Source: Rufibacter hautae
GTDB taxonomy: Bacteria; Bacteroidota; Bacteroidia; Cytophagales; Hymenobacteraceae
Direction of reading: 5' to 3'
NCBI RefSeq assembly: GCF_008271695.1
Contig: NZ_VKKY01000003.1
Coordinates: forward strand, 1,178,001 to 1,242,000
Length of the DNA: 64,000 nt
Position 1 is the stretch's first letter. Each line of letters opens with the position of its first letter. The position numbers and the translations under genes are program-made. The notes beneath the pieces are model-generated. The model was given only the letters and a program-made list of their open reading frames with translations. It did no database searches and was not told the DNA's origin. This document shows positions 1 to 64,000 of this stretch, in pieces.

Positions 1-1042
1 AACCGGTGAGGCCACCTTGCAGTTCGCCCTGCTCATTAGGCGGCACCTGGGTGGAGATAATCCCCTGAAGAGCCGGACCCGCAATCCCGCCCAGACAATA
101 CGGTACCAGAAAGGCGAACATCATCCACTCCTGGGTGGCAAAGGCCAGCAGCAGAAACCCCAAGGCATACAAACCCAACCCGTAGTACACCGATCTTTTA
201 GGCCCCAGCGCCGGATTGATGTACCTGATGAGCCCGCCTTGCACAATGGCCACCATCAAGCCTACAAAACCCAGGGAATACCCCACCCAAGCCTCGTTCC
301 ACTTGAATTTCTCCATGGTGTAATAAGACCAGGTGCTCTGGGTGGCGTGCGCCGCGATGTACACGAAAATGAGGGAACCCACTAAACCGGCGATAATGGG
401 GTAGCGTTTGAGTTGCAGGAGAGAGCCTACTGGGTTGGCGCGCTTCAGCTCAAACGGGCGGCGGTGCTCCTGCGCCAGCGACTCAGGCAGAATGAAGTAG
501 CCGTACAGCCAGTTCAGCAGCGTGATGGCGGCCGCGGCGTAGAAGGGCACCCTGGCCCCGAACTGCCCCAACACCCCGCCAATCACAGGGCCGATGATAA
601 AGCCCAACCCGAAGGCCGCGCCCACCATCCCAAAGTTCTGAGCCCTTTTCTCCGGAGTACTGATGTCGGCGATGTAAGCGGTAGCGGTGGTCATGCTGGC
701 CCCGGTAATACCGGCAATGATCCGGCCCACGAAAAGCCAGCCTATGTTAGGCGCCATCGCCAAAAGGATGTAGTCAATTCCAAACCCGAAAAGCGAGAAC
801 AGCAGCACCGGCCGCCGGCCGAATCTGTCTGAAAGGTTCCCCAGTACCGGCGAGAATAGGAACTGCGTGATGGAGTACGCGAACATGAGCCACCCGCCGT
901 AAAGCGAGGCCTCGCTCAGGCTCCCGTGGATCAGTTCACTGATCAGCTTGGGCAACACTGGAATGATAATCCCAAACCCGATGACATCAATGAGCAATGT
1001 CACAAAGATGAACCCTAAAGCTGCTTTGCGTTGACCTTTCAT
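1..1042 (-). CDS. MFS transporter, TCR/Tet-like (3' end cut by window edge)
   Basis: Inner-membrane major-facilitator exporter resembling the tetracycline-resistance (TCR/Tet) subgroup of proton antiporters. At least 347 codons are present and the frame stays open to base 2, so roughly the last 50 residues of a ~400-residue protein are missing. The start (complement of 1040-1042) gives a short basic N-terminus followed by membrane segments. The loop between helices 2 and 3 has motif A as [14 protein letters not shown], and helix 5 has a motif-C-like [12 protein letters not shown]. The substrate cannot be read from sequence, so a drug-resistance role is not established. It is divergent from the small secreted protein at 1278, and an 18-bp inverted repeat (1141-1158) lies between them. 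Confidence 0.85.
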
Positions 1043-1140
1043 TTTGACCCTGTTTTTTGGAAATGCCGCAAAAGATAAGGTTTTGCCCCCACAAAGGGAA
1101 ATAAATCAGAATAGTGTGACAAGCGGCTCATTTTAAGCTG

Positions 1141-1158
1141 TAAACCCTATATGGTTTA
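1141..1158. promoter_or_regulatory. inverted repeat between divergent genes (possible operator)
   Basis: TAAACC and GGTTTA arms separated by six bases, centred between the divergent MFS and secreted-protein genes. It could be a repressor site, but no regulator gene is adjacent and there is only one copy. Confidence 0.25.
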
Positions 1159-1277
1159 ACGACGAAATAAATGTGTTTATCCGCTATAAAGGTGCATTTG
1201 ACTAATTCAGGAACGCTCAGTGAATTAAAACGACATCTTTGATATTATATACAAAATATCATAAAAAATCATAGAAT

Positions 1278-1592
1278 ATGAAAAAGCTGTACGCCGCCCT
1301 ACTCTTAACATTCACTCTCTTGGGAAGTACTGTTGCCGGAACCCTGCCTTCCGCCACCACCACTGCCCGCACCATTGCAGAAGCCTTACAATTGAATGAG
1401 TACCATTATTTAAGGATCAGGAACCTGGAAGTTGCCAGGTTGAAGGAAGTGGCTGCCCCAGGCGCTGATGTGGCGGCCGTCAACAAAAAATACGCCGCTG
1501 CCCTGGTAATAGTCTTAGGTGCCAATCAGCAGAAAGCTTTTGAGGCCTTTGGTAAAGACCACCCTACCGTGCAGATTGCCCAGGTGCAGTAG
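1278..1592 (+). CDS. small secreted protein of unknown function
   Basis: A 104-residue protein with a clear Sec signal peptide (basic KK, then a hydrophobic stretch at residues 5-20, cleavage likely after VAG). The mature part is predicted helical, with a segment LNEYHYLRIRNLEVARLKEV typical of small periplasmic Bacteroidota proteins that resemble the Spy/CpxP helical style. I do not recognise a specific family. It is followed 21 nt downstream by a strong intrinsic terminator, so it is probably monocistronic. Confidence 0.7.
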   Translation: MKKLYAALLLTFTLLGSTVAGTLPSATTTARTIAEALQLNEYHYLRIRNLEVARLKEVAAPGADVAAVNKKYAAALVIVLGANQQKAFEAFGKDHPTVQIAQVQ

Positions 1593-1613
1593 CGCTTTAC
1601 GCCCCATTTTACC

Positions 1614-1645
1614 AGACCTGCTTTAAAAGAGCAGGTCTTTTTTTT
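1614..1645 (+). terminator. intrinsic terminator of the small secreted protein gene
   Basis: Perfect 8-bp stem AGACCTGC / GCAGGTCT with a 9-nt A-rich loop, followed by an uninterrupted T run. Confidence 0.85.
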
Positions 1646-1698
1646 GCCTAAGGAATTCTGATGTTTAAAAGATATGAACTGACTGAAGGAGGATTAAA

Positions 1699-2121
1699 TC
1701 AATTAGCGGTAGGCTGCAGAAGCCACTGCAAAGCGTTGGGCTCAGAAGGGAAGGTCTCCAGCACGAAAGAGGCCGCCAGTTCCTGCCGTAACGCAGCGGT
1801 GACATTAGCCGACCGTATCTCGTGGGACGGGGTTTGCGTGCCCACCCGCGCAATCCGTTGCAGCCTTGATTTCTTGAGATCGGTGAAGAACTGGGCCACT
1901 ACCCCGCGGTAAACGGTATCATCCATGTCGTGGAGCAGGGTGTTGCTGCTGTTGAGCAGAAGCTTTTTCACATCATAGCTCTGGATGTAGGAGGCAATGG
2001 TGTCAAGGGAGCGCTTAAGTTCAGAAATACCAATGTGGTGCGCGTCTGGCAGCGTCACATGGAGAACATCGGTGGCGGGATTATAGTCTAATTCAATTAG
2101 ACCATTCTGATATAAAATCAT
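1699..2121 (-). CDS. hypothetical STAS/SpoIIAA-like protein
   Basis: A 140-residue soluble protein without signal peptide. Its pattern is a beta strand pair (ELDYNPATDVLHVTLPD), then alternating helices and strands around SYDVKKLLLNSS, as in the STAS/SEC14-like (SpoIIAA-like) proteins common in Cytophagales, often called hypothetical. The region after the second strand holds conserved-looking acidic residues (DMDD). Function is unknown. It is convergent with the upstream small secreted gene. Confidence 0.6.
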   Translation of the reverse strand: MILYQNGLIELDYNPATDVLHVTLPDAHHIGISELKRSLDTIASYIQSYDVKKLLLNSSNTLLHDMDDTVYRGVVAQFFTDLKKSRLQRIARVGTQTPSHEIRSANVTAALRQELAASFVLETFPSEPNALQWLLQPTAN

Positions 2122-2254
2122 TGGAACAGTTTACGACAGTAAAGGTACTGTAATCCAACTGAAACTATGCGTCACGTACCCCAGAAAAAAGACAGGCATT
2201 TGCCCCTGAAACTTGTAGGCAAGCAGGCAGATTCCGGAGGTTGAGGAAACAGGC

Positions 2255-2290
2255 GTTTGGGGTCTATTTCTGGAAAATTGGGCTTGAAAC
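2255..2290. repeat. 36-bp palindromic element, copy 1
   Basis: GTTTG...TGAAAC with central TTTC/GAAAA tracts. It lies between the csbD-like gene and the STAS-like gene. The arms are strongly diverged. Confidence 0.55.
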
Positions 2291-2371
2291 GGAGCGCACA
2301 AACGCCTATAAACGCAAAATCCCCGCTCTACCGAACAGGCTGAGCAAGGGACTTTAACATTGCTGCAATGC

Positions 2372-2563
2372 TTAGAGAGAGTCAATCCATGATTTCACTT
2401 CATGTTTGGCTTTCCCTATCTTCTGCTGGAGCTTGCCCAGCCACTCATCTTCCTGACCTTCGTCATAAGTGAGATCGTCGTCGGAAAGATCGCCGTAGGC
2501 TTGTTTCATTTTGCCTTTGACCTCGTTCCAGTTACCTCGGGTTCTATATTCTGCTTCGTGCAT
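2372..2563 (-). CDS. CsbD family stress-response protein
   Basis: A 63-residue hydrophilic protein with the CsbD pattern: GNWNEVKGKMKQAYGDLSDDD near the N-terminus, then a DEWLGKLQQKIGKAKHEV repeat-like second half. CsbD proteins are small, highly charged proteins induced in general stress in many bacteria; their molecular activity is unknown. Its length and motif order are normal for the family. Confidence 0.9.
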   Translation of the reverse strand: MHEAEYRTRGNWNEVKGKMKQAYGDLSDDDLTYDEGQEDEWLGKLQQKIGKAKHEVKSWIDSL

Positions 2564-2664
2564 GGTTCTCAGTATTTAAAGTGTCACATATAGGTATGTA
2601 AGTATATACGCGCCTTCCCATACTAAGGTTGATGTAGGTACCTGCACCCAAGCAAACAGCAATT

Positions 2665-2700
2665 GTTTTAAAGGTGCTTTCCGGAAAACGGCCTTAAAAC
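2665..2700. repeat. 36-bp palindromic element, copy 2
   Basis: GTTTTAAAGGTGCTTTC arm and GAAAACGGCCTTAAAAC arm, located between the csbD-like gene and the J-domain-like gene. Confidence 0.75.
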
Positions 2701-2728
2701 AGCAGAACCTGATTTATGAAGAACGGAC

Positions 2729-3784
2729 CTAAAGTCCTTTCAGGAACTCACGCAGAGAGCCCGGTGAACTGAAATCCGTCAGAGCGTAATCCAGATGCTG
2801 GATTTCTTCCCGAAGCCCTTTTTTCGCGCTCCTGAACTTGGCCTCCATCTGCTTGGGCGTGCCGCCGAACTCTTTGTACAGCTGGGCATCTGGCCCCATG
2901 TAGTAGTTGCTGTGCTCGTCTTCCATCTCCTGGATCTGCTCCTGCAGCAGGTGCACGTAGTAGGTGAGCTGGTCTTCGGGAACCTGGGTCAAAAGCTGCT
3001 CCTGCTCGTGCATAAACTCCATCTGCAGGCGCAGCAACTCAAAGAAATCGTCTTGATGGTAGGCGATGGTCACCTTTTTCATGGCCTCCTCTTTCCAGAC
3101 GCGGGCGGCGGCATCCCGCTCGCGGTCTGGGTGCAGGAGTTTGGCCAGGGTGGTGTACAGGCGGCGGCTGGCTTTGCTGATGCTCTCCAATTGGGCCTTC
3201 AGCTTGGCTTCCTTGGCCTGCTGCGCCTTTGATTTCTGCCGATGGCTGCGCTGGGCTTCGCGTCTTTCCTGCTCCTCTTGCATCTGCTGGTCTAGCCGAG
3301 TCTGGAACGCCTCCAGGTTAGAAAGGTCCTCCAGGTTTACGTCAAGCCCCAGCACGTTTTTGAGCAGGTTCTGGGTCTCTGATTTGGTCGCATGGTGGTC
3401 CTTCTCCGGGTTTGGCGCGGGCGCCGTGTACCGCTGCAGCAACTCGGCCAGTTCCTGCGCCTCGTACTGGTGCACCAGCGTAGAGGCTTGCTCGATGATA
3501 AAGGAGACCAATTTTTCTTTTTCCAACTGCGGAAAACTTTCCTGGTGGTAGGCCTCGTCCAGCAGCTGCACCAGCGCTACCCGCCGCTTTACCATCTCCC
3601 GCACCAACGGCTGAATCTCTTTCTGCACCCGCGCCCGCGCCACTTCTGTAATCTTTGCCCGTTCCGCTAACTGCGCTTTCAGGTGGTCAATGGTCTGGAT
3701 GCTGGCGTTGAATTGCTGCTGCAGTTGGGAGAGGGAGGCTTTTGCCTGTGGGGTAAATTGGGGGAGGTGTTCAGCGTTTGACAT
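2729..3784 (-). CDS. coiled-coil protein with a J-domain-like segment
   Basis: A 351-residue cytoplasmic protein, rich in Gln/Glu/Lys and largely helical. Around residues 205-255 it carries a J-domain-like segment: LYTTLAKLLHPDRE with the HPD tripeptide, then a basic/aromatic helix ending in the FFELLRLQMEF region. This is the signature by which DnaJ/Hsp40 proteins stimulate DnaK. Unlike DnaJ, the segment is internal, flanked by coiled coils and without Gly/Phe or zinc-finger regions. It probably acts as a DnaK co-chaperone or an orphan J protein; the partner is unknown. A stand-alone gene with no obvious operon. Confidence 0.7.
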   Translation of the reverse strand: MSNAEHLPQFTPQAKASLSQLQQQFNASIQTIDHLKAQLAERAKITEVARARVQKEIQPLVREMVKRRVALVQLLDEAYHQESFPQLEKEKLVSFIIEQASTLVHQYEAQELAELLQRYTAPAPNPEKDHHATKSETQNLLKNVLGLDVNLEDLSNLEAFQTRLDQQMQEEQERREAQRSHRQKSKAQQAKEAKLKAQLESISKASRRLYTTLAKLLHPDRERDAAARVWKEEAMKKVTIAYHQDDFFELLRLQMEFMHEQEQLLTQVPEDQLTYYVHLLQEQIQEMEDEHSNYYMGPDAQLYKEFGGTPKQMEAKFRSAKKGLREEIQHLDYALTDFSSPGSLREFLKGL

Positions 3785-3963
3785 GGGGTGGTGAGCGGGG
3801 CTAGGATTAACTTGTATTCTGATTACTGGTGCAGCTGTTTGAGCTGCTTTTTATTGCTTATGATTTTGTGAATTCGTAGTCCGTTTATGCTGGCGTGGCG
3901 CTGGTATTTTCGTGGGTGCATAAGCTGTGTTGTTACATAGCTGGGCTCCGTGCGCTCACGGCC

Positions 3964-3988
3964 GCGAGGCCCCGCCTTCCGGCCTCGC
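3964..3988. repeat. GC-rich hairpin
   Basis: Perfect 8-bp arms GCGAGGCC and GGCCTCGC around a 9-nt spacer, in a locally GC-rich patch unlike its AT-richer surroundings. Confidence 0.5.
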
Positions 3989-4162
3989 GCTGCGCCAGCT
4001 TCCTTTGCTCCCTGCGGTCGCAATGCCTGCGGCACCGGAACCTGACAAGGCGCTCAACCGAAAGGCTGGAATTGGTGCATTTAGCCAAAGGCTTTGCTTT
4101 TTGAAACGGCGAAATGCCCCTGCATTACCTTTGCCAAGGAGGGAGCTATTGAGAAGTTTTTA

Positions 4163-4192
4163 TTCCCCTCCTCGGAGGGGTAGGGGTGGGTT
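4163..4192 (+). repeat. CCCCTCCTCGGAGGGG-type dispersed repeat
   Basis: The 16-nt palindrome CCCCTCCTCGGAGGGG followed by TAGGGGTGGGTT. The same unit recurs at 7248-7279 (inverted) and 7331-7362. Confidence 0.8.
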
Positions 4193-4410
4193 AACTTTGC
4201 CTGGTTCAAGTCTGTGACTTGGACCCACAATGACCGGCAGTTTGCAACTGCCGTGAGGCGCTGGCCTCACCTGTTCATTTCATCTGCTTGCCTATTGCGC
4301 AATTTTTTCTCCTTGGCTTCCACAGTTGAAGAAGTTCTTCCTTCCAAAGGGCGAGAACATGCCTTTCAAATTCACCCAATCCAACGTTTACAAAAGGTGG
4401 CAACCAGAAA

Positions 4411-4435
4411 GGGCACCCACAAGAGGTGCCCCTAC
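4411..4435 (+). repeat. GGGCACCC...GGTGCCCCTAC hairpin repeat
   Basis: Hairpin GGGCACC / GGTGCCC followed by CTAC. It resembles the elements at 49701-49727 and 61073-61100. Confidence 0.65.
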
Positions 4436-4481
4436 TTTACGTTGTAGATCAGCTAGAACGCTGCCAATCTTATTAATGAAC

Positions 4482-5945
4482 TTACGCCTTTACCGGAATC
4501 TGTTTCAGGGTCTCCAGCAGGAAACGCCAGTATTTCTGGACGGAGCTGATCTGGACTTTCTCGTCGGGAGAGTGGGCGCCGGTGATGTTGGGGCCGAAGG
4601 AGATCATTTCCATCTGGGGGTAATGGGTGCCCAGGATCCCGCATTCCAAGCCGGCGTGGCAGGCGTTCACGTGGGGCTGTTCCTGGAACAGTTCCTGGTA
4701 CAGGTGGGTCATGGTTTTCACAATGGTGGCCTCCGGGTTGGGAGTCCAGCCGGGGTAGGAGCCTTTCTGGGATACGCTGGCGCCCGCCAGTTCAAACGTA
4801 CTCTGGATGGCCTGCGCCAAATCTGACTTCTCCGTGTCTACCGACGAGCGGGTGAGGCACTGGATAGAATAGGAGCCGTCTTTCACCAGCACGCGGGCTA
4901 GGTTGTTGGAGGTCTGCACCAAACCGGCAATGGTGGGGCTCATGCGGTAAATGCCGTTAGGGCAGGCGTAGAGCGCGCGCAGCAACTGGTTCTGGAAATC
5001 GTAGGAAATCGCGTACGAAGGCAAGTCAATGGGCTCGGCCAGCACCTGCAGGTTTGGATCAGTGAAGGTGTATTCCTCTTGCAGGATTTCGGCCTGTTTT
5101 AGCAAAAACTGCTCAAAAACCTCGGCTTTGGCTTCTGGCACGGCTACCTCGGCGAAAGACTCGCGCGGGATGGCGTTGCGCAGGCTTCCGCCGTCAATGC
5201 TGTATACCCGGGCGTTGAATTTTGCCGCCGCCTGGTACAGGATGCGGTTCATGAGCTTGTTGGCGTTGCCGCGGCCCAGGTGGATGTCCATGCCCGAGTG
5301 GCCGCCGGTGAGACCGGTAATACTGAGGCGGTAAGCCGTGAAGTCAAACGGAATGTGCTCCTCATTGTAAGAGCCGGTGGCGGTCACGTCTACGCCGCCG
5401 GCGCAGCCTATGGTGAGTTCGCGGTCATCCTCGGTGTCCAGGTTGAGCAGGATGGAGCCGGTGAGCAGGCCGCCTTTCAGGCCCATGGCGCCGGTCATGC
5501 CTGTTTCCTCGTCAATGGTGAAAAGGCACTCCAACGGCGGATGCGCAATATCCCTGGAAACAAGCAAAGCCATGAGCGTAGCTACCCCAATGCCGTTATC
5601 GGCGCCCAGGGTAGTCCCTTTGGCTTTGACCCAGTCACCGTCCACGTACATGTCAATGCCCTGGCTGTGGAAGTCAAACTCGGTGTCGGCGTTTTTCTGG
5701 TGCACCATGTCCAGGTGGCTCTGCAGCACCACGGTCTGGCGGTCTTCCATGCCGGGCGAAGCGGGTTTCCGGATGATGACGTTGCCCACTTCATCGGTGA
5801 TGGTGTCAAACCCCTGGCTGTTCCCGAAGTCCTGGATGAACTTGATTACGCGCTCTTCTTTCTTAGACGGACGGGGTACGGCGTTCAACGCCGCGAAATT
5901 CTGCCACAGGGCCTTGGGTTCTAAAGATTCTATCTGGGTGCTCAT
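4482..5945 (-). CDS. pepD: aminoacyl-histidine dipeptidase (M20 family)
   Basis: Cytosolic metallo-dipeptidase (Xaa-His dipeptidase, carnosinase-like) of peptidase clan MH, 487 residues, close to the ~485 of E. coli PepD. Zinc-ligand motifs visible: SHLDMVHQ (His, with the catalytic Asp two residues on), GADNGIG (bridging Asp) and DEETGMTGA (catalytic Glu followed by a ligand Glu). The lid-domain motif GGHSGMDIHLGRGNA is present, and the C-terminal ligand His is likely in GAHSPDE. I chose the ATG at 5945 (MSTQIESLEPKALW) because homologues begin with this SxIxxLxPxxLW segment; the frame is open to 6230, but the extra 95 residues look non-coding and cover a repeat. Confidence 0.93.
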   Translation of the reverse strand: MSTQIESLEPKALWQNFAALNAVPRPSKKEERVIKFIQDFGNSQGFDTITDEVGNVIIRKPASPGMEDRQTVVLQSHLDMVHQKNADTEFDFHSQGIDMYVDGDWVKAKGTTLGADNGIGVATLMALLVSRDIAHPPLECLFTIDEETGMTGAMGLKGGLLTGSILLNLDTEDDRELTIGCAGGVDVTATGSYNEEHIPFDFTAYRLSITGLTGGHSGMDIHLGRGNANKLMNRILYQAAAKFNARVYSIDGGSLRNAIPRESFAEVAVPEAKAEVFEQFLLKQAEILQEEYTFTDPNLQVLAEPIDLPSYAISYDFQNQLLRALYACPNGIYRMSPTIAGLVQTSNNLARVLVKDGSYSIQCLTRSSVDTEKSDLAQAIQSTFELAGASVSQKGSYPGWTPNPEATIVKTMTHLYQELFQEQPHVNACHAGLECGILGTHYPQMEMISFGPNITGAHSPDEKVQISSVQKYWRFLLETLKQIPVKA

Positions 5946-6080
5946 AAATAAGTCATTGACGATTATCCCCGGGGGAAGTATGGAAGCTTCGGCGGGGCGC
6001 AGTTGGGGGTTCTGTTGGTAGGGTAAAGGTAATAAACTGAACGCACTACTGACAAGGCAGGTTTTGCCAAACCGCAGCTT

Positions 6081-6116
6081 ATTTAAGGGTCGTTTTTCTA
6101 AAATCCGCCCCAAAAC
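6081..6116. repeat. 36-bp palindromic element, copy 3
   Basis: ATTTAAGGGTCGTTTTT arm and AAAATCCGCCCCAAAAC arm, in the intergenic region between divergent pepD and the oxidoreductase gene. Confidence 0.6.
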
Positions 6117-6240
6117 AATTCGATCGATAGCCCGGAAAACGGAACCAGATTCTGCGTTGGGCAAAACCAGTTGGCCTCTAGAGAGTAAAACAAAGTTAGT
6201 TTTCGTGTAAAATTTAACCTTGAAGTACATGGCAAGACAG

Positions 6241-7179
6241 ATGAAAGCGGCCTTCTATGAAGCGTTTGGCGGCCCCGATAAAATAAAAATAGGAGAACTG
6301 GAAATCCCTCAAGTGCAGGAAGGCGAGGTGCTGGTGCGCGTGAAAGCGGCCGCTGTGAACCCAGTAGACAATGCAGTAATGGCCGGTTGGTTAAGCAGCA
6401 AACTTCCGGTTCATTTTCCGGCCATCCCGGGGTGGGATGTGGCCGGGGTGGTGGAAGACCGCGGTTTCAGCGCCCGCCGCTTCAACGTGGGCGACGAGGT
6501 GTACGCGTACGCCCGCCGGCCCGTAGTACAGCACGGCACCTTCGCCGAGTACATTGTCATTCCAGAGAGTTACCTGGCCCATCGGCCTAAAAACCTGAGC
6601 TTTGAAGAATCCGCCGGCATTCCGTTGGTAGGGCTAACGGCTTATCAGGTTATGTTTGATGCGGGGCAATTGCAGGCCGGCCAAACCGTACTGATCTTGG
6701 GCGCCTCCGGCGGAATCGGGAACTTGGGTATTCAACTGGCCAAGTGGAAAGGCGCTACCGTCATTGGCGTAGCCAGCCAGAAAAACCACGCGTTCATGCA
6801 GGAACTAGGCGCCGACCATACCGTGGATTATAACGGCACCCACGTAGGCGAGGCGGTGAAGCAGATCGTGCCCGAGGGCGTGGACCTCATCTTTGACGCC
6901 GCCAGTGGCGAGACCTTGCAGCAAAGCCTCATCGCCCTAAAGCCGGGCGGCAAGCTGATCTCTATTCTGAACACAGGCGAAGACTTAGACAAGAGCATTG
7001 ATTTCCAATATGTCTTCGTGGAACCCAACTCCACCCAACTAGAGCATTTGCGGGAACTAGCCGAGGGAGGGCACCTGAAAGTACGCGTCAGTGAGAGATA
7101 CTCCTTAGACCAAGCCGCGGAAGCTCTGCAGCAGATAGCCAGTCACCATACCACCGGCAAAATAGTGGTGGTGCCGTAA
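6241..7179 (+). CDS. NADP-dependent oxidoreductase, quinone-oxidoreductase (MDR) family
   Basis: Zinc-free medium-chain reductase, 312 residues from the chosen start MKAAFYEAFGG. The N-terminal GroES-like domain contains VKAAAVNPVDNAVMAG and PGWDVAGVVE. The Rossmann domain has the nucleotide-binding motif ILGASGGIGNLGIQLAKW, followed by KPGGKLISI. The catalytic-zinc Cys/His set of true alcohol dehydrogenases is absent, consistent with the quinone oxidoreductase/enoyl reductase branch; the substrate is unknown. An ATG 12 nt upstream (6229) is also possible. It is convergent with the aldo/keto reductase at 7377. Confidence 0.85.
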   Translation: MKAAFYEAFGGPDKIKIGELEIPQVQEGEVLVRVKAAAVNPVDNAVMAGWLSSKLPVHFPAIPGWDVAGVVEDRGFSARRFNVGDEVYAYARRPVVQHGTFAEYIVIPESYLAHRPKNLSFEESAGIPLVGLTAYQVMFDAGQLQAGQTVLILGASGGIGNLGIQLAKWKGATVIGVASQKNHAFMQELGADHTVDYNGTHVGEAVKQIVPEGVDLIFDAASGETLQQSLIALKPGGKLISILNTGEDLDKSIDFQYVFVEPNSTQLEHLRELAEGGHLKVRVSERYSLDQAAEALQQIASHHTTGKIVVVP

Positions 7180-7196
7180 AAGCTGGTAATCATTTA

Positions 7197-7279
7197 GCAG
7201 GGGTGGGTTCTGTTTAGGGCCTGTTTCTGCTAAAACAGGCTCTAAACAGAACCCACCCCTGCCCCTCCGAGGAGGGGAT
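7197..7279. repeat. nested inverted repeat (GCAGGGGTGGGTTC arms) with a palindromic 36-mer inside
   Basis: GCAGGGGTGGGTT at 7197 pairs with AACCCACCCCTGC ending at 7261, and a 36-bp element forms the inside of the hairpin. The right arm continues into GCCCCTCCGAGGAGGGG, so 7248-7279 is an inverted copy of the unit at 7331-7362. The structure sits between convergent genes and could act as a bidirectional terminator. Confidence 0.75.
7212..7247. repeat. 36-bp palindromic element, copy 4
   Basis: GTTTAGGGCCTGTTT and AAACAGGCTCTAAAC, nearly perfect arms, nested inside the larger inverted repeat between convergent genes. Confidence 0.8.
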
Positions 7280-7330
7280 TCTTCGGCCCCGTTGAAAATT
7301 TCATAGAAACTTAAATTCCACATAATCTGG

Positions 7331-7362
7331 TATTCCCCTCCTCGGAGGGGCAGGGGTGGGTT
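7331..7362 (+). repeat. CCCCTCCTCGGAGGGG-type dispersed repeat
   Basis: Matches the reverse complement of 7248-7279 across the unit, in opposite orientation and about 51 bp away. Confidence 0.8.
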
Positions 7363-7376
7363 CGGCTCACCAACTA

Positions 7377-8360
7377 TTAATTATTCACCAATCTATACTG
7401 CTCTGGGTTGTAGCGCTCGCCCACATGGGGGTATTGTTTCAGGAGGTCTTCCAGGCCTTTGATGTCTGAGATGGTGAGTTGCACGTCAACGGCGGCGGCA
7501 TTTTCCTCCAGGTACTTTCTGCGCTTGGTCCCCGGAATAGGAATGATGGCCTCGCTTTGCGACAAAACCCAGGCCAGCGCCAACTGGGCCGGCGTGCAGT
7601 TCTTACTTGCCGCAAACTCCGCGAAGGCTTGGGCCAGTTTCTGGTTGTTATCCCAGTTGTCTTGGTTTTTGAAGCGGGGCAGGGACTTGCGCATGTCGCC
7701 CTCCGGTAGGCTCCCCACGTCCACGGTATTGGTCACCAGACCGCGCACCAGCGGACTGAATGGCACAAACGCGATGTCCAGTTCCTGGCACAGTGGAATG
7801 ATCTCCTGCTCGGCATCGCGGGTGAGGAGCGAGTACTCAGACTGCACGGCCGTGATGGGGTGCACTGCGTGCGCCTTACGGATGGAGGCCGCCGAGGCTT
7901 CAGATAAGCCCAAGTACCGCACTTTCCCTTCCTGCACCAACTCGGCCATGGCGCCTACCATCTCCTCCACGGGCACGTTGGGGTCCACGCGGTGGGCATA
8001 GTACAGGTCAATCACGTCTACCTTCAGGCGTTTCAGGCTGCCTTCCACGGCGGTGCGCATGTAGGCCGGCGAGCCGTCAAAGGTCATGCTGCCGTCCTCG
8101 TGGTTCCGGAACCCAAATTTAGTGGCGATGAAAATTTTGTCGCGGTTGGGCACCAGCACCTTGGAGATGAGCTTCTCGTTGTGGTGCGGCCCGTAGACAT
8201 CGGCGGTGTCCCAGAAGTTGATGCCCAGTTCCAGCGCCCGGTGCAAGGTGGCAATGGATTCGTCATCGTCACGGGTGCCGTATGCCTGACTCATGCCCAT
8301 GCACCCCAAACCAATCGCCGAGAGCCGTTCTCCGGTGTTTCCTAATCTTCTATAAACCAT
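7377..8360 (-). CDS. aldo/keto reductase
   Basis: NADPH-dependent (beta/alpha)8-barrel reductase, 327 residues, of the bacterial aldo/keto reductase group that includes YajO/PLR-like proteins. Opening motif [21 protein letters not shown]. The catalytic tetrad can be assigned as Asp and Tyr in DTADVYG, Lys in FIATKFG and His in YYAHRVD. The cofactor-binding C-terminal motif [18 protein letters not shown] is intact. The physiological substrate is unknown. The 3' end faces the repeat-rich convergent region. Confidence 0.9.
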
Positions 8361-8437
8361 AACAGTGCTGTTTTAAGCGTGAAATCAGAAAATCTTGTGT
8401 ACGCCCTTCGGGCCAATTTGGCCAACCAAAATTGGGG

Positions 8438-9811
8438 TTAAGAAGAAGGCCGGTCCAGGGGCTGCACCGGTTCATTGGGTCTGAAAGGCCACTCCCGGTT
8501 CAGTTTTGCTTTAATGAAGTAGACCACCGTACCCAGCGAGATCACCACCAGCCCCGAGATGACCATGGTAGTCCCCGTTGATAGCAGAATTCCCGCCCAC
8601 ATGACCAGGGCAATGATCACCGGCAGCGGGAACAGCGGCATCTTGTAAGGGAAGTCCTCTTTGGGACGGTTCTTCCGGAGCAGCAACAAGCCCACGCCCT
8701 GACCGATGAACTGAATCAGAATCCGCATGGCCAGAATGGCACTGATGACATCGCTCAGCCGGAACAACATGCTGAACACAAAGGCCACGCCGCCCAAAAA
8801 CAGCAAAGAATAATGCGGGAAATGCTTGGTGGGGTGCAGCTTGGCGAAGACCTTGAAGAAAGCACCATCGGCCGCGGCCGCATACGGAATGCGCGTATAG
8901 CCTAGCGTAGCGGAGAAAACCGAGGCGAAGGCCACCCACAAAATAAGCACCGTAACCACGGCGGCGGCAGTGTCCCCGGCCAGGCGCTGGATGAACAGGC
9001 TTACCACAAATTCGCTGTCTTTGGCCTCTTGCCACGGCACCACGCTCACCACACTGATGTTCATGAGCAGGTACAAGGCCGCAATGCCCGCAATAGAGTA
9101 GAACATGCTGCGCGGGATGTTTTGAGTGGGATTTTTGATTTCGGCCCCTAAATGGCAGATGTTGTAGTAGCCCAGGTAACTGTACACGGTTTTCACGCTC
9201 GCAAACCCAATGGCGGCCACAAACCCATAGTTCACGGAGAGGCCCTCGTTCATCTCGCGCAAAGGCTGCAGGAAGTTTCCGTGGGCCAATCCCCCGCCAA
9301 TGATCCAGGCCATGGTCAGCAGCACGCCTACCCACAGCAGCACGCTGATCTTGCCAATGGATTCAATCTTGCGGTACAGCAGCACCACAATGAGAATGAC
9401 CACGCCGCCGCTCACCAGTTTAGAGGTAATATCAGTCAACGGGACCAAATACGAGAAATAAGACGCAAACCCGATGGCCGCCGAGGCAATCACCAGCGGC
9501 GCCTGAATCATGGTCTGCCACACAAACAGGAAACTCATGAACCGGCCTGCGCCTTTCTCGCCGTAGGCTTCCTTCAGGAAGTTGTAGCTGCCGCCCGCCC
9601 GCGGGAACGCCGCACCCAACTCGCTCCAGATCATGGCATCCACAATGGACAGCACCGCCCCGGCAATCCAGGCATACAGAAAGTAAGGTCCGTTCATCAT
9701 ACCAATAACCATGGGTAGGGTGATGAACGGCCCGATGCCCACCATGTCAATCATGTTAATGGCCGTGGCCTGTGCCAGGCCCAATCGGCGTTCTAAGTGA
9801 GGTGCAGACAT
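8438..9811 (-). CDS. APC family amino acid permease
   Basis: Inner-membrane amino acid/polyamine/organocation transporter of 457 residues with about twelve hydrophobic segments. The first helix has the family signature IDMVGIGPFITLPMVIG, and the second has WSELGAAFPRAGGSYNFL, where the helix break provides substrate contacts. The conserved GYTRIPYAAAADGAFFKVF loop is also present. It is most like the uncharacterised Bacteroidota APC permeases, so an amino acid substrate is likely but not defined. It is divergent from the arsenosugar-type cluster. Confidence 0.88.
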   Translation of the reverse strand: MSAPHLERRLGLAQATAINMIDMVGIGPFITLPMVIGMMNGPYFLYAWIAGAVLSIVDAMIWSELGAAFPRAGGSYNFLKEAYGEKGAGRFMSFLFVWQTMIQAPLVIASAAIGFASYFSYLVPLTDITSKLVSGGVVILIVVLLYRKIESIGKISVLLWVGVLLTMAWIIGGGLAHGNFLQPLREMNEGLSVNYGFVAAIGFASVKTVYSYLGYYNICHLGAEIKNPTQNIPRSMFYSIAGIAALYLLMNISVVSVVPWQEAKDSEFVVSLFIQRLAGDTAAAVVTVLILWVAFASVFSATLGYTRIPYAAAADGAFFKVFAKLHPTKHFPHYSLLFLGGVAFVFSMLFRLSDVISAILAMRILIQFIGQGVGLLLLRKNRPKEDFPYKMPLFPLPVIIALVMWAGILLSTGTTMVISGLVVISLGTVVYFIKAKLNREWPFRPNEPVQPLDRPSS

Positions 9812-10131
9812 GTAGAAGTAAAATCAGAAACAGGACGTTTGTTTAGTTGAAGATGGTGAAAAGAAAATTGGCAAACTCAACAGCGGTTGGTTTCCCTTTG
9901 GATAGCAGAAGTTACGAAACCTTGTCCTGAGCGATGAACGATTTAGTCTGAGTAAGTACGAAGTGGGGGCTTTCCGGGGGAGAAATCCTATTACCCCTTC
10001 CCTTCGTAAAGGAGAAAGTTCTATTTACCTCTTTGCAGCCCAACCGTTTACCCGGTAGAAACAATGCTACTTTTAGGCGGTTTACAGCTTGAACCCGCTC
10101 CCCGGGAGCCAAACCAATTAAACTCAGTTTT
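9812..10131. other. 320-nt divergent intergenic region
   Basis: Separates the APC permease and the arsenosugar-type cluster, so it should contain both promoters. I found no ArsR-like palindrome and no convincing -33/-7 pair. Short open frames here have no supporting signal. Confidence 0.5.
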
Positions 10132-10467
10132 ATGAACGAGCACTACTATCACGCCAAAGACCTGGCTCAATTTGCGAATGTTGGGGACTTCCAGAAAAGC
10201 CTGGCCGACAAGTTTTTTTCTTATTACGGCGAAGTCTTCAAAGACAGTGAGTTGACCGCCCGGGAAAAATCTTTGATTGCCCTGGCCGTGGCCCATGCCG
10301 TGCAATGCCCGTATTGCATAGACGCCTACAGCACCGATGCCGTGGAGAAAGGCTGGAGCGGACCACAGATGATGGAAGCTGTGCACGTGGCGTGCGCCAT
10401 TAGGGGAGGCGCCTCTTTGGTGCATGGGGTACAGATGATGAACAAGGTAAAGGATATCTCCATGTAA
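10132..10467 (+). CDS. arsenosugar biosynthesis-associated peroxidase-like protein (AhpD fold)
   Basis: A 111-residue carboxymuconolactone decarboxylase/AhpD-like protein. The redox motif is CPYC (Cys59, Cys62), preceded by EKSLIALAVAHAVQ and followed by a helical segment with IRGGASLVHG. In annotated genomes this type is encoded next to arsS and is named for that association; its biochemical role has not been shown to my knowledge. The start codon of arsS lies two bases after its stop, so the two are co-translated. Confidence 0.85.
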   Translation: MNEHYYHAKDLAQFANVGDFQKSLADKFFSYYGEVFKDSELTAREKSLIALAVAHAVQCPYCIDAYSTDAVEKGWSGPQMMEAVHVACAIRGGASLVHGVQMMNKVKDISM

Positions 10468-10469
10468 GC

Positions 10470-11519
10470 ATGAAGTCACTTAAAGCGCAGCAAAGTATAT
10501 TGGCCATCGCCCAGGAGCAGATAGGAATCATTCAGTACGGGCCCCGGGCCGATTTCATGCTGGAGCCTTTTCAGGACAAATTGGAAAAATCAGGTCTTTT
10601 TCCCCTGAAGCCCTTGCCCGCGGAAATCCTGCAGATCAACATCGGGAAGATGTGCAACCAGACCTGTAAGCATTGCCATGTAGACGCGGGCCCAGACCGG
10701 AAGGAAATCATGACCCAGGAAACCATGCAACAGTGCCTGGACGTGCTGCAGGAAAACCGCCACCTGAAAACCGTGGACCTGACCGGCGGCGCCCCAGAGA
10801 TGAACCCTCATTTCCGGTGGTTTGTCTCGGAGATCGCGGCCTTGGGCCGGCACGTAATGGTGCGCTGCAACCTGACCATTATCAGAGCCAATAAAAAGTA
10901 CCATGACTTGCCGCTCTTTTACAAGCAACACGGGGTAGAAGTGGTGTCCTCGCTGCCGTTTTACACCCAGGACCGCACCGACCGTCAGCGCGGGAACGGG
11001 GTGTTTGAAGACAGCATGAAAGCCTTGCAGATGCTCAACGAGGTAGGGTATGGCAAAGAAGGAACCGGCCTGATCCTGAACCTGGTGTACAACCCGGCGG
11101 GGGCTTTTCTGCCTCCTGCCCAGGAAGCGCTGGAAAGAGAATACAAGCAGGCTTTGAAGGAAAGGTTCAACCTGGAATTCAACCACCTGTTTGCCATTAC
11201 CAACCTGCCCATCAGCCGGTACCTGGACTATCTGCTGGCTAGTGGCAACTATGAAAGCTACATGGAAAAACTGGTAGCCTCCTACAACCCGGTGGCGGCG
11301 GCCAACGTCATGTGCCGAAACACAATCTCTGTAGGTTGGGACGGATATCTCTATGACTGCGATTTCAACCAGATGCTGGAATTGAAAGTGAACGGCGGAA
11401 GCCAACACATCAGTGCTTTCAGGAGCGAGGAACTTCAACAGCGCGCCATTGTGGTAGGCCAACACTGTTACGGGTGCACCGCCGGGGCCGGGAGCAGTTG
11501 CGGCGGGGCAGTGGCGTAA
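10470..11519 (+). CDS. arsS: arsenosugar biosynthesis radical SAM protein ArsS
   Basis: Radical S-adenosylmethionine enzyme, 349 residues. ArsS joins the 5'-deoxyadenosyl group of SAM to dimethylarsenite, giving the precursor of oxo-arsenosugars. The 4Fe-4S motif CNQTCKHC (Cys62, Cys66, Cys69) binds the cluster that cleaves SAM. The sequence VDLTGGAPEMNPHF is the SAM-contact glycine-rich region. The C-terminus has Cys-rich motifs CRNTISVGWDGYLYDCDFNQ and CYGCTAGAGSSCGG, the family's auxiliary cluster region. It is part of a plus-strand operon with the AhpD-like gene and downstream glycosyltransferases. No arsM methyltransferase is present in the window. Confidence 0.93.
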   Translation: MKSLKAQQSILAIAQEQIGIIQYGPRADFMLEPFQDKLEKSGLFPLKPLPAEILQINIGKMCNQTCKHCHVDAGPDRKEIMTQETMQQCLDVLQENRHLKTVDLTGGAPEMNPHFRWFVSEIAALGRHVMVRCNLTIIRANKKYHDLPLFYKQHGVEVVSSLPFYTQDRTDRQRGNGVFEDSMKALQMLNEVGYGKEGTGLILNLVYNPAGAFLPPAQEALEREYKQALKERFNLEFNHLFAITNLPISRYLDYLLASGNYESYMEKLVASYNPVAAANVMCRNTISVGWDGYLYDCDFNQMLELKVNGGSQHISAFRSEELQQRAIVVGQHCYGCTAGAGSSCGGAVA

Positions 11520-11551
11520 CTCCAACCGATTGGTTCATGAAAGCTCCTTTT

Positions 11552-11587
11552 GATTCCGGCTTACTTTTAGAAAACTGAGGTTAAAAC
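11552..11587. repeat. 36-bp palindromic element, copy 5 (diverged)
   Basis: Right arm GAAAACTGAGGTTAAAAC fits the family; the left arm is badly diverged. It lies in the 87-nt gap between arsS and the next gene, and is the only copy inside an apparent operon. Confidence 0.45.
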
Positions 11588-11606
11588 AATTCCCTTCTGG
11601 TACGCC

Positions 11607-12206
11607 ATGCAAGCAAGCTGCGCACTCATCATCTTCGTGAAAAACCTGGTACCCGGTAAGGTGAAAACCCGTTTGGCCGCTACGGTGGGGAACGAGAAGG
11701 CCTTGGAGGTGTACCAACAACTGTTGCGCCATACCAAAGAAGTGTGCCAGGAAATACATGCGCATCGGGTGGTGTACTATTCAGAGCAGGTAGAGGAAAA
11801 CGGGCTTTGGGACGATGGATTTGCCAAAGCGGTGCAGCACGGAGCCGATCTGGGGCAACGCATGAAGAACGCCTTCGCCGAGGTTCTGGAGCAGGGCTTT
11901 TCAAAAGCGGTGATCATCGGGACCGATTGCCCCGGCCTCACGGCCGAAATCGTGAACGCGGCCTTCACAATGCTGGAAGAAAAAGACGTAGTGGTAGGGC
12001 CAGCGTTTGACGGGGGGTATTATCTCTTAGGCATGAAAACGTTGTATGGTGATTTGTTTGAAACCATTGCCTGGAGTACTTCCTCGGTTTGCGAAACCAC
12101 CCTGGCCAAATGCCGGCAGAGCCAACTGAGGTATGACGTGTTGCCTACCTTGCATGACATAGACGAGGAAAAAGATCTGGTTCACCTCCAACCAATTTGG
12201 CTATGA
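11607..12206 (+). CDS. arsenosugar-type glycosyltransferase, TIGR04282/DUF2064 family
   Basis: A 199-residue nucleotidyltransferase/glycosyltransferase-A fold protein of the DUF2064 group, named in databases as an arsenosugar biosynthesis glycosyltransferase by genome context. Visible motifs: KNLVPGKVKTRLA (nucleotide-binding loop), IIGTDCPGL (Asp of a metal-binding DxD-like position) and VVGPAFDGGYYLLGM. The start ATG (11607) gives an N-terminal strand CALIIFVKN. Its stop overlaps the next start (ATGA at 12203-12206), so translation is coupled. Acceptor and donor are unknown. Confidence 0.8.
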   Translation: MQASCALIIFVKNLVPGKVKTRLAATVGNEKALEVYQQLLRHTKEVCQEIHAHRVVYYSEQVEENGLWDDGFAKAVQHGADLGQRMKNAFAEVLEQGFSKAVIIGTDCPGLTAEIVNAAFTMLEEKDVVVGPAFDGGYYLLGMKTLYGDLFETIAWSTSSVCETTLAKCRQSQLRYDVLPTLHDIDEEKDLVHLQPIWL

Positions 12207-12568
12207 AGGAACCCCACTTGGTATTCGTCTACAACGCTGATAGCGATCTCTTCAGCACCGTCACAGACTTCGCCCACAAACTCCTGTCACCAAGCACCTA
12301 TGCCTGCCAATTGTGTGCCCTAACTTACGGCCATTTCTCTGAAAAGCAGGAGTGGAAAACCTTTGTGCAGCAACTGCCGGTTAAAGCTGTGTTTCTGCAC
12401 AAAGATGAATTCACCCGTCAGTTTGGCTTGGATACTCCTTTGCCCGCGGTTTTTTTGCAAAAGGATCATGCGTTAGAAGTCATCCTAGACAAGCCGGCCC
12501 TGGAGCACTGTTCCTCGTTAGAAGACCTGAAGCGGGCTGTCTCGCATCAACTGAAAACGTATGCTTAG
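12203..12568 (+). CDS. conserved hypothetical protein with CxLC motif
   Basis: A 121-residue protein in the arsenosugar-type cluster. It has the pattern VFVYNADS near the N-terminus, followed by HKLLSPSTYACQLCALTYGHF; the two Cys are separated by two residues. I recall this family as a widespread unknown with these same two motifs, sometimes labelled GTPase without evidence. The remaining half (KAVFLHKDEF...PLPAVFLQKD) looks like an alpha/beta sandwich. The chosen ATG overlaps the previous stop as ATGA; a longer TTG start is less likely. Its own stop lies 8 nt inside the next gene. Confidence 0.75.
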   Translation: MKEPHLVFVYNADSDLFSTVTDFAHKLLSPSTYACQLCALTYGHFSEKQEWKTFVQQLPVKAVFLHKDEFTRQFGLDTPLPAVFLQKDHALEVILDKPALEHCSSLEDLKRAVSHQLKTYA

Positions 12569-13256
12569 CGTCATCGTGCCCACGTACAATGAGGCCGACC
12601 AGGTGGGGCAGACCATTCAGCAGATCAGGGCCGCCGCAGGTAAGCACGAGCCGCAAATACTGGTGGTAGACGGCGGCAGCACAGATGACACGGTCCGCCT
12701 TGCGGAGGCGCACGGGGCGGTAGTCATCACCAGTGCCCGCAAAGGCCGGGGCGCGCAGATGAACATAGGGGCCACCGTGGCAAAAGGAGAAATCCTGTAT
12801 TTCCTGCATGCAGACAGCATTCCACCGCGCCAGTTTATCGACTTGATTCTGGGCGCTTACCGGCAGGGAGCAAAAAGCGGGTGCTTCCGGCTGGCTTTTG
12901 ATCATCCGCACTGGTTCTTGAAAGCCAATGCCTGGTTTACCCGGTTCAACGTCAATGGTCTTCGGTTCGGGGATCAGAGTTTGTTTGTGGCCCGGGACAT
13001 ATTTGCTAGAAGTGGCGGTTTTCGGGAAGACTTGACCGTGATGGAAGACCAGGAAATCATTCATCGGCTGAAGAAGCTGGGCAAGTTCCAGGTGCTGCCC
13101 CACGTAGTGGTGACTTCCGCCCGCAAATACGTGGACAACGGCGTGTTCCGGATGCAGGGCATCTTTTACCTGATCTGGAGTCTCTATTACCTGGGGTTTT
13201 CCCAGCCGCATTTAGTGGCCGTTTATAAAAAACTGATCAGAAAACACAAGCTGTAG
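12561..13256 (+). CDS. arsenosugar-type glycosyltransferase, TIGR04283/GT2-like family
   Basis: Family-2-like glycosyltransferase of 231 residues. N-terminal VIVPTYNEADQV, nucleotide-binding DGGSTDDT, the metal-binding segment LHADSIPP and the acceptor-side SGGFREDLTVMEDQEI are all visible and in the normal order. It overlaps the preceding gene by 8 nt. The protein is probably the second sugar-transfer step of the pathway that starts with ArsS, though this is inferred only from genome context. No transmembrane segment is evident. Confidence 0.82.
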   Translation: MLSVIVPTYNEADQVGQTIQQIRAAAGKHEPQILVVDGGSTDDTVRLAEAHGAVVITSARKGRGAQMNIGATVAKGEILYFLHADSIPPRQFIDLILGAYRQGAKSGCFRLAFDHPHWFLKANAWFTRFNVNGLRFGDQSLFVARDIFARSGGFREDLTVMEDQEIIHRLKKLGKFQVLPHVVVTSARKYVDNGVFRMQGIFYLIWSLYYLGFSQPHLVAVYKKLIRKHKL

Positions 13257-13325
13257 TACCTGTCAATCCCTGAAACAAAGGGGCAGGGCAAAGGTTAATC
13301 TTCCAGGCATCCAAACCCATCACCT

Positions 13326-14399
13326 ATGAAACCAGACGATAGAAACGCGGCGCTTTCCCCAGACAAAAGGCCCTTCCGGATCTTGATTATCTCGGGATCT
13401 GACCGCCGGCAATATAACTGCCCGGGGGTAGACAGCAAGTCCCGCACCCTCATGCTGCAAATGGCCGAAATGCTGCCGCAGGACTGGGAAATTGACTACG
13501 AAGATTTGGGAAACGTGTATGCCCGGGCCAGGATCCAAAGCTGCAACGCCTGCGTGTCCACGTCCATGGCCTTGTGTGTCTGGCCCTGCAACTGCTACGA
13601 GAAAGACAGCAAAAAGGAACCGGATCTCATGTGGGACCTGGACATGTACTCCCGCCTGGATATGGCCGATGCGTGGGCCATCATCGGGCCGGTGAACTGG
13701 TATGCGCCCACGAGTAACCTGAAACTGATGTTTGACCGGTTGGTGTGCATGAACGGCGGCAACCCCGATGAGAAAACCATCGATCACAAGAACCCTGAGA
13801 AGGCCATGGCCCTGGAGCATGCCCCCGAATGGGAAACCATGAGTCTCAATCACCTGGAAGGCAGAACCGCGGGTTTCTTCTGTTACGGCGACGAAGGCGG
13901 CGACGAAATGGACGAGACCGGGAGGCCCAAGCTTCTGCGCCACAAATACTACTTCGACCCAGAACAAGAGCCTTTTAAGGACATGCGCGATGCCTACGCC
14001 CCTTTGGTGTGGCAGTGCCGGTACGGCGGAGTGGAAGTGCCGGATGATTTATGGGCTTACTGCACCAACGGCAAGGACCGCAAGTACAGCGAGAACCAGG
14101 CCGAGGACATGGTGCAGGAAGATGCGTTTATGGCGTCTTTCTTTCGTTGGGTGCAGCGTTTCGAGACGTTTGTGCGGCTGAAGGGGAAGGTGTCACCTAA
14201 TCAATACCGGGCCTATGGGTTTGAACCACCCGCCCACCATTGGGCCGATGTGCAGGATGGCCTTCGCTACGTCAGGATGATGGTGGGGAAACCTCCGGAA
14301 GGTTCTTCGTCCCAAATCCAGGAGGAGTTGGGCTTAAACCAGGATGCCACCTTGCATACTAAAAAAGGAGAGGGCGAAAAGCTAAGGGAAAAGGAGTAG
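13326..14399 (+). CDS. NAD(P)H-dependent FMN reductase / flavodoxin-fold oxidoreductase
   Basis: A 357-residue flavodoxin-like protein. The first strand FRILIISGSDRR plus a Ser-rich loop corresponds to the FMN phosphate site. The motif GPVNWYAPTSNLKLMFDRL matches the flavin-side region of NADPH-dependent FMN reductases, and a CNACVSTSMALCVWPCNC segment carries five cysteines. It is longer than typical 180-residue members, with a C-terminal half containing HHWADVQDGLRYVRMMVGK. Its position 69 nt after the arsenosugar-type genes suggests co-transcription, but its link to that pathway is uncertain. Confidence 0.75.
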   Translation: MKPDDRNAALSPDKRPFRILIISGSDRRQYNCPGVDSKSRTLMLQMAEMLPQDWEIDYEDLGNVYARARIQSCNACVSTSMALCVWPCNCYEKDSKKEPDLMWDLDMYSRLDMADAWAIIGPVNWYAPTSNLKLMFDRLVCMNGGNPDEKTIDHKNPEKAMALEHAPEWETMSLNHLEGRTAGFFCYGDEGGDEMDETGRPKLLRHKYYFDPEQEPFKDMRDAYAPLVWQCRYGGVEVPDDLWAYCTNGKDRKYSENQAEDMVQEDAFMASFFRWVQRFETFVRLKGKVSPNQYRAYGFEPPAHHWADVQDGLRYVRMMVGKPPEGSSSQIQEELGLNQDATLHTKKGEGEKLREKE

Positions 14400-14457
14400 A
14401 ATACTCCTCGGCCATTGGATTCTCTTTAGCAGAGGTTTTCAGGTAAAGGTGAGCGTT

Positions 14458-14492
14458 GTTTTTTGCTTCTTTTTCAGAAAAGAAGCAAAAAC
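14458..14492 (+). terminator. long A/T-rich hairpin, likely terminator
   Basis: 13-bp perfect stem TTTTGCTTCTTTT / AAAAGAAGCAAAA with a 4-nt loop. It follows the flavodoxin-fold gene. The ends GTTTTTT and AAAAAC resemble the 36-bp element family, but the unit is 35 nt, so it was not counted. Confidence 0.65.
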
Positions 14493-14581
14493 AGGAGGGG
14501 CGCTTTGCCCTTCTCAAAACTCTCTTATCTTTGAGGAATCAACCTTTACTAAAACGCTTTAGCAAAGCTCCCTCCACCTAA

Positions 14582-16876
14582 ATGAGAAAACTTCTGCTTT
14601 TCGCTTTCCTGCTTTGTCAGTTTCCCGGCTTCTCCCAAAAACCGAAGTATGATCTGGTCCGCTGGGTGAACCCCATCATAGGGACGCACAAGATGGGCCA
14701 CACGTACCCTGGTGCCACGGCGCCCTTCGGGATGGTGCAACTCTCGCCCGATACCGACACCATTCCGTACGAGGTGAACGGGGGCTACAACAAAGACGTG
14801 TACAAATACTGCGCGGGCTACCAGTACGATGATCCCACCATCGTGGGCTTCAGCCACACCCACTTCAGCGGCACCGGCCACTCAGACCTCGGCGATTTCC
14901 TGCTAATGCCCACCACCGGCAAACTGCAGTTGAACCCCGGCACCGAGGCTAAGCCGGAAAGTGGCTATCGTTCAAAATTCTCGCATAACAATGAACGGGC
15001 AGAACCTGCCTACTACAGCGTGCAACTGGACGACCACAACATCCGGGCGGAACTCACAGCCACCAACCGTGTGGGCATGCACCAGTACACGTTCCCCAAA
15101 TCAGACGAGGCGCACATTATCCTGGACCTGATGCACGGCATCTACAACTACGACGACAAAAATGCGTGGACTTTCCTGCGCATTGAGAACGATACCTTAA
15201 TCACCGGCTACCGCCAGACGAACGGGTGGGCCCGCACCCGCACCGTGTATTTCGCCATGTCGTTTTCGAAGCCTTTTACCCAATACGGCAACAAAGACTA
15301 CTCCAAGGCGCAGGTGTACCGCGGCTTCTGGCGCAAGTTTGACCAGACCAAGAACTTCCCCGAGATGGCCGGCAAGCAGCTCCGCGCCTATTTCGATTTC
15401 AAGACCACCGAAGGGGAGAAGATCAAGGTGAAATTCGCGCTCTCGCCGGTGAGCACCGAGGGCGCTTTGGCGAACATGCGCGCGGAGATCCCGCACTGGG
15501 ATTTTGACCGCGTAAAAGACGAGAGCCAGGCGAAGTGGAACCAGGAACTGGGCAAAGTGCGCGCCAGCCTGCCCACCAAAGATGATTACATCAACTTCTA
15601 CACCGCGCTGTACCACACGTTCCTGGGCCCCACCACCTACATGGACGTGAACGGCCAGTACCGCGGCCTGGACCAGAACAACCACCAGGCGAAGGACTTC
15701 ACCAACTACTCCACTTTCTCGCTCTGGGATACCTACCGCGCCTTGCACCCTTGGTTCAATGTGGTGCAGCCCAAACGCAACGCCGATATGGTGGAGTCTA
15801 TGCTGGCGCACTATGACCAGAGCGTGCATAACATGCTGCCCGTATGGTCGCACCACGCCAACGAGAACTGGTGTATGATCGGGTACCACAGCGTGTCGGT
15901 GATCTCCGATGCGATTATGAAAGGCACCTACACCGGCGATGCCAACCGCGCCTTGGATGCCTGCGTGGCCACCGCCCGCCAGGGGTATTATGACGGTCTG
16001 AACTTCTACATGCAACTGGGCTACGTGCCCGAGGACAAGAACGGCTCCTCGGTGTCCAAGACGCTGGAGTACGCCTATGACGACTGGTGCATCGCGCAGA
16101 TTGCGCAGAAGCTGGGCCGCCAAGACATTTACCAGGAGTTCAGCAAACGCGCCCAGAACTGGAAAAATGTATATGATAAAAGCATCGGGTACATGCGGCC
16201 CAAGCTGAGCAACGGCACGTTCAAGAAGGAGTTCGATGTGCTGAGCACCCACAACCAAGGCTTTATTGAAGGCAATGCCTGGAATTACAGTCTCTACGTG
16301 CCACAGGCCCCGGCGGAGATGATCCAGACCATGGGCGGCAACGCCAAATTCGTGCCGCACCTGGATTCGCTCTTCACCATGCACCTGCCGGATGAGTTTT
16401 TCAAAGACACCGAGGACATCACCCGCGAGGGCATCATCGGCAACTACGTGCACGGCAACGAGCCCGCTCACCACGTGGCCTACCTGTACAATTGGACAGA
16501 CCAACCCTGGAAAACCCAGGAACGCGTGCGCATGATCCTGAAAAAGCAGTACCAAGCCGCCCCAGATGGTTTAGGTGGTAACGATGACTGCGGCCAGATG
16601 AGTGCTTGGTACCTGTTCAGTTCCCTCGGGTTCTATCCGGTGGCCCCTGGTTCTGAGCAATACTCGCTGGGTAGCCCGGCGGTGAAGGACGCCACCATCC
16701 AACTGGAAAACGGCAAGACTTTCCAGATTGAGGCCAAAAACCAGAGCGAGAAAAACGTCTACGTGCAGAAAGTGGAGCTGAACGGCAAGACCTTAACCCA
16801 ACCTGTTTTGAACCATTCAGACCTGGTGAAGGGCGGCAAGCTGACGTTTTACATGAGCGGCAAGCCAAAGAAATAA
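14582..16876 (+). CDS. GH92 alpha-1,2-mannosidase, secreted
   Basis: Calcium-dependent exo-alpha-mannosidase of glycoside hydrolase family 92, 764 residues, with a signal peptide (residues 1-19; MRKLLLFAFLL then a Ser-Gln cut site). Family features visible: VNPIIGTHKMGHTYPGATAPFGMVQLSP at the N-terminal domain, GFSHTHFSGTGHSDLGD, FSLWDTYRALHPW and the catalytic region GGNDDCGQMSAWYLFSSLGFYPVAPG. It probably trims alpha-mannosides of glycoproteins in the periplasm or outside. It is not part of a polysaccharide utilisation locus here; no SusC/D neighbours are present. Confidence 0.95.
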   Translation: MRKLLLFAFLLCQFPGFSQKPKYDLVRWVNPIIGTHKMGHTYPGATAPFGMVQLSPDTDTIPYEVNGGYNKDVYKYCAGYQYDDPTIVGFSHTHFSGTGHSDLGDFLLMPTTGKLQLNPGTEAKPESGYRSKFSHNNERAEPAYYSVQLDDHNIRAELTATNRVGMHQYTFPKSDEAHIILDLMHGIYNYDDKNAWTFLRIENDTLITGYRQTNGWARTRTVYFAMSFSKPFTQYGNKDYSKAQVYRGFWRKFDQTKNFPEMAGKQLRAYFDFKTTEGEKIKVKFALSPVSTEGALANMRAEIPHWDFDRVKDESQAKWNQELGKVRASLPTKDDYINFYTALYHTFLGPTTYMDVNGQYRGLDQNNHQAKDFTNYSTFSLWDTYRALHPWFNVVQPKRNADMVESMLAHYDQSVHNMLPVWSHHANENWCMIGYHSVSVISDAIMKGTYTGDANRALDACVATARQGYYDGLNFYMQLGYVPEDKNGSSVSKTLEYAYDDWCIAQIAQKLGRQDIYQEFSKRAQNWKNVYDKSIGYMRPKLSNGTFKKEFDVLSTHNQGFIEGNAWNYSLYVPQAPAEMIQTMGGNAKFVPHLDSLFTMHLPDEFFKDTEDITREGIIGNYVHGNEPAHHVAYLYNWTDQPWKTQERVRMILKKQYQAAPDGLGGNDDCGQMSAWYLFSSLGFYPVAPGSEQYSLGSPAVKDATIQLENGKTFQIEAKNQSEKNVYVQKVELNGKTLTQPVLNHSDLVKGGKLTFYMSGKPKK

Positions 16877-16894
16877 TAGCTTCTTTTTATTGTC

Positions 16895-16960
16895 AAAGCC
16901 CCATAAAGCATTTTGGGCCTGTTTTTCAGGAAACAGGCCCAAAATGCTTTATGGGGCTTT
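16895..16960 (+). terminator. 30-bp perfect inverted repeat downstream of GH92 gene
   Basis: Arms 16895-16924 and 16931-16960 are exact reverse complements over 30 bases, with a 6-nt loop TTCAGG. The inner part is a 36-bp element. The T-run is weak (CTTTCTTCTTT), but such a stem should end transcription. Confidence 0.8.
16910..16945. repeat. 36-bp palindromic element, copy 6
   Basis: ATTTTGGGCCTGTTT arm and AAACAGGCCCAAAAT arm: the most perfect copy, forming the inside of the 30-bp inverted repeat. Confidence 0.85.
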
Positions 16961-17369
16961 CTTCTTTGCGGAAGGCTCAGTTGAAACGTTGTGCAGTATA
17001 TATCTTTTCAATTTCACTTTTATGCCTATTCGTACCTGCAGTGTGAAAGAGGTGATTTTGCATATTTGAAGGTTTTAGAAAGTTCAGGGTGATTTGTTCT
17101 TTTTACCTCTGGATTTTCCTAATCCCAAACCCATAAAGGTGACAATCGCCAAGGTTAGGAGAGTTTTATTTGGCCTTCAGTTGATTATGGATTAGGTGGG
17201 TAGCCCTTTGTCTGGTGTTGAATGTTCTAGGTATTTCGGTTTATACGGTGGTGCTTCGGAACATACTTAGAAAGTCACCGTTTAAGATTTATGTGACAAA
17301 TATGAATTTACCGTCACAGGTCGCCTTGGTTGGCGGCTTCCAATCTAACTACTACAAACTGATAAAACT
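16961..17369. other. 409-nt intergenic region
   Basis: No gene, tRNA or recognised motif. A short GTGAC...GTCAC inverted pair lies just upstream of the OmpA-like gene (around 17301-17325); no regulator can be assigned. Confidence 0.45.
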
Positions 17370-18032
17370 ATGGCCGATTTAGATGTACAACCCAAAAGCA
17401 GCAGGCCCTGGTGGCTATGGCTTCTGATAGCTTTGGTGGCGATTGCCTTGCTGTTTTTCCTGCTTCGCGGGTGCGATACTACCAGAGATGAGGTAGACAG
17501 CGCTACTGGTGAAACCACCTCGGCCGTTTCTGAGGCCGGAGATGAAGTGGCGGGTGCCGCTGCTACCGGTGCCGCCGCTGTCTCAGACGCCTGGGACAAC
17601 GTCAACCTGGATGCTCCTGAGGTAGCCTATGATGAAATCACTGACGAGGACATTGACGTGCGTGGCAATGAAGATTATGCCGTGTACAGTGTAGATGAAA
17701 CTATTCTTTTTGGAAGTGACAAAGCCGCGGTTCAGCCCCAGGCCGGCCAGAAATTGCAGCAGATAGCCACCTCCATGGGGAAACGGTTTACCGGTGGGCA
17801 GGTACGCATCTATGGCTACACAGATGCACAAGGCAGCGCCAGTTACAACAAAGAACTTGCCGAGGAGCGCACCAAAGCAGTACAAAACTGGCTCGTTGAC
17901 AACGGAAAAATATCTAAGGGGAGCATATCTCTGCACCCCGTGGGAGAATCCAACCCAGTGGCCTCCAACGCTACGGCAGAAGGAAGACAGCAAAACCGGA
18001 GAGTACAGATTGTGGCTCGCAGATCTGAGTAA
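17370..18032 (+). CDS. OmpA-family peptidoglycan-associated membrane protein
   Basis: A 220-residue protein with one N-terminal transmembrane helix (about residues 13-33, WWLWLLIALVAIALLFFLL), an Ala/Asp/Glu-rich linker to ~105, and a C-terminal OmpA-like domain. That domain has YSVDETILFGSDKAA, then TDAQGSASYNKELAEERTKAV (peptidoglycan-contact Asp and helix) and NRRVQIVA at the end. It likely anchors the envelope to peptidoglycan, tethered by the N-terminal helix. It precedes the PRC-barrel gene by 83 nt; the two may be co-transcribed. Confidence 0.87.
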   Translation: MADLDVQPKSSRPWWLWLLIALVAIALLFFLLRGCDTTRDEVDSATGETTSAVSEAGDEVAGAAATGAAAVSDAWDNVNLDAPEVAYDEITDEDIDVRGNEDYAVYSVDETILFGSDKAAVQPQAGQKLQQIATSMGKRFTGGQVRIYGYTDAQGSASYNKELAEERTKAVQNWLVDNGKISKGSISLHPVGESNPVASNATAEGRQQNRRVQIVARRSE

Positions 18033-18115
18033 ACCTTCGTGGTTTACCAGCGCTTATTTGCTTTGAAAGTAATTACCATCGGTGTTAAGTGCAGCACCAT
18101 AAACTAGAATTAATC

Positions 18116-19147
18116 ATGGAAAGAGATAATAAGTATAACCAGCAGGACAATCTGCAGGAATTAGGCGGCAGTGACTATGAGATCGCTGACAACCAACCCA
18201 ACATCAAAGGCTGGACCGTCAAAGACAGCAGTGGCCAAACCATTGGCGAAGTAGATGAACTCATCTTTGACGTCCAGGCCAGAAAAGTGCGGTACATGGT
18301 GGTAGACCTGGAAGGAAACGTCCTGGACCTGGATACCCGCGACGTGCTGGTTCCTATTGGTATTGCTCAATTAGAAGATGACAGTGACAACGTAATTCTG
18401 CCTAACGTCACAGCAGACCAACTCAGATCGCTGCCCACTTATGAGAAAGGACGCTTTGACCGGGATCATGAGTCCTCCATCAGATCTATTTTCGGTGGCG
18501 CTGTAGCAGCCGTGGCGGGTGCGGGCGCAGCCTTGACGGGTCAAGACAGAACTACCTCTGACCGGGATGGCTTTTATGAACACGACCACTTCTCAGACCG
18601 CCTTTTCAACCGGGGCACCACCACTGATACTGGGTATACTGCGCCAAACACTACCACCAACACCACCCGAGATGATGACAAGGTGATTCCCATCATAGAA
18701 GAGAATCTGCAAGTAGGAAAAGAGGAAGTAGAAACCGGTGGCGTGCACATCAGCAGCCATATGGTAGAACGGCCTGTAGAAGAGCACGTGCGTCTACGCC
18801 AGGAGCGGGTAGTGGTGGAGCGTACGCCCGTAGACCGCCCAGTTTCAGAAAGGGACCTGGACAACTTTCGGGAAGGGGAAATTGAGTTAACGGAGCATGC
18901 TGAAGTGCCTGTCGTTAACAAAGAAGCCCGCGTGGTGGAAGAGGTTTACTTCGAAAAAGAGGTGGAGGAGCACGATGAAGTCATCAGAGACACGGTGCGC
19001 TCCACTGAGGTAGAGACGGATGACCTCCGGACGGACACCACCAACCGCACCGGGTATACTACAGATTCTACCCTGGATGAGGATGACCTAGACCGTGACC
19101 GCACCCGCCGTCCCGGCCTGGATAATGACCCAAATACTACTTTATAA
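18116..19147 (+). CDS. PRC-barrel and DUF2382 domain protein
   Basis: A 343-residue soluble protein. The first ~90 residues form a PRC-barrel (GWTVKDSSGQTIGEVDELIFD...VRYMVVDLEGN), a fold shared with photosynthetic reaction centre H subunits and RimM-like proteins. A low-complexity Gly/Ala-rich hinge follows, then a DUF2382 domain (about residues 190-305: VIPIIEENLQVGKEEVETGG, HVRLRQERVVVERTPVDRP, EARVVEEVYFEKEVEEHDE). Such proteins are common in stress-related settings in soil bacteria; function is unknown. I preferred the ATG at 18116 over an upstream GTG. Confidence 0.85.
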   Translation: MERDNKYNQQDNLQELGGSDYEIADNQPNIKGWTVKDSSGQTIGEVDELIFDVQARKVRYMVVDLEGNVLDLDTRDVLVPIGIAQLEDDSDNVILPNVTADQLRSLPTYEKGRFDRDHESSIRSIFGGAVAAVAGAGAALTGQDRTTSDRDGFYEHDHFSDRLFNRGTTTDTGYTAPNTTTNTTRDDDKVIPIIEENLQVGKEEVETGGVHISSHMVERPVEEHVRLRQERVVVERTPVDRPVSERDLDNFREGEIELTEHAEVPVVNKEARVVEEVYFEKEVEEHDEVIRDTVRSTEVETDDLRTDTTNRTGYTTDSTLDEDDLDRDRTRRPGLDNDPNTTL

Positions 19148-19166
19148 TACTTTTCTTGTTTTCTGG

Positions 19167-19203
19167 AAGGCGGCTGCTCTACTTGAGCAGCCGCCTTTTT
19201 TTT
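19167..19203 (+). terminator. intrinsic terminator after the PRC-barrel gene
   Basis: 13-bp stem AAGGCGGCTGCTC / GAGCAGCCGCCTT with a 5-nt loop and a T-run of eight. Confidence 0.92.
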
Positions 19204-19252
19204 GATTACGTAGGCACTTCACCTAAGCCGTGACAACAAACCAGCAAAGGCT

Positions 19253-19288
19253 GTTTTAGGAGCGTTTTCTGAAAATTACCCCTAAAAC
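19253..19288. repeat. 36-bp palindromic element, copy 7
   Basis: GTTTTAGGAGCGTTTTC arm and GAAAATTACCCCTAAAAC arm; between the PRC-barrel terminator and the dienelactone hydrolase gene. Confidence 0.75.
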
Positions 19289-19362
19289 AAAGCCAACCAG
19301 CCTTACGCAGAAATGGGAAATGTGCAGCCTATCTTCTATCTTCCATCAAACAAAACGAATCT

Positions 19363-20217
19363 ATGGACCAGCGCATCATCAATCTGTTTGACGAGTACAC
19401 CCACGCCCCGCTTTCCCGCAAAGAATTCCTCACCAGACTGGCCAAACTGACGGGCAGCCTCACGCTGGCCTTATCGCTGTTGCCCATGCTGGAGAACAAC
19501 TATGCCCAAGCCGCTACCGTGGACGACAAAGACCTCCACACCGAGGACATTACCTATCCCGGGGCTGAGGGGGTGACCATGAAGGGGTTTCTGGTGCAGC
19601 CCAAAGGCAAGAAGAAGTTGGGCACGGTGATGGTAATCCATGAAAACCGGGGCTTGAACCCGCACATCCGGGATGTGGCCATGCGGGTGGCGCAGGCCGG
19701 TTACCTGGCCTTGGCGCCTGATGCTTTATCGGTGCACGGGGGAACGCCCGCCAACGAGGACGAAGCCCGTGGATTATTCGCCAAACTAGATGCACAGCAG
19801 AACCTTACCAATTTCCTGAAAGGCCTGGAGTACCTGCAAAAACATAAAAACGGCAACGGCAAAACCGGGGCGGTAGGCTTCTGCTGGGGCGGAGCGTTAG
19901 TGGGTCAGTTGGCCGTGCACTCACCAGACTTGGATGCCGGCGTCGCCTACTATGGCCGTCAACCGGAGGCCGCCGATGTAGCCAAAATCAAAGCGGAGAT
20001 GCTGTTGCACTACGGCGGACTAGACGAGCGGGTGAACGCGGGCATCCCGGCGTTTGAGCAGGCCCTGAAAGCCGCCAACGTGAAATACCAACTGTACGTC
20101 TACGAAGGAGCCAACCACGCCTTCAACAACAACACCTCCCCGGCCCGCTATAACGAAGCCGCCGCAAAACTTGCCTGGGACCGTACGCTGGAGCTGTTTG
20201 GTAGAAAATTGAAGTAG
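19363..20217 (+). CDS. dienelactone hydrolase family protein
   Basis: Alpha/beta hydrolase of 284 residues. An N-terminal hydrophobic segment (about residues 32-50) follows SRKEFLTRL, so it may be membrane-tethered or exported; the helical head LFDEYTHAPLSRKEFL is a known extension in this family. The catalytic triad is visible: Cys in GFCWGGALV, Asp in GGLDERV and His in GANHAFNN. Family members hydrolyse dienelactones and similar esters, but many bacterial copies have unknown substrates. No catabolic operon surrounds it. Confidence 0.85.
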   Translation: MDQRIINLFDEYTHAPLSRKEFLTRLAKLTGSLTLALSLLPMLENNYAQAATVDDKDLHTEDITYPGAEGVTMKGFLVQPKGKKKLGTVMVIHENRGLNPHIRDVAMRVAQAGYLALAPDALSVHGGTPANEDEARGLFAKLDAQQNLTNFLKGLEYLQKHKNGNGKTGAVGFCWGGALVGQLAVHSPDLDAGVAYYGRQPEAADVAKIKAEMLLHYGGLDERVNAGIPAFEQALKAANVKYQLYVYEGANHAFNNNTSPARYNEAAAKLAWDRTLELFGRKLK

Positions 20218-20318
20218 CTAAGAAATCAGGTAACAACAAGGATACTACTAAGGCCACAAGGTTAAAGAATAATCCCGGATACCCTCGCGTTTTTGCTTAA
20301 ATTACTTACCCCATTTCT

Positions 20319-20630
20319 ATGAGTGCCTATATAGTAAATGCCAGTTTTGAGACCGATAAAGAGCACGAAGCATACCTGGCCCAAAAATGTCAGCATGACT
20401 TAGAGGAAAGCCACGGTGCCACTGGTTTAATTTCCTTCGAGATCTGGAAGAGGGAGCATCCGCAGGCAGTGGAGTACGTGCTGGTCTCTAAGTGGAACAG
20501 CAAAGATGATTTTAAGGCCTGGATTTCCCGCGAAGAGCACGTGCAAGGGCATAAAGACCAGCGCCAGACCAAGGATGATGCCAAACCCAAACTTACCAAG
20601 AAGCTTACCTACTTTGAAGGTGTTTTGTGA
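20319..20630 (+). CDS. antibiotic biosynthesis monooxygenase (ABM) family protein
   Basis: A 103-residue protein with the ferredoxin-like ABM/heme-degrading monooxygenase fold: strand YIVNASFETDKEHE, helix EESHGATGLISFEIWKREHP, strand YVLVSKWNSKDDFKAWI. The family includes quinol monooxygenases and heme oxygenases, but this one lacks a clear activity signature. No catabolic gene is next to it. Confidence 0.72.
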   Translation: MSAYIVNASFETDKEHEAYLAQKCQHDLEESHGATGLISFEIWKREHPQAVEYVLVSKWNSKDDFKAWISREEHVQGHKDQRQTKDDAKPKLTKKLTYFEGVL

Positions 20631-20646
20631 AAAACGGGCAAAAAAA

Positions 20647-20688
20647 GAGTTCTGCCAGGAATGTTAGTTGCCGGGCAGAACTCCTTTC
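20647..20688 (+). terminator. hairpin downstream of ABM gene, likely terminator
   Basis: 10-bp stem GAGTTCTGCC / GGCAGAACTC with a 17-nt loop, but only a short CTTTC tail. It lies between the ABM gene and the convergent PAS kinase gene. Confidence 0.55.
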
Positions 20689-20813
20689 ATAAGAAACAGA
20701 AATAGTTCTGTAACAAACCAAGGTAAAACAGGTTGCCAGTTTCCTCTAAAGCGAAAACTGGGACTGGTAATCCGTGCGCCGCCACATCAACGTCTAAGCA
20801 GCCTGGACTAAGC

Positions 20814-22745
20814 CTATTGCTTGAAAAAGACTTTAAATGTGGAGCCTTGGCCTTCCTCGCTCTCCACGGTGATGTGGTCGCCAGAGTTGTCCAGGATCTT
20901 TTTGACCAGGTACAAGCCTACGCCGGTGCCCTCTACGTGGTCATGCACCCGCTTGAACATGCCAAAAATCTTGGTGAACTGGCTGGGCGGAATCCCCAAG
21001 CCATTGTCTGCTACCGATAGCACGTACTCTCCGGTTTCTGAGCGAAAGGTTCTGATGGTAACCTGAGGTGTTTTTTTGGGGTCTGCGTATTTGATGGCGT
21101 TGGAAACCAGGTTGTGCAGAATGCTGCGGAGGTTCTTGCGCGAGTAATGCAGATGGTCAAAGGCCAGGTCATCGGCGGTGATCTGGGCGTTGGTGGCCTT
21201 GATCAATTGACGGAGGTTTTCTTTCACCTCGGCTACCAAGCCCTTGATCTCCACGCTTTCGGGTTGCTGCTGGCCTGGTTGCAACCGGGTGACATCGGCT
21301 AAGTCAGAAATCACTTTCTTCAGGGTACCAATGGACCCTTGCATGAGCGAGATAATCTGGCCGTGGTTCTCCACCTCAGGGCCCAAGTCTTCCTGCAGCG
21401 CGGCTAACAAGCCCTCCAGGTTGGCGATAGGGGATTTGAGGTCATGGGAAGCGGTGTACACAAAGTTGTCCAGGTCATTGTTGATTCGCACCAGGTCTTT
21501 GTTTTTCTGCATCAGCTCCTCGTTGCGGCGGCGCTCGGTCAAGTCACGGGTGATTTTGGCGTAGCCTAGCAAGCGTTTCTCTGAGTTGAAAATGGGCGTG
21601 AGCACCACGTTGGCCCAAAAAGCGGTGCCGTCTTTCCTGATGCGCCAGCCCTCGTCCTCAAACCGGCCGTTCTGCAGGGCCTGCGTCAATTCAAATTTAG
21701 GGAAGCCGTTCTCAATGGCCTCGCGGGTGTAGAACGTAGAGAAATGTTTGCCAATGATCTCGTCTGGTCTGTAGCCTTTGATGCGCTCGGCCCCGGTGTT
21801 CCAACTCATGATGATGCCTTCGGTGTTGAGCATGAGAATGGCGTAGTCCTGCACGCTGTCAATCAAGAGGCGGGTCTTCTCCTCAGACTCTAGCAGGTCT
21901 GCGTGCGTCTGGAAGAGCTGCTGCTCCAGCTGTTTTTTCTCGGTGAGGTCACGGGTGATTTTTGAGAACCCCAGAAGTTCTTTTTTGCTGTTGAAAATGG
22001 CCGTGATGATCACGTTGGCCCAGAACGCCGAGCCGTCTTTGCGGTAGCGCCAGCCTTCGTCCTCAAACCGGCCGTGCTCGCGCGCCATCTTCAGTTCGTA
22101 CGCCGGGAAACCTTCTTCCAGGGCTTGCCGCGAGTAGAACTTCCCGAAATACTTGCCAATGATTTCCTGGGCCTGGTAACCCTTTATTTTCTGCGCGCCC
22201 TGGTTCCAGGTGGCCACGTGCCCGGCGGGGTTCAGCATGAAAATGGCGTAATCTGCCACGCCCTCCACCAACAGGCGGTACCTTTCCTCGCTGTCTTTGA
22301 GTTCTTCGTACACCCGGTACAAATCATCCTCGGCTTTTTTCCTTTCGGTTAAATCGCGGGTTATTTTGGAAAAACCTATTAATTCCTTTTCCTGGTTGTA
22401 GATGGGCGTGATAATGATATTGGCCCAGAAGGCGATCCCGTCTTTCCGGAAACGCCAGCCCTCGTCTTCAAACTTGCCCTTGCGCAAAGCCTCCTTCAAC
22501 TCATACCCCGGGTAGTCCCTGTCCTTCGCCTCCTGTGAATAGAAAATGGAGAAATGCTGCCCAATAATCTCTTCTGGCTCATACTGTTTCAATACTTTGG
22601 CCCCGGTATTCCAGGTGGCTACGCGCCCCGTGGGGTCAAGAAGGAAAATGGCATAATCCGTGATGCTCTCTACCAGTAACCGGTGAAGGTCATCATGTGC
22701 GTTGGTTGGGAAGACAGGTGAAGCAAGTTCTGGTTCTGAGGTCAT
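20814..22745 (-). CDS. sensor histidine kinase with three tandem PAS domains
   Basis: A 643-residue, apparently soluble kinase. Three PAS domains (about residues 20-145, 150-275, 290-415) are very similar to one another, each with DYAIxxLxxxGxxxxWNxGA and FWANVxxTxIFN; the last lines read GFSKITRDLTE. A coiled linker leads to the H box ASHDLKSPIANLEG, N box HNLVSNAIKYADP, G1 ADNGLGIPPSQ and G2 GTGVGLYLVKKI. No transmembrane segment and no receiver domain, so it likely senses a cytoplasmic redox or ligand signal. No response regulator is adjacent (orphan). Confidence 0.95.
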   Translation of the reverse strand: MTSEPELASPVFPTNAHDDLHRLLVESITDYAIFLLDPTGRVATWNTGAKVLKQYEPEEIIGQHFSIFYSQEAKDRDYPGYELKEALRKGKFEDEGWRFRKDGIAFWANIIITPIYNQEKELIGFSKITRDLTERKKAEDDLYRVYEELKDSEERYRLLVEGVADYAIFMLNPAGHVATWNQGAQKIKGYQAQEIIGKYFGKFYSRQALEEGFPAYELKMAREHGRFEDEGWRYRKDGSAFWANVIITAIFNSKKELLGFSKITRDLTEKKQLEQQLFQTHADLLESEEKTRLLIDSVQDYAILMLNTEGIIMSWNTGAERIKGYRPDEIIGKHFSTFYTREAIENGFPKFELTQALQNGRFEDEGWRIRKDGTAFWANVVLTPIFNSEKRLLGYAKITRDLTERRRNEELMQKNKDLVRINNDLDNFVYTASHDLKSPIANLEGLLAALQEDLGPEVENHGQIISLMQGSIGTLKKVISDLADVTRLQPGQQQPESVEIKGLVAEVKENLRQLIKATNAQITADDLAFDHLHYSRKNLRSILHNLVSNAIKYADPKKTPQVTIRTFRSETGEYVLSVADNGLGIPPSQFTKIFGMFKRVHDHVEGTGVGLYLVKKILDNSGDHITVESEEGQGSTFKVFFKQ

Positions 22746-23195
22746 AAAAGTCGTTAGAAGCCTAAAATTGAGGTATTATTCGTTATCCGCAATTTGAGTT
22801 AGGTGTAAAACTAAACATTAGAAAGTTTAAAACCTTATGAATTGTTAGTTGTTATCGTTTAGGAAAAAACCGAGATTCTTTCCCGCACTAGTAATGGTAT
22901 AATCTTATTGTTACGCAGCTTTCCCAAAGAGGTTCCTGCCGCTGCGGCCGAGAGAGCCCTCCTTATTTTCAGAATATACCAGAACTGCCTTTCAGCGCAT
23001 AATACCAATGCTTTCTCCTGAAGAACTCTTTTTTTAAAAAGCGTCTTTATTTGTTTTGAGGTTGTTTTCATGAAAACAGGGGTAAAACAAGGTGCTTAGG
23101 TAACCCGATAGGGAATTAGGCGGAAGTGGTGCGCCGCAGCCTTGGCAGATACATGGAGAAACTGTATTTTACAGCCCTTAACAACGAAACCAACC
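22746..23195. other. 450-nt divergent intergenic region
   Basis: Between the PAS kinase and an aldo/keto reductase. Contains the 36-bp element at 23053. A 70-codon minus-strand frame (22859-23071) starts in that element and shows no family signature; I do not call it. Confidence 0.5.
23053..23088. repeat. 36-bp palindromic element, copy 8
   Basis: GTTTTGAGGTTGTTTTC arm and GAAAACAGGGGTAAAAC arm; upstream of the aldo/keto reductase gene. Confidence 0.8.
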
Positions 23196-24185
23196 ATGTC
23201 TTATACACCTTCGGACCAGCGCTACCAGGCGATGGAGTACCGCCGCTGCGGCAAAAGCGGCCTTAAATTGCCAGCGCTTTCGCTGGGCCTCTGGCACAAC
23301 TTCGGGCACGTGGATGTGCTGCAGAACTCCCGCCAGATCCTGCACGATGCCTTTGACGCCGGCGTCACCCACTTTGACCTGGCCAACAACTACGGCCCGC
23401 CGCCCGGCTCTGCCGAGGAGAACTTCGGGAAGATCCTGCACGAGGATTTCAGGGGCTACCGCGATGAACTCATTATCTCTTCCAAGGCCGGTTACAAAAT
23501 GTGGGAGGGACCGTACGGCGAGTGGGGCTCGCGCAAATACCTCATATCCAGCCTGGACCAAAGCCTGAAACGCATGAAGCTGGACTACGTGGACATTTTC
23601 TACAGCCACCGCCCAGACCCTAACACCCCGCTGGAGGAAACCATGGGCGCCCTGGATTCCATTGTGCGGCAGGGCAAAGCGCTGTACGTGGGCATCTCCA
23701 ACTACGAGACCCCTGAGGCTACCCGCGCCATTCAAATTCTCAAGGAGTTGGGCACGCCCTGCCTTATCCATCAGCCTAAGTACTCCATGTTTGTGCGTTG
23801 GGTAGAGGATAGTTTGCTGGATTTGCTGGAGCAGGAAGGCGTGGGCTGCATCCCGTTCTCGCCGCTGGCCCAGGGCTTGCTCACCAATAAGTACCTCAAA
23901 GGCATTCCGGAGAACTCCCGCGCCGCCAAACCGCACGGCTTCCTGCAGGAAGGCGACATCACTGAGGCGCGTCTGAACCAGATCAAGCAATTGAATGAAC
24001 TGGCCGAAGGACGTGGTCAGTCACTGGCGCAGATGGCGCTGGCCTGGCTTTTGAAAGACCCGCGGGTCACCTCAGTATTGATTGGGGCCAGCACCCCGGC
24101 CCAGCTCGCCGATTCACTCAAATGCATGCAGAACACCCAGTTCTCAGAAGACGAGCTGTCCCGTATTGAGACCATCCTGAAATAA
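23196..24185 (+). CDS. L-glyceraldehyde 3-phosphate reductase-like aldo/keto reductase
   Basis: Aldo/keto reductase of the YghZ/AKR14 branch, 329 residues, an NADPH-dependent aldehyde reductase. Characteristic features: SxxYxxMxYRRCGKSGLKLPALSLGLWHNFG at the N-terminus, HFDLANNYGPPPGSAEENFG with the catalytic Asp and Tyr, then SSKAGYKMWEGPYGEWGSRKY (catalytic Lys and family loop) and IFYSHRPDPNTPLEET (His). The C-terminal cofactor motif VLIGASTPAQL is intact. I selected the ATG at 23196; a longer frame to 23142 is not expected in homologues. YghZ reduces L-glyceraldehyde 3-phosphate and methylglyoxal, and this protein probably has a similar detoxifying role. Confidence 0.9.
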   Translation: MSYTPSDQRYQAMEYRRCGKSGLKLPALSLGLWHNFGHVDVLQNSRQILHDAFDAGVTHFDLANNYGPPPGSAEENFGKILHEDFRGYRDELIISSKAGYKMWEGPYGEWGSRKYLISSLDQSLKRMKLDYVDIFYSHRPDPNTPLEETMGALDSIVRQGKALYVGISNYETPEATRAIQILKELGTPCLIHQPKYSMFVRWVEDSLLDLLEQEGVGCIPFSPLAQGLLTNKYLKGIPENSRAAKPHGFLQEGDITEARLNQIKQLNELAEGRGQSLAQMALAWLLKDPRVTSVLIGASTPAQLADSLKCMQNTQFSEDELSRIETILK

Positions 24186-24194
24186 GCATTTCCC

Positions 24195-24230
24195 ATTTTA
24201 GGTCCGTTTTCTCAAAAACAGGCGTAAAGC
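24195..24230. repeat. 36-bp palindromic element, copy 9
   Basis: ATTTTAGGTCCGTTTTC arm and AAAAACAGGCGTAAAGC arm, 9 nt after the aldo/keto reductase stop. Confidence 0.75.
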
Positions 24231-24235
24231 GGTTA

Positions 24236-24268
24236 AACCTGTGAGGTTGTAGAACCTCACAGGTTTTT
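24236..24268 (+). terminator. intrinsic terminator after the aldo/keto reductase
   Basis: Perfect 13-bp stem AACCTGTGAGGTT / AACCTCACAGGTT with a 4-nt GTAG loop and a T tail. Confidence 0.9.
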
Positions 24269-24335
24269 ATATGACCGGGCTCATCAGAAATCTCAGGTAC
24301 CGAAGATTTTTACCGCAATACAAGAAACATACCTT

Positions 24336-25145
24336 ATGAAGCATACCCTTACAAAGAATAGATTCCTTTTCCTGCTGATAGCCTTGGTGAGCCTGGCAGT
24401 ACCGTTCAAAGCGAGCGCCGCACCTAAACAGGAGTTTTACCAACTCAAGATTTACCACCTGAAAGACCAGCAGCAGGAAGACCGCCTGGATAAATTCCTG
24501 AAAGACGCGTATCTGCCCGCCCTGCACCGGGCCGGAGTCGCCAAGGTGGGAGTGTTCAAACCCGTCGCTGATAAGGCCAATCCATCGGCAACAGCAGCAG
24601 AGAAACTGGTGTATGTCTTTATTCCGTTCAAAGCCGCGGACCAGGTGTTCAAGGTAGAGGAGAAACTGAAGAAGGACAACGCTTTCGCCACGGCCGGGCA
24701 GGAGTACCTGGAGGCCGCGTTCAACAACCCCGTGTACCAGCGCATGGAGGTGGTTTTGATGCAGGCCTTCACTGGAATGCCCCTTTTCGCAGCGCCCAAA
24801 CTGAACGGCACGCCCGCAGACCGCATCTATGAACTGCGCAGCTACGAAGCCGCCACCGAGAAACTGCACGAGAACAAAGTGGCCATGTTCAACAACGGCG
24901 AGATGGAGATCTTTACCCGTTTGGGCTTCAACCCGGTGTTTTACGGGCAGGTAAAGGCCGGCAGCAAAATGCCTAACCTCATGTACATGACCTCGTTCGA
25001 CAACATCGCCTCGCGGGAGGAGCATTGGAAAGCCTTCGGGGCCGACCCAGCCTGGAAGAAGATGAGCGCTGACCCACAGTACGCCAACAATTTCCTCCGC
25101 GCGGATATTTACCTGCTGCACCCTGCCGCTTACTCAGAAATTTAA
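24336..25145 (+). CDS. NIPSNAP family protein, secreted
   Basis: A 269-residue exported protein: signal peptide residues 1-27 (RFLFLLIALVSLAVPFKASA), then two NIPSNAP domains, each a ferredoxin-like fold. The first reads FYQLKIYHLKDQQQEDRLDKF and the second RIYELRSYEAATEKLHENKVAMFN. Bacteroidota frequently encode such periplasmic NIPSNAP proteins; their function is unknown. Residues 60-90 and 130-200 match the repeat unit, so the protein is a duplication of one domain. Confidence 0.85.
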   Translation: MKHTLTKNRFLFLLIALVSLAVPFKASAAPKQEFYQLKIYHLKDQQQEDRLDKFLKDAYLPALHRAGVAKVGVFKPVADKANPSATAAEKLVYVFIPFKAADQVFKVEEKLKKDNAFATAGQEYLEAAFNNPVYQRMEVVLMQAFTGMPLFAAPKLNGTPADRIYELRSYEAATEKLHENKVAMFNNGEMEIFTRLGFNPVFYGQVKAGSKMPNLMYMTSFDNIASREEHWKAFGADPAWKKMSADPQYANNFLRADIYLLHPAAYSEI

Positions 25146-25174
25146 GCTGCTTTCCTGCTTTTTCTAATCCTTCC

Positions 25175-25210
25175 GTTTAAGAGACATTTTCAGGAAAACA
25201 GGTTCAAAAC
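25175..25210. repeat. 36-bp palindromic element, copy 10
   Basis: GTTTAAGAGACATTTTC arm and GAAAACAGGTTCAAAAC arm, immediately before the bidirectional terminator. Confidence 0.7.
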
Positions 25211-25250
25211 AGAGAGGCCTTCTCCAACTACTGGGGAAGGCCTCTCTGTT
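25210..25250. terminator. bidirectional terminator between NIPSNAP and the lipid operon
   Basis: 16-bp near-perfect stem CAGAGAGGCCTTCTCC / GGGGAAGGCCTCTCTG with a short T/A tail on both sides. It lies between convergent genes. Confidence 0.82.
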
Positions 25251-25283
25251 TATAAGGTGATTTCTGGAAATCAGTTCTAAAAC
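25248..25283. repeat. 36-bp palindromic element, copy 11
   Basis: GTTTATAAGGTGATTTC arm and GGAAATCAGTTCTAAAAC arm; sits at the far side of the terminator, so the terminator is bracketed by two copies. Confidence 0.6.
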
Positions 25284-25300
25284 GATGAAGTGCTTACGGC

Positions 25301-26251
25301 TTATTCAATGGCTCTGATGAAGCGCTGCACGGCCCGGTAAGTAGGTCCTTTTCTGGCCATCAGGAACTGAAAGAGGAAAATACCCAGGCAGGAACAGAGA
25401 ATCCCGAAGAGCACATCCAGGATGTAGTGGTGAGAGGTGTAAACTGCCGCAAACCAGATGCCCACCATGATGGTGGCGAAAATGAGGTTGACGCTTTTCA
25501 GGCGGGTCTTGATGCCGTAGAACACCACAATCAAAGGGTAAGCAGAATGCAGCGATGGCATGGCCGCAAAGACGTTTGATCCCTTGGCGTACATCCCCCG
25601 GAAAAGGTCTATCCCGAAGAACGCATCGAAGCGGGCCAGACCGGCCATGTTACCCGGCGTTTTGGCGATGAACTCAAACCCATGCAGCTGCACGTACCAG
25701 GGCGGCGCGGCCGGGTAAAGGTAGTAGGCTACAAAACCCAGCAGGTTCACCAGCAGAAACGTGAGCGAGAAGTACGTGAACTGAGTGCGGTCTCGGAAGA
25801 AAAGAAAGGCCGCAAAGCCCATGGGTACTGGCACCCAGCACAGGTAGAACACGCCCGAGAGCACATCTAGCACAGTGTGGTGGTGCTGCGCCCAGTACTC
25901 GTTGGGGGTGAGCCGCACTCCTTCGGAACCTATCCCAAAAAAGGCTTTCTCGGCCTCGTACAGGTCCTGGATGTGCACCTGGTTAAACCAGTAGTTGGGG
26001 AAGGCTTTCATATAGTCATACAAAACCCAGAAGACCATGAAAATGGTGAAGCCCACCGCAAATTTGCGGGTAACCGGGGAGAGGTAGTACAAGGAGGTGA
26101 ACAGGGCCACCAACAGCAATTGGTCGGTCTTGAACCCAATCAGTACATAAGAGAGCAGCAGATAGGCCAGGGAAATGGCCGTGATCCAGAGGGTTGCTTT
26201 AAGGGGTACGCTAGTGTCTTTCTTGGTTTCTACCGTGGAAGTAGTACGCAT
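25301..26251 (-). CDS. PAP2/AUR1-like phosphotransferase, candidate inositol-phosphorylceramide synthase
   Basis: Integral membrane protein of about 316 residues with roughly seven hydrophobic segments. It belongs to the PAP2 superfamily and resembles eukaryotic AUR1-type inositol-phosphorylceramide synthases more than soluble phosphatases: motif MPSLHSAYPLIV followed by FAAVYTSHHYILDVLFG carries the catalytic His and Asp. It probably transfers phosphoinositol from phosphatidylinositol to ceramide, releasing diacylglycerol; this is inferred from its place in the sphingolipid operon. I chose the start at 26251 (MRTTS), one nt from the upstream hydroxylase stop; a longer frame to 26278 would overlap it by 26 nt. 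Confidence 0.82.
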   Translation of the reverse strand: MRTTSTVETKKDTSVPLKATLWITAISLAYLLLSYVLIGFKTDQLLLVALFTSLYYLSPVTRKFAVGFTIFMVFWVLYDYMKAFPNYWFNQVHIQDLYEAEKAFFGIGSEGVRLTPNEYWAQHHHTVLDVLSGVFYLCWVPVPMGFAAFLFFRDRTQFTYFSLTFLLVNLLGFVAYYLYPAAPPWYVQLHGFEFIAKTPGNMAGLARFDAFFGIDLFRGMYAKGSNVFAAMPSLHSAYPLIVVFYGIKTRLKSVNLIFATIMVGIWFAAVYTSHHYILDVLFGILCSCLGIFLFQFLMARKGPTYRAVQRFIRAIE

Positions 26252-26252
26252 G

Positions 26253-26873
26253 TTATTTTTTAATGAAATCAGAGCCAAATACCTTGTCCCATAGGGCGGA
26301 ACTTACGCCGTACCCGCGGGAGGCATCTGAGTAATGGTGCAGCATGTGGTGTTTCTTGAGCTTTTTCCAGAACTCACTTTTAAAGTTGAAATGGTGCAGC
26401 GCATAGTGTGAGATGTCATACACTAGGTAGCCGGTCAAAAAAGCAGCGAAGAACGCGTGCAGCGGACCGCCGCTCAGAAACAGGGAAAAGAACAGGTACA
26501 AAACGGTTGCCATGGGAATACTGGCCGAGGGCGGCATCACCAGCCGTTTGGCATCGTTGGGGTAGTCATGGTGCACGCCGTGGAAGATGAAGTGCAGCCG
26601 CAACGCCCAGGGCGCCTTGGGTACGAAGTGGAATACAAACCGGTGCAGCAGGTACTCGGCCAGGGTCCAGATCACCACACCCAGGAGGTAGTACCCCGCA
26701 AAGGAAATCAAGGAAAGCCCCTGCCGGTACAAGGCATCCCACATAAGGAAACCTATGACCGGCACGTAGATGTACAGCGGTACCGTGAAATGCACCTTGG
26801 AGAGGGCTTCCATCCAGTCGGCTTTGAACATGCGGGTTGATTCAGTGGCGTTGGAGACATAGTTCTTTTTCAT
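26253..26873 (-). CDS. fatty acid/ceramide 2-hydroxylase (FA2H/Scs7-like)
   Basis: A 206-residue membrane di-metal hydroxylase of the fatty acid hydroxylase superfamily. Histidine boxes: HRFVFH (His77, His82), HFIFHGVHH (His94, His98, His101, His102), SHYALHH (His156, His160, His161) and HHMLHH (His175, His176, His179, His180). The segment DYPNDAKRLVMPP between boxes is typical of eukaryotic FA2H/Scs7, which add a 2-hydroxyl to the ceramide acyl chain. Here it lacks the cytochrome b5 domain. Position between IPC-synthase-like and DUF4833 genes supports a ceramide substrate. Confidence 0.85.
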   Translation of the reverse strand: MKKNYVSNATESTRMFKADWMEALSKVHFTVPLYIYVPVIGFLMWDALYRQGLSLISFAGYYLLGVVIWTLAEYLLHRFVFHFVPKAPWALRLHFIFHGVHHDYPNDAKRLVMPPSASIPMATVLYLFFSLFLSGGPLHAFFAAFLTGYLVYDISHYALHHFNFKSEFWKKLKKHHMLHHYSDASRGYGVSSALWDKVFGSDFIKK

Positions 26874-26884
26874 AAAAATGAAAA

Positions 26885-27448
26885 TTATGGTTTGAACCGT
26901 TCTACAATTTCTTTTCCGGTGGCGGTGTCCCGCCCTTTGAACTCAGCATACACTACATTGGGCACCCAGAACGAGCCGCCCTCAATGCGAACGAAGACCC
27001 GGTCCAGGACCGCCTGTTTCTTGTTGATGGAAGCGTACACATGGAACTTGCCATCGGGGCCCTTCTGCAGGTAAAACGTGCGCTTGCCGTAAGAGACAAA
27101 CGTCAATTCATATTTATCGGCGCTGATCTTACGCACATCCAGTCCGTAGGCGAATTTACGCTGGACAAAGTTGAGGTCCTGCTTTTTCCCGCCATCGGCG
27201 TACCTGATCCAGTAGATCTTCACCGGTTCCTCCTCGTTCAACCCGCCTTTGCTGTCCAGGTTCAACTCATACAAAATGGTGTTGGTGTTAGGGTCGCGCT
27301 GCACATAGAACAGCAGGTTAGGAATGCCTTTGGGCGAAGGCAGTTCCTGGCCCTGGTTGGTTTTAAGCGTTTCCTGCGAAAACGCCGGTAAAACGCTCCC
27401 GCCTACTAAAAACAATACGGCCAAAACGTAAAAGAGGAATCTTTCCAT
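26885..27448 (-). CDS. DUF4833-type secreted protein in the inositol-lipid operon
   Basis: A 187-residue exported protein. Signal peptide residues 1-24 (FLFYVLAVLFLVGGSVLPAFS), then a beta-rich domain with PNLLFYVQRDPNTNTILYEL, KIYWIRYADGGKKQDL, FAYGLDVRKISADKYELTFVSYGKR and VYASINKKQAVLDRVFVRIEGG. It resembles the DUF4833 family, which I associate with inositol-lipid loci in Bacteroidota; its role is unproven. A periplasmic or outer-membrane lipoprotein-like role in lipid handling is a guess from context. It lies 13 nt from the CDP-alcohol transferase stop. Confidence 0.75.
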   Translation of the reverse strand: MERFLFYVLAVLFLVGGSVLPAFSQETLKTNQGQELPSPKGIPNLLFYVQRDPNTNTILYELNLDSKGGLNEEEPVKIYWIRYADGGKKQDLNFVQRKFAYGLDVRKISADKYELTFVSYGKRTFYLQKGPDGKFHVYASINKKQAVLDRVFVRIEGGSFWVPNVVYAEFKGRDTATGKEIVERFKP

Positions 27449-27461
27449 TTCCTATGAACAC

Positions 27462-28196
27462 CTATTTCCCCAACAAGTTCTCTTTCGCCTCCAGTGCCTT
27501 TTTTGCGTCCAGTAATCTGTTGAACGCCGTAATGTTGGTCATGACCGCCAGCACCGCCAGCGGAAACGTGAACACCGACATGGTCTCAAACACCTGCACC
27601 TGGGTGCCGGGGAACATGACCCGGTAATTTCCACCGATCCAGGTGGCCAGCACCCCGCAGAGGATGCTGGAGAGCCCGATCAACACCACTCGCTCCGGCC
27701 GTTGCATGAGGCCGCCTTTGCATTCCACGCCCAGCCCCTCGGCCCGGGCCCGGGTGTAACTCACCATCATAGAGCCGATCATGGCCACGAAGGCCAGCAA
27801 AGAACTCAGGAAGTAATGGTGCGCCACCAGGTAGTAGCAGATGCCCAGGAACATGATCAGTTCTGAGTAACGGTCTACCACCGAGTCAAACAGGGCGCCG
27901 TACGGCGAGGTCATCTTCCCGATGCGGGCCACCTGGCCGTCCAGCATGTCAAACAAACCGGCGAACAGAATCAGGAAACCAGCCCAGCCCACGTAGCTCA
28001 GGTCGCCGCGGTTGCCCTTTTCGCCGCCCAGGATAAAGATCACCGCCACGCCCATGTTCAGCAGAAAACCGGTGATGGTAACGGTGTTGGGGGTGAACCC
28101 CAGCGAGATGATAAATTTAACGAACGGATTGATAATCTTGTAGAGACCCTGTTGCAGGGCGTCTCTGGTGGTGCTTTTAGGCAGGGTACTCTCCAT
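27462..28196 (-). CDS. CDP-alcohol phosphatidyltransferase, candidate phosphatidylinositol-phosphate synthase
   Basis: Integral membrane enzyme of 244 residues with about six helices. The CDP-alcohol phosphotransferase signature D-x2-D-G-x2-A-R-x8-G-x3-D-x3-D is complete (DMLDGQVAR ... GALFDSVVD). The family joins an alcohol phosphate to CDP-diacylglycerol. Given the MIPS and PgpA neighbours, the acceptor is likely inositol phosphate, giving phosphatidylinositol phosphate that the PgpA-like enzyme then dephosphorylates. This is a context argument; a glycerol-phosphate acceptor (PgsA) is the main alternative. Confidence 0.82.
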   Translation of the reverse strand: MESTLPKSTTRDALQQGLYKIINPFVKFIISLGFTPNTVTITGFLLNMGVAVIFILGGEKGNRGDLSYVGWAGFLILFAGLFDMLDGQVARIGKMTSPYGALFDSVVDRYSELIMFLGICYYLVAHHYFLSSLLAFVAMIGSMMVSYTRARAEGLGVECKGGLMQRPERVVLIGLSSILCGVLATWIGGNYRVMFPGTQVQVFETMSVFTFPLAVLAVMTNITAFNRLLDAKKALEAKENLLGK

Positions 28197-28212
28197 GCTT
28201 TCTCCTTGCTTC

Positions 28213-30816
28213 TTAGAAATCGAACTTAAAACGGCCTCTGATGCCTACCTCAGATACCCCGGGGTTGTCCAGGTACGTGAGGCGTTTCACCACGTCTACC
28301 CGGAAGAACTTGAACAGATTGCCCACGCCCACGCTAGCTTCCACGTATGGTTTTTTGTCCAGCGTGTAGGTCACGGGCAGGCCGGTGGCATAGGCCGGGA
28401 AAGCCAGCAGGTCTTGGTGGTTGGCCGGGTTGTTTTCCTCCCGAACCTTGCCGTAGAGCACTTTCAAGGTAGCAAACTCGCGCAGCTTGGTCTTTCTTAC
28501 CAAAGGCAGCTTGTTGAAGATGAAGCCGTTGAAACAGTGGTCAAGGTTAAGGCTGGCGTACTGATCGCTCACAAACTCCAGGAAGTTCATGAGGTTGTAG
28601 GCCTGGATCTGGTAAGAGTAGGTCTGGTTCGCGCGGTGAATGGCCAGCAACGGGAACGGCACCTGCCCGAAGATGTAGCCGCCCTCGGTGATCACGTCTG
28701 AGTACCCGAACTGCGATAGGTAGAACCGCTTGGCGATGTTCAGGGTGAGGCTCTGGTAATCATAGTCACCGTTGAAGAGGCCTTTTACCCCGGCCGCGGC
28801 CCGCAAGGTGAAAATAGGGAAGCGGTTCACGATAGGGTAGCGGTAGAGTTTGCCCTGCGCGAAGTTCTCATTGGGCGCCCAGCGCAGTTCCAGCCGCACT
28901 TCAGACGTGGTGATGTGGTCTACAATCTCTTTCTCCGTGCCGGGATTACCCTCGGTAGGAGGGGTGTAATTGGCCTTGTAGTACTCCAGGCTGCCGGCCG
29001 GGGTCTGCTCCCAGTTCTTGAACCCCACCCTGAACGACATGTGGTTTCTGAACTCGTGCAGGTAGTCCACGTTGTAGGTTTCGTTGTAGAGCCATTTGTC
29101 ATTGGTACCGCGCTTGAACGACAACAGGAAATTGTCTTCCTGCACAAACTGCAGGTCCTGCCCCGGGATTTTGGTGTCTTTTTGGTAATTCACGCGTAAA
29201 GCGCGCACCGGAAACTCAAAGATGGAGCGGTCTGTGAGCGAATAGGTGCCCCCCAGGAAATATTTCCATTTCTCGTCTTTGAAGCCGTAGGCGGCGTAGG
29301 TCTCAAACATCATCTTCTTGCTGAAGGTGGTGGTGGTTCTGCCTCCGGCCCGCAACCTGAAACCCTCTACCGGGTTGAAGCTGTAGAACGTGTTTACCGG
29401 CCCGATCTCAAAGTTCGGTCCCGCCTGCTTGTAGCCCGCAATGAACATGGTGGCAATGTCTAGCGTCCGTTTGAAAGACCGGGTGTTTCTCAGCGAGTCA
29501 ATGCTCTGGTAGGTGTTTAGCTCTGAGAAGGAAAGGGTGTCATGGCGGTTGGCGGCCCAGAACTCTTCATCGTGGCGCTCGGCGGCCTCGGTTTTGGTCA
29601 GGGCCTCGCCTTCGTAGAAGCTCTCGGGCTTTGGTTGGTTTACCCGGAAGTCGCGGAAAGAAACGGTCCGCTCGCCGTAGACGCCGCCCTTGCTGTTCTG
29701 CGTCACGGCAAACTCAGACCGGAACACACTTTTACTCAGGTTGTAGCGGCCGTTGGCCAGCCGGTTGAAGTCCAGGTTGATGTGCAGGTCGCGCACCCAG
29801 TTGATGTTCACTTTCTTGCCCACCTCCATGTCTACCTTTTGCACGGCGTAGTTGCCGTCCATGGTCACGTACAGTTTGCCGGTGAACAGGAAATCGGTCT
29901 CGTTCTTGGGGCTGAAGGAAAGCTCGGTGAGCTTCTGGCCGTCCACTACCACGGTATCAGTCACATAGAATCGGTAGAAAGTAGGCGCCAGATCGGCGAT
30001 GGGGCTCAGGAACTGGTTTGTGAGGATGGTGATGTTGTTCTTGTAGATGTCAATGTCCTGGTACATGTGCTTCACGTACGAGTTGATGACCACGAACTCC
30101 CCGAAGTCCACCTTCTTCTCGGCTTGCACAATGGTTTTCCTCTTTTCGGGGTCTTTTCTGAAAAACTGCTGCGAAATAGACTCCTGCAGGTACAACGGGA
30201 GAACGGCGGTGCCCTCCAGCTTGGAGGTATCTATGTTCTTCATGATGAAATCGTACTTCTTGAACAAGATGTTGCTTTTGAGTTTCTCCGGGGAGTTGCT
30301 CAACGCCAGTTGCAGCTTATCATACTGCTGGTACTGCACGTAGTCATAGCTCTCCATGCGGTTCTTGTTCTTGTTGTCCACCACCAGCCTGATGAGGTCC
30401 ACCGCCGGGTTGTTCTTGTTGCTGTAGTTGCGGCTGCGGCCTTTGACCACCACTTCCTTCAGCCTTTTTGACTCACTTTCCAGCTTTACGGCCAAAACCT
30501 TGCTCTCCCCCGGGGTGAGCTCCACCACCTTGGTTTTGTAGCCCAGGTAGGTGAACTGGATCTTGGTGGCTGCCTGGCTTACCCTGAGGGAGAAGTTTCC
30601 CTCCACATCGGAGCTGGTGCCCTGCGTGGTGCCGGGCAGAAATATAGATACCCCAATCAAAGGCTCATTGGTAACGGCGTCTTTGATGGTTCCTTTTACA
30701 ATGTTAGTGGCACTCTGGGCTTGAACAGCGTTGAAATTCACTCCAATAGCTAGAAAGGCTAAGCAGCAAACCAGTATATGTAAAGTGCTGACATATACTT
30801 TTTTATTTGAATACAT
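28213..30816 (-). CDS. DUF5686 outer-membrane protein with carboxypeptidase-like domain
   Basis: An 867-residue outer-membrane protein. Signal peptide up to about residue 34; a carboxypeptidase-regulatory-like (TonB plug-adjacent) domain about 38-120 (IVKGTIKDAVTNEPLIGVSIFLPGTTQGTSSD); then the DUF5686 region (RNYSNKNNPAVDLIRLVVDNKNKNRMESYDYVQYQQYDK) and a C-terminal beta-barrel with aromatic strands ending in F. DUF5686 proteins are predicted barrel proteins of unknown function. Embedded in a lipid operon, it could move sphingolipids to the outer membrane. Its start overlaps the end of gtrA by 14 nt. Confidence 0.8.
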   Translation of the reverse strand: MYSNKKVYVSTLHILVCCLAFLAIGVNFNAVQAQSATNIVKGTIKDAVTNEPLIGVSIFLPGTTQGTSSDVEGNFSLRVSQAATKIQFTYLGYKTKVVELTPGESKVLAVKLESESKRLKEVVVKGRSRNYSNKNNPAVDLIRLVVDNKNKNRMESYDYVQYQQYDKLQLALSNSPEKLKSNILFKKYDFIMKNIDTSKLEGTAVLPLYLQESISQQFFRKDPEKRKTIVQAEKKVDFGEFVVINSYVKHMYQDIDIYKNNITILTNQFLSPIADLAPTFYRFYVTDTVVVDGQKLTELSFSPKNETDFLFTGKLYVTMDGNYAVQKVDMEVGKKVNINWVRDLHINLDFNRLANGRYNLSKSVFRSEFAVTQNSKGGVYGERTVSFRDFRVNQPKPESFYEGEALTKTEAAERHDEEFWAANRHDTLSFSELNTYQSIDSLRNTRSFKRTLDIATMFIAGYKQAGPNFEIGPVNTFYSFNPVEGFRLRAGGRTTTTFSKKMMFETYAAYGFKDEKWKYFLGGTYSLTDRSIFEFPVRALRVNYQKDTKIPGQDLQFVQEDNFLLSFKRGTNDKWLYNETYNVDYLHEFRNHMSFRVGFKNWEQTPAGSLEYYKANYTPPTEGNPGTEKEIVDHITTSEVRLELRWAPNENFAQGKLYRYPIVNRFPIFTLRAAAGVKGLFNGDYDYQSLTLNIAKRFYLSQFGYSDVITEGGYIFGQVPFPLLAIHRANQTYSYQIQAYNLMNFLEFVSDQYASLNLDHCFNGFIFNKLPLVRKTKLREFATLKVLYGKVREENNPANHQDLLAFPAYATGLPVTYTLDKKPYVEASVGVGNLFKFFRVDVVKRLTYLDNPGVSEVGIRGRFKFDF

Positions 30817-31174
30817 ATCTCTTTTGTTGAATGTAATTGTAAGAAAAACCTACCAGCAGCGAGACGAAGACCTTGGAGAAGATGTAGTTCAGGCCCAGGT
30901 AGTGGGTGAAGGCAAACACCCCCGAGGCATTCAGGATCAGGCTTCCGTTCCAGACAATAAAGTACTTGGTGGCTTGGGTTGGTAAGTGTTTGTGGGTAGC
31001 ATGGAAAACCCAGGTCCTACTGATGGAGAAATGCGTGATTCCGCCAGTTATAGTACCCAGAACAGTAGCGCCTACATACCAGAGGCCCAGGAGTTCAACG
31101 GCGATGATGGTCACCAGAAAATCGGTGCCCGAGGCAATAAGGGAAGCCGCTTGGGACTTCAGAAAGGTGAGCAT
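30803..31174 (-). CDS. GtrA family membrane protein
   Basis: A 123-residue protein with four predicted transmembrane helices, matching the GtrA family (SGTDFLVTIIAVELLGLWYVGATVLGTITGGITHFSISRTWVF and the C-terminal VGFSYNYIQQKRYVF). GtrA proteins are small polyprenyl-phosphate-glucose or related lipid-linked sugar flippases, and many are of unknown substrate. The start directly follows the stop of pgpA. In this operon it may flip a lipid intermediate such as an inositol lipid. Confidence 0.82.
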   Translation of the reverse strand: MLTFLKSQAASLIASGTDFLVTIIAVELLGLWYVGATVLGTITGGITHFSISRTWVFHATHKHLPTQATKYFIVWNGSLILNASGVFAFTHYLGLNYIFSKVFVSLLVGFSYNYIQQKRYVFK

Positions 31175-31633
31175 TTAAAAAAGGTCGAAGTACAAGCAAA
31201 TTTGCAAGATCACGTTAGCGTATATTCCGGAAACCACATCGTCCAGCATCACTCCCCAACCTCCGGCTAACTTCTCTGTTCTTCTTATGTAGAAGGGTTT
31301 GACAATATCGAAAAACCGGAACAGGACCAGGGCCGCCAACACATAAGGTGCCGTCACCGGCAAGAACAGCAGGCTGATGCACATGCCCGCTACCTCGTCT
31401 ATGACTACTTTTTTGTCGTCTTTGCCCCAATAGGGTTCCACTTCATTGGCAGACCAGACGCCCAACGCCGTGATCAGGAACGTGACGCTGGCTTGCCAGA
31501 TAACAAGCTCATCTCCACCGCTGGACCAGAAATACCAGCAAAGGCAGGTGACCACTGCGGCCACGGTACCTCCACCTTTGCCCACGTATCCTATCCCCAG
31601 GCTGGTGGAAATGAGTTTGTGCAATTGAATCAT
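31175..31633 (-). CDS. phosphatidylglycerophosphatase A-like phosphatase, candidate PIP phosphatase
   Basis: Membrane phosphatase of 152 residues with the PgpA family signature: VIDEVAGMCISLLFLP followed by VLFRFFDIVKPFYIRRTEKLAGGWGVMLDDVVSGIYAN. The acidic residues of DEVAGM and LDDVVSG form the metal-binding catalytic site. PgpA normally removes phosphate from phosphatidylglycerophosphate. Next to MIPS and a CDP-alcohol transferase, it more likely dephosphorylates phosphatidylinositol phosphate to phosphatidylinositol. Only 7 nt separate it from MIPS. Confidence 0.85.
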   Translation of the reverse strand: MIQLHKLISTSLGIGYVGKGGGTVAAVVTCLCWYFWSSGGDELVIWQASVTFLITALGVWSANEVEPYWGKDDKKVVIDEVAGMCISLLFLPVTAPYVLAALVLFRFFDIVKPFYIRRTEKLAGGWGVMLDDVVSGIYANVILQICLYFDLF

Positions 31634-31640
31634 TGGGTAA

Positions 31641-32966
31641 TTAGAGTGCTTCTACCAGATCCTGGTAATAATCCAGGCCCAGGTGGGTGATCAGGTCCTC
31701 GCCCATCATGTGGCGCAGGGTATTCTGCAGTTTCATCAACTGCTTGAAGATGTCGTGCTCCGGAGCCAAACCTTCCGCGGTCTGCGGGGATTTATAGTAG
31801 AAACTCAGCCATTCCTGGATGCCGCTCATGCCGGCGCGTTGCGCCAGATCCGTGAACAGGGCAAGGTCAAGAACCAGCGGCGCAGCCAGAATAGAGTCGC
31901 GGCACAGGAAGTTGATCTTGATCTGCATCTGGTACCCCAACCAGCCGAAGATGTCGATGTTGTCCCAGCTTTCTTTGTTGTCACCGTGAGGAGGGTAGTA
32001 GTTGATGCGCACCTTGTGGTACATATCGCCGTACAGCTCGGGGTTTGATTCCGGACGGAAGATTTCGTCCAGTACGCTCAGTTTGGAAACCTCTTTGGTT
32101 TTGAAGTTCTCAGGAGCATCCAGTACGTAGCCGTCGCGGTTGCCCAGGATGTTGGAAGAGAACCAGCCTTTTACACCCAAAGCTCTGGCGTGCAGACCCG
32201 GGGCCAGGATGGTCTTCATCAGGGTCTGGCCGGTCTTGAAATCCTTGCCGGAGATAGCGATGCCATGCTCTTTGGCCAGCTCCACGATGGCGGGGATGTC
32301 CACGGTCAGGTTCGGCGCGCCGTTGGCGAAGGGCACGCCCGACTTGATGGCCGCGTAGGCGTAAATCATGGAAGGGGCGATATTGGGGTCGTTGCTGCGC
32401 AGACCTGCCTCGAAGGCCTCTATGCTCTGGTGCACCCCGGACTCCTCGATGTAGATCTCCGTGGAGCCGCACCACACCATCACCAGGCGGTCGCAGCCGT
32501 TCGTTTCTTTGAACTGGCGGATGTCCTCCATGAGCGCCTCGGCCAGCTCCATCTTGTCGGCGCCTTCTTTCACGTGGTTGCCGTCCAGGTTGCGGGCGTA
32601 GGCCTTGTCGAAGACCGCCTTCATGGGCACGATGCGCTCCAGCTCGGGCCGCACTGCGTGCAGCAGCATGGGCTCCAGCACCTTGGCCGTCGTGGCCGCC
32701 TCGAACACGTTGTCGGCGTACACGTCCCAGCCCCCGAACACGATGTTCTCCAGGTCAGTCAACGGAACAAATTCTTTGATAAGGGGGAAACGCTCATCGG
32801 TGCGTTTGCCCAACCGGATGCGGCCCATCTGGGTGAGGGAACCCACCGGCTGCGAAAACCCTTTCTTGATCGATTCAACTCCGGCAATGAGGGTAGTAGC
32901 CACAGCTCCTAACCCTGGCATCAAAATGCCTAACCGGCCATCGGCGTTCTTCACTTGATACTCCAT
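31641..32966 (-). CDS. myo-inositol-1-phosphate synthase
   Basis: Cytosolic NAD-dependent enzyme (441 residues) that converts glucose 6-phosphate to myo-inositol 1-phosphate, supplying inositol for the lipid head group. N-terminal Rossmann-type segment LGILMPGLGAVATTLIAGV; conserved motifs DGNHVKEGADKMELAEAL, GCDRLVMVWCGSTE, GAPNLTVDIPAIVELAKEHG, SGKDFKTGQTLMK and SSNILGNRDGYVLDAPENF are recognisable. Length matches the prokaryotic/archaeal form, shorter than the ~510-residue eukaryotic form. It is the committed inositol step of the operon. Confidence 0.93.
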   Translation of the reverse strand: MEYQVKNADGRLGILMPGLGAVATTLIAGVESIKKGFSQPVGSLTQMGRIRLGKRTDERFPLIKEFVPLTDLENIVFGGWDVYADNVFEAATTAKVLEPMLLHAVRPELERIVPMKAVFDKAYARNLDGNHVKEGADKMELAEALMEDIRQFKETNGCDRLVMVWCGSTEIYIEESGVHQSIEAFEAGLRSNDPNIAPSMIYAYAAIKSGVPFANGAPNLTVDIPAIVELAKEHGIAISGKDFKTGQTLMKTILAPGLHARALGVKGWFSSNILGNRDGYVLDAPENFKTKEVSKLSVLDEIFRPESNPELYGDMYHKVRINYYPPHGDNKESWDNIDIFGWLGYQMQIKINFLCRDSILAAPLVLDLALFTDLAQRAGMSGIQEWLSFYYKSPQTAEGLAPEHDIFKQLMKLQNTLRHMMGEDLITHLGLDYYQDLVEAL

Positions 32967-32990
32967 AGTTCTAATTAATGTAATCTGTTT

Positions 32991-33973
32991 TTATAACCAC
33001 TTATTCTCCTTATACCATCTGATGGTCTGCGAAAGCCCTTTTTCAAGGTCATACTCAGGGGTATAATGTAAGTCTCTTTGCAGGCGCTGGATGCTGCAGT
33101 TCCAGTTCTCAGCCACCAGCTCGCTTATCTTTTCCCGGTTCAGGGCCGGGGTTTTGCCTCCCGCCATCTTCTCAGACACCGTAGCCATGACTTTGACCAA
33201 ACCCAAGGGAAGATGAAACCGAAAGGCTTTCTTCCGGAGGACTTTTTTGGTGAGGTCTGCCAGGGCGTACCGGTCATAGCTCTTGCCATCCGAGACGTTG
33301 AAGCTGGCTTTGGTGACTTCTGACGTCAAGGCCTGCAGCACCACTTTGGCCAAATCCTTCACGTACACGAAGCTCAGTTTCTGGCTCATTTTTCCAATAT
33401 AAGGATCTAACCCCTTGCTGATGGTGGAGAATAGGATGAAGATGTCTTTCTCCCGGGGGCCATACACGGCGGTGGGCCGCAACACCACCAGCGGCAGGTT
33501 CTCTAGCTGGGCCAGGTACTTCTCGGCGAGCAGTTTGCTGCGGCCGTAGTTCGTGACCGGTTGGGCGGTGGTTTCCTCGGTGATGATTTGGGCCTCTTTG
33601 TAGGAAACCGGCCCCAAAGCGGCCAGACTGCTAAGGAAGACAAACTTCTTCAGCGGAATAGCGGCCTGCGAAGCGGCCAACCCCAGGTTCCGGGTGTAGT
33701 CGGCGTTGACGGTGTTGTATTCCTGCGCATCTTTCGCCTTGGTGATACCGGCCGCATGGATGATGTAGGTGTACTGCTTTTCCTCCAGTTCCTTTTGCAG
33801 GGCTGGCACGCTGGTGAAATCAAGGTGGGTGTACTGGATAGGGAAGGCCTGCAGGTGGTCAATCTCGCTGGAAGGACGCACGGCCGCAAAGACGTCTAGT
33901 CCGGCGTTTACCGCTGCCTCCACCAGGTGATAGCCCACAAAGCCACTGGCGCCCGTTATCAGTACTCGTTCCT

Positions 33974-33977
<4 letters not shown>
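32991..33977 (-). CDS. NAD-dependent epimerase/dehydratase family protein, candidate sphingolipid reductase
   Basis: Extended short-chain dehydrogenase of 328 residues. Nucleotide-binding motif ITGASGFVGYHLVEA, catalytic YGRSKLLAEKYL (Tyr and Lys; YxxxK present) and VLRPTAVYGPREK. Bacterial ceramide pathways use an extended-SDR protein (CerR in Caulobacter) to reduce the 3-oxo group, so this is a good candidate, although other sugar-epimerase functions cannot be excluded. The start codon overlaps the preceding GNAT gene's end by 4 nt (33974-33977). Confidence 0.78.
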
Positions 33978-36323
<2,346 letters not shown>

Positions 36324-36416
36324 TTACTAGTCTTAAAATGGCCGCACGTGCAGGTTTCCTCAATTATTGGCGTTTTGACAGCAACATGGGGGAGGTGGAT
36401 TCTTGTATCTGTGGAG

Positions 36417-36435
36417 TAGTTGACCGCGTCAACTA
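36417..36435. promoter_or_regulatory. MarR-type operator 1, upstream of the sphingolipid operon
   Basis: TAGTTGA-CCGCG-TCAACTA, a perfect 7-bp inverted repeat with a 5-nt spacer (8-bp arms if the flanking C/G is counted). Its centre is about 103 nt upstream of the spt start and 32 nt from operator 2. Confidence 0.75.
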
Positions 36436-36448
36436 TATATTTGGTAAG

Positions 36449-36467
36449 TAGTTGAGTTTATCAACTA
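36449..36467. promoter_or_regulatory. MarR-type operator 2, upstream of the sphingolipid operon
   Basis: TAGTTGA-GTTTA-TCAACTA, perfect 7-bp arms. Spaced about three helical turns from operator 1, so a regulator could bind both from one face. It lies 16 nt downstream of the marR stop. Confidence 0.75.
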
Positions 36468-36482
36468 AATATATAAAAATTT

Positions 36483-36905
36483 TTAAACTTTATTTCTAAA
36501 GTGCAACGCTACTTTCACAAAAGTATCCACTTCTTCTTTGGCCAAGCCATCCTGCAATTTGGTATTGATCCTATGTTCTATTTGCAGGGCCTGCTTTAGC
36601 AGGGTTTTGCCCAGCGCCGTGAGGTGCAATGTCTTTTTCCTTCTGTCACAGGTATCCCCGGTTCTCTCCACCAGCTTTTTCTCCTCCAGGGCCGCAATCA
36701 CCCGCAGTACCGCCGATTTATCGATTTTCACGATATCGGCCAGGTCTTGCTGGATCAGTTTGTTGCCCTTAGACAATACATTCAGGAAGATGAAATGCTG
36801 GTAAGTGAGATCAAGGTTCGCAGTCTCAAATTCTTTCTCTACCGCTTTGCCCAGCACAAGGCCAGTTCTGGCGATAAGCAAACCAAGATGTGACGCCTCA
36901 TTCAT
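36483..36905 (-). CDS. MarR family transcriptional regulator, likely regulator of the sphingolipid operon
   Basis: A 140-residue winged helix-turn-helix protein. The recognition region is DLADIVKIDKSAVLRVIAALEEKKLVERTGDTCDRRKKTLHLTALG, with the D-x-R-x3-L wing motif (DRRKKTL). Flanking helices are normal for MarR dimerisation. It is encoded directly upstream of spt on the same strand, and three operator copies occur in its two flanks, fitting autoregulation plus control of the operon. The ligand is unknown; MarR proteins often sense small lipophilic molecules. Confidence 0.88.
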   Translation of the reverse strand: MNEASHLGLLIARTGLVLGKAVEKEFETANLDLTYQHFIFLNVLSKGNKLIQQDLADIVKIDKSAVLRVIAALEEKKLVERTGDTCDRRKKTLHLTALGKTLLKQALQIEHRINTKLQDGLAKEEVDTFVKVALHFRNKV

Positions 36906-36942
36906 TTCTTACCCTTTTAACTGAGGCAAAGTTGGTAATAAT

Positions 36943-36961
36943 AGTTGATGAAGTCAACCAT
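36943..36961. promoter_or_regulatory. MarR-type operator 3, upstream of marR
   Basis: TAGTTGA-TGAAG-TCAACCA, one mismatch to the other two sites, 38 nt upstream of the marR start; suggests autoregulation. Confidence 0.68.
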
Positions 36962-37277
36962 TATCTGGTTTCCTAAACGATAGCGCCACGAAGCCAGAAA
37001 AGTGGGTTACAGCAGTATGCGTCAGCTAGATACATCTCTTGAAATATTCATTGGGTAGCTCATGACAAAAGGCTTTTTGTTTCTTCCTTGCGCCGAGCAG
37101 CCAAGTGGTCCAAGAAGCAGGCTTTTGGTTTAGGTGAACCATTCTTAAGGCTGGTGATCACCAAAACAAAGCTTGTGGTTGATGTCTTGGCTACCCTTTT
37201 AGATCTCTTTTTTGGAAACGAGGCCCTTAACAGCAACGGTATTTTCTTTCTAAAAAGCAGCACTCAGGACGGATGAC

Positions 37278-37313
37278 GTTTTTGGACCGATTCTGGAAAA
37301 ACAGGCTGGAAAC
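37278..37313. repeat. 36-bp palindromic element, copy 12
   Basis: GTTTTTGGACCGATTCTG arm and AAAACAGGCTGGAAAC arm; just 3' of the ACP-like gene. Confidence 0.65.
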
Positions 37314-37344
37314 GCCTTTTCCTTTTAGTGCGCCTTGCTAGTGC

Positions 37345-37599
37345 CTAGTTGAGGTTCTTGGAATGGCTGGAAACAAAGTCCACGAGGTCTCCCAGCGTAT
37401 TCAGCGGAAGTTCATCGGGGATGTCAATCTCAAAGCTTTTCTCCAGTTCCCAGATGACGCTGACCAAATCCACGGTGTCAAAACCGAATTCTTTGCTGAG
37501 GTCAGAGGAGGTGCGGAGGCGCGAAGGCCTGATTCGCTTTACGTCATTGATGATTTTCACCACCTTCTGGGTAACGGATGGCACTGCTAGGGATATCAT
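37345..37599 (-). CDS. acyl carrier protein-like protein with Thr in place of the attachment Ser
   Basis: An 84-residue acidic/helical protein with the ACP plan: helix I (VTQKVVKIINDVKR), then LSKEFGFDTVDLVSVIWELEKSFEIDIPDELPLNTLGDLVDFV. The 4'-phosphopantetheine site of ACPs is normally D-S-L; here the codons read Asp-Thr-Val, so there is no serine to modify in the usual position. All else matches an ACP, including the acidic helix II. Sphingolipid loci of other bacteria include a dedicated ACP; this gene lies 440 nt upstream of marR. It may be a non-standard carrier, a decayed copy, or a protein that binds partners without a cofactor. Confidence 0.75.
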   Translation of the reverse strand: MISLAVPSVTQKVVKIINDVKRIRPSRLRTSSDLSKEFGFDTVDLVSVIWELEKSFEIDIPDELPLNTLGDLVDFVSSHSKNLN

Positions 37600-37659
37600 A
37601 GAAATGGGGTAAACGTGTTCTATAGAAGTCTTTTAAGTACGATTGGAAGTAAGCCGCTG

Positions 37660-37695
37660 ATTTTTGGCCTGTTTTCTCAAAAACCGGAGCAAACT
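37660..37695. repeat. 36-bp palindromic element, copy 13
   Basis: ATTTTTGGCCTGTTTTC arm is perfect; right arm AAAAACCGGAGCAAACT is degraded. In the gap between the ACP-like gene and the RND terminator. Confidence 0.6.
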
Positions 37696-37794
37696 GCTCT
37701 GAGGTTTTGGAAGACCGGAAACAAACAGGGCGACAAATGTACGACACCCTTTTGTTTGTATCCTTATGTTTCAGGTATCCTGCATGAAAGTGAT

Positions 37795-37818
37795 AAAAAC
37801 GGGCGCAAAATGCGCCCG
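37795..37818 (-). terminator. intrinsic terminator of the RND efflux operon
   Basis: On the minus strand: stem CGGGCGCA / TGCGCCCG closed by a short loop and followed by TTTTTA. It lies 39 nt after the permease stop. Confidence 0.9.
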
Positions 37819-37856
37819 CCTTTACTTATCATTCATTATTCAGGTGGTGTTGGGTT

Positions 37857-40800
37857 TTAGGCCACTGCGTGTTGGCCCTTGTGTTCTTTCTTCGACTCCA
37901 GCTCAGCGGTTTCGCGCTCCAGCTCTTCGGCGGTTTTGTCAATCAGGACAATCTCGGTGGTCTTATCCCATCCGAACTTGGCTAGGATACGGTCAAAGCC
38001 ATAGTAGATAATCGGCACCACAATCAGGGTCAGGAACATGGAAGAGCTCAAGCCCCCGATCAAAGCCCAGGCCAGACCGTTCTTGGTGGCGGCGACAGAG
38101 CCACCCGCCAACGCAATCGGTAACATACCAATCACCATCGCCAGGGTCGTCATCAAGATCGGGCGGAAACGGATGCGCACGGCTTCCAGCAAAGCGTCTT
38201 TCACGTGGTGTCCTTCCTTCTTCATCTGGTTCGTGAAGTCCACCACCATAATGGCGTTCTTAGCTACCAAACCAATCATCATGATAATCCCCAGGATAGA
38301 GAAGATACTCAGTGACTGGGCTGCCAGAGCCAGGGCCAACAAGGCCCCAATGATGGCCAGCGGAATGGAGAACAATACCACCAGCGGATACACGTACGAG
38401 TCATACAAGGCCACCATGATCAGGTACACGAAGATGATAGAAGCCAGCAAGGCAATCCCCAGCGTACCGAAACCTTCGCTTTGGTTTTTCAAATCACCGG
38501 CGTAGTCCACCGTTACCCCGTTCGGGATTTTGATTTTGCCCGGATTGTCATTCGTGCCCAGAATGGCCTGGATATCGGCACCCACGGAACCAGACGGACG
38601 CCCGATTACCTGTGAGTTCACGTTCAACGACGTCACCCGGTTTGTACGCTCCAACTGAGAAGGACCGGTAGACTGCTTCACATCGGCGAACTGACCCAGA
38701 CGCACGACCTTGCCTTGGTTGTTGATGAAGGAAAGGTTGGCGATGTCGGTTACGTTGCGGCGGTCAAACTCGTCCAGACGAATGTTGATGTCATAGTCCT
38801 CGGTACCAGAGCGGAAGGTGGCGTCTGTGTTTCCGGAGAAGGCCATCTGCATCCCAGCACCCACACTCTCCAGGGACATGCCCACGCTCGCCATCTTGTC
38901 ACGGTCCACAATCACTTCAATCTCGGGGTTACCGCCTTCCACAGACACTTCCACGTCCACGGTTCCTTCCACGCCTTCCACCACGTTGGTCACGCGTTTA
39001 GAGAAAGCGATCAGGGTGTCTAGGTTAGAGCCAGACAATACCACCTGGATAGGGGCCTGGGCGTTTCCCACCAGACCTACCGGTACCGGTGAAACCTCCA
39101 CGTTAGGCAATCTGCTTTCAATATCCGCTTTGGCTTGGCGGCTGAACTGCTGCGTGCTGAACGACCGCTCTTTCACATCCACCAGAGCCACGGAAAGCTC
39201 AGCTTGGTAAGCAGAGGTTTGCCCTGCCTGGGAAGAAGCCGTGGTACCCACGGTGGTAAACACCCGCTTCACCTCAGGAATTGAGCGCAGGTACTCTTCC
39301 ACTTGTTTGGTGGCGAAGTTGGTTTGCTCTACGGTGGCGTTCTTTGGTAACTCCAGCTGCAAGCTCACCTCACCGCGGTCACCGGCCGGGATAAACTCAG
39401 ACCCGATGTACCCAAACGGCACCAGCATGAACGAGGCAATCAGCAGCACGAAGGTCATGGCCAGCGTGATGAACTTGTGGTTGAATGCCCACTGCAACGC
39501 ACCGGTGAAACCTTCAATGATTCTGTCCAGCAAACGCTCAAACCACAGGATAAACCGCCCAAACATGTTTTTGTCAGACACGTGCTCCAGTTTAGAGAAG
39601 CGGCTGGCCAGTAGCGGAATCAGGGTGAAGGCCACGAACAGAGAGATCATGGTCGCAATAGCCACTACCACGGCAAACTGGCGCAAGATGTCAGATACCA
39701 GACCGGTGGACAAGGCAATCGGCACGAATACCACCACAATTACCAGGGTAATAGAGGTAACCGTGGCCATGATTTCCTTGATACCATCGTAGGCCGCTTG
39801 CGCCGGGTTTTTCCCCATTTCCATGTGCCGGTAAATGTTCTCAATCACCACAATGGCATCATCCACCAGGATACCTACCACCAGCGAGAGCGCCAGCAAT
39901 GACATCAGGTTCAACGAGTAACCCAGCAGGAACATGGCAATGAACGTGGCCACCAAAGAGGCCGGGATGGACACCATCACAATCACCGCGTTACGCAGGG
40001 AGTGCAGGAACAAGAGCATCACCACGGCTACCAACACAACGGCAATGATCAAGTCATGGATTACGGAGTCAGCGGCTTCCAGGGTAAAGTCTGAGCTGTC
40101 TGAGGCGATGTTGAACTTCAGGCCTTCTTTGGCATAGATCTTCTCCAGGTTAGCCAAAGCGGCTTTGGTCTGGTCACTCACCTCTACGGCGTTGGCATCT
40201 GACTGCTTCTGAATAGTGATCCCCACCGATGCTTTGGAGTTGATACGGCTCAACACGTCCACGTCTTTCTGGGTATCCTGTACCTCAGCTAAGTCTGACA
40301 GACGCACCACGCCGCTCTGGTCATCTCTGATCACCAGGTTGCGCAGTTGGTTCAGGTCTTGGTACTTACCCGCCAACCGGAGCTGGGTCTGGCCGTTCTC
40401 GTTTTTGATTCTACCGGTAGGGAAGTCCAGGTTGGAGTTCTTGATCTTCTGCTGCACCTGCAGGATAGAGATCCCGTACGCCTCCAGTTTGTCTGCCTGG
40501 ATGTTCACTTTGATCTCCCGCTCAGCACCACCCAACACTTTGATCTGGGCCATGCCCGGCACGCGGGACAATTCCGGCTTGATTTTGTTGTCTATCAGGT
40601 CGAAGAACTCGGTGGCTGGCATGTTGGCCGTGGCCCCCATCTTGATGATAGGCAAGTCATCGAAGTCAAACTTGTTCAAGGTAGGCGGATCTGCATCTTC
40701 GGGCAAACGGGCCAGAATGGCGTTGATCTTCCGCTGGGCATCCTGCAAGCTCAGGTCCACGTTGGTGCCTTGGTTCAACTGAATAGTGATGATAGAGAAA

Positions 40801-41060
40801 CTCTCCAAAGAGGTTCCTTTCATCTCCTTCACGTTCTCCAGGGCAGAAAGCGCGTCTTCAATCTCTTTAGTCACGGAGTTCTCCACCTCGTTAGGCGAGG
40901 CTCCGGGATAAAGGGTGGTGATCGTCAACACGGGCGGGCTGAACTTAGGCAGCAACTCGTAGTTGAGTGATTTATAAGAGACAACACCTAGCAGGGTCAG
41001 GATGGTGAAGACCACCACCACTAAGGTTGACCGCTGGATAGATAATTTGGTTATGTTCAT
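37857..41060 (-). CDS. RND efflux permease, HAE1 (AcrB/MdtB-like)
   Basis: Inner-membrane proton antiporter of a tripartite hydrophobe/drug pump, 1067 residues in two repeated halves with large periplasmic loops. Twelve transmembrane helices; TM1 begins SIQRSTLVVVVFTILTLLGVVSYKSL, and TM4 holds the proton-relay Asp pair in LSLVVGILVDDAIVVIENIYRHME. The C-terminal half has VYLIMVALYDSYVYPLVVLFSIPLAIIG. It works with the adaptor (41098) and TolC-like channel (42184) in one operon. The substrate is unknown. The C-terminal tail is short and charged. Confidence 0.95.
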   Translation of the reverse strand: MNITKLSIQRSTLVVVVFTILTLLGVVSYKSLNYELLPKFSPPVLTITTLYPGASPNEVENSVTKEIEDALSALENVKEMKGTSLESFSIITIQLNQGTNVDLSLQDAQRKINAILARLPEDADPPTLNKFDFDDLPIIKMGATANMPATEFFDLIDNKIKPELSRVPGMAQIKVLGGAEREIKVNIQADKLEAYGISILQVQQKIKNSNLDFPTGRIKNENGQTQLRLAGKYQDLNQLRNLVIRDDQSGVVRLSDLAEVQDTQKDVDVLSRINSKASVGITIQKQSDANAVEVSDQTKAALANLEKIYAKEGLKFNIASDSSDFTLEAADSVIHDLIIAVVLVAVVMLLFLHSLRNAVIVMVSIPASLVATFIAMFLLGYSLNLMSLLALSLVVGILVDDAIVVIENIYRHMEMGKNPAQAAYDGIKEIMATVTSITLVIVVVFVPIALSTGLVSDILRQFAVVVAIATMISLFVAFTLIPLLASRFSKLEHVSDKNMFGRFILWFERLLDRIIEGFTGALQWAFNHKFITLAMTFVLLIASFMLVPFGYIGSEFIPAGDRGEVSLQLELPKNATVEQTNFATKQVEEYLRSIPEVKRVFTTVGTTASSQAGQTSAYQAELSVALVDVKERSFSTQQFSRQAKADIESRLPNVEVSPVPVGLVGNAQAPIQVVLSGSNLDTLIAFSKRVTNVVEGVEGTVDVEVSVEGGNPEIEVIVDRDKMASVGMSLESVGAGMQMAFSGNTDATFRSGTEDYDINIRLDEFDRRNVTDIANLSFINNQGKVVRLGQFADVKQSTGPSQLERTNRVTSLNVNSQVIGRPSGSVGADIQAILGTNDNPGKIKIPNGVTVDYAGDLKNQSEGFGTLGIALLASIIFVYLIMVALYDSYVYPLVVLFSIPLAIIGALLALALAAQSLSIFSILGIIMMIGLVAKNAIMVVDFTNQMKKEGHHVKDALLEAVRIRFRPILMTTLAMVIGMLPIALAGGSVAATKNGLAWALIGGLSSSMFLTLIVVPIIYYGFDRILAKFGWDKTTEIVLIDKTAEELERETAELESKKEHKGQHAVA

Positions 41061-41097
41061 GTTCTAAACTTCTTCTGTAAAAAGAAAAGCGATTTGA

Positions 41098-42159
41098 TTA
41101 CTTAAGGGCAGTCACCTGGATGCCTTCGCGCAGGTTGATCTGTCCGCTGCGTACCACTTGCTCACCCGGCTGTACGCCCTCCAGGATTTCTACCTGATCT
41201 TGGGTCACCGTACCCACTTTCACTTTTCTGAGGGTGGCTTTGTTGTTGATTACCACGTACACGCTTGGGTCCTGGATGCTACCCACAATGGCTTCACGCG
41301 GCAACAGCAAGGCATCACGCTGCGCGTTTACCGGGAAGAAGGCAGTGCCGTACATTCCCGCCCGCAGGTTGTTGTTGGCCGTGTTCTTCACCTCAATCTC
41401 CACGTCAAATTTCAAGCTGGCGTCTGCGGATGCACCAATGGCCGTTACCGTACCGTCATACTCCTGGGCACCACCGGCGTTGGCCGTTACTTTCACCTTC
41501 TGGCCACGGCTGATGAGCAATACTTCAGCCTCAGATACTTTCACGTTCAGCTTCAGGCGGTCCACGTTCACAATGTCATACAATTTGGTGCCGGCATTGG
41601 CATTCAGGTAAGAACCTACCTCAATGTACATCTCGTTGATCTCGCCGTTGATAGGAGAGGTTACGCGGGTATTGGATTGGTTCTGGCGGGCGGCTACCAA
41701 CTGGGCGCGGGTGGCGTTCACGTTGATCTGGGCATCTTCTAACTGGCGCTTGGTCACGGCATCACCGGCTACCAGGTTTTTCATGCGTTCCAGGTCTTTC
41801 TGGGCCTTCTGGTAGTTGGCCTGGGCAGTGGCCAGGTTGGCGCTCATGGTATTGTCTTCTACCTGAATCAGCAGCTCACCGGCTCGTACCTTGTCGCCTT
41901 TGCGCTTAAGCACGCGTTGAATCTGGCCCGAAATCTCAGAAACCAGGGTAAGGCTCTGCACCGGCTTGAAATTCCCCTGCGCGGTGAATGACTTATCCAG
42001 CTTGGCAGACTGCACTCCTGTTAGGGTCACCGGAATGGCTTCGCTCTTGATCTCGGCCACAGCGGCCTTCTCCGTCATTTCCTTTTTGTTCTTGTTGAGG
42101 GTATAAGCTACTGCGCCTACCAAGACTACAACAACGAGGATATAAATCAGTTTTTTCAT
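41098..42159 (-). CDS. RND efflux periplasmic adaptor (membrane fusion protein)
   Basis: A 353-residue HlyD/AcrA-like adaptor. N-terminal membrane helix (LIYILVVVVLVGAVAYTL; no lipobox cysteine visible), then a lipoyl-like domain (LVSEISGQIQRVLKRKGDKVRAGELLIQVED), an alpha hairpin (AQANYQKAQKDLERMKNLVAGDAVTKRQLEDAQ), the second lipoyl half (TRVTSPINGEINEMYIEVGSYLN) and a beta-barrel. It bridges the permease and the outer-membrane channel. It lies 24 nt after the TolC-like gene and 37 nt before the permease gene. Confidence 0.93.
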   Translation of the reverse strand: MKKLIYILVVVVLVGAVAYTLNKNKKEMTEKAAVAEIKSEAIPVTLTGVQSAKLDKSFTAQGNFKPVQSLTLVSEISGQIQRVLKRKGDKVRAGELLIQVEDNTMSANLATAQANYQKAQKDLERMKNLVAGDAVTKRQLEDAQINVNATRAQLVAARQNQSNTRVTSPINGEINEMYIEVGSYLNANAGTKLYDIVNVDRLKLNVKVSEAEVLLISRGQKVKVTANAGGAQEYDGTVTAIGASADASLKFDVEIEVKNTANNNLRAGMYGTAFFPVNAQRDALLLPREAIVGSIQDPSVYVVINNKATLRKVKVGTVTQDQVEILEGVQPGEQVVRSGQINLREGIQVTALK

Positions 42160-42183
42160 TTTAGTGGATATACAGAATGGGTG

Positions 42184-43539
42184 TTATTGGATAAGGTTCT
42201 TTAACTCGCCGCGCGCTCTTACATAGTTCAGTTGCGCGATTTTATATTTCAGTCTTTCGTTGTTCAGGTTGGTCTGGGCATCGCGTAAGCTTACCTCAGC
42301 CTCCAGCAAATCTGTCAAAGGCGACAGCCCTTCTTTGTAAAGGCTGTTGGTGGTGTTGTACACCTCCTGCGCCAGCTTCACGTTCCGCTCCTGGTTCTCA
42401 ATGGCCAGTTGGCTTGTAGAGATTTGCTTCACCGCATTGTCTAAGCCCATCTGCGTGTTCAGCGCCAGGTTCTGCATGTTCAACTCGGTTTTCTGCACCT
42501 CAAGCTGGGCCTGTCTTATCTGGTTTTTCCGTTGGAAACCATCAAAAATGGGGACGTTCAATCTCACCCCAAGGATGAAGGTGTTGAACCAGGGTTGGTT
42601 GGTGTCAAAGAAGTTGAACTCGCCGCGTTGCGCGTTGTAAATGTATTGTCCAAAGCCAGCCAAAGAAGGGAAGGCACGGCCTTTGATGTTTTCAACATTG
42701 AGGCCATACAGCTTCTTCTGGGTTTGGAGTGCCTGGAAATCTGACCGGCGGGCCAGAACATCATTCACATTGCTGTCAACCGGAAGTACCACGTCTGACA
42801 GGGTAGTGGAGTCTGAAATCTCAAATTGCTGCTCTATGGGCATGCCCATGAAGAACTTCAAGGCATTTTTCTGCTGCTCGTAGGCAGAGGCCAGGGTCTG
42901 GCGCTGATTCTCCAGATTGGTTTTGTTTACCGTGATGCGGTTTACATCTACCTTCTTGGCGAAATCATTTTTGTACTGTAGCTGCAGGATTTTCTCCAGC
43001 TGCACCAACCGGTTGTAGTTCGCCTCAATGGTGCTGAACTGCTCTTTTGTCTGGAGCGCCTGCAGGTAAGCCGAGCTTACGTTGTAGATCACATCTTCCT
43101 GGCTCATTTGCGTGCGCAGACGGTACAAGTCACGGGTGGTGGCCGCTGCCTCCAAGCCTACAAAATAAGACTTGCTGAAAATCAGCTGAGACAGCTCCAG
43201 GCCGCCAGAGGCGTTGTATTTCTGACCGAACTTCACCGGGATATAGGTGCCAGGCTGGTTGAAAAATTCACCCGGCAGCAACTGGGTAGCAATAGAAGGC
43301 GACACGGTAACCTGACCGGTTCCATTCACCTGCGGCAGACCAGATCCTTTGGTTTCGCTGATCTTGTATTCGGCACCTTGCTCATCTAATTGCGCTTGCT
43401 TGATCCCAATGTTGTTGCTGGTAGCAAAACTCAGGGCGTCTTTCAGCGTGAGAACAGTGCCTTGTGGCTGGGTTTGGGCATAACTGAAGCTGGCCACCAA
43501 GGTTAGGAGCAGGCTTAGTATGAAACTCTTCTTATTCAC
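42184..43539 (-). CDS. TolC-family outer-membrane efflux channel
   Basis: A 451-residue outer-membrane factor with a signal peptide (residues 1-22, FILSLLLTLVASFSYAQ). Two similar halves form the alpha-barrel trimer; recognisable patterns are LTLKDALSFATSNNIGIKQAQLDEQGAEYKISETKGSGLPQVNG and LAQEVYNTTNSLYKEGLSPLTDLLEAEVSLRDAQTNLNNERLKYKIAQLNYVRARGEL. It starts 71 nt after the regulator gene, with a GbsR-type operator in the gap. First gene of the efflux operon after the regulator. Confidence 0.93.
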   Translation of the reverse strand: MNKKSFILSLLLTLVASFSYAQTQPQGTVLTLKDALSFATSNNIGIKQAQLDEQGAEYKISETKGSGLPQVNGTGQVTVSPSIATQLLPGEFFNQPGTYIPVKFGQKYNASGGLELSQLIFSKSYFVGLEAAATTRDLYRLRTQMSQEDVIYNVSSAYLQALQTKEQFSTIEANYNRLVQLEKILQLQYKNDFAKKVDVNRITVNKTNLENQRQTLASAYEQQKNALKFFMGMPIEQQFEISDSTTLSDVVLPVDSNVNDVLARRSDFQALQTQKKLYGLNVENIKGRAFPSLAGFGQYIYNAQRGEFNFFDTNQPWFNTFILGVRLNVPIFDGFQRKNQIRQAQLEVQKTELNMQNLALNTQMGLDNAVKQISTSQLAIENQERNVKLAQEVYNTTNSLYKEGLSPLTDLLEAEVSLRDAQTNLNNERLKYKIAQLNYVRARGELKNLIQ

Positions 43540-43573
43540 GGTTTTTAATAGTAATTGGTTTGTATCTTATTAG

Positions 43574-43597
43574 TTAGTTCTTAATAAAAAGAACCAA
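43574..43597. promoter_or_regulatory. GbsR-type operator upstream of the TolC-like gene
   Basis: TTAGTTC-N10-GAACCAA, 7-bp arms with one mismatch, between the gbsR-like and tolC-like genes, 35 nt upstream of the tolC-like start. Confidence 0.6.
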
Positions 43598-43610
43598 ACA
43601 GGCAAAAAAA

Positions 43611-44093
43611 TTATTTCTGTCTTTCTTTGAGCCACTTCTGCATTAAGGCCGGAACTTCCTTTGAAAGGAACTCCATGAACTCAATGCGTTCTAGCACCTT
43701 CTCATTCATCTCGGGGTTCACGTTGCCTCTCATTTCGTTGGCCTGTCTCAGCAGTTTGCTGAAGCCCAGGATGGATTCCATTTTGTTGATGACCTCCTGG
43801 TGCCAGTTGTCCAGCAGCACGCTGAAATAGCGTTTCCGGTCGCCCGGGAAGGTAGTGTACTCAATCACGCGCATCTGCAGCAGCATGTTCAACGCATTGC
43901 TGGTGGCGCTCTTGCTGATGTTCAGGGTCTCAAGAATCTCCTCAAAACTCAAGCCCGGCTTATCAGAGACAAACAGCAGACCCATGATTCTCCCGGTGGC
44001 AGGAGGGAAGCCCTGCTGCTCATGGAAAATCCCGATCTTCTCAATCAATTGTCTTTGTTCTTCTGTTAGCTGTGCCACGATTGTTCCTTTCAT
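43611..44093 (-). CDS. GbsR/MarR family transcriptional regulator of the RND operon
   Basis: A 160-residue regulator of the GbsR branch. Features: LTEEQRQLIEKIGIFHEQQGFPPATGRIMGLLFVSDKPGLSFEEILETLNISKSATSNALNMLLQMRVIEYTTFPGDRKRYFSV (winged HTH). The C-terminal part is a dimerisation helix. It is encoded head of the efflux operon, and a TTGGTTC-N10-GAACCAA inverted repeat lies in its own promoter and again before tolC, so it probably represses both. Its ligand is unknown. Confidence 0.88.
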   Translation of the reverse strand: MKGTIVAQLTEEQRQLIEKIGIFHEQQGFPPATGRIMGLLFVSDKPGLSFEEILETLNISKSATSNALNMLLQMRVIEYTTFPGDRKRYFSVLLDNWHQEVINKMESILGFSKLLRQANEMRGNVNPEMNEKVLERIEFMEFLSKEVPALMQKWLKERQK

Positions 44094-44130
44094 TTGTTTA
44101 AGAACAGCACAAAGGTAGTAGTTAGTTTCT

Positions 44131-44154
44131 TTGGTTCATAATTTTGAGAACCAA
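44131..44154. promoter_or_regulatory. GbsR-type operator upstream of gbsR
   Basis: TTGGTTC-N10-GAACCAA with perfect 7-bp arms, 38 nt upstream of the regulator start. Same arm sequence and spacing as the site at 43574. Confidence 0.65.
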
Positions 44155-44284
44155 ATTTATTGAATTTTTAACGACATGAAAATGCAAGTCATAAATTACT
44201 GATTGTCAATAAATTGTAGCTTAATGAATGGTTTTTGAATGCTTGCAAACTAAAACAGTCTAGAAGATTTTTTCTTGAACATCA

Positions 44285-44320
44285 GTTTTTAGGTGCTATT
44301 CATAAAATCATGCTCAAAAC
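44285..44320. repeat. 36-bp palindromic element, copy 14
   Basis: GTTTTTAGGTGCTATTC arm and AAAATCATGCTCAAAAC arm; strongly drifted but the length is exact. Confidence 0.5.
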
Positions 44321-44442
44321 GACTCTGCTGTCGAAAGCCTGAATTTAGTGAAGGAAACAAAGTTCCAGGGATATGAACAGCTATGAGCTAAAAGGAGCGA
44401 AGTCCGCCTGTTTTTATATGCACGCAGCCATGTGGCAGAAAT

Positions 44443-44493
44443 GAAAAATCCCGATTCGGGGCTGATTTTTGGAAAACAGCCCCGAATCGGGAT
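44443..44493 (-). terminator. intrinsic terminator of the M28 peptidase gene
   Basis: 17-bp perfect stem ATCCCGATTCGGGGCTG / CAGCCCCGAATCGGGAT with a T-run on the minus strand. Its inside is a 36-bp element. Confidence 0.9.
44453..44488. repeat. 36-bp palindromic element, copy 15
   Basis: GATTCGGGGCTGATTTTT and AAAACAGCCCCGAATC, embedded in the M28 terminator stem. Confidence 0.6.
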
Positions 44494-44514
44494 AAAGCCT
44501 TTGATAAGGAGGTT

Positions 44515-46149
44515 CTACTTTTTGTAACGCACCCCGAAGAAGTCGTTCGGGTTCCAGGTAGGGCGTTCTGTGGCCTGAGCCACCTGGTAGCTGATCAGGA
44601 AGTTCAGTTGCACGTAGCGCTTGCCGGCCTCAAAATCAAAGGAGTCGTTGAGCTCGTCCTGTGGTTTGTGGTAGAAAGAGGCGCGCCAAACCTCCACCTG
44701 CTTGTTCAGGTTGTTCTGCCCATCCTTGGTTTTGTTTCCGTATTTGATGTGCAGTGCCGGGATGCCTTGCGCCACAAAGCTGAACTGATCGCTGCGCACA
44801 AAACGGTTCTGGTCCGGCTCCGGGTCGGCTTCCACGGCAATGCCCAGGTAACCTGCCGCGTTGGCCACGGGTTGTTTCAGCGAGGAATGCTCGGCGCCCA
44901 ACGCCACCGCCGACAGCAGCGGCGCAATGATAGTGGGCATATCGGTGTTGATATCGGCTACAATCTTCTGCTTGGGCACGGTAGGGTATTTGGCGAAGTA
45001 CTGTGAGCCCAACAGGCCCATTTCCTCACCGGTCACCAACACAAACAAAAGCGAGCGCTTAGGCTTCTGCTTCAATTGGGAATACACTTTGGCGATCTCC
45101 AGCACGCTGGCCACGCCAGAGGCATTGTCATGGGCCCCGTTGTAGATAGAGTCTCCTTTCACGGGCGTACTGATGCCCATGTGGTCCAGGTGAGCGCTGT
45201 GCACCACATACTCCTCGCGAAAGGTTGGGTCTGAGCCGGTGATCTTCCCAGCCACATTGTACGAATCGAAATCTTGGTAGGTAGAGGTGAACCTGGCCTG
45301 CACCTTGGCCGGCAACGCCGCCGAGTTGGGCGTTCCCTTCTGGAGGTTGGCTACCACTTGAGCCGTATCAAGGCCGGCACCCTGCAACAAAGTCTGGAAC
45401 GAGGCGGCATTGACGTAAGAAAGCATCTTCACCTGATCAGAGACAAAGCTGCCCGAAGCGGCTACTTTCCCATTCGCGCCCATCACGCTATTAGCCCCGC
45501 GCGACAGATCCGGTACTCTGGCTTTGGGGTTGTTGTTCCCGATGATGACGCCCACGGCGCCGTGGTCTACGGCATTCTGCAGAATGGTGGAGAAGTTCAC
45601 GCTGGCGGCCGCAATAGTGGAGTGGAAGTTCTTAGGCGCGCCTCTGAGGATCACCACCACTTTCCCTTTCACGTCCAGGTTGGCGTAGTCATCATAACCC
45701 ACCTCAGGGGCGGTGATGCCGTACCCGGCGAAAGCCAAAGGGGCCTCCAACGTGACCGCAGGGTTCTGCGGATTGGGGTAAACGGTGAACTCAACGCCAG
45801 GGATCAACGCTTTGGTGCCTTGGCCGGTGGAGAAGGACAACGTGGCGTCCTTGCCTGTGAACGCTTTTCTAAGTCTCACGGTCTGCAGGTAAGTGCCGTT
45901 TTCGCCGCCCGGCTGGATGCCCAGCTTCTTGAACTGCTGCACCACGTAGTCTACGGCCATCTGGTAGCCCGGAGTGCCGGGCAGGCGCCCTTTCAGTTTA
46001 TCATCCGCCAGGTACTGGATGTGGGCTTTGATGGCCTCTGGTTTCACGGTGTGGAGTTGCTTGGTCACCTCTTTGTCTAAGGTAAGCGACTGCGCAAAAG
46101 AAGTGCCCGAGGCAAGCAGGGCACCCAAAAGAAGAGATTTGAATTTCAT
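44515..46149 (-). CDS. M28 family zinc peptidase with PA domain, secreted
   Basis: Exported aminopeptidase-like protein of 544 residues, signal peptide residues 1-19. An N-terminal lead (LAGRLPGTPGYQMAVDYVVQQFKKLGIQPGG-like) precedes a protease-associated (PA) insert about residues 130-270, then the M28 catalytic domain: SAHLDHMG (His), NGAHDNASGVASVLEIA (bridging Asp), VTGEEMGLLGSQYFA (catalytic Glu) and the conserved D near VADINTDMP and SDQFSFVAQGIP. Two zinc ions are expected. It likely releases N-terminal amino acids in the periplasm or outside. Terminator at 44443. Confidence 0.93.
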   Translation of the reverse strand: MKFKSLLLGALLASGTSFAQSLTLDKEVTKQLHTVKPEAIKAHIQYLADDKLKGRLPGTPGYQMAVDYVVQQFKKLGIQPGGENGTYLQTVRLRKAFTGKDATLSFSTGQGTKALIPGVEFTVYPNPQNPAVTLEAPLAFAGYGITAPEVGYDDYANLDVKGKVVVILRGAPKNFHSTIAAASVNFSTILQNAVDHGAVGVIIGNNNPKARVPDLSRGANSVMGANGKVAASGSFVSDQVKMLSYVNAASFQTLLQGAGLDTAQVVANLQKGTPNSAALPAKVQARFTSTYQDFDSYNVAGKITGSDPTFREEYVVHSAHLDHMGISTPVKGDSIYNGAHDNASGVASVLEIAKVYSQLKQKPKRSLLFVLVTGEEMGLLGSQYFAKYPTVPKQKIVADINTDMPTIIAPLLSAVALGAEHSSLKQPVANAAGYLGIAVEADPEPDQNRFVRSDQFSFVAQGIPALHIKYGNKTKDGQNNLNKQVEVWRASFYHKPQDELNDSFDFEAGKRYVQLNFLISYQVAQATERPTWNPNDFFGVRYKK

Positions 46150-46236
46150 TTTATAGATAAGTGGTATCTGGTCTCTAAAATAAAGAAGAAAAAACCGAAC
46201 TGCGGGCGTACCGGATCAAGATAAAGCGAGTTCAAG

Positions 46237-46272
46237 GTTTAAAGGACGTTTTCGCAAAATCCATGCTAAACC
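46237..46272. repeat. 36-bp palindromic element, copy 16
   Basis: GTTTAAAGGACGTTTTC arm and AAAATCCATGCTAAACC arm; upstream of the M28 gene. Confidence 0.6.
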
Positions 46273-46330
46273 AGAATACGGCTGCAGATTCTCTTCAACA
46301 GCTGGAAGTGTGCTGCAACTACAGCTTTCC

Positions 46331-46366
46331 GTTTTAGACCTGTTTTCCAAGAAAAGGCCTTAAAAC
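46331..46366. repeat. 36-bp palindromic element, copy 17
   Basis: GTTTTAGACCTGTTTTC arm and GAAAAGGCCTTAAAAC arm; 3' of the terminator of the small peptide A transcript. Confidence 0.75.
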
Positions 46367-46423
46367 AGAGGCCAGGTTATCAGGGAGAACGGCAAGGCTG
46401 CGCCAAAACTTCCCAGGGTGAGG

Positions 46424-46462
46424 TAATAAAAAATCCCTGCCGCAAGAGGAGGCAGGGATTTT
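46424..46462 (-). terminator. terminator downstream of small peptide A
   Basis: 12-bp stem AAAATCCCTGCC / GGCAGGGATTTT with a 9-nt loop. On the minus strand it is followed by TTTTTTATT. It closes the small transcript before the M28 gene. Confidence 0.85.
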
Positions 46463-46536
46463 ATTTATGCATTGGTGTTGATTAAGTCTGGGAAGGGCTT
46501 CAGCGGCACCTTGCCGGCAAACTCCAGAACCTTGAA

Positions 46537-46650
46537 TTAGCGCGACTGCTGACGCACTGGAACGGGTACTGGCTGCAGGGTAGGACCGGTTAATCTTGAA
46601 ATCAATTCTTTCAGTAACGAAGCGATGGATGAAACTGTGTTGCTTGTCAT
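46537..46650 (-). CDS. small peptide A (37 aa), paralogue of the peptide at 56435
   Basis: Unannotated frame of 37 residues, too short for standard gene calls. Residues 6-12 (VSSIASL) and 25-31 (LQPVPVP, within TLQPVPV) match peptide B in the same order and spacing, so this is a real family and not chance. It ends with QQSR. Upstream is a diverged SAM-I-like leader. Downstream comes a strong terminator with no other gene in between, so the transcript is monocistronic. The same frame stays open for 23 further codons after the stop (to 46465), which may be a fossil extension. Function is unknown. Confidence 0.6.
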   Translation of the reverse strand: MTSNTVSSIASLLKELISRLTGPTLQPVPVPVRQQSR

Positions 46651-46664
46651 GGGTTTGTAAATAA

Positions 46665-46735
46665 AAGTTGGACAGGGTTGAGCAAGTGGGTTTCCCGTTG
46701 CCAGAAGTTCATAGAGCCTGTTCTCTCCCTTCTAC
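46665..46735 (-). ncRNA. diverged SAM-I-like riboswitch-type leader upstream of peptide A
   Basis: On the minus strand: AGAAG ... CUUCU (P2), an inner AGAG/CUCU helix, GUGAA-like UAUGAA and GGCAAC are kept, as in SAM-I riboswitches; a short GGG-AAA-CCC helix takes the P3 position. The ligand-site segment AAGGUGCUAAUUCC of copy B is changed to CACUUGCUCAACCC, so SAM binding is doubtful. Confidence 0.45.
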
Positions 46736-47401
46736 CATTGTACTCTCAACGCCGGTGGATCAAGAAGATTTTACGGCGCATGAATGAATATAGGAATTAA
46801 TTTTTACAATTCTTTTCAATTTTCATTCTTGTAGATACAACAATAAGAATAGCAAAGTCTGTTCCAATCTTTCTGAAAAACTTAAAAGTTCTCCAGAAAG
46901 AAATCAAAGAGTAATTCGACTGATTTAATTGCCTGGACGCTACAAAGTCCTATTTAGCCGTTTCACTTCCAAGATTGTCCTCTTTGCCTCTTTTCTGGTT
47001 GTCTCCCGCTTCTTCTTACGCCAAGTTTGTGAAAAGAACTGCCTTTCTTTATGCTTTTGTTAACGGGCGCTGACAGATTATTGCGGTTTATCACCTGAGT
47101 CAGGTTGTCTACCTGATAAGAACAACGATGTAGGACAGAAGTTTTACAGGGCAAAATAATAAACCGTGCTTCCGTTTTCTGAAAGCACCCTGAACCAGAA
47201 AGGGGAGAAAAGCAGTGTGCCCCGGAACAGCCAATCTGTTTAGGAGCCGATTCTTTAAAAATGACCTAGAAATGTTCTTCACCTACTGCACATTGAGGAG
47301 CCCATCTCACTGGGCGCTTCTTTTATTTTTCTGTACGGGTCGTGAAATGGGTATGGCAGAAGGGCATCCGTATGTAAAATCATTAAGTAGCTTTACGCTT
47401 C
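46736..47401. other. 666-nt region upstream of the LytS-like gene
   Basis: Holds the promoter region of the leader of peptide A (minus) and the 36-bp element at 47238. A 63-codon minus-strand frame (46963-47154) has no family features and was not called. Confidence 0.45.
47238..47273. repeat. 36-bp palindromic element, copy 18 (diverged)
   Basis: GTTTAGGAGCCGATTC arm and AAAAATGACCTAGAAAT arm. Keeps the length and the A/T tracts but not the arms' pairing. Confidence 0.45.
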
Positions 47402-48484
47402 ATGGAGCAGGAATCATATAAAAAAGGCTTGTGGAAAGTAGCCGCCATTACCACGGTGGCTTGGGGAGTCATCAGTCTGTTCCCCGTGATCAATGCGGGC
47501 CGACCGTTTTTCTTCGGAGACCGTCCGCACCGGCCGCGCCTACGCGATCTTCCTTTTCCGCGTCCGCAGGAGAACATCTTTCTATCGTTCCTGGAGATCT
47601 CGGTGCTCATGCTTTTCCTGTGGTTTATCAATATCTACCTGTATGGAAAAATCAGCAAGCGAGAGTGGCGGGAGAAAACCAAACGCGTGGTGCGCTACGC
47701 CATCAGTTATCTGCTGACGGCAGTGGTGTACTACGGGGGCATTGCCCTCATTTTCGTCATCACAGACGGGGCCCGGTTCCGGATTTTTCCGCTTATTGTG
47801 GCGCTCACCAACAACACCATCATTCTGGTGCTCATGGATTTGATGATTCTGCAGCGCAAGAGCGCCCAGATTGCGGTGGAGAACAGCGAACTCAAAATGA
47901 ATCACGCCATCGCGCAGCACCAGCACCTGAAGCACCAGCTGCAGCCGCATTTCCTGTTCAATTCGCTCAATACGCTTAAGTCACTCATCAAGAAACAGCG
48001 GCCCGAGGCCGAGGAATACCTGGTGCGGCTCTCGGCTTTGCTCCGGGCTTCCATTTCCTCGGGGAACGAGACCACCATTCCGCTGCAGGAAGAACTCAAG
48101 CTCTGCGTGGATTACCTGGAGATGCAGAAAGTGCGGTTCAAGGATTCCTTTTCCTATACCATCGACATCCCGGAGCATATCCTCTCCACCGGTTGCCTGC
48201 CCATTTTCTCCCTGCAGTTGCTGGTGGAGAATGCCATCAAGCACAACGCCTTTACCGTAGAGGAACCTTTGCGGATCAGGATTTCCTACAGCCCCGAGGA
48301 CACCATTTCGGTTTGGAACAACAGAAAGCCCAAACAGTCGCTGGAGCCATCCTCCGGCATCGGGTTGAAGAACCTGGCGGAGCGTTACCAGGTCATCTGC
48401 GGGCATGGTGTGGCCATTAAGGAAACCGATCAGTATTTCTCTGTTGAATTAAAGCTGCTTTTCAATGAACATTGTCATAATTGA
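47402..48484 (+). CDS. LytS/YehU-type sensor histidine kinase
   Basis: A 360-residue membrane kinase. About four transmembrane helices in the first 150 residues, then a coiled linker and the His_kinase domain: phosphoacceptor HFLFNSLNTLKSLIKKQRPEAEEYLVRLSALLRA (His near residue 182), N box LQLLVENAIKHNAFT and G box GIGLKNLAERYQ. It partners with the LytTR response regulator that overlaps its end by 20 nt. Signal unknown; typical of Bacteroidota envelope-sensing pairs. Confidence 0.93.
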   Translation: MEQESYKKGLWKVAAITTVAWGVISLFPVINAGRPFFFGDRPHRPRLRDLPFPRPQENIFLSFLEISVLMLFLWFINIYLYGKISKREWREKTKRVVRYAISYLLTAVVYYGGIALIFVITDGARFRIFPLIVALTNNTIILVLMDLMILQRKSAQIAVENSELKMNHAIAQHQHLKHQLQPHFLFNSLNTLKSLIKKQRPEAEEYLVRLSALLRASISSGNETTIPLQEELKLCVDYLEMQKVRFKDSFSYTIDIPEHILSTGCLPIFSLQLLVENAIKHNAFTVEEPLRIRISYSPEDTISVWNNRKPKQSLEPSSGIGLKNLAERYQVICGHGVAIKETDQYFSVELKLLFNEHCHN

Positions 48485-49223
48485 AGATGAACCCCTCACC
48501 GCCGAGGACCTGGAAGACACGCTGCTGGAAGTAGAGCCCGGCGCCAAAATCTTGGCGGTGCTGGCCTCCGTGAAAGCGGCCATCGCCTACTTCAAAGAAA
48601 ACCCTCAGCCCGATTTGATTTTCTCGGATATCCAGTTGGGCGATGGGCTGAGTTTTGAGGTGTTCCAAGCCGTGGACATCACCAAACCGGTGGTATTTTG
48701 CACCGCCTATAATGAGTACGCGCTGGAGGCTTTCAAAGCCAACGGCATAGACTACATCCTGAAGCCGTTCAGCCGAGAAACGATCCAGAAAACGCTGCTC
48801 AAATACAAAAAGCTGCAGGAAAGCCTGGCCCCCGCGAAACCCGACTACCAAGCCCTGCTACAACTTCTTGACCAACGGCCAGCGCAGAAGCCGCAGTCCG
48901 TTCTCGTGTTCCAGCGCGACAAGATCATTCCCTTGCCCCTTGACCAGATTGCGGTGGTGTACTCCCAAAACCTGGTCACGCACGTGCTCACCTTTGACCA
49001 GAAGAAATATACTCTCAACCAGAACATGGAAGAGATGGAAGCCCTCTGCGGCAACCAGTTTTTCCGGGCCAACCGGCAGTTCCTGCTCCACTACAAAGCC
49101 ATCAAGGAAGCCTCCCAGTACTTCGGGCGCAAGCTCTCCGTCACGCTCAACATCCCGTTCCAGGAAGAGATCATTGTGAGCAAAGCCAAGAGCCCGCTGT
49201 TCCTCCACTGGCTGGCCCAGTAA
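48465..49223 (+). CDS. LytTR family response regulator
   Basis: A 252-residue regulator. Receiver domain residues 1-120: IIEDEPLTAEDLED (acidic pocket), PDLIFSDIQLGDGLSFEVF with Asp51 in FSDIQLGDG as the phosphoacceptor, Thr/Ser site CTAYNEYALEAFKANGIDYILKPFS and Lys. The C-terminal LytTR DNA-binding domain starts near FQRDKIIPLPLDQIAVVYSQN and includes NQFFRANRQFLLHYKAI and LSVTLNIPF. It overlaps the sensor gene by 20 nt, so the pair is translated together. Confidence 0.94.
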   Translation: MNIVIIEDEPLTAEDLEDTLLEVEPGAKILAVLASVKAAIAYFKENPQPDLIFSDIQLGDGLSFEVFQAVDITKPVVFCTAYNEYALEAFKANGIDYILKPFSRETIQKTLLKYKKLQESLAPAKPDYQALLQLLDQRPAQKPQSVLVFQRDKIIPLPLDQIAVVYSQNLVTHVLTFDQKKYTLNQNMEEMEALCGNQFFRANRQFLLHYKAIKEASQYFGRKLSVTLNIPFQEEIIVSKAKSPLFLHWLAQ

Positions 49224-49306
49224 GAATTTGTTTTTAACAGGCATAAGGGAATGACGGTCAGAAACTGTCATCAGGATACCCTGCGCCCAGTGTTTTCCTT
49301 TCAGCC

Positions 49307-49342
49307 AATTTAAAGTCGTTTTCCTGAAAACAGGCGCTAAAC
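49307..49342. repeat. 36-bp palindromic element, copy 19
   Basis: AATTTAAAGTCGTTTTC arm and GAAAACAGGCGCTAAAC arm; between the LytTR gene and a small gene. Confidence 0.65.
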
Positions 49343-49416
49343 CAACATCAGTTCAACCCAAAAGCTAGACCATTTGCCTCAACTCTACTTCAATTGAAAC
49401 CAACCTTTCCCGTGTT

Positions 49417-49620
49417 ATGGAAGACAAACGCATTGCAAAATTGGAGAACGAGATTGCCCTGAAACAGAAATGCCTGCACTCAGCGGAACTCCAGAAACTG
49501 AATAAGAAGGTGGCCATCTTGCTTATGGAGGACCTGAAGGAACTCAAGTTTCAACTCAAAGGCTTACGGCAGCAGCAAGCTAAAATGGCTAAAAGGAAGT
49601 CGTTTGTGGCGGCATACTGA
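49417..49620 (+). CDS. small coiled-coil protein of unknown function
   Basis: 67 residues, basic C-terminus, with heptad-like Leu/Lys spacing (LENEIALKQKCLHSAELQKLNKK). I do not recognise a family. The frame has a good ATG and no other function in the region. Possible small DNA- or RNA-associated protein, or a non-functional frame. Confidence 0.45.
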   Translation: MEDKRIAKLENEIALKQKCLHSAELQKLNKKVAILLMEDLKELKFQLKGLRQQQAKMAKRKSFVAAY

Positions 49621-49642
49621 TATAAAATGCTACACACATTCC

Positions 49643-49671
49643 GTCCCCCTTTGAAGGGGGTAGGGGGATGA
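49643..49671 (+). repeat. GTCCCCCTTTGAAGGGGG-type unit, left copy
   Basis: GTCCCCCTTTGAAGGGGG followed by TAGGGGGATGA. Paired with the inverted copy at 49788. Confidence 0.7.
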
Positions 49672-49700
49672 TTTCTCGTGCAAATCAAGCATTCCCGAAA

Positions 49701-49727
49701 TGTAGGGGTAATCCCTTGTGGTTACCC
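49701..49727 (+). repeat. TGTAGGGGTAATCCCTTGTG hairpin repeat
   Basis: TGTAGGGGTAA followed by TTACCC after a TCCCTTGTGG loop. Similar elements occur at 4411 and 61073. Confidence 0.7.
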
Positions 49728-49787
49728 TTTACACAATCAACCTATTTGCGCCGTGGCACAAGTAACCGTTTCTTCAAACGGCCTTGT

Positions 49788-49811
49788 CATCCCCCTACCC
49801 CCTTCAAAGGG
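49788..49811 (-). repeat. GTCCCCCTTTGAAGGGGG-type unit, right copy (inverted)
   Basis: CATCCCCCTACCCCCTTCAAAGGG, the reverse complement of the left copy with a few changes. Confidence 0.65.
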
Positions 49812-49894
49812 TGACGATATACCCGCTATTCCTGAATGCAAGATTCTACCTCTACTTGGCAAACATTCTTAATTGAAAGCCTTCTTAGTACTCT

Positions 49895-49930
49895 GTTTAC
49901 AGGCTGGTTTCTTGAAAATTGACATAAAAC
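49895..49930. repeat. 36-bp palindromic element, copy 20
   Basis: GTTTACAGGCTGGTTTC arm and GAAAATTGACATAAAAC arm; upstream of the outer-membrane receptor. Confidence 0.6.
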
Positions 49931-50079
49931 GGCTGGCCATTTACAAAGCATAATAAGTAAAGCTGCAGCAGCTTCAAGGTAGGATTTGTCCGCTTCACGC
50001 AGGTTTAGGTGGTGGCGCGGGGCATGTTTCAAGACATTTGTTTCATCGGGCGGATAGCCTATCACAGATGTTCTGACGC

Positions 50080-52884
50080 ATGAAACGGTTCCTTTTATTG
50101 ATGATTTTATTGGCGGGTGCCACGGGTGCCTGGGCCCAATCTTTTTCCCTGAGCGGCAAAGTGGTAGATGCCTCTGATAAATCGGCGCTGCCCGGCGCCA
50201 CCGTGATTCTTACCCGCTTGTTAGATTCGGTCCAGACCGTGGCCAGCACCGAGGCTAGCGGGGCGTTCAAGGTGCAGGTGCCCGCCGGCAACTACTCTCT
50301 TAAAATCACTTTCCTGGGGTACCAGACGTTCCAAAAATCGGTGCCGGTGATGGCCTCCGTAGAGTTAGGGACGCTGGCGTTGGCGCTGAACTCCCAGATG
50401 CTGAACGAGGTGAAAGTGGTAGGCAAGATTCCGCCGGGCGAGCAGAAAGGTGATACCACGCAATTCAATGCCGCCGCTTTCAAAACTGCCCCCGATGCCA
50501 GCGCCGAGGATTTGGTGCAGAAAATGCCGGGCATTACGGTGACCAACGGCACGTTGCAGGCGCAGGGCCAGGACGTGAAACAGGTGTTGGTAGACGGCAA
50601 GCGCTTCTTCAGCGATGACCCCAGTACCGCCCTGCGCAGCCTGCCCGCCGAGGTGATTGCCAACATCCAGATCTTCGATAAGAAAAGCGACCAGGCCGAG
50701 TTCAGCGGCGTGGATGACGGTAACGCCGCCAAGACCATCAACATCATCACCAAACCAGAGAAACGGACGGGGCAGTTCGGGAAAGCCTCGGCGGGCTACG
50801 GCTCCGATAACAAATACATGGTAGGCGTGGCCGTGAACTCCTTCAGCGGAGACCAGCGCCTCACTTTCACCGGCCTCACGAACAACATCAACCTGCTGGA
50901 TTTCTCGGTGGGTGAGACGCCGGGCGGCGGCATGCGCGGAAGGCGGCCTCCCATGGGCGGCGGCACAACCTCGGGTCTCATCTCCACCAACACCCTGGGC
51001 CTGAACTACAGTGACCTATGGGGCAAGAAGATGGAGGTGAGCGGCAATTATAAGTTTACGGACCGAGGTATCACCAACAACCAGTTCCGGGTGCAGAACT
51101 ATACGCTGCCTTCAGATTCTGGGCAGGTGTACTCAGAGAACCGGTTGAGTTCTTCTGCCACCAAAGACCACCAGTTCAACTTCCGGCTGGATTATAACCT
51201 CAACCCCAATAACCGCCTCCTGATCACTCCCAGCCTCACGGTGCAGGAAAATACCACTGATAACCAAGTCGCCAGTGCCACCTCTAACGTGAACGGCGCC
51301 CTGAACACCTCAGAGAGCGCCACCCAGGCGCAAAGCAAGTCGCTGACGTTTAACAACAACCTCCTGTTCAGCCATAAATTTGGGAAGGTAGGGCGTAATT
51401 TATCGGTTAGCCTCAATACCAGCTATACCAACAGCAGCGGAGACAATGGGCTGGCGGCCAATACCATTTACTACCGCGGAACGGAGGGGAACCAAACGCA
51501 GAACCTGTTCACAAACCAACGCCGCACGGGTTTCTCCTGGGCAGGTGACCTGACCTATAACGAGCCGGTGGGCAAAAGCGGGCAGATGCAGCTTATCTAC
51601 AATCTGGGCAACCAACGGAATGATGCAGACAAACAGGCCTATGACCTGGTGGAAGGCACCGGCGCGTATAGCCAGTTGAATACCGCTTTAAGCAATACCT
51701 TCCAGAGTTCTTACTTCACGCAGCGTTTCGGGACGGGGTATCAGTACAATGAGGGCAAACTGCGGCTTCGGGTGAATGCCCGCTACCAGTTGGCCACCCT
51801 GGAAAACGACCAGGATTACCCTACGGAGGACTTCTACACCCGGCGGTTTACCAGCCTTTTGCCCTCGGCAGACCTTACTTACAAGTTCTCGCAGAGCAAA
51901 AACCTTGACCTCAACTACACCACCAGCACCAACGCCCCCTCGGTAGATCAGTTGAGCCAGGCCATTGACAACTCAAATCCGCTCCAGCTGTACCAGGGAA
52001 ACCCGGGCTTGCAGCAGAGCTACGCGCACAACTTCCGGATCGGATTCCGCAACTTCAACCCCGAAACCAACCGGGTCTTTTTTGTGGGTGTTTTTGGGAA
52101 TCTGGTGCAAAACTACGTGAGCAACAGCATCACGAGAGCTACTACTGAGCCCATCACACTGGCCAACGGGCAGGTTCTGGAGAAAGGGCAGCAACTCACC
52201 ACGCCGGTGAATTTGGATGGCTACATGAACGTGCGCTCGGTTTTCCACTTGGGCCAACCAGTGGGTTTTTTGAAATCCAATTTGGGGGTGAACGGCTCGG
52301 TGGGGTACACCCGCACGCCGGGCCTGACCAACGGCCAACTGAACATCGCCAGTGCGCCCAACGTGGGCGGCGGACTTTCCTTGAGCAGTAACATCAGCCC
52401 GAAGATAGATTTCAATATCTCCACCAACGGTACTTACAACTTTGTGCAGAACTCGCTCCAAGGCCAACTCAACAACAACTACTTCACCCAGAACACCAGC
52501 CTGAAATACAACTGGATCTTCGGGCCGGGGCTGGTGTACCGGACCGAGCTGAACCACCAGTACAATTCTGGTTTGTCTGAGGGGTACAATGCCAACTACT
52601 TGCTCTGGAACATGAGCATCAGCAAGAAGTTGTTCAAAAGCCAGGCGGCCGAGCTGAGTCTGAGCGTGAATGACCTCCTGAACCAGAACGTGAGCGTGCA
52701 ACGCAACATCACCCCGCAGTACGTGGAAGATGTGCAGTCCAGCGTACTGCAGCGGTTCTTCATGCTCACCTTCACCTACAACCTGCGCAACTTCACCGGC
52801 ACCGCGCCACAAGAGCAGAAGCGAGACCGTGATTTTCAGGGCCCGCCTTCTGGCGGATCACCGGGCAGACCACCCCAGGGATAA
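50080..52884 (+). CDS. outer-membrane TonB-dependent-like receptor with carboxypeptidase-like domain
   Basis: A 934-residue outer-membrane protein. Signal peptide residues 1-20; carboxypeptidase-regulatory-like domain about residues 23-105 (FSLSGKVVDASDKSALPGATV); a plug-like domain (about 130-225: DASAEDLVQKMPGITVTNG...QVLVDGKRFFSDDPSTALRSLPAEVIANIQIFDKKSDQAEFSGVDDG); then a large beta-barrel ending in ...FFMLTFTYNLRNFTG. It fits the OMP_b-brl_3 class. A low-complexity RRPPMGGG segment near residue 288 is odd for a plug or barrel. No SusD partner is next to it, so it is not a polysaccharide locus. Confidence 0.9.
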   Translation: MKRFLLLMILLAGATGAWAQSFSLSGKVVDASDKSALPGATVILTRLLDSVQTVASTEASGAFKVQVPAGNYSLKITFLGYQTFQKSVPVMASVELGTLALALNSQMLNEVKVVGKIPPGEQKGDTTQFNAAAFKTAPDASAEDLVQKMPGITVTNGTLQAQGQDVKQVLVDGKRFFSDDPSTALRSLPAEVIANIQIFDKKSDQAEFSGVDDGNAAKTINIITKPEKRTGQFGKASAGYGSDNKYMVGVAVNSFSGDQRLTFTGLTNNINLLDFSVGETPGGGMRGRRPPMGGGTTSGLISTNTLGLNYSDLWGKKMEVSGNYKFTDRGITNNQFRVQNYTLPSDSGQVYSENRLSSSATKDHQFNFRLDYNLNPNNRLLITPSLTVQENTTDNQVASATSNVNGALNTSESATQAQSKSLTFNNNLLFSHKFGKVGRNLSVSLNTSYTNSSGDNGLAANTIYYRGTEGNQTQNLFTNQRRTGFSWAGDLTYNEPVGKSGQMQLIYNLGNQRNDADKQAYDLVEGTGAYSQLNTALSNTFQSSYFTQRFGTGYQYNEGKLRLRVNARYQLATLENDQDYPTEDFYTRRFTSLLPSADLTYKFSQSKNLDLNYTTSTNAPSVDQLSQAIDNSNPLQLYQGNPGLQQSYAHNFRIGFRNFNPETNRVFFVGVFGNLVQNYVSNSITRATTEPITLANGQVLEKGQQLTTPVNLDGYMNVRSVFHLGQPVGFLKSNLGVNGSVGYTRTPGLTNGQLNIASAPNVGGGLSLSSNISPKIDFNISTNGTYNFVQNSLQGQLNNNYFTQNTSLKYNWIFGPGLVYRTELNHQYNSGLSEGYNANYLLWNMSISKKLFKSQAAELSLSVNDLLNQNVSVQRNITPQYVEDVQSSVLQRFFMLTFTYNLRNFTGTAPQEQKRDRDFQGPPSGGSPGRPPQG

Positions 52885-53146
52885 CCGGTGCTTGAATCAA
52901 TAGATAAAACGCTTTTGCCAATGGGGTGAAAGCGTTTTACGTTTCGGGCTTGAATTGGTGAAAACAGCCCCAAAAAGAATGGGCCGTTTGACTTGCCGGT
53001 TCTGTCCGGTTCACTTCAGGAATTGTCCGTTTTGCCCAAATCAGCTCAATTTCGCCCTTTTCTGGCACCTGCTTTGCAACTAGCTAGGCACAAGGGCAAG
53101 CAGCCCGGAACAAAATAGAAACTCTAAACCCATAATTAAAACGAAG
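52885..53146. other. 262-nt intergenic region
   Basis: Contains the 36-bp element at 52941 and little else; the promoter of the next gene is expected here. Confidence 0.5.
52941..52976. repeat. 36-bp palindromic element, copy 21
   Basis: GTTTCGGGCTTGAATTGG arm and GAAAACAGCCCCAAAAA arm; downstream of the outer-membrane receptor. Confidence 0.5.
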
Positions 53147-53674
53147 ATGAAAAAGGTAGTAGTAATGTTAGCGTTAGGTTTGGCGATAGCCGGTACTTCT
53201 CAGGCGCAGGATAATCCGCAACGCGGCCAAAGAGCAGAGAACAGAACGGAGCAGGGCAGAGGCAACCGCGAGGGTCGCCGTGACGGGGCCCGTAAAGAGA
53301 AACTGTCGCCGGAGCAGCATGCCACCAAGCGCACCGAGATGCTGAGCCAGAAGTATGACCTGAACAATTCTCAGAAAAAGAAACTGCAGGCCCTCAACCT
53401 GAAACACGCCCAGCAACTGGAAAGCTTCCGCGGCCAGTATGCCCAGAAAGGCGAGCGCACCCAGCGCAAAGAGCAGCACCAGCAACTGAAAAGCCTGCGC
53501 GCCGATTGGGATAAAGAACTCAAAGACATCCTGACCAAAAAGCAATACGCCAAATACCAGGAAGACCGCAAGCAGATGCAGGCCAACCGCGCTAACCGCC
53601 GGGGAAAAGACGGCAACCGTTTTGACAAAAGCGGAGACAACGGCAACCGTTCCAGAAGCCAGAATAGAAGTTAA
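53147..53674 (+). CDS. basic Spy/DUF4890-like periplasmic protein
   Basis: A 175-residue exported protein. Signal peptide residues 1-20; low-complexity RGQRAENRTEQGRGNREGRRDG; then a helical core KLSPEQHATKRTEMLSQKYDLNNSQKKKLQALNLKHAQQLESFRGQYAQK resembling Spy/CpxP-type chaperones (DUF4890-like), and a basic tail RANRRGKDGNRFDKSGDNGNRSRS. It is unusually Arg/Asn/Gly-rich, with strong positive charge. Function unknown; possible periplasmic chaperone or nucleic-acid/polysaccharide binder. Confidence 0.72.
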   Translation: MKKVVVMLALGLAIAGTSQAQDNPQRGQRAENRTEQGRGNREGRRDGARKEKLSPEQHATKRTEMLSQKYDLNNSQKKKLQALNLKHAQQLESFRGQYAQKGERTQRKEQHQQLKSLRADWDKELKDILTKKQYAKYQEDRKQMQANRANRRGKDGNRFDKSGDNGNRSRSQNRS

Positions 53675-53822
53675 GTAGTAGTTAAGTGTGCAAAAGAGGC
53701 AGGCCATTGGCTTGCCTTTTTTGCGTTTAAAGGTTGCTGGTTTAAAGTGGGCTCAAGTATGTAAAGATTTTTTAGTGGTAGCTACTACTCTTTAGTTGCA
53801 CCAATTGCGCCCAATCAATATA

Positions 53823-53862
53823 GATTCTCCCCTTGAGGGGAGCGAAGAGGGGTGTTTACACC
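53823..53862 (+). repeat. GATTCTCCCCTTGAGGGGAG-type unit, left copy
   Basis: TCTCCCCTTGAGGGGA, then GCGAAGAGGGGTGTTTACA. Mirrored by the copy at 53955. Confidence 0.75.
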
Positions 53863-53954
53863 TGCTGATCATGGCGTTCCCAACTGCCATCTGTGTGGTT
53901 AGAGAATCATCTACCTTTAATGGTTTTTATTGCCTCAAAATGCATACCCTCCTT

Positions 53955-53997
53955 TGTAAACACCCCTCTTTATCTCCCCTCAAGGGGAGAATCTGCC
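53955..53997 (-). repeat. GATTCTCCCCTTGAGGGGAG-type unit, right copy (inverted)
   Basis: TGTAAACACCCCTCTTTATC then TCCCCTCAAGGGGAGAATC, reverse complement of the left copy with small changes. Confidence 0.75.
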
Positions 53998-54096
53998 TTG
54001 AGATAAATGGCAGATGGCCGAAAAGTTTATCCAATCTAAAACCAGTCTTCTCTTGTTCCAAACATTTAAGAAAAGCTGTGATGTGGCAAGCACATG

Positions 54097-54130
54097 AAAA
54101 ATCCCTGCCACTAAAAAGTAGCAGGGATTT
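54097..54130 (-). terminator. terminator of the ATP-grasp/flavin-monooxygenase operon
   Basis: On the minus strand: AAATCCCTGC / GCAGGGATTT stem with T tail. The stem sequence is nearly the same as that of the terminator at 46424. Confidence 0.85.
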
Positions 54131-54159
54131 CAGGTATTCTAAAATGGTATTGAAAACTT

Positions 54160-55179
54160 TTAGGCCGTCACTTGGATGATTGACTCAGAGAAACTCTCCA
54201 TTTCCTCCAATTGCGGGCTGCACTGCAGCAGGAAAAAATCCACGCCTACTTTCTCGTACTCGCCAATGCGGTCCTGGATTTGGGCCGGGGTTCCGGTAAG
54301 TCCGGTGCGTAGGCCGCGGTTTGAAACGGAGTAGTCTTGCAAAGAAACCTGCTGCTCCAGTTGCGTGCCCGCCAGCCACTGCTGGTAGTTGCCGTACCCA
54401 GCTGCCGAAGCGTTTACATCAGTAATGCGCTCCAGTTCTTTCTTCACTTCCTGCTCTGTATCACGCACGATGGAGTAAGCGGCTACCCCAAATTTCATCG
54501 GCGGCAATCCGGCTTTCTCGCGGCGCTCGCGCATGTCTGAGATGCGGTTCCCGATGGTCTCGGGCGTGTCGCCGTGCATGACGTAGCCGTCGCACTGGTT
54601 AGAGATAAGCGTTTTAGCGGCTTCTGATTCACCGCCGGCGTAAATGAACGGCTTCTTCTTGGGCTTGGGCTGCAGCACGTTGTCGGTGACCTGGTAGTAC
54701 TTGCCTTCATAGGTGAAATGGTCTTTCTCCCAGAGGTTCGTCACCACGTCCAGCCACTCTTTGGTGCGGGCGTAGCGGTCGTCGTGCTGCTCAAACTGGA
54801 TGCCGTATTTGGTGGCTTCGTCTTTCCACCAACTGGACACCACGTTCAGAGACAAGCGTCCGTTGCTAATCAGGTCAATGTTAGCGGCGGCTTTCGCCAG
54901 CAGCGCCGGGTTATGGAAGGTAGGGCGCACCGCCACCATGATCTCCAGTTGCTCCGTCACAGCGGCCAAAGCAGCGGCCGTAGACCAGGCATCCAAAGCC
55001 GGGGCTTCCTGGCCTTTGATGTCATTCAAATACAGCTCGGCGATGAGGGCCAGGCTGTAGCCCCAGTCCTCGCTGCGTTGCGCCAGTTGCTTCACGTAGT
55101 CCCAAGAGGTGGTCATTCCTTCATCGGGCACGTTGCGGAGCCAGCCGCCAAAAACAGGTAACCAATATCCGAACTGCAT
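54160..55179 (-). CDS. LLM class flavin-dependent monooxygenase, SsuD/SfnG-like
   Basis: FMNH2-dependent monooxygenase of 339 residues with the TIM-barrel luciferase-like fold. N-terminal FGYWLPVFGGWLRNVPDEG; then VAVRPTFHNPALLAKAAANIDLISNGRLSLNVVSSWWKDEATKYG, typical of SsuD (alkanesulfonate monooxygenase) and SfnG (dimethylsulfone monooxygenase), which free sulfite or methanesulfinate from organosulfur compounds. This suggests sulfur scavenging. A flavin reductase partner is not adjacent. It starts 3 nt after the ATP-grasp stop and lies under a SAM-I-type riboswitch, consistent with a sulfur role. Confidence 0.87.
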   Translation of the reverse strand: MQFGYWLPVFGGWLRNVPDEGMTTSWDYVKQLAQRSEDWGYSLALIAELYLNDIKGQEAPALDAWSTAAALAAVTEQLEIMVAVRPTFHNPALLAKAAANIDLISNGRLSLNVVSSWWKDEATKYGIQFEQHDDRYARTKEWLDVVTNLWEKDHFTYEGKYYQVTDNVLQPKPKKKPFIYAGGESEAAKTLISNQCDGYVMHGDTPETIGNRISDMRERREKAGLPPMKFGVAAYSIVRDTEQEVKKELERITDVNASAAGYGNYQQWLAGTQLEQQVSLQDYSVSNRGLRTGLTGTPAQIQDRIGEYEKVGVDFFLLQCSPQLEEMESFSESIIQVTA

Positions 55180-55182
55180 GGC

Positions 55183-56166
55183 TTATACCTCCTCTGTTAC
55201 TAGTTGGGCCTTTTTCTCCAGGAAGTCAACCAACTTCTTATGCGGGTTGAACCCAATCACGTTCACGGCATCGGCCACGAAGTTAGAAAGCGCGTTCACG
55301 TCATAGTAATAGATCTGTCCGTCACGGTCATCAATGATGTACTCAATGCCGCCCACGTCAATGCCGGAGTTCTGCATGATGGCCTCAATGGCGTCAATCA
55401 CCTCCTGCTCTGGGGTATAGCCTTCTACTTTCAGGCCGTTTTTAGGCGCGTCCAGGGCGCAGGCGTTGCGTACCAGTTCTACACCAGTGGTAGTCTGGCA
55501 GATATCAGCGGGGCACAGGTTGAAGCTTTCGCCGGTGGTGTACACTTTGATGGCGTACAGGTATTTGCCGCCCAACGTCTCCACGCGATGGATGTAGCCG
55601 CCGCGGGCCGGGATGAACTCCTGCACCAAAGCGGTGTGGTCAATACCTAAGTCAATCTCGTTGTTGGCCACGGATTGTTCCAAAGCTTCCACGGAGTCAT
55701 ACTTGATGATGCCCGCGCCGCTACCACCAATATTGGCTTTTACCACGATGGGGAAACGCAAGCCTTCGGCGGCTTTCACGGCCTGGGAAGCATGGTTGAT
55801 CACGCGCGCTTTAGGATACGGCAAACCCAGAGACTGCAACAAAGACAGCTGCAAAGCTTTGTTTGTCTCGTACTGGAAGGCTTTGTGGCCGTTCACGGTT
55901 GGGGTGCCGGTGCGCTCCAGGTGGGCGAGTAAGCCCAACGTATAGAAAATGCCGTTCTCGTTGCCCCGCAGGTAGGCAGAAGGGCTCATGCGGTTGAAGA
56001 ACAAGCTGTATGGGGTTTCGTCTTCGGCCAGGTCATAGGTGTGCTCGGCGGCGTTCAGGCGTACATATGGAAGGCCGCGGGCGTCCAGTTCCTCAAACAA
56101 AGGCTTGAACCAGTCTGGGTGCTCGTGGTAGATGGCAATGGGCTTTACGGATGCTGAAGTTGACAT
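55183..56166 (-). CDS. RimK-like ATP-grasp protein
   Basis: A 327-residue ATP-grasp ligase. Landmarks: HPDWFKPLFEELDARGLPYVRLNA (N-terminal domain), PVVKANIGGSGAGIIKYDSVEALEQ (ATP-binding loop), ALVQEFIPARGGYIHRVETLGGKYLYAIKVY and GGIEYIIDDRDGQIYYYDVNALSNF (metal-binding Glu and Asn). Close to the RimK/glutathione-synthase group, which makes amide bonds between a carboxylate and an amino acid. The substrate cannot be predicted. Its pairing with a sulfonate-type monooxygenase is conserved-looking: same strand, 3 nt apart. The ligated product may be a sulfur-containing peptide or an amino-acid conjugate. Confidence 0.8.
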   Translation of the reverse strand: MSTSASVKPIAIYHEHPDWFKPLFEELDARGLPYVRLNAAEHTYDLAEDETPYSLFFNRMSPSAYLRGNENGIFYTLGLLAHLERTGTPTVNGHKAFQYETNKALQLSLLQSLGLPYPKARVINHASQAVKAAEGLRFPIVVKANIGGSGAGIIKYDSVEALEQSVANNEIDLGIDHTALVQEFIPARGGYIHRVETLGGKYLYAIKVYTTGESFNLCPADICQTTTGVELVRNACALDAPKNGLKVEGYTPEQEVIDAIEAIMQNSGIDVGGIEYIIDDRDGQIYYYDVNALSNFVADAVNVIGFNPHKKLVDFLEKKAQLVTEEV

Positions 56167-56434
56167 ATTCGTTCGTGTATTACTTGTGGTGTGTGTATTT
56201 AGCTAATCTCTATAGGTGTAGAGGAGTATTGTTCAAGAAGCGAAGGTAAAAGACCTTTTCAGGGCTGTTTTTACAAAATCAGGTTAAAAACGGAAGTTGG
56301 AGTGGGCACCAAAGTGCCAGCCGACGGCGAGGAGGGAAGAGCTGCTAATTTGGCTCATCATGAACCGAGGTACAAAACTGGAAATTCAGATGTAACAGAG
56401 CAGGCTTCTTCAGAACCCAACCGACGCGTGCGCC
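56167..56434 (-). promoter_or_regulatory. 268-nt leader between peptide B and the ATP-grasp gene
   Basis: Contains a short GGCACTTTGGTGCC hairpin (56305-56318), a T-run 12 nt downstream on the minus strand (56286-56290) and a 36-bp element (56255). These may form the terminator or anti-terminator of an attenuator that reads peptide B translation. Confidence 0.35.
56255..56290. repeat. 36-bp palindromic element, copy 22
   Basis: CTTTTCAGGGCTGTTTTT arm and AAAATCAGGTTAAAAA arm; in the leader of the ATP-grasp operon. Confidence 0.5.
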
Positions 56435-56557
56435 TCAGCAACAACAGCGGTTCTGCTTAGACACAGAAACGGGAACAGGCTGCAAGGTTTGACCAATCAA
56501 TCCGGAGATCAGATCGTTCAAAAAAGAGGCAATAGAAGAAAGGGTGTGCTGCATCAT
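56435..56557 (-). CDS. peptide B, 40-aa leader peptide ending Cys-Cys-Cys
   Basis: Unannotated frame of 40 residues: MMQHT, then LSSIASFLNDLISGL, IGQTLQPVPV and a tail of SVSKQNRCCC. The last three codons before the stop are TGT TGT TGC, all cysteine. The peptide is homologous to peptide A (46537), sharing SSIAS and TLQPVPV in order. It begins 12 nt after the SAM-I-type riboswitch and ends 268 nt upstream of the ATP-grasp/monooxygenase operon. Tandem Cys codons before a stop are a recognised attenuation device: slow decoding when Cys-tRNA is scarce changes downstream RNA folding. Alternatively it is a small functional peptide or a modified-peptide precursor. Confidence 0.65.
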   Translation of the reverse strand: MMQHTLSSIASFLNDLISGLIGQTLQPVPVSVSKQNRCCC

Positions 56558-56569
56558 GGGTTTTCTTAC

Positions 56570-56676
56570 GGTTTATATTTCCTAAATGCTTTAGGCAGGA
56601 ATTAGCACCTTGTCTTTGTAGGTTGCTAGAAGTTCACAGAGCCTGATCTCTCCCTTCTTCTTTATAAATCAAAACC
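56570..56676 (-). ncRNA. SAM-I (S-box) riboswitch
   Basis: Minus-strand RNA matches the SAM-I core in order: P2 AGAAG/CUUCU; inner helix AGAG/CUCU; GUGAA; AGCAACC; AAGGUGCUAAUUCCUGCC. The same conserved blocks occur in the Bacillus yitJ S-box (GAAGC/GCUUC, AGCAACC, AAGGUGCUAA). A plausible P1 pairs GGUUU near 56672-56676 with AAACC near 56570-56574. P3 is unusually short (about UACAAAGACA). It ends 12 nt before peptide B. It likely senses SAM and couples sulfur status to the downstream genes. Confidence 0.75.
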
Positions 56677-56705
56677 CTGGATAGGGGTAATAGACTTTAC
56701 GGATG

Positions 56706-56737
56706 CAAATGTGAAAGCGAAAAAGTTAGCATCCAAA
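56706..56737 (-). promoter_or_regulatory. candidate Bacteroidota promoter of the SAM-I leader
   Basis: On the minus strand: TTTG, 20 nt, then CACATTTG, against the Bacteroidota -33 TTTG and -7 TAnnTTTG consensus. One mismatch at the first -7 base. It lies just upstream of the riboswitch P1. Confidence 0.4.
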
Positions 56738-56835
56738 TTTTAGGCTGAAATATTGTAGGTACAGGAAATCTGACTATGGTAAACGCCATCCTTCCTTCAT
56801 GAAGAATCCTTCCGAAGCTTAAGTCTAGGATTACC

Positions 56836-56871
56836 GTTTTCAGGCTGTTTTACAAAAAATAAGGCTAAAAG
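56836..56871. repeat. 36-bp palindromic element, copy 23
   Basis: GTTTTCAGGCTGTTTTAC arm and AAAATAAGGCTAAAAG arm, 3' of the kinase gene. Confidence 0.6.
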
Positions 56872-56880
56872 GCTGGGTGC

Positions 56881-56916
56881 GTTTCTGCTCTGGTTTAGAA
56901 AATAAGGCCTTAAACC
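56881..56916. repeat. 36-bp palindromic element, copy 24, overlapping the kinase stop
   Basis: GTTTCTGCTCTGGTTTAG arm and AAAATAAGGCCTTAAACC arm. The stop codon of the kinase gene (56910-56912) is inside it. Confidence 0.55.
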
Positions 56917-58232
56917 GCAGCGGGTAAGGTGATATGGAAGGTGGTTCCTTGGCGCTCCTGGCTTTCCACGTCTATGGAACCGCCGTGCTGTTCCACCAAT
57001 TGCCGGCAAATGCTCAGGCCCAACCCCGTGGACTTCTCTCCCTGCAGGCCGCGTCTCCTGGCTTTGGAGAAACGGTCAAACAAAAGCGGCCGTATTTTGT
57101 CTGGGATCCCTATGCCGTTGTCTGATACCTCCAGCAAAAGTTTTTTCTTTTCCTCGCGCACCTGAATCCTGATTTTGCCCTGGGCCGGGGTGAACTTCAC
57201 GGCATTAGACACCAGGTTATTCAACACCCGGTGGAAGCGCTCTTTGTTCAGGTTGGCGTACAGCGGGGTAGCCGGATGGGAGAGCAGCAGATTGCGAGAG
57301 CCTTGCAGTTGGGTTTCCCACTCGGCCTGCACGTCCTGCAGCAAGGCAACCAAATCCAGTTTCTCCAGCGGGATGGTTTCCTGCTGCTCCTCGCGGGCGA
57401 TGAACAGGAGCTCGTTGATGGTGGTGCGCGAGTTCTGGCAGCTGGTTAAGATAAGGTTCAGATACTGCTGCTCCATCTCGGGGGTGAGGTTCTTTTTCTG
57501 TAGCAGCGAGGTGATCATCTCAATGTTGTTGAACGGGCTTCTCAGGTCGTGCGCCACCACGCCCAGAATCTCAGATTTGGCTTGGCTTATCTTCTGGATC
57601 TGGCGGTTCTTTTCCTCAATTTCCTGCAGTTGGATGAAATGAGTAGCCCGGTAGCTGTACATCACCCGGGAGAGCACTAGAAAGCAAAGCAGAATCAGAA
57701 AGGAAACGCACTGGTTCAAGACCACCTGCTCTGCGTTGAGGCCGGAGAAATACAGCACCAACGTAAAAGCCAGCGCTGTGAAGGTGACCAGCACCAAGGT
57801 TTCATAATATTCAAAGTCCCAGAGGAAGGCCACCGTGACCAACCCCAGTAAGTACATAGTAAGGGTGTTTCTGGGGTTAGATTGGGCAATGAACGTAATG
57901 CCCAGGCAGCAGGAAATAAACGCAAACCCAAACGCCAGGCACAATGCCTGCGCCAGCCAGAATGGATACTTAGGCTCTTGGTCTAGAAAACCTTCTAAAC
58001 CCAACGCCACCGCCGAGGCCAGGACTAGGGAAATATTAAGCCCCCGGAAGAAAGTAACGTGCGCCGTCTGGTTCAGGAAAGGAAATAACAGCGGCAAAAG
58101 CAAAATTCCGCAGGCCACCGACAAAGCAAGGTTCGCGACCAGCCTTAGTTTCCTGAGGTTCTGTGGCAGGTAATGCGCCCTGAAAAGGAGAGAATGCGGA
58201 CGAGCGGGAGTGTTAAAAAAGTAAAATTTCAA
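56910..58232 (-). CDS. membrane sensor histidine kinase
   Basis: A 440-residue kinase with about six N-terminal transmembrane helices (residues 30-190) and no PAS or HAMP domain. A linker (QLQEIEEKNRQIQKISQAKSEILG) leads to H box VVAHDLRSPFNNIEMITSL, N box VLNNLVSNAVKFTPAQGK, G1 VSDNGIGIPDKIRPLLFD and G2 EKSTGLGLSICRQLVEQHGG. Ends in FHITLPAAV. It is an orphan: no response regulator is adjacent. The transmembrane sensor resembles 7TM-like diverse intracellular signalling modules but the ligand is unknown. Confidence 0.92.
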   Translation of the reverse strand: MKFYFFNTPARPHSLLFRAHYLPQNLRKLRLVANLALSVACGILLLPLLFPFLNQTAHVTFFRGLNISLVLASAVALGLEGFLDQEPKYPFWLAQALCLAFGFAFISCCLGITFIAQSNPRNTLTMYLLGLVTVAFLWDFEYYETLVLVTFTALAFTLVLYFSGLNAEQVVLNQCVSFLILLCFLVLSRVMYSYRATHFIQLQEIEEKNRQIQKISQAKSEILGVVAHDLRSPFNNIEMITSLLQKKNLTPEMEQQYLNLILTSCQNSRTTINELLFIAREEQQETIPLEKLDLVALLQDVQAEWETQLQGSRNLLLSHPATPLYANLNKERFHRVLNNLVSNAVKFTPAQGKIRIQVREEKKKLLLEVSDNGIGIPDKIRPLLFDRFSKARRRGLQGEKSTGLGLSICRQLVEQHGGSIDVESQERQGTTFHITLPAAV

Positions 58233-58605
58233 GCCGATACGCTGCTAGTAGAACAGGTAAAGCATCACCATCTGAAAACAGGTCTCTGCTTTGCTGCAAA
58301 GGTACGAAAAGTCTGGCAATAGCGGATTTACGGCCCTCCGTATTTTCCGCATCGGCTACAGATAATTATATCTGATAGTGAAGGAAATAGCCCATAAAAT
58401 AAAAACGGCTTCCAAAGCATTTTGCCCGGTTCAAGGGGCATCTTGTACGTATGAAAATATATTTGATTTAGACCAGAAAAACGTGTGTTTTTGGCAAGAT
58501 GTTTGGTTTAAATGCAATAGGAGAATTTTTCTCCTATGACCCAATTAGTGAGCTGGTTAGTGCCTCAAAACATGAAGCCGCTGCCTAGTTTAAAACCTCT
58601 GTTAC
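58233..58605. other. 373-nt divergent intergenic region
   Basis: No gene or recognised motif; it should carry the promoters of the kinase and DUF6600 genes. Confidence 0.45.
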
Positions 58606-59955
58606 ATGAAAACCTTTCTTAACAACTTGTGGGTCTGGGGAGCTCTGCTGCTTCTGACCCTCGCTTGGGCTTCTCCGCAAGAAGCGCAGGCCCGTCCGGG
58701 AGACCAGGTGTCTTTCCAGACGTTCTATGATGAACTAGACCGGCACGGCCGCTGGATTCGGGATCCCGAGTACGGCTATGTGTGGTCGCCTACCGTGGAG
58801 CGCGGATTTCAGCCGTACGCTACCCGGGGCCATTGGGTCATGACCGAGTACGGCAACACCTGGGTCTCTGACTATGACTGGGGGTGGGCACCGTTTCACT
58901 ACGGTCGCTGGATTTACGATGACTTTGAAGGATGGCTGTGGATTCCGGGTTCTGAGTGGGGGCCGGCCTGGGTAGACTGGCGCAACGGCGGCGGCTACTA
59001 CGGATGGGCGCCCATGGGGCCGCGCGTGACCTACATTGTGCCTGCCGTGCGGTGGGTGTTTGTGCCGGTCTTGTACATCACCAGTCCGCGCATCTATGAC
59101 TACTGCGTGCCTAGAACCCGGGTGGTAAACATTTACCACAATACCACCATCATCAACAACTACTATGAGCGGGACAACCGCCGCTACAACTACGGACCCA
59201 GAAACCAGGACATTGAGCGAGCCACCAACCGGAAGGTGAACGTCTACCGCGTGGACCGTGACAGTCGGCCCGGCCGAACCTCGGTGGCTGAAAACTCCGT
59301 CCGGATTTATCGCCCTGACGTGAATTCTCGCCGCGAGGAAGCGCCTACCCGCCTGGCCAGCCGCGACAATACCCGTTCCCGCCTTTCTGATAACCAAGGC
59401 ACCGTTGGCCGGACGGACCGGAGCAGCAACAGCCGCACCGGCGTAGAAAGTGGTTCTACCCGGGGCCGCACCATGGACGGAGGTACTGCTACCCAAAACC
59501 GTTCTGACCTGGAGCAAACCTCAGAGCAACGCAGCACCACGGGCGAGTATGGAGAACGTACCCGGGAATCGAGCCGCAGAACTTCTTCTGTCTCTGGTGA
59601 GGAAGCTCCCCAGACCCGTACCGCAAGGCCAGAGTACCAGCAGCGCACAGAGGAGGTTGGCACCGTGGAGACCAAAACCCGCACAGGCGTTCAGGAATCC
59701 AGACAACGCTCAGAGGGTGGTTACTCGCCCCGCAGAACAGAGGCACCGTCAAGCCAAGGGCAATATGAACCACGCACCCGGCAGGAATCAAGTTCACAGG
59801 GCCAGTACCAGCAGCAGCGCACGCGCGAAGTTTCTGCTCCTGCCCCGCAACCTAGAAGCCAGGTTTCTGCGCCAACCCAGCAGCGGCAATCTCCTGCTCG
59901 CCAGGAATCTTCGTCAGGCAGCAGAAGTGAGAGCAGCCGCAGGGGAAGAAATTAA
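58606..59955 (+). CDS. DUF6600-type protein with a low-complexity tail, secreted
   Basis: A 449-residue exported protein. Signal peptide about residues 1-30. Residues 35-180 hold a repeat of Trp/Tyr/Gly-rich units (YDELDRHGRWI, YGYVWSPTVERGFQPY, GHWVMTEYGNTWVSDYDWGWAPFHYGRW, GWLWIPGSEWGPAWVDWRNGGGYYGWAPMG), the DUF6600 pattern. The last ~220 residues are low-complexity Arg/Ser/Gln/Glu with repeated SSQGQY and RTREVS. It is unusually Trp-rich in the first half and disordered in the second. Function unknown. Confidence 0.8.
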   Translation: MKTFLNNLWVWGALLLLTLAWASPQEAQARPGDQVSFQTFYDELDRHGRWIRDPEYGYVWSPTVERGFQPYATRGHWVMTEYGNTWVSDYDWGWAPFHYGRWIYDDFEGWLWIPGSEWGPAWVDWRNGGGYYGWAPMGPRVTYIVPAVRWVFVPVLYITSPRIYDYCVPRTRVVNIYHNTTIINNYYERDNRRYNYGPRNQDIERATNRKVNVYRVDRDSRPGRTSVAENSVRIYRPDVNSRREEAPTRLASRDNTRSRLSDNQGTVGRTDRSSNSRTGVESGSTRGRTMDGGTATQNRSDLEQTSEQRSTTGEYGERTRESSRRTSSVSGEEAPQTRTARPEYQQRTEEVGTVETKTRTGVQESRQRSEGGYSPRRTEAPSSQGQYEPRTRQESSSQGQYQQQRTREVSAPAPQPRSQVSAPTQQRQSPARQESSSGSRSESSRRGRN

Positions 59956-59989
59956 AAGAGAGTTTTTGATTTAATGAATGATGAGAAAG

Positions 59990-60016
59990 CCGCACTTCTT
60001 TGAGGTGCGGTTTTTT
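59990..60016 (+). terminator. intrinsic terminator of the DUF6600 gene
   Basis: Stem CCGCACTTC / GAGGTGCGG with one G-T pair, 3-nt loop, T-run of six. Confidence 0.88.
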
Positions 60017-60052
60017 GTTTTAGGCATGATTTTACCAAACCAAGGGCTAAAC
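60017..60052. repeat. 36-bp palindromic element, copy 25, overlapping a stop codon
   Basis: GTTTTAGGCATGATTTTA arm and AAACCAAGGGCTAAAC arm; spans the 3' end of the hydrolase gene (stop at 60047) and follows the DUF6600 terminator. Confidence 0.55.
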
Positions 60053-60898
60053 CGAAAGAAAGTCCAGGATGAGCTTGTTCACCCTGTCGGGCTGTTCATG
60101 GTGGAACCAGTGGGTGGCTTCTTTTAGAAAGATCAGCTGGCCGTTTTGGCACTGGTCTATGCTGGGGAGGGCTAACTCGGTGCCCAGGAACTGATCCTGC
60201 TTTCCCCAGAGCATCAGGGTAGGGACTTCTACCTTTTGGCTGGGTTCTATTTGGTTGTATTTGTAGGCCCGGTACCAATTGATCATGGCTTCCAGGGCAC
60301 CCGGCTGCCGCCAGGCCTCTTTGTATTTCTCCAGGTCCTGTTGTGAGAAGGTGTTGGGCTGCGCCGATTTGGCCATGGTGCTTTCCAGCAGTTTAAAGTC
60401 AAAGGAACTGTTCAAGGTTTCGGGCAACCAGGGAATCTGGAAGAAACCCGCATACCAGCTCCGGAGCATCTGTTTGGGGTTGTGGGTGAGGTGGTGGTGC
60501 ATCACCACCGGGTGCGGCATGTTCAGGATGACCAGTTTCTCAAGCAGGTGAGAATGATGCAGCGCCAGGTTCCAGGCGATGGCGCCACCCCAGTCATGGC
60601 CAACCAGAACTACTTTTCGGTCAGTGAGTTGCGGGATCAGTTCTGCCATGTCCTGGGTTAATTCATCCACAGTGTAGGCTTCTACTCCCTCTGGTTTGGT
60701 GCTCAGGTTATAGCCCCGCTGGTCCGGCGCCACCGCAAGCCACCCTTGTTCAGAGAAAAAGCGGAGTTGCTTTTCCCAGCCGTACCAAAACTCCGGAAAA
60801 CCGTGCAGAAATAAAATCACCTTTCCGTCATTGGGTCCTGCCTGCGCCACATGAAGTCGGATGCCGTTGGTGTTGTAGAAGTTTGTCCTGGTGTCCAT
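60047..60898 (-). CDS. alpha/beta hydrolase, epoxide-hydrolase-like
   Basis: A 283-residue hydrolase. From the chosen start MDTRTNFYNTNGIRLHVAQAG the features are: oxyanion-hole HGFPEFWYGWEKQLRFFSEQGWLAVAPDQRGYNLSTKP (HGFPE), nucleophile Asp in GHDWGGAIAW (G-H-D-W-G, the epoxide-hydrolase type), and catalytic His near the end in THWFHHEQ. The cap domain contains FQIPWLPE. The frame is open 108 nt further upstream, but homologues begin near this Met and the extension covers a repeat. It likely hydrolyses epoxides or haloalkanes. Confidence 0.9.
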   Translation of the reverse strand: MDTRTNFYNTNGIRLHVAQAGPNDGKVILFLHGFPEFWYGWEKQLRFFSEQGWLAVAPDQRGYNLSTKPEGVEAYTVDELTQDMAELIPQLTDRKVVLVGHDWGGAIAWNLALHHSHLLEKLVILNMPHPVVMHHHLTHNPKQMLRSWYAGFFQIPWLPETLNSSFDFKLLESTMAKSAQPNTFSQQDLEKYKEAWRQPGALEAMINWYRAYKYNQIEPSQKVEVPTLMLWGKQDQFLGTELALPSIDQCQNGQLIFLKEATHWFHHEQPDRVNKLILDFLSV

Positions 60899-60948
60899 GC
60901 TCGGTGGTTGGTTTCTTAGCCTTCTACGGGAAAGATAAGCGCGACTCT

Positions 60949-60984
60949 GTTTCTGGCCTGCTTTTCTAAAAACAGCCTGAAAAC
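60949..60984. repeat. 36-bp palindromic element, copy 26
   Basis: GTTTCTGGCCTGCTTTTC arm and AAAAACAGCCTGAAAAC arm; upstream of the hydrolase. Confidence 0.7.
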
Positions 60985-61011
60985 TTAACCTGTACTGGTC
61001 ACTCAAAAGAC

Positions 61012-61037
61012 CTCGTAGTGTCCGGAGGTCCTACGAG
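61012..61037. repeat. CTCGTAG...CTACGAG hairpin
   Basis: 7-bp arms CTCGTAG and CTACGAG around TGTCCGGAGGTC, an isolated hairpin in the gap between the hydrolase and gltD. Confidence 0.45.
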
Positions 61038-61072
61038 TGTCTGTGCCAGTGGCATTTCTGCCTAATCAAAAA

Positions 61073-61100
61073 GGGCAACCACAAGGGATTGCCCCTACAT
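61073..61100 (-). repeat. GGGCAACC...GGATTGCCCCTACA hairpin repeat
   Basis: GGGCAA and TTGCCC arms around CCACAAGGGA, followed by CTACAT; third member of the family at 4411 and 49701. Confidence 0.7.
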
Positions 61101-61180
61101 GACCAGATATCGTGATGCCTGGAATGAGTAAAAGAAAGGCAGTGTCAGGTCTCTACAATCTCTGCAAACTAAGGGACCTC

Positions 61181-61216
61181 GTTTAGGTCCTCTTTTCAGA
61201 AAACAAGCCCCAAAAA
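61181..61216. repeat. 36-bp palindromic element, copy 27
   Basis: GTTTAGGTCCTCTTTTC arm and GAAAACAAGCCCCAAAAA arm; close to the gltD terminator. Confidence 0.6.
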
Positions 61217-61256
61217 GAAAAGCCCCGTCTCACCAAACAGGCAAGAACGGGGCTCT
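61212..61256 (-). terminator. intrinsic terminator of the gltD operon
   Basis: On the minus strand: stem AGCCCCGT / ACGGGGCT with T-rich tail, 32 nt downstream of the gltD stop. Confidence 0.85.
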
Positions 61257-61287
61257 TTAAATCTATTATCGTGCTACATGAGACTTC

Positions 61288-62742
61288 CTAAAACAACTGG
61301 TACTTAGAAAGCTCTTTGGAAGGCAGTTCTGACGAACCCATTAGGTAGACGTCAATGGCGCGGGCGGCTTCGCGACCGTCTGAGATGGCCCAGACCACCA
61401 GCGATTGTCCGCGGCAGGCGTCTCCGGCCGAGAAGATGCCGGGTACGTTCGTTTGCCAATCGTTCAGTTTGAAGTTGCCGCGGCGGTCCAATTCAAATTT
61501 GAAGTTGGCCGTGAAGGCATCGTGCTCCGGGCGTTCGTACCCAATAGCGATCAAGGCCAGGTCACAGGGCAGAATGCGCTCGCTGTTGGGTTTCTCGGTG
61601 TACTCAGATTGGTTTTTCCATTCCAGTTCCACTACGCGCAAGCCTTTCACGTGCCCGTTTTCATCGGCGATGAACTCCTTGTTGAGCCAGCCCCAGCTCC
61701 GTTCGCAGCCTTCCTCGTGCGAGGACGAAGAAGAGAACGTGGTGGCGACCTCGGGCCACGGGTTGGTAGGGTGACGCTCGGAAGAGGGCATGTAGCGGTA
61801 CTGCAGCTGCGTCACGGATTTGGCGAAATGGCGGTTGGCCGTACCCACGCAATCTGAGCCGGTATCGCCGCCTCCAATCACCAGCACGTGCTTGCCGTAG
61901 GCGTTGATGTCGTTCTGCGGGGCAATCTGGGTGCCGTCTACCCGGCGGTTCTGCAGCCCCAAGTAATCCATAGCGAAATGAATGCCTTTGAGGTGATTGC
62001 CCGGGATAGAGATGGCGCGCGGTTTGGTAGACCCAATACAAAGCAGCACCGCATCATACTTGCGGTACAGTTTCTTCAGGGTAGTGTCCTGCCCAATCTT
62101 GCGGTTATACTTGAACTTAATGCCCTCGGCTTCCAGAATGGCCAGCCGGCGGTCAATGGTCCATTTCTCCAGTTTGAAATCGGGGATGCCGTAGCGCAGC
62201 AAGCCGCCGGCTTTCTCGTCTTTCTCAAATACCGTGACCTTGTGCCCGGCTTTGTTCAGCTGGGCCGCCGCTGCCAATCCTGCCGGGCCTGAGCCTACCA
62301 CTGCCACTTTTTTACCGGTCCGCTGCAAAGGCGGTTGCGGCTTCACCAAACCCAGTTCAAAGGACTTCTCGGCAATAGCTTTCTCAATGTGTTCAATGGC
62401 CACGGCCGGTTTGTTGATGGCCAGCACGCAACTGCTCTCGCAGGGCGCGGGGCAGATGCGGCCGGTGAACTCCGGAAAGTTGTTCGTGCTGTACAGCACG
62501 CGCACGGCCCGCTCCCAGTCGTTTTCCGATACCGCATCGTTGAAATCCGGGATCAGGTTGCCCAGCGGGCAGCCGTTGTGGCAAAAAGGAATGCCGCAGT
62601 CCATGCAGCGCGAGGCCTGCTGTTTTGTTTTCTCCTCTGGAAAGGGGAGGTAAATTTCGTTGGAGTCGTTCACCCGCACTTTGGGGTCACGGGTACCGGG
62701 CACCTCCCGGTTATATCTCAAGAATCCGTCTGCTATTCCCAT
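61288..62742 (-). CDS. gltD: glutamate synthase (NADPH) small subunit
   Basis: Flavoprotein (484 residues) that carries NADPH electrons to the large subunit for glutamine-dependent glutamate synthesis. N-terminal Fe-S binding: RCMDCGIPFCHNGCPLGNLIPDFND and ICPAPCESSCVL. FAD domain: VAVVGSGPAGLAAAAQLNKAGHKVTVFEKDE and NADPH domain: HVLVIGGGDTGSDCVGTANRHFA. C-terminal FAD contact GDACRGQSLVVWAISDGREAA. The stop codon of gltB overlaps its start by one base, so the two form an operon. Confidence 0.97.
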   Translation of the reverse strand: MGIADGFLRYNREVPGTRDPKVRVNDSNEIYLPFPEEKTKQQASRCMDCGIPFCHNGCPLGNLIPDFNDAVSENDWERAVRVLYSTNNFPEFTGRICPAPCESSCVLAINKPAVAIEHIEKAIAEKSFELGLVKPQPPLQRTGKKVAVVGSGPAGLAAAAQLNKAGHKVTVFEKDEKAGGLLRYGIPDFKLEKWTIDRRLAILEAEGIKFKYNRKIGQDTTLKKLYRKYDAVLLCIGSTKPRAISIPGNHLKGIHFAMDYLGLQNRRVDGTQIAPQNDINAYGKHVLVIGGGDTGSDCVGTANRHFAKSVTQLQYRYMPSSERHPTNPWPEVATTFSSSSSHEEGCERSWGWLNKEFIADENGHVKGLRVVELEWKNQSEYTEKPNSERILPCDLALIAIGYERPEHDAFTANFKFELDRRGNFKLNDWQTNVPGIFSAGDACRGQSLVVWAISDGREAARAIDVYLMGSSELPSKELSKYQLF

Positions 62743-64000
62743 TACGCCAATATCCTTTCTGTTTCTTTATCTTGTAATTGCAAAGCCTTTTTCAAGTCGT
62801 GCGGCATGACTTTCCGGAAGTGGAACCGCTCGGTTTCCCAGTTCTCCAGGAATTCCTGCGCCAGTACGCTGCCGGTGTAGGCCACGTGCTCCTGCAGTTT
62901 CTCCACAATCCAGAGCAAATCCTCCGCGTCTGGTTCTTCCAGCCCCACCATGTCCAGGTTCAGTTGGTCTACATGGTTAGGGTCGGGGGCGTAGATGTAG
63001 GCCACCCCGCCGCTCATGCCAGCCGCGAAGTTCTTGCCTATCTCGCCCAGCACCAGCACCTTGCCGCCGGTCATGTACTCACAGCCGTGGTCACCAATGC
63101 CTTCCACTACGGCTTCGGCACCCGAGTTCCGCACGCAGAAGCGCTCGCCGGCCAAACCGTTGATGTACACTTTGCCCGAGGTAGCGCCATACAGGGCCAC
63201 ATTGCCGGTGATGATGTGCTCATGGGCCAGGTACTGGCTTTCTTTGAAGGGCTGCAGAATCAGTTTTCCGCCCGAGAGGCCTTTGCCCAGGTAATCATTG
63301 GCCTCGCCGTACAGCTTGAAGGTGATGCCCGGCGCCAGGAACGCACCCAGGCTTTGCCCAGCCGAGCCATAGAACGTGCCTTTGAAGGAATCTTCCGGCA
63401 AGCCGTGTTTCCCGAAGTTGCGGGAGATTTCATAGGAGAGCATGGTGCCCACTGCACGGTCCACGTTGTTGATGCGGTACTCCACCTCGGTGTTGCCTCT
63501 TTTTAGATCCCGGATGAGTTTCTTGTCCAGCACTTTGCCGATCTCGTGGTCCTGCTCAATCTGCTTGTAGGTACCCACGTTTCTGGGTGCGTACTCCTGG
63601 TGGAAGATAGGGGAAAGGTCCAGGTTCTTCAGTTTCCAGTGGTTCAGGTCGGTTCTGATCTTGAGTACCTGCGACTGGCCCACCATTTCGTTGATGGTTC
63701 TAAAGCCCAGCGAAGCCATGATCTGCCGCAACTCCATGGCCATGAAGGTGAATAGGTTCACCACGTGGTCAGGGTCGCCGGTGAAAAGGGCACGCAAATC
63801 CGGGTTCTGCGTCGCGATGCCCACCGGGCAGGTATTCAGGTGGCACTTCCGCATCATGATACAGCCTTCGGTGATCAACGCGGCGGTGGCTACCCCGTAT
63901 TCCTCGGCGCCCAGCAATGTGGCCACGGCCAGGTCATAACCGGTCAGGATCTTGCCATCGGTTTGCAGGGTCACGCGGCTGCGCAGGTTATTTTTGATCA
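62742..64000 (-). CDS. gltB: glutamate synthase large subunit, C-terminal part (5' end cut by window edge)
   Basis: The last ~419 codons of the large subunit are present; the frame remains open to the window's right end (NNLRSRVTLQTDGK), so the true start lies outside. FMN/3Fe-4S region: GCIMMRKCHLNTCPVGIATQNPDLRALFTGD has the Cys triad of the 3Fe-4S cluster. The C-terminal beta-helix domain follows (GSAGQSLGAFLAPGITFKLYGEANDYLGKGLSGG, GERFCVRNSGAEAVVEGIGDHGCEYMTGG). The full protein should be about 1500 residues with a glutaminase domain. Confidence 0.96.
   Translation of the reverse strand, partial: IKNNLRSRVTLQTDGKILTGYDLAVATLLGAEEYGVATAALITEGCIMMRKCHLNTCPVGIATQNPDLRALFTGDPDHVVNLFTFMAMELRQIMASLGFRTINEMVGQSQVLKIRTDLNHWKLKNLDLSPIFHQEYAPRNVGTYKQIEQDHEIGKVLDKKLIRDLKRGNTEVEYRINNVDRAVGTMLSYEISRNFGKHGLPEDSFKGTFYGSAGQSLGAFLAPGITFKLYGEANDYLGKGLSGGKLILQPFKESQYLAHEHIITGNVALYGATSGKVYINGLAGERFCVRNSGAEAVVEGIGDHGCEYMTGGKVLVLGEIGKNFAAGMSGGVAYIYAPDPNHVDQLNLDMVGLEEPDAEDLLWIVEKLQEHVAYTGSVLAQEFLENWETERFHFRKVMPHDLKKALQLQDKETERILA

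What the first reader, a model, noticed from the sequence alone, without database searches (positions are those of the whole stretch)
56435..56676. SAM-I riboswitch joined to a 40-aa peptide ending Cys-Cys-Cys, upstream of a sulfur-type operon
A clear SAM-I core (AGCAACC and AAGGUGCUAAUUCC) is followed by a short frame with three tandem Cys codons before the stop, and then by ATP-grasp and SsuD/SfnG-like monooxygenase genes. This gives two sulfur sensors in series: SAM by the riboswitch and Cys-tRNA by ribosome stalling at the Cys codons. Poly-Cys leader peptides are known in actinobacteria, but I know of no such pairing with a SAM riboswitch in Bacteroidota.
Basis: partly seen in the sequence, partly recalled or inferred. 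Interest (0 to 1): 0.85.

Follow-up and report, generated by a model that had tools for sequence, protein, structure and literature searches.

The report
SAM riboswitch joined to poly-cysteine leader
Some sulfur-related genes in this bacterium start with an RNA sensor for the methyl donor SAM followed at once by a tiny gene ending in a run of cysteine codons, a pairing that recurs in related bacteria and looks like a two-input gauge of the cell's sulfur supply.

Summary
Window 56570-56670 (-) is a full SAM-I riboswitch (76.5 bits, cut-off 44.4). Twelve bases later comes a 40-codon ORF ending Cys-Cys-Cys-stop, then ATP-grasp and SfnG/SsuD-like genes. In this genome 4 of 5 SAM-I elements are followed by a poly-Cys ORF; the fifth (metH) is not. 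Of 115 Cytophagales SAM-I loci examined, 40 carry one; the tight form of the test finds 0 in 541 same-strand and 1 in 1533 antisense windows. Peptide bodies differ between genera; the Cys tail stays. Such leaders precede metY, cysH, permease and ATP-grasp genes among others, and 0 of 46 Met-branch genes against 40 of 69 others. In the Rufibacter group cysH has a poly-Cys leader without SAM-I; in sister genera SAM-I is there too. Best reading: SAM-bound P1 blocks leader translation, and the Cys codons gauge charged tRNA-Cys, so genes are on when both are scarce. Translation, stalling and the switching structure are inferred; no common terminator or pairing was found. Each module is known; their pairing was not found in the library searched. 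New variant of a known kind.

The parts
56570..56670 (-). SAM-I riboswitch aptamer
   Evidence: cmscan RF00162, 76.5 bits against gathering 44.4, E 3.3e-16
56435..56557 (-). 40-codon leader ORF ending Cys-Cys-Cys-stop; start codon 12 nt after the aptamer
   Evidence: same arrangement in two further genomes of the genus; dN below dS
56438..56446 (-). three tandem Cys codons TGT TGT TGC directly before the TGA stop
56167..56434 (-). 268-nt stretch between leader stop and ATP-grasp start; no intrinsic terminator found, fold not better than shuffles
55183..56166 (-). ATP-grasp (RimK-like) ligase gene
   Evidence: PF08443 31.6 bits; NCBIfam rimK_fam 65.8 bits, below its cut-off 143.4; nearest solved chains weak
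54160..55179 (-). luciferase-like flavin monooxygenase related to SfnG/SsuD
   Evidence: PF00296 5e-61; TIGR04021 SfnG 252.5 bits, below its cut-off 382.95; nearest solved chains 3rao and 8vw6, the latter named alkanesulfonate monooxygenase
46537..46650 (-). Cys-free paralogue of the leader peptide (MTSNTVSSIASLLKELISRLTGPTLQPVPVPVRQQSR), a stand-alone small gene followed by a terminator-like hairpin and T run
46659..46745 (-). SAM-I-like 5' leader of the paralogue, far below the Rfam cut-off (24.1 bits, E 0.55)
   Evidence: (L032 1620-1706)

Best explanation
It is a two-input sulfur leader: a SAM-I riboswitch whose 3' P1 strand ends shortly (12 nt here, 7-14 nt in most relatives) before the start codon of a poly-cysteine leader peptide. 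Inferred: bound SAM stabilises P1 and keeps ribosomes from starting the leader; when SAM is low the leader is translated and its terminal Cys codons test charged tRNA-Cys. With Cys plentiful the ribosome finishes and leaves the following untranslated RNA open to down-regulation (Rho-dependent termination or occlusion of the next start); with Cys scarce the ribosome stalls over the Cys codons and the downstream genes are expressed. Output is highest when both SAM and Cys are scarce. Shown here: the anatomy, its recurrence, its position rule and its gene preference. Inferred: every step of the mechanism.
For: SAM-I 76.5 bits. 4 of 5 SAM-I in the genome have poly-Cys ORFs, the metH one not. Of 16 ATP-grasp orthologues found in 60 family genomes, 15 have SAM-I (13 of 14 scanned; own locus; G014), and all 15 have a short ORF with at least 3 Cys in its last 6 residues, with bodies unrelated outside the Rufibacter trio; the 16th (L083) has neither. 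Cytophagales: 40 of 115 SAM-I loci examined. Controls, tight criterion (start within 20 nt): 0 of 541 same-strand windows, 1 of 1533 antisense, 2 of 2300 dinucleotide shuffles; loose criterion: 0, 5 and 12. Start codon at +7 to +14 in 37 of 40. Gene choice: 0 of 46 Met-branch against 40 of 69 other genes, Fisher 2e-12; 49 of 69 by a relaxed criterion that hits 28 of 3761 control windows. Cys is 55% of the last 10 residues against 1.2% of the body, Met 8.5% against 1.7%. dN below dS in 9 of 9 leader pairs, two nearly equal. cysH: leader without SAM-I at 6 of 6 loci of the own genus found; SAM-I at 14 of 14 other-genus loci scanned, 13 with a Cys-rich leader. In those 6 leaders the Cys codons can form the 5' arm of a hairpin, with one double compensatory change in L353. 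The genome has Rho. Precedent: SAM-I with the ribosome-binding site in the 3' side of P1 (PMC2258182, passages).
Against: No translation or reporter data. No shared expression platform: terminator-like hairpins in 11 of 40 gaps against 4.9 expected (a looser scan gave 17 of 40 poly-Cys, 11 of 29 metH and 0 of 8 metX leaders), none in the window; tail-gap pairing not locus-specific (mean rank 0.471, p 0.23); folds of the window leader no better than shuffles (z 0.51 and 0.14). In the cysH leaders a second hairpin did not hold in the tested register, and pairs of the first break in L354 and L356. Tail Cys codons are TGT 150: TGC 58, against 14: 74 in large window ORFs and 27: 62 in the main ORFs, which could mean a nucleotide-level constraint. 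12 of 36 metY loci lack a strict poly-Cys leader. Some genes behind such leaders have no plain sulfur role (M14 peptidase, NhaC-type antiporter, redoxin). Here the first 37 residues are a conserved peptide family, unusual for a mere leader.
Confidence: 0.75

Rival explanations
1. The peptide is itself the product: a small Cys-tailed protein (thiol or metal binding, or a RiPP precursor for the ATP-grasp and monooxygenase) whose synthesis is switched by SAM.
For: Here the body belongs to a family found in all 16 genomes of the genus that were searched, with a stand-alone copy in the window; median dN/dS 0.13 over the 69 of 78 pairs with a usable ratio among 13 stand-alone copies (three divergent copies L019-L021 left out); an ATP-grasp gene follows.
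Against: At ATP-grasp loci in other genera the body is unrelated while the Cys tail stays; the same tail type precedes metY, cysH, permease and TonB-receptor genes.
Confidence: 0.12
2. The TGY run is conserved as RNA, not as codons: it pairs with the aptamer core or another part of the leader and belongs to the SAM switch.
For: TGT strongly preferred in tails; GTTGC, complementary to GCAAC in the aptamer core, slightly more common than expected (30 against 24.9, p 0.047); tail-gap duplexes somewhat better than with shuffled gaps (mean z -0.81, 30% below -1.5) and tail plus next 60 nt folds better than with shuffled downstream (mean z -1.04, n 40).
Against: No specific pairing with the aptamer (mean z -0.26) or the next start region (z +0.34); own gap ranks no better than gaps of other loci; the run is in frame with a start just after P1 and next to a stop; poly-Cys occurs without SAM-I at cysH.
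Confidence: 0.07
3. Only SAM matters: the riboswitch controls a translated leader that influences the next gene by translation passing or re-initiation, and the Cys run has no sensing role.
For: Interplay of a B12 riboswitch with a translated uORF, including termination-reinitiation, is reported in M. tuberculosis (PMC11260477, abstract and section list).
Against: Does not explain the Cys enrichment or its absence from the 46 Met-branch loci, nor poly-Cys leaders without a riboswitch at cysH.
Confidence: 0.06

Closest known systems
SAM-I riboswitch (S box, RF00162)
   Same: Complete aptamer well above the Rfam cut-off; P1 next to a translation start, a layout known for the class (PMC2258182, passages)
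   Different: The first ORF after it is a poly-Cys leader, not the metabolic gene
Poly-Cys leader ORFs of Actinobacteria (PMC1262725, passages; Canestrari et al. 2020, seen only as a reference-list entry)
   Same: Run of Cys codons near the stop of a short ORF upstream of cys genes, no conserved terminator, Rho suggested in PMC1262725
   Different: Here in Bacteroidota and behind a SAM-I riboswitch; the gene set includes metY, permeases and TonB receptors
uORFC-8-2 motif before cysS of Rhodobacterales (PMC8632094, passages)
   Same: Tandem Cys codons in a uORF as a proposed tRNA-Cys gauge
   Different: That motif has an intrinsic terminator; no riboswitch is mentioned in the passage
Tandem SAM-I / T-box(Met) elements (PMC9481103, passages)
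   Same: Two-input control of sulfur genes: SAM plus tRNA charging
   Different: There the second sensor is an RNA that binds tRNA(Met); here a leader ORF with Cys codons
B12 riboswitch with controlled uORF, ppe2 of M. tuberculosis (PMC11260477, abstract and section list)
   Same: A riboswitch governs a translated leader needed for the next gene
   Different: B12; no amino-acid run is mentioned in what I saw

Membership tests
SAM-I riboswitch (RF00162) | Aptamer scores above the curated cut-off over the full model | tested here: met
   76.5 bits against 44.4, model 1-108 of 108
SAM-I riboswitch (RF00162) | Binds SAM and changes expression | not testable with these tools
   needs in-line probing and reporters
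Poly-Cys leader attenuator | Short ORF with a Cys run at its end upstream of sulfur genes | tested here: met
   in this window the downstream monooxygenase is only sulfonate/sulfone-monooxygenase-like
Poly-Cys leader attenuator | The ORF is translated | tested here: inconclusive
   dN below dS in 9 of 9 pairs, two nearly equal; no direct data
Poly-Cys leader attenuator | Output depends on Cys supply through the Cys codons | not testable with these tools
   needs reporters
Classical (intrinsic-terminator) attenuator | Terminator hairpin with U run between leader and gene | tested here: not met
   none in the window; 11 of 40 loci against 4.9 expected
Dimethylsulfone monooxygenase SfnG (TIGR04021) | Score above the curated cut-off | tested here: not met
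   252.5 against 382.95 bits

The most novel reading that the evidence does not exclude
Cytophagales run a modular sulfur regulon from their mRNA leaders: SAM-I alone on methionine-branch genes, a poly-Cys (often Met-containing) leader alone on some sulfate-assimilation operons, and SAM-I plus poly-Cys leader in series on genes feeding both cysteine and methionine, giving a NOR gate in which a riboswitch controls whether the amino-acid gauge is read at all.
Probability: 0.6. Interest if true: 0.82.

Novelty: new variant of a known kind. Interest (0 to 1): 0.74.

Why it matters
If true, a riboswitch and a ribosome-based amino-acid sensor are wired in series in many genera of one bacterial order. 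It predicts which genes respond to SAM, to Cys or to both, can be tested with reporters, and marks many short ORFs behind SAM-I riboswitches as regulatory.

Tried and rejected
RiPP precursor for the neighbouring ATP-grasp: not the leading reading because bodies are not conserved between genera. Intrinsic-terminator attenuator: no consistent terminator. Pairing of the Cys run with the aptamer or the next start: not supported; locus-specific tail-gap pairing: not supported. Base composition: C exceeds G in 38 of 40 gaps, mean C-G 0.089 against 0.046 in 71 leaders of non-poly-Cys loci and 0.030 in main ORFs; compatible with Rho but not decisive. A genome-contig scan with the peptide alignment gave 11 loci, 10 named Rufibacter or Sabulibacter and 1 in a Roseovarius bin inside a longer frame, taken as chance. 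Neighbourhoods of 11 ATP-grasp loci were enlarged; genes beyond the pair looked different from locus to locus by eye, and the crude ORF filter hid parts of some loci, so I draw nothing from it.

Full report
Check of the observation. The SAM-I riboswitch is real: RF00162 at 56670-56570 on the - strand, 76.5 bits, full length, the only Rfam hit in the window at gathering threshold. Twelve bases after the aptamer starts a 40-codon ORF that ends Cys-Cys-Cys-stop. It is followed by a RimK-like ATP-grasp gene and a luciferase-like monooxygenase. The monooxygenase is SfnG/SsuD-like but below the SfnG cut-off; its best solved relatives are 3rao and 8vw6, the latter named alkanesulfonate monooxygenase. 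'Sulfur-type operon' is therefore likely but not shown.

The genome. The window lies in a genome of the Rufibacter group (the same-genus relatives that carry names are called Rufibacter or Sabulibacter). It has five SAM-I elements. Four are followed at once by a short ORF ending in a Cys run: the finding (CCC), L002 (CCCC, before an M14-peptidase gene), L003 (CCCC and a second ORF ending CCC, before a gene of the TonB-receptor cluster) and L005 (CCCCR, before a gene of the metY cluster). The fifth, L004, precedes a metH-type gene and has none. A genome-wide search for (TGY)3-stop gave 53 sites in any frame; 51 were examined, and 6 end an ORF not covered by another open frame of 110 aa or more: four behind three of the SAM-I elements, one before cysH-cysD, one (L347) not followed up.

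Orthologues. The ATP-grasp gene was found in 16 of 60 family genomes. SAM-I is upstream in 15 of 16 (13 of 14 scanned; own locus; G014), and all 15 carry a short ORF with at least 3 Cys in its last 6 residues: CCC in three genomes of the own genus, CCCCC in the fourth (named Sabulibacter), CCCCCC, CCFC and CCCCCCC in genus g3, and CCC to CCCCC, once followed by WLA, in g5 and g6. Outside the first three the bodies are unrelated to the window's. The locus without SAM-I (L083) showed no such leader in the upstream stretch scanned.

Wider survey. From a phylum search (198 genomes) and an order search (98 genomes) I examined 185 SAM-I loci: 5 own, 25 family, 85 other order, 35 other class, 35 other phylum. 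They are the 60 loci returned automatically (best scores) plus 120 places picked from the printed lists plus the own five. The lists were capped and not all printed places were taken, so this is not a random sample; three ATP-grasp loci already held were left out. Poly-Cys ORFs (at least 3 Cys in the last 6 residues): 4 of 5, 11 of 25, 25 of 85, 3 of 35 and 0 of 35. The three class-level cases stand before metY- or cysH-cluster genes. In the 115 Cytophagales loci that is 40, and all 40 also pass the tight test (start within 20 nt of the aptamer). Controls for the tight test: 0 of 541 same-strand windows, 1 of 1533 antisense windows, 2 of 2300 dinucleotide shuffles; for the loose test 0, 5 and 12. 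Start codons lie at +7 to +14 in 37 of 40, and 34 of 40 are ATG.

Which genes. I clustered the downstream proteins and named representatives. metY, cysH and homoserine dehydrogenase pass NCBIfam cut-offs; the TonB-receptor, permease, reductase, M14, NhaC, redoxin and desulfurase names come from Pfam; the cystathionine- and metZ-like names are best hits below cut-off; metH, metX and metK were named from recalled sequence features only. Strict poly-Cys counts in the 115 Cytophagales loci (relaxed Cys-rich counts in brackets): metY 24 of 36 (25), cysH 3 of 7 (7), permease 4 of 5 (5), TonB receptor 2 of 5 (4), metZ-like 1 of 5 (1), ATP-grasp 2 of 2, cysteine-desulfurase-like 0 of 2 (1), sulfite/nitrite reductase, M14 peptidase, NhaC-type antiporter and redoxin 1 of 1 each, three unnamed genes 0 of 3; metH 0 of 29, metX 0 of 8, metK-adjacent 0 of 4, cystathionine-synthase-like 0 of 3, homoserine dehydrogenase 0 of 2. 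Grouped: Met branch 0 of 46, others 40 of 69 (Fisher 2e-12; relaxed 49 of 69; the relaxed criterion hits 28 of 3761 control windows). Related loci are not independent and I chose the grouping after seeing the genes, so the p value is indicative.

Cys leader without riboswitch. In this genome the cysH-cysD operon is led by an ORF ending RMRFCCCSSCCCCC with no Rfam match up to E 1 (cysD named by recall). A cysH search gave 23 loci in 41 family genomes. The six found in the own genus (of eight such genomes searched) all have this leader (CCCCF at the end in L353) and none has SAM-I. Fourteen of the 17 other-genus loci were scanned: all 14 have SAM-I and 13 have a Cys-rich leader; four of them (L357, L360, L362, L365) are also in the survey above. 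Of the three not scanned, one shows such a leader and two do not. So cysH carries the Cys leader alone or with SAM-I: the modules are separable. In the six own-genus leaders the Cys codons can be the 5' arm of a hairpin whose 3' arm follows the stop. Five fold so, L356 only in part; L353 changes both sides of a pair and loses its last Cys doing so; single pairs break in L354 and L356; a second hairpin tested did not hold in that register. Six related sequences are little, but this is the clearest hint of a switching structure.

Translation and tail. Nine leader pairs all show dN below dS, two of them nearly equal (L191/L146 0.156 against 0.168; L166/L170 0.404 against 0.447). Cys makes up 55% of the last ten residues and 1.2% of the rest; Met is also enriched (8.5% against 1.7%). 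Tail Cys codons are mostly TGT (150 of 208), whereas large window ORFs use TGC (74 of 88) and the main ORFs of the loci TGC 62 of 89. This fits slow-codon tuning or an RNA constraint; I cannot tell which.

Mechanism. Established: SAM-I riboswitches can hold the ribosome-binding site in the 3' side of P1 (PMC2258182, passages). Here P1 ends just before the leader start, so SAM most likely blocks leader translation (inferred). Cys-codon leaders are proposed gauges in Actinobacteria, with Rho suggested because terminators are missing (PMC1262725, passages), and with a terminator at cysS in Rhodobacterales (PMC8632094, passages). Here terminators are likewise not a common feature, the gaps are richer in C than in G and the genome has Rho, so Rho-dependent termination or translational coupling are the likeliest outputs (inferred). 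Tests of pairing between the Cys run and the aptamer, the next start or the gap gave no general rule.

Novelty. Library searches with terms such as polycysteine, poly-cysteine, SAM riboswitch, SAM-I riboswitch, leader peptide, uORF, cysteine codons, attenuation and Bacteroidetes listed no paper whose title, abstract start or opened passages report a SAM riboswitch followed by a poly-Cys leader; I opened only the papers cited here. A tandem-riboswitch survey lists SAM-I with T-box(Met) or AdoCbl, and its text holds neither 'uORF' nor 'leader peptide' (PMC9481103, term search and passages). Most subscription papers are not held, and Canestrari et al. 2020 was seen only as a reference entry. The pieces are known; the serial pairing and its gene logic appear new.

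A local twist. In three genomes the first 37 residues of this leader belong to a small-protein family found in all 16 genomes of the genus that were searched, as a Cys-free stand-alone gene (one distant copy ends in a single Cys). It is followed by a terminator-like hairpin in the copies printed and, in the window, has a 5' leader resembling a decayed SAM-I. The leader here thus seems to have captured, or exchanged sequence with, that peptide 10 kb away (inferred). This does not change the main reading, since other genera have the same architecture with unrelated bodies.

Noticed in passing
46537-46745 (-): Stand-alone 37-aa peptide gene (ending LTGPTLQPVPVPVRQQSR) with relatives in all 16 genomes of the genus searched (median dN/dS 0.13 over 69 of 78 pairs of 13 copies), a terminator-like hairpin behind it and a SAM-I-like leader that keeps the P2-type hairpin and CAGG/CCTG segments but scores only 24.1 bits here and 28.0 in L031: a decayed or re-purposed SAM-I.
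   Followed up: partly
L052-L062 (other Hymenobacteraceae genera): Several short ORFs with C-termini such as LQPVPVRARR or LQPVPVRVRNNR followed by terminator-like sequence, apparently distant relatives of the Rufibacter peptide.
   Followed up: partly
L286 (- strand of G000:C1 near 772061): cysH-cysD operon of the same genome led by a poly-Cys ORF (CCCSSCCCCC) without a riboswitch.
   Followed up: yes
L003 (G000:C3:1138955-1139380): Two successive poly-Cys ORFs behind one SAM-I element, before a gene of the TonB-receptor cluster.
   Followed up: no
leader tails of 40 loci: Cys codons in the tails are mostly TGT although large window ORFs prefer TGC.
   Followed up: partly
L347 (G000:C3:532417): A 59-aa ORF ending LCCC, not among the SAM-I loci; gene context not examined.
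   Followed up: no
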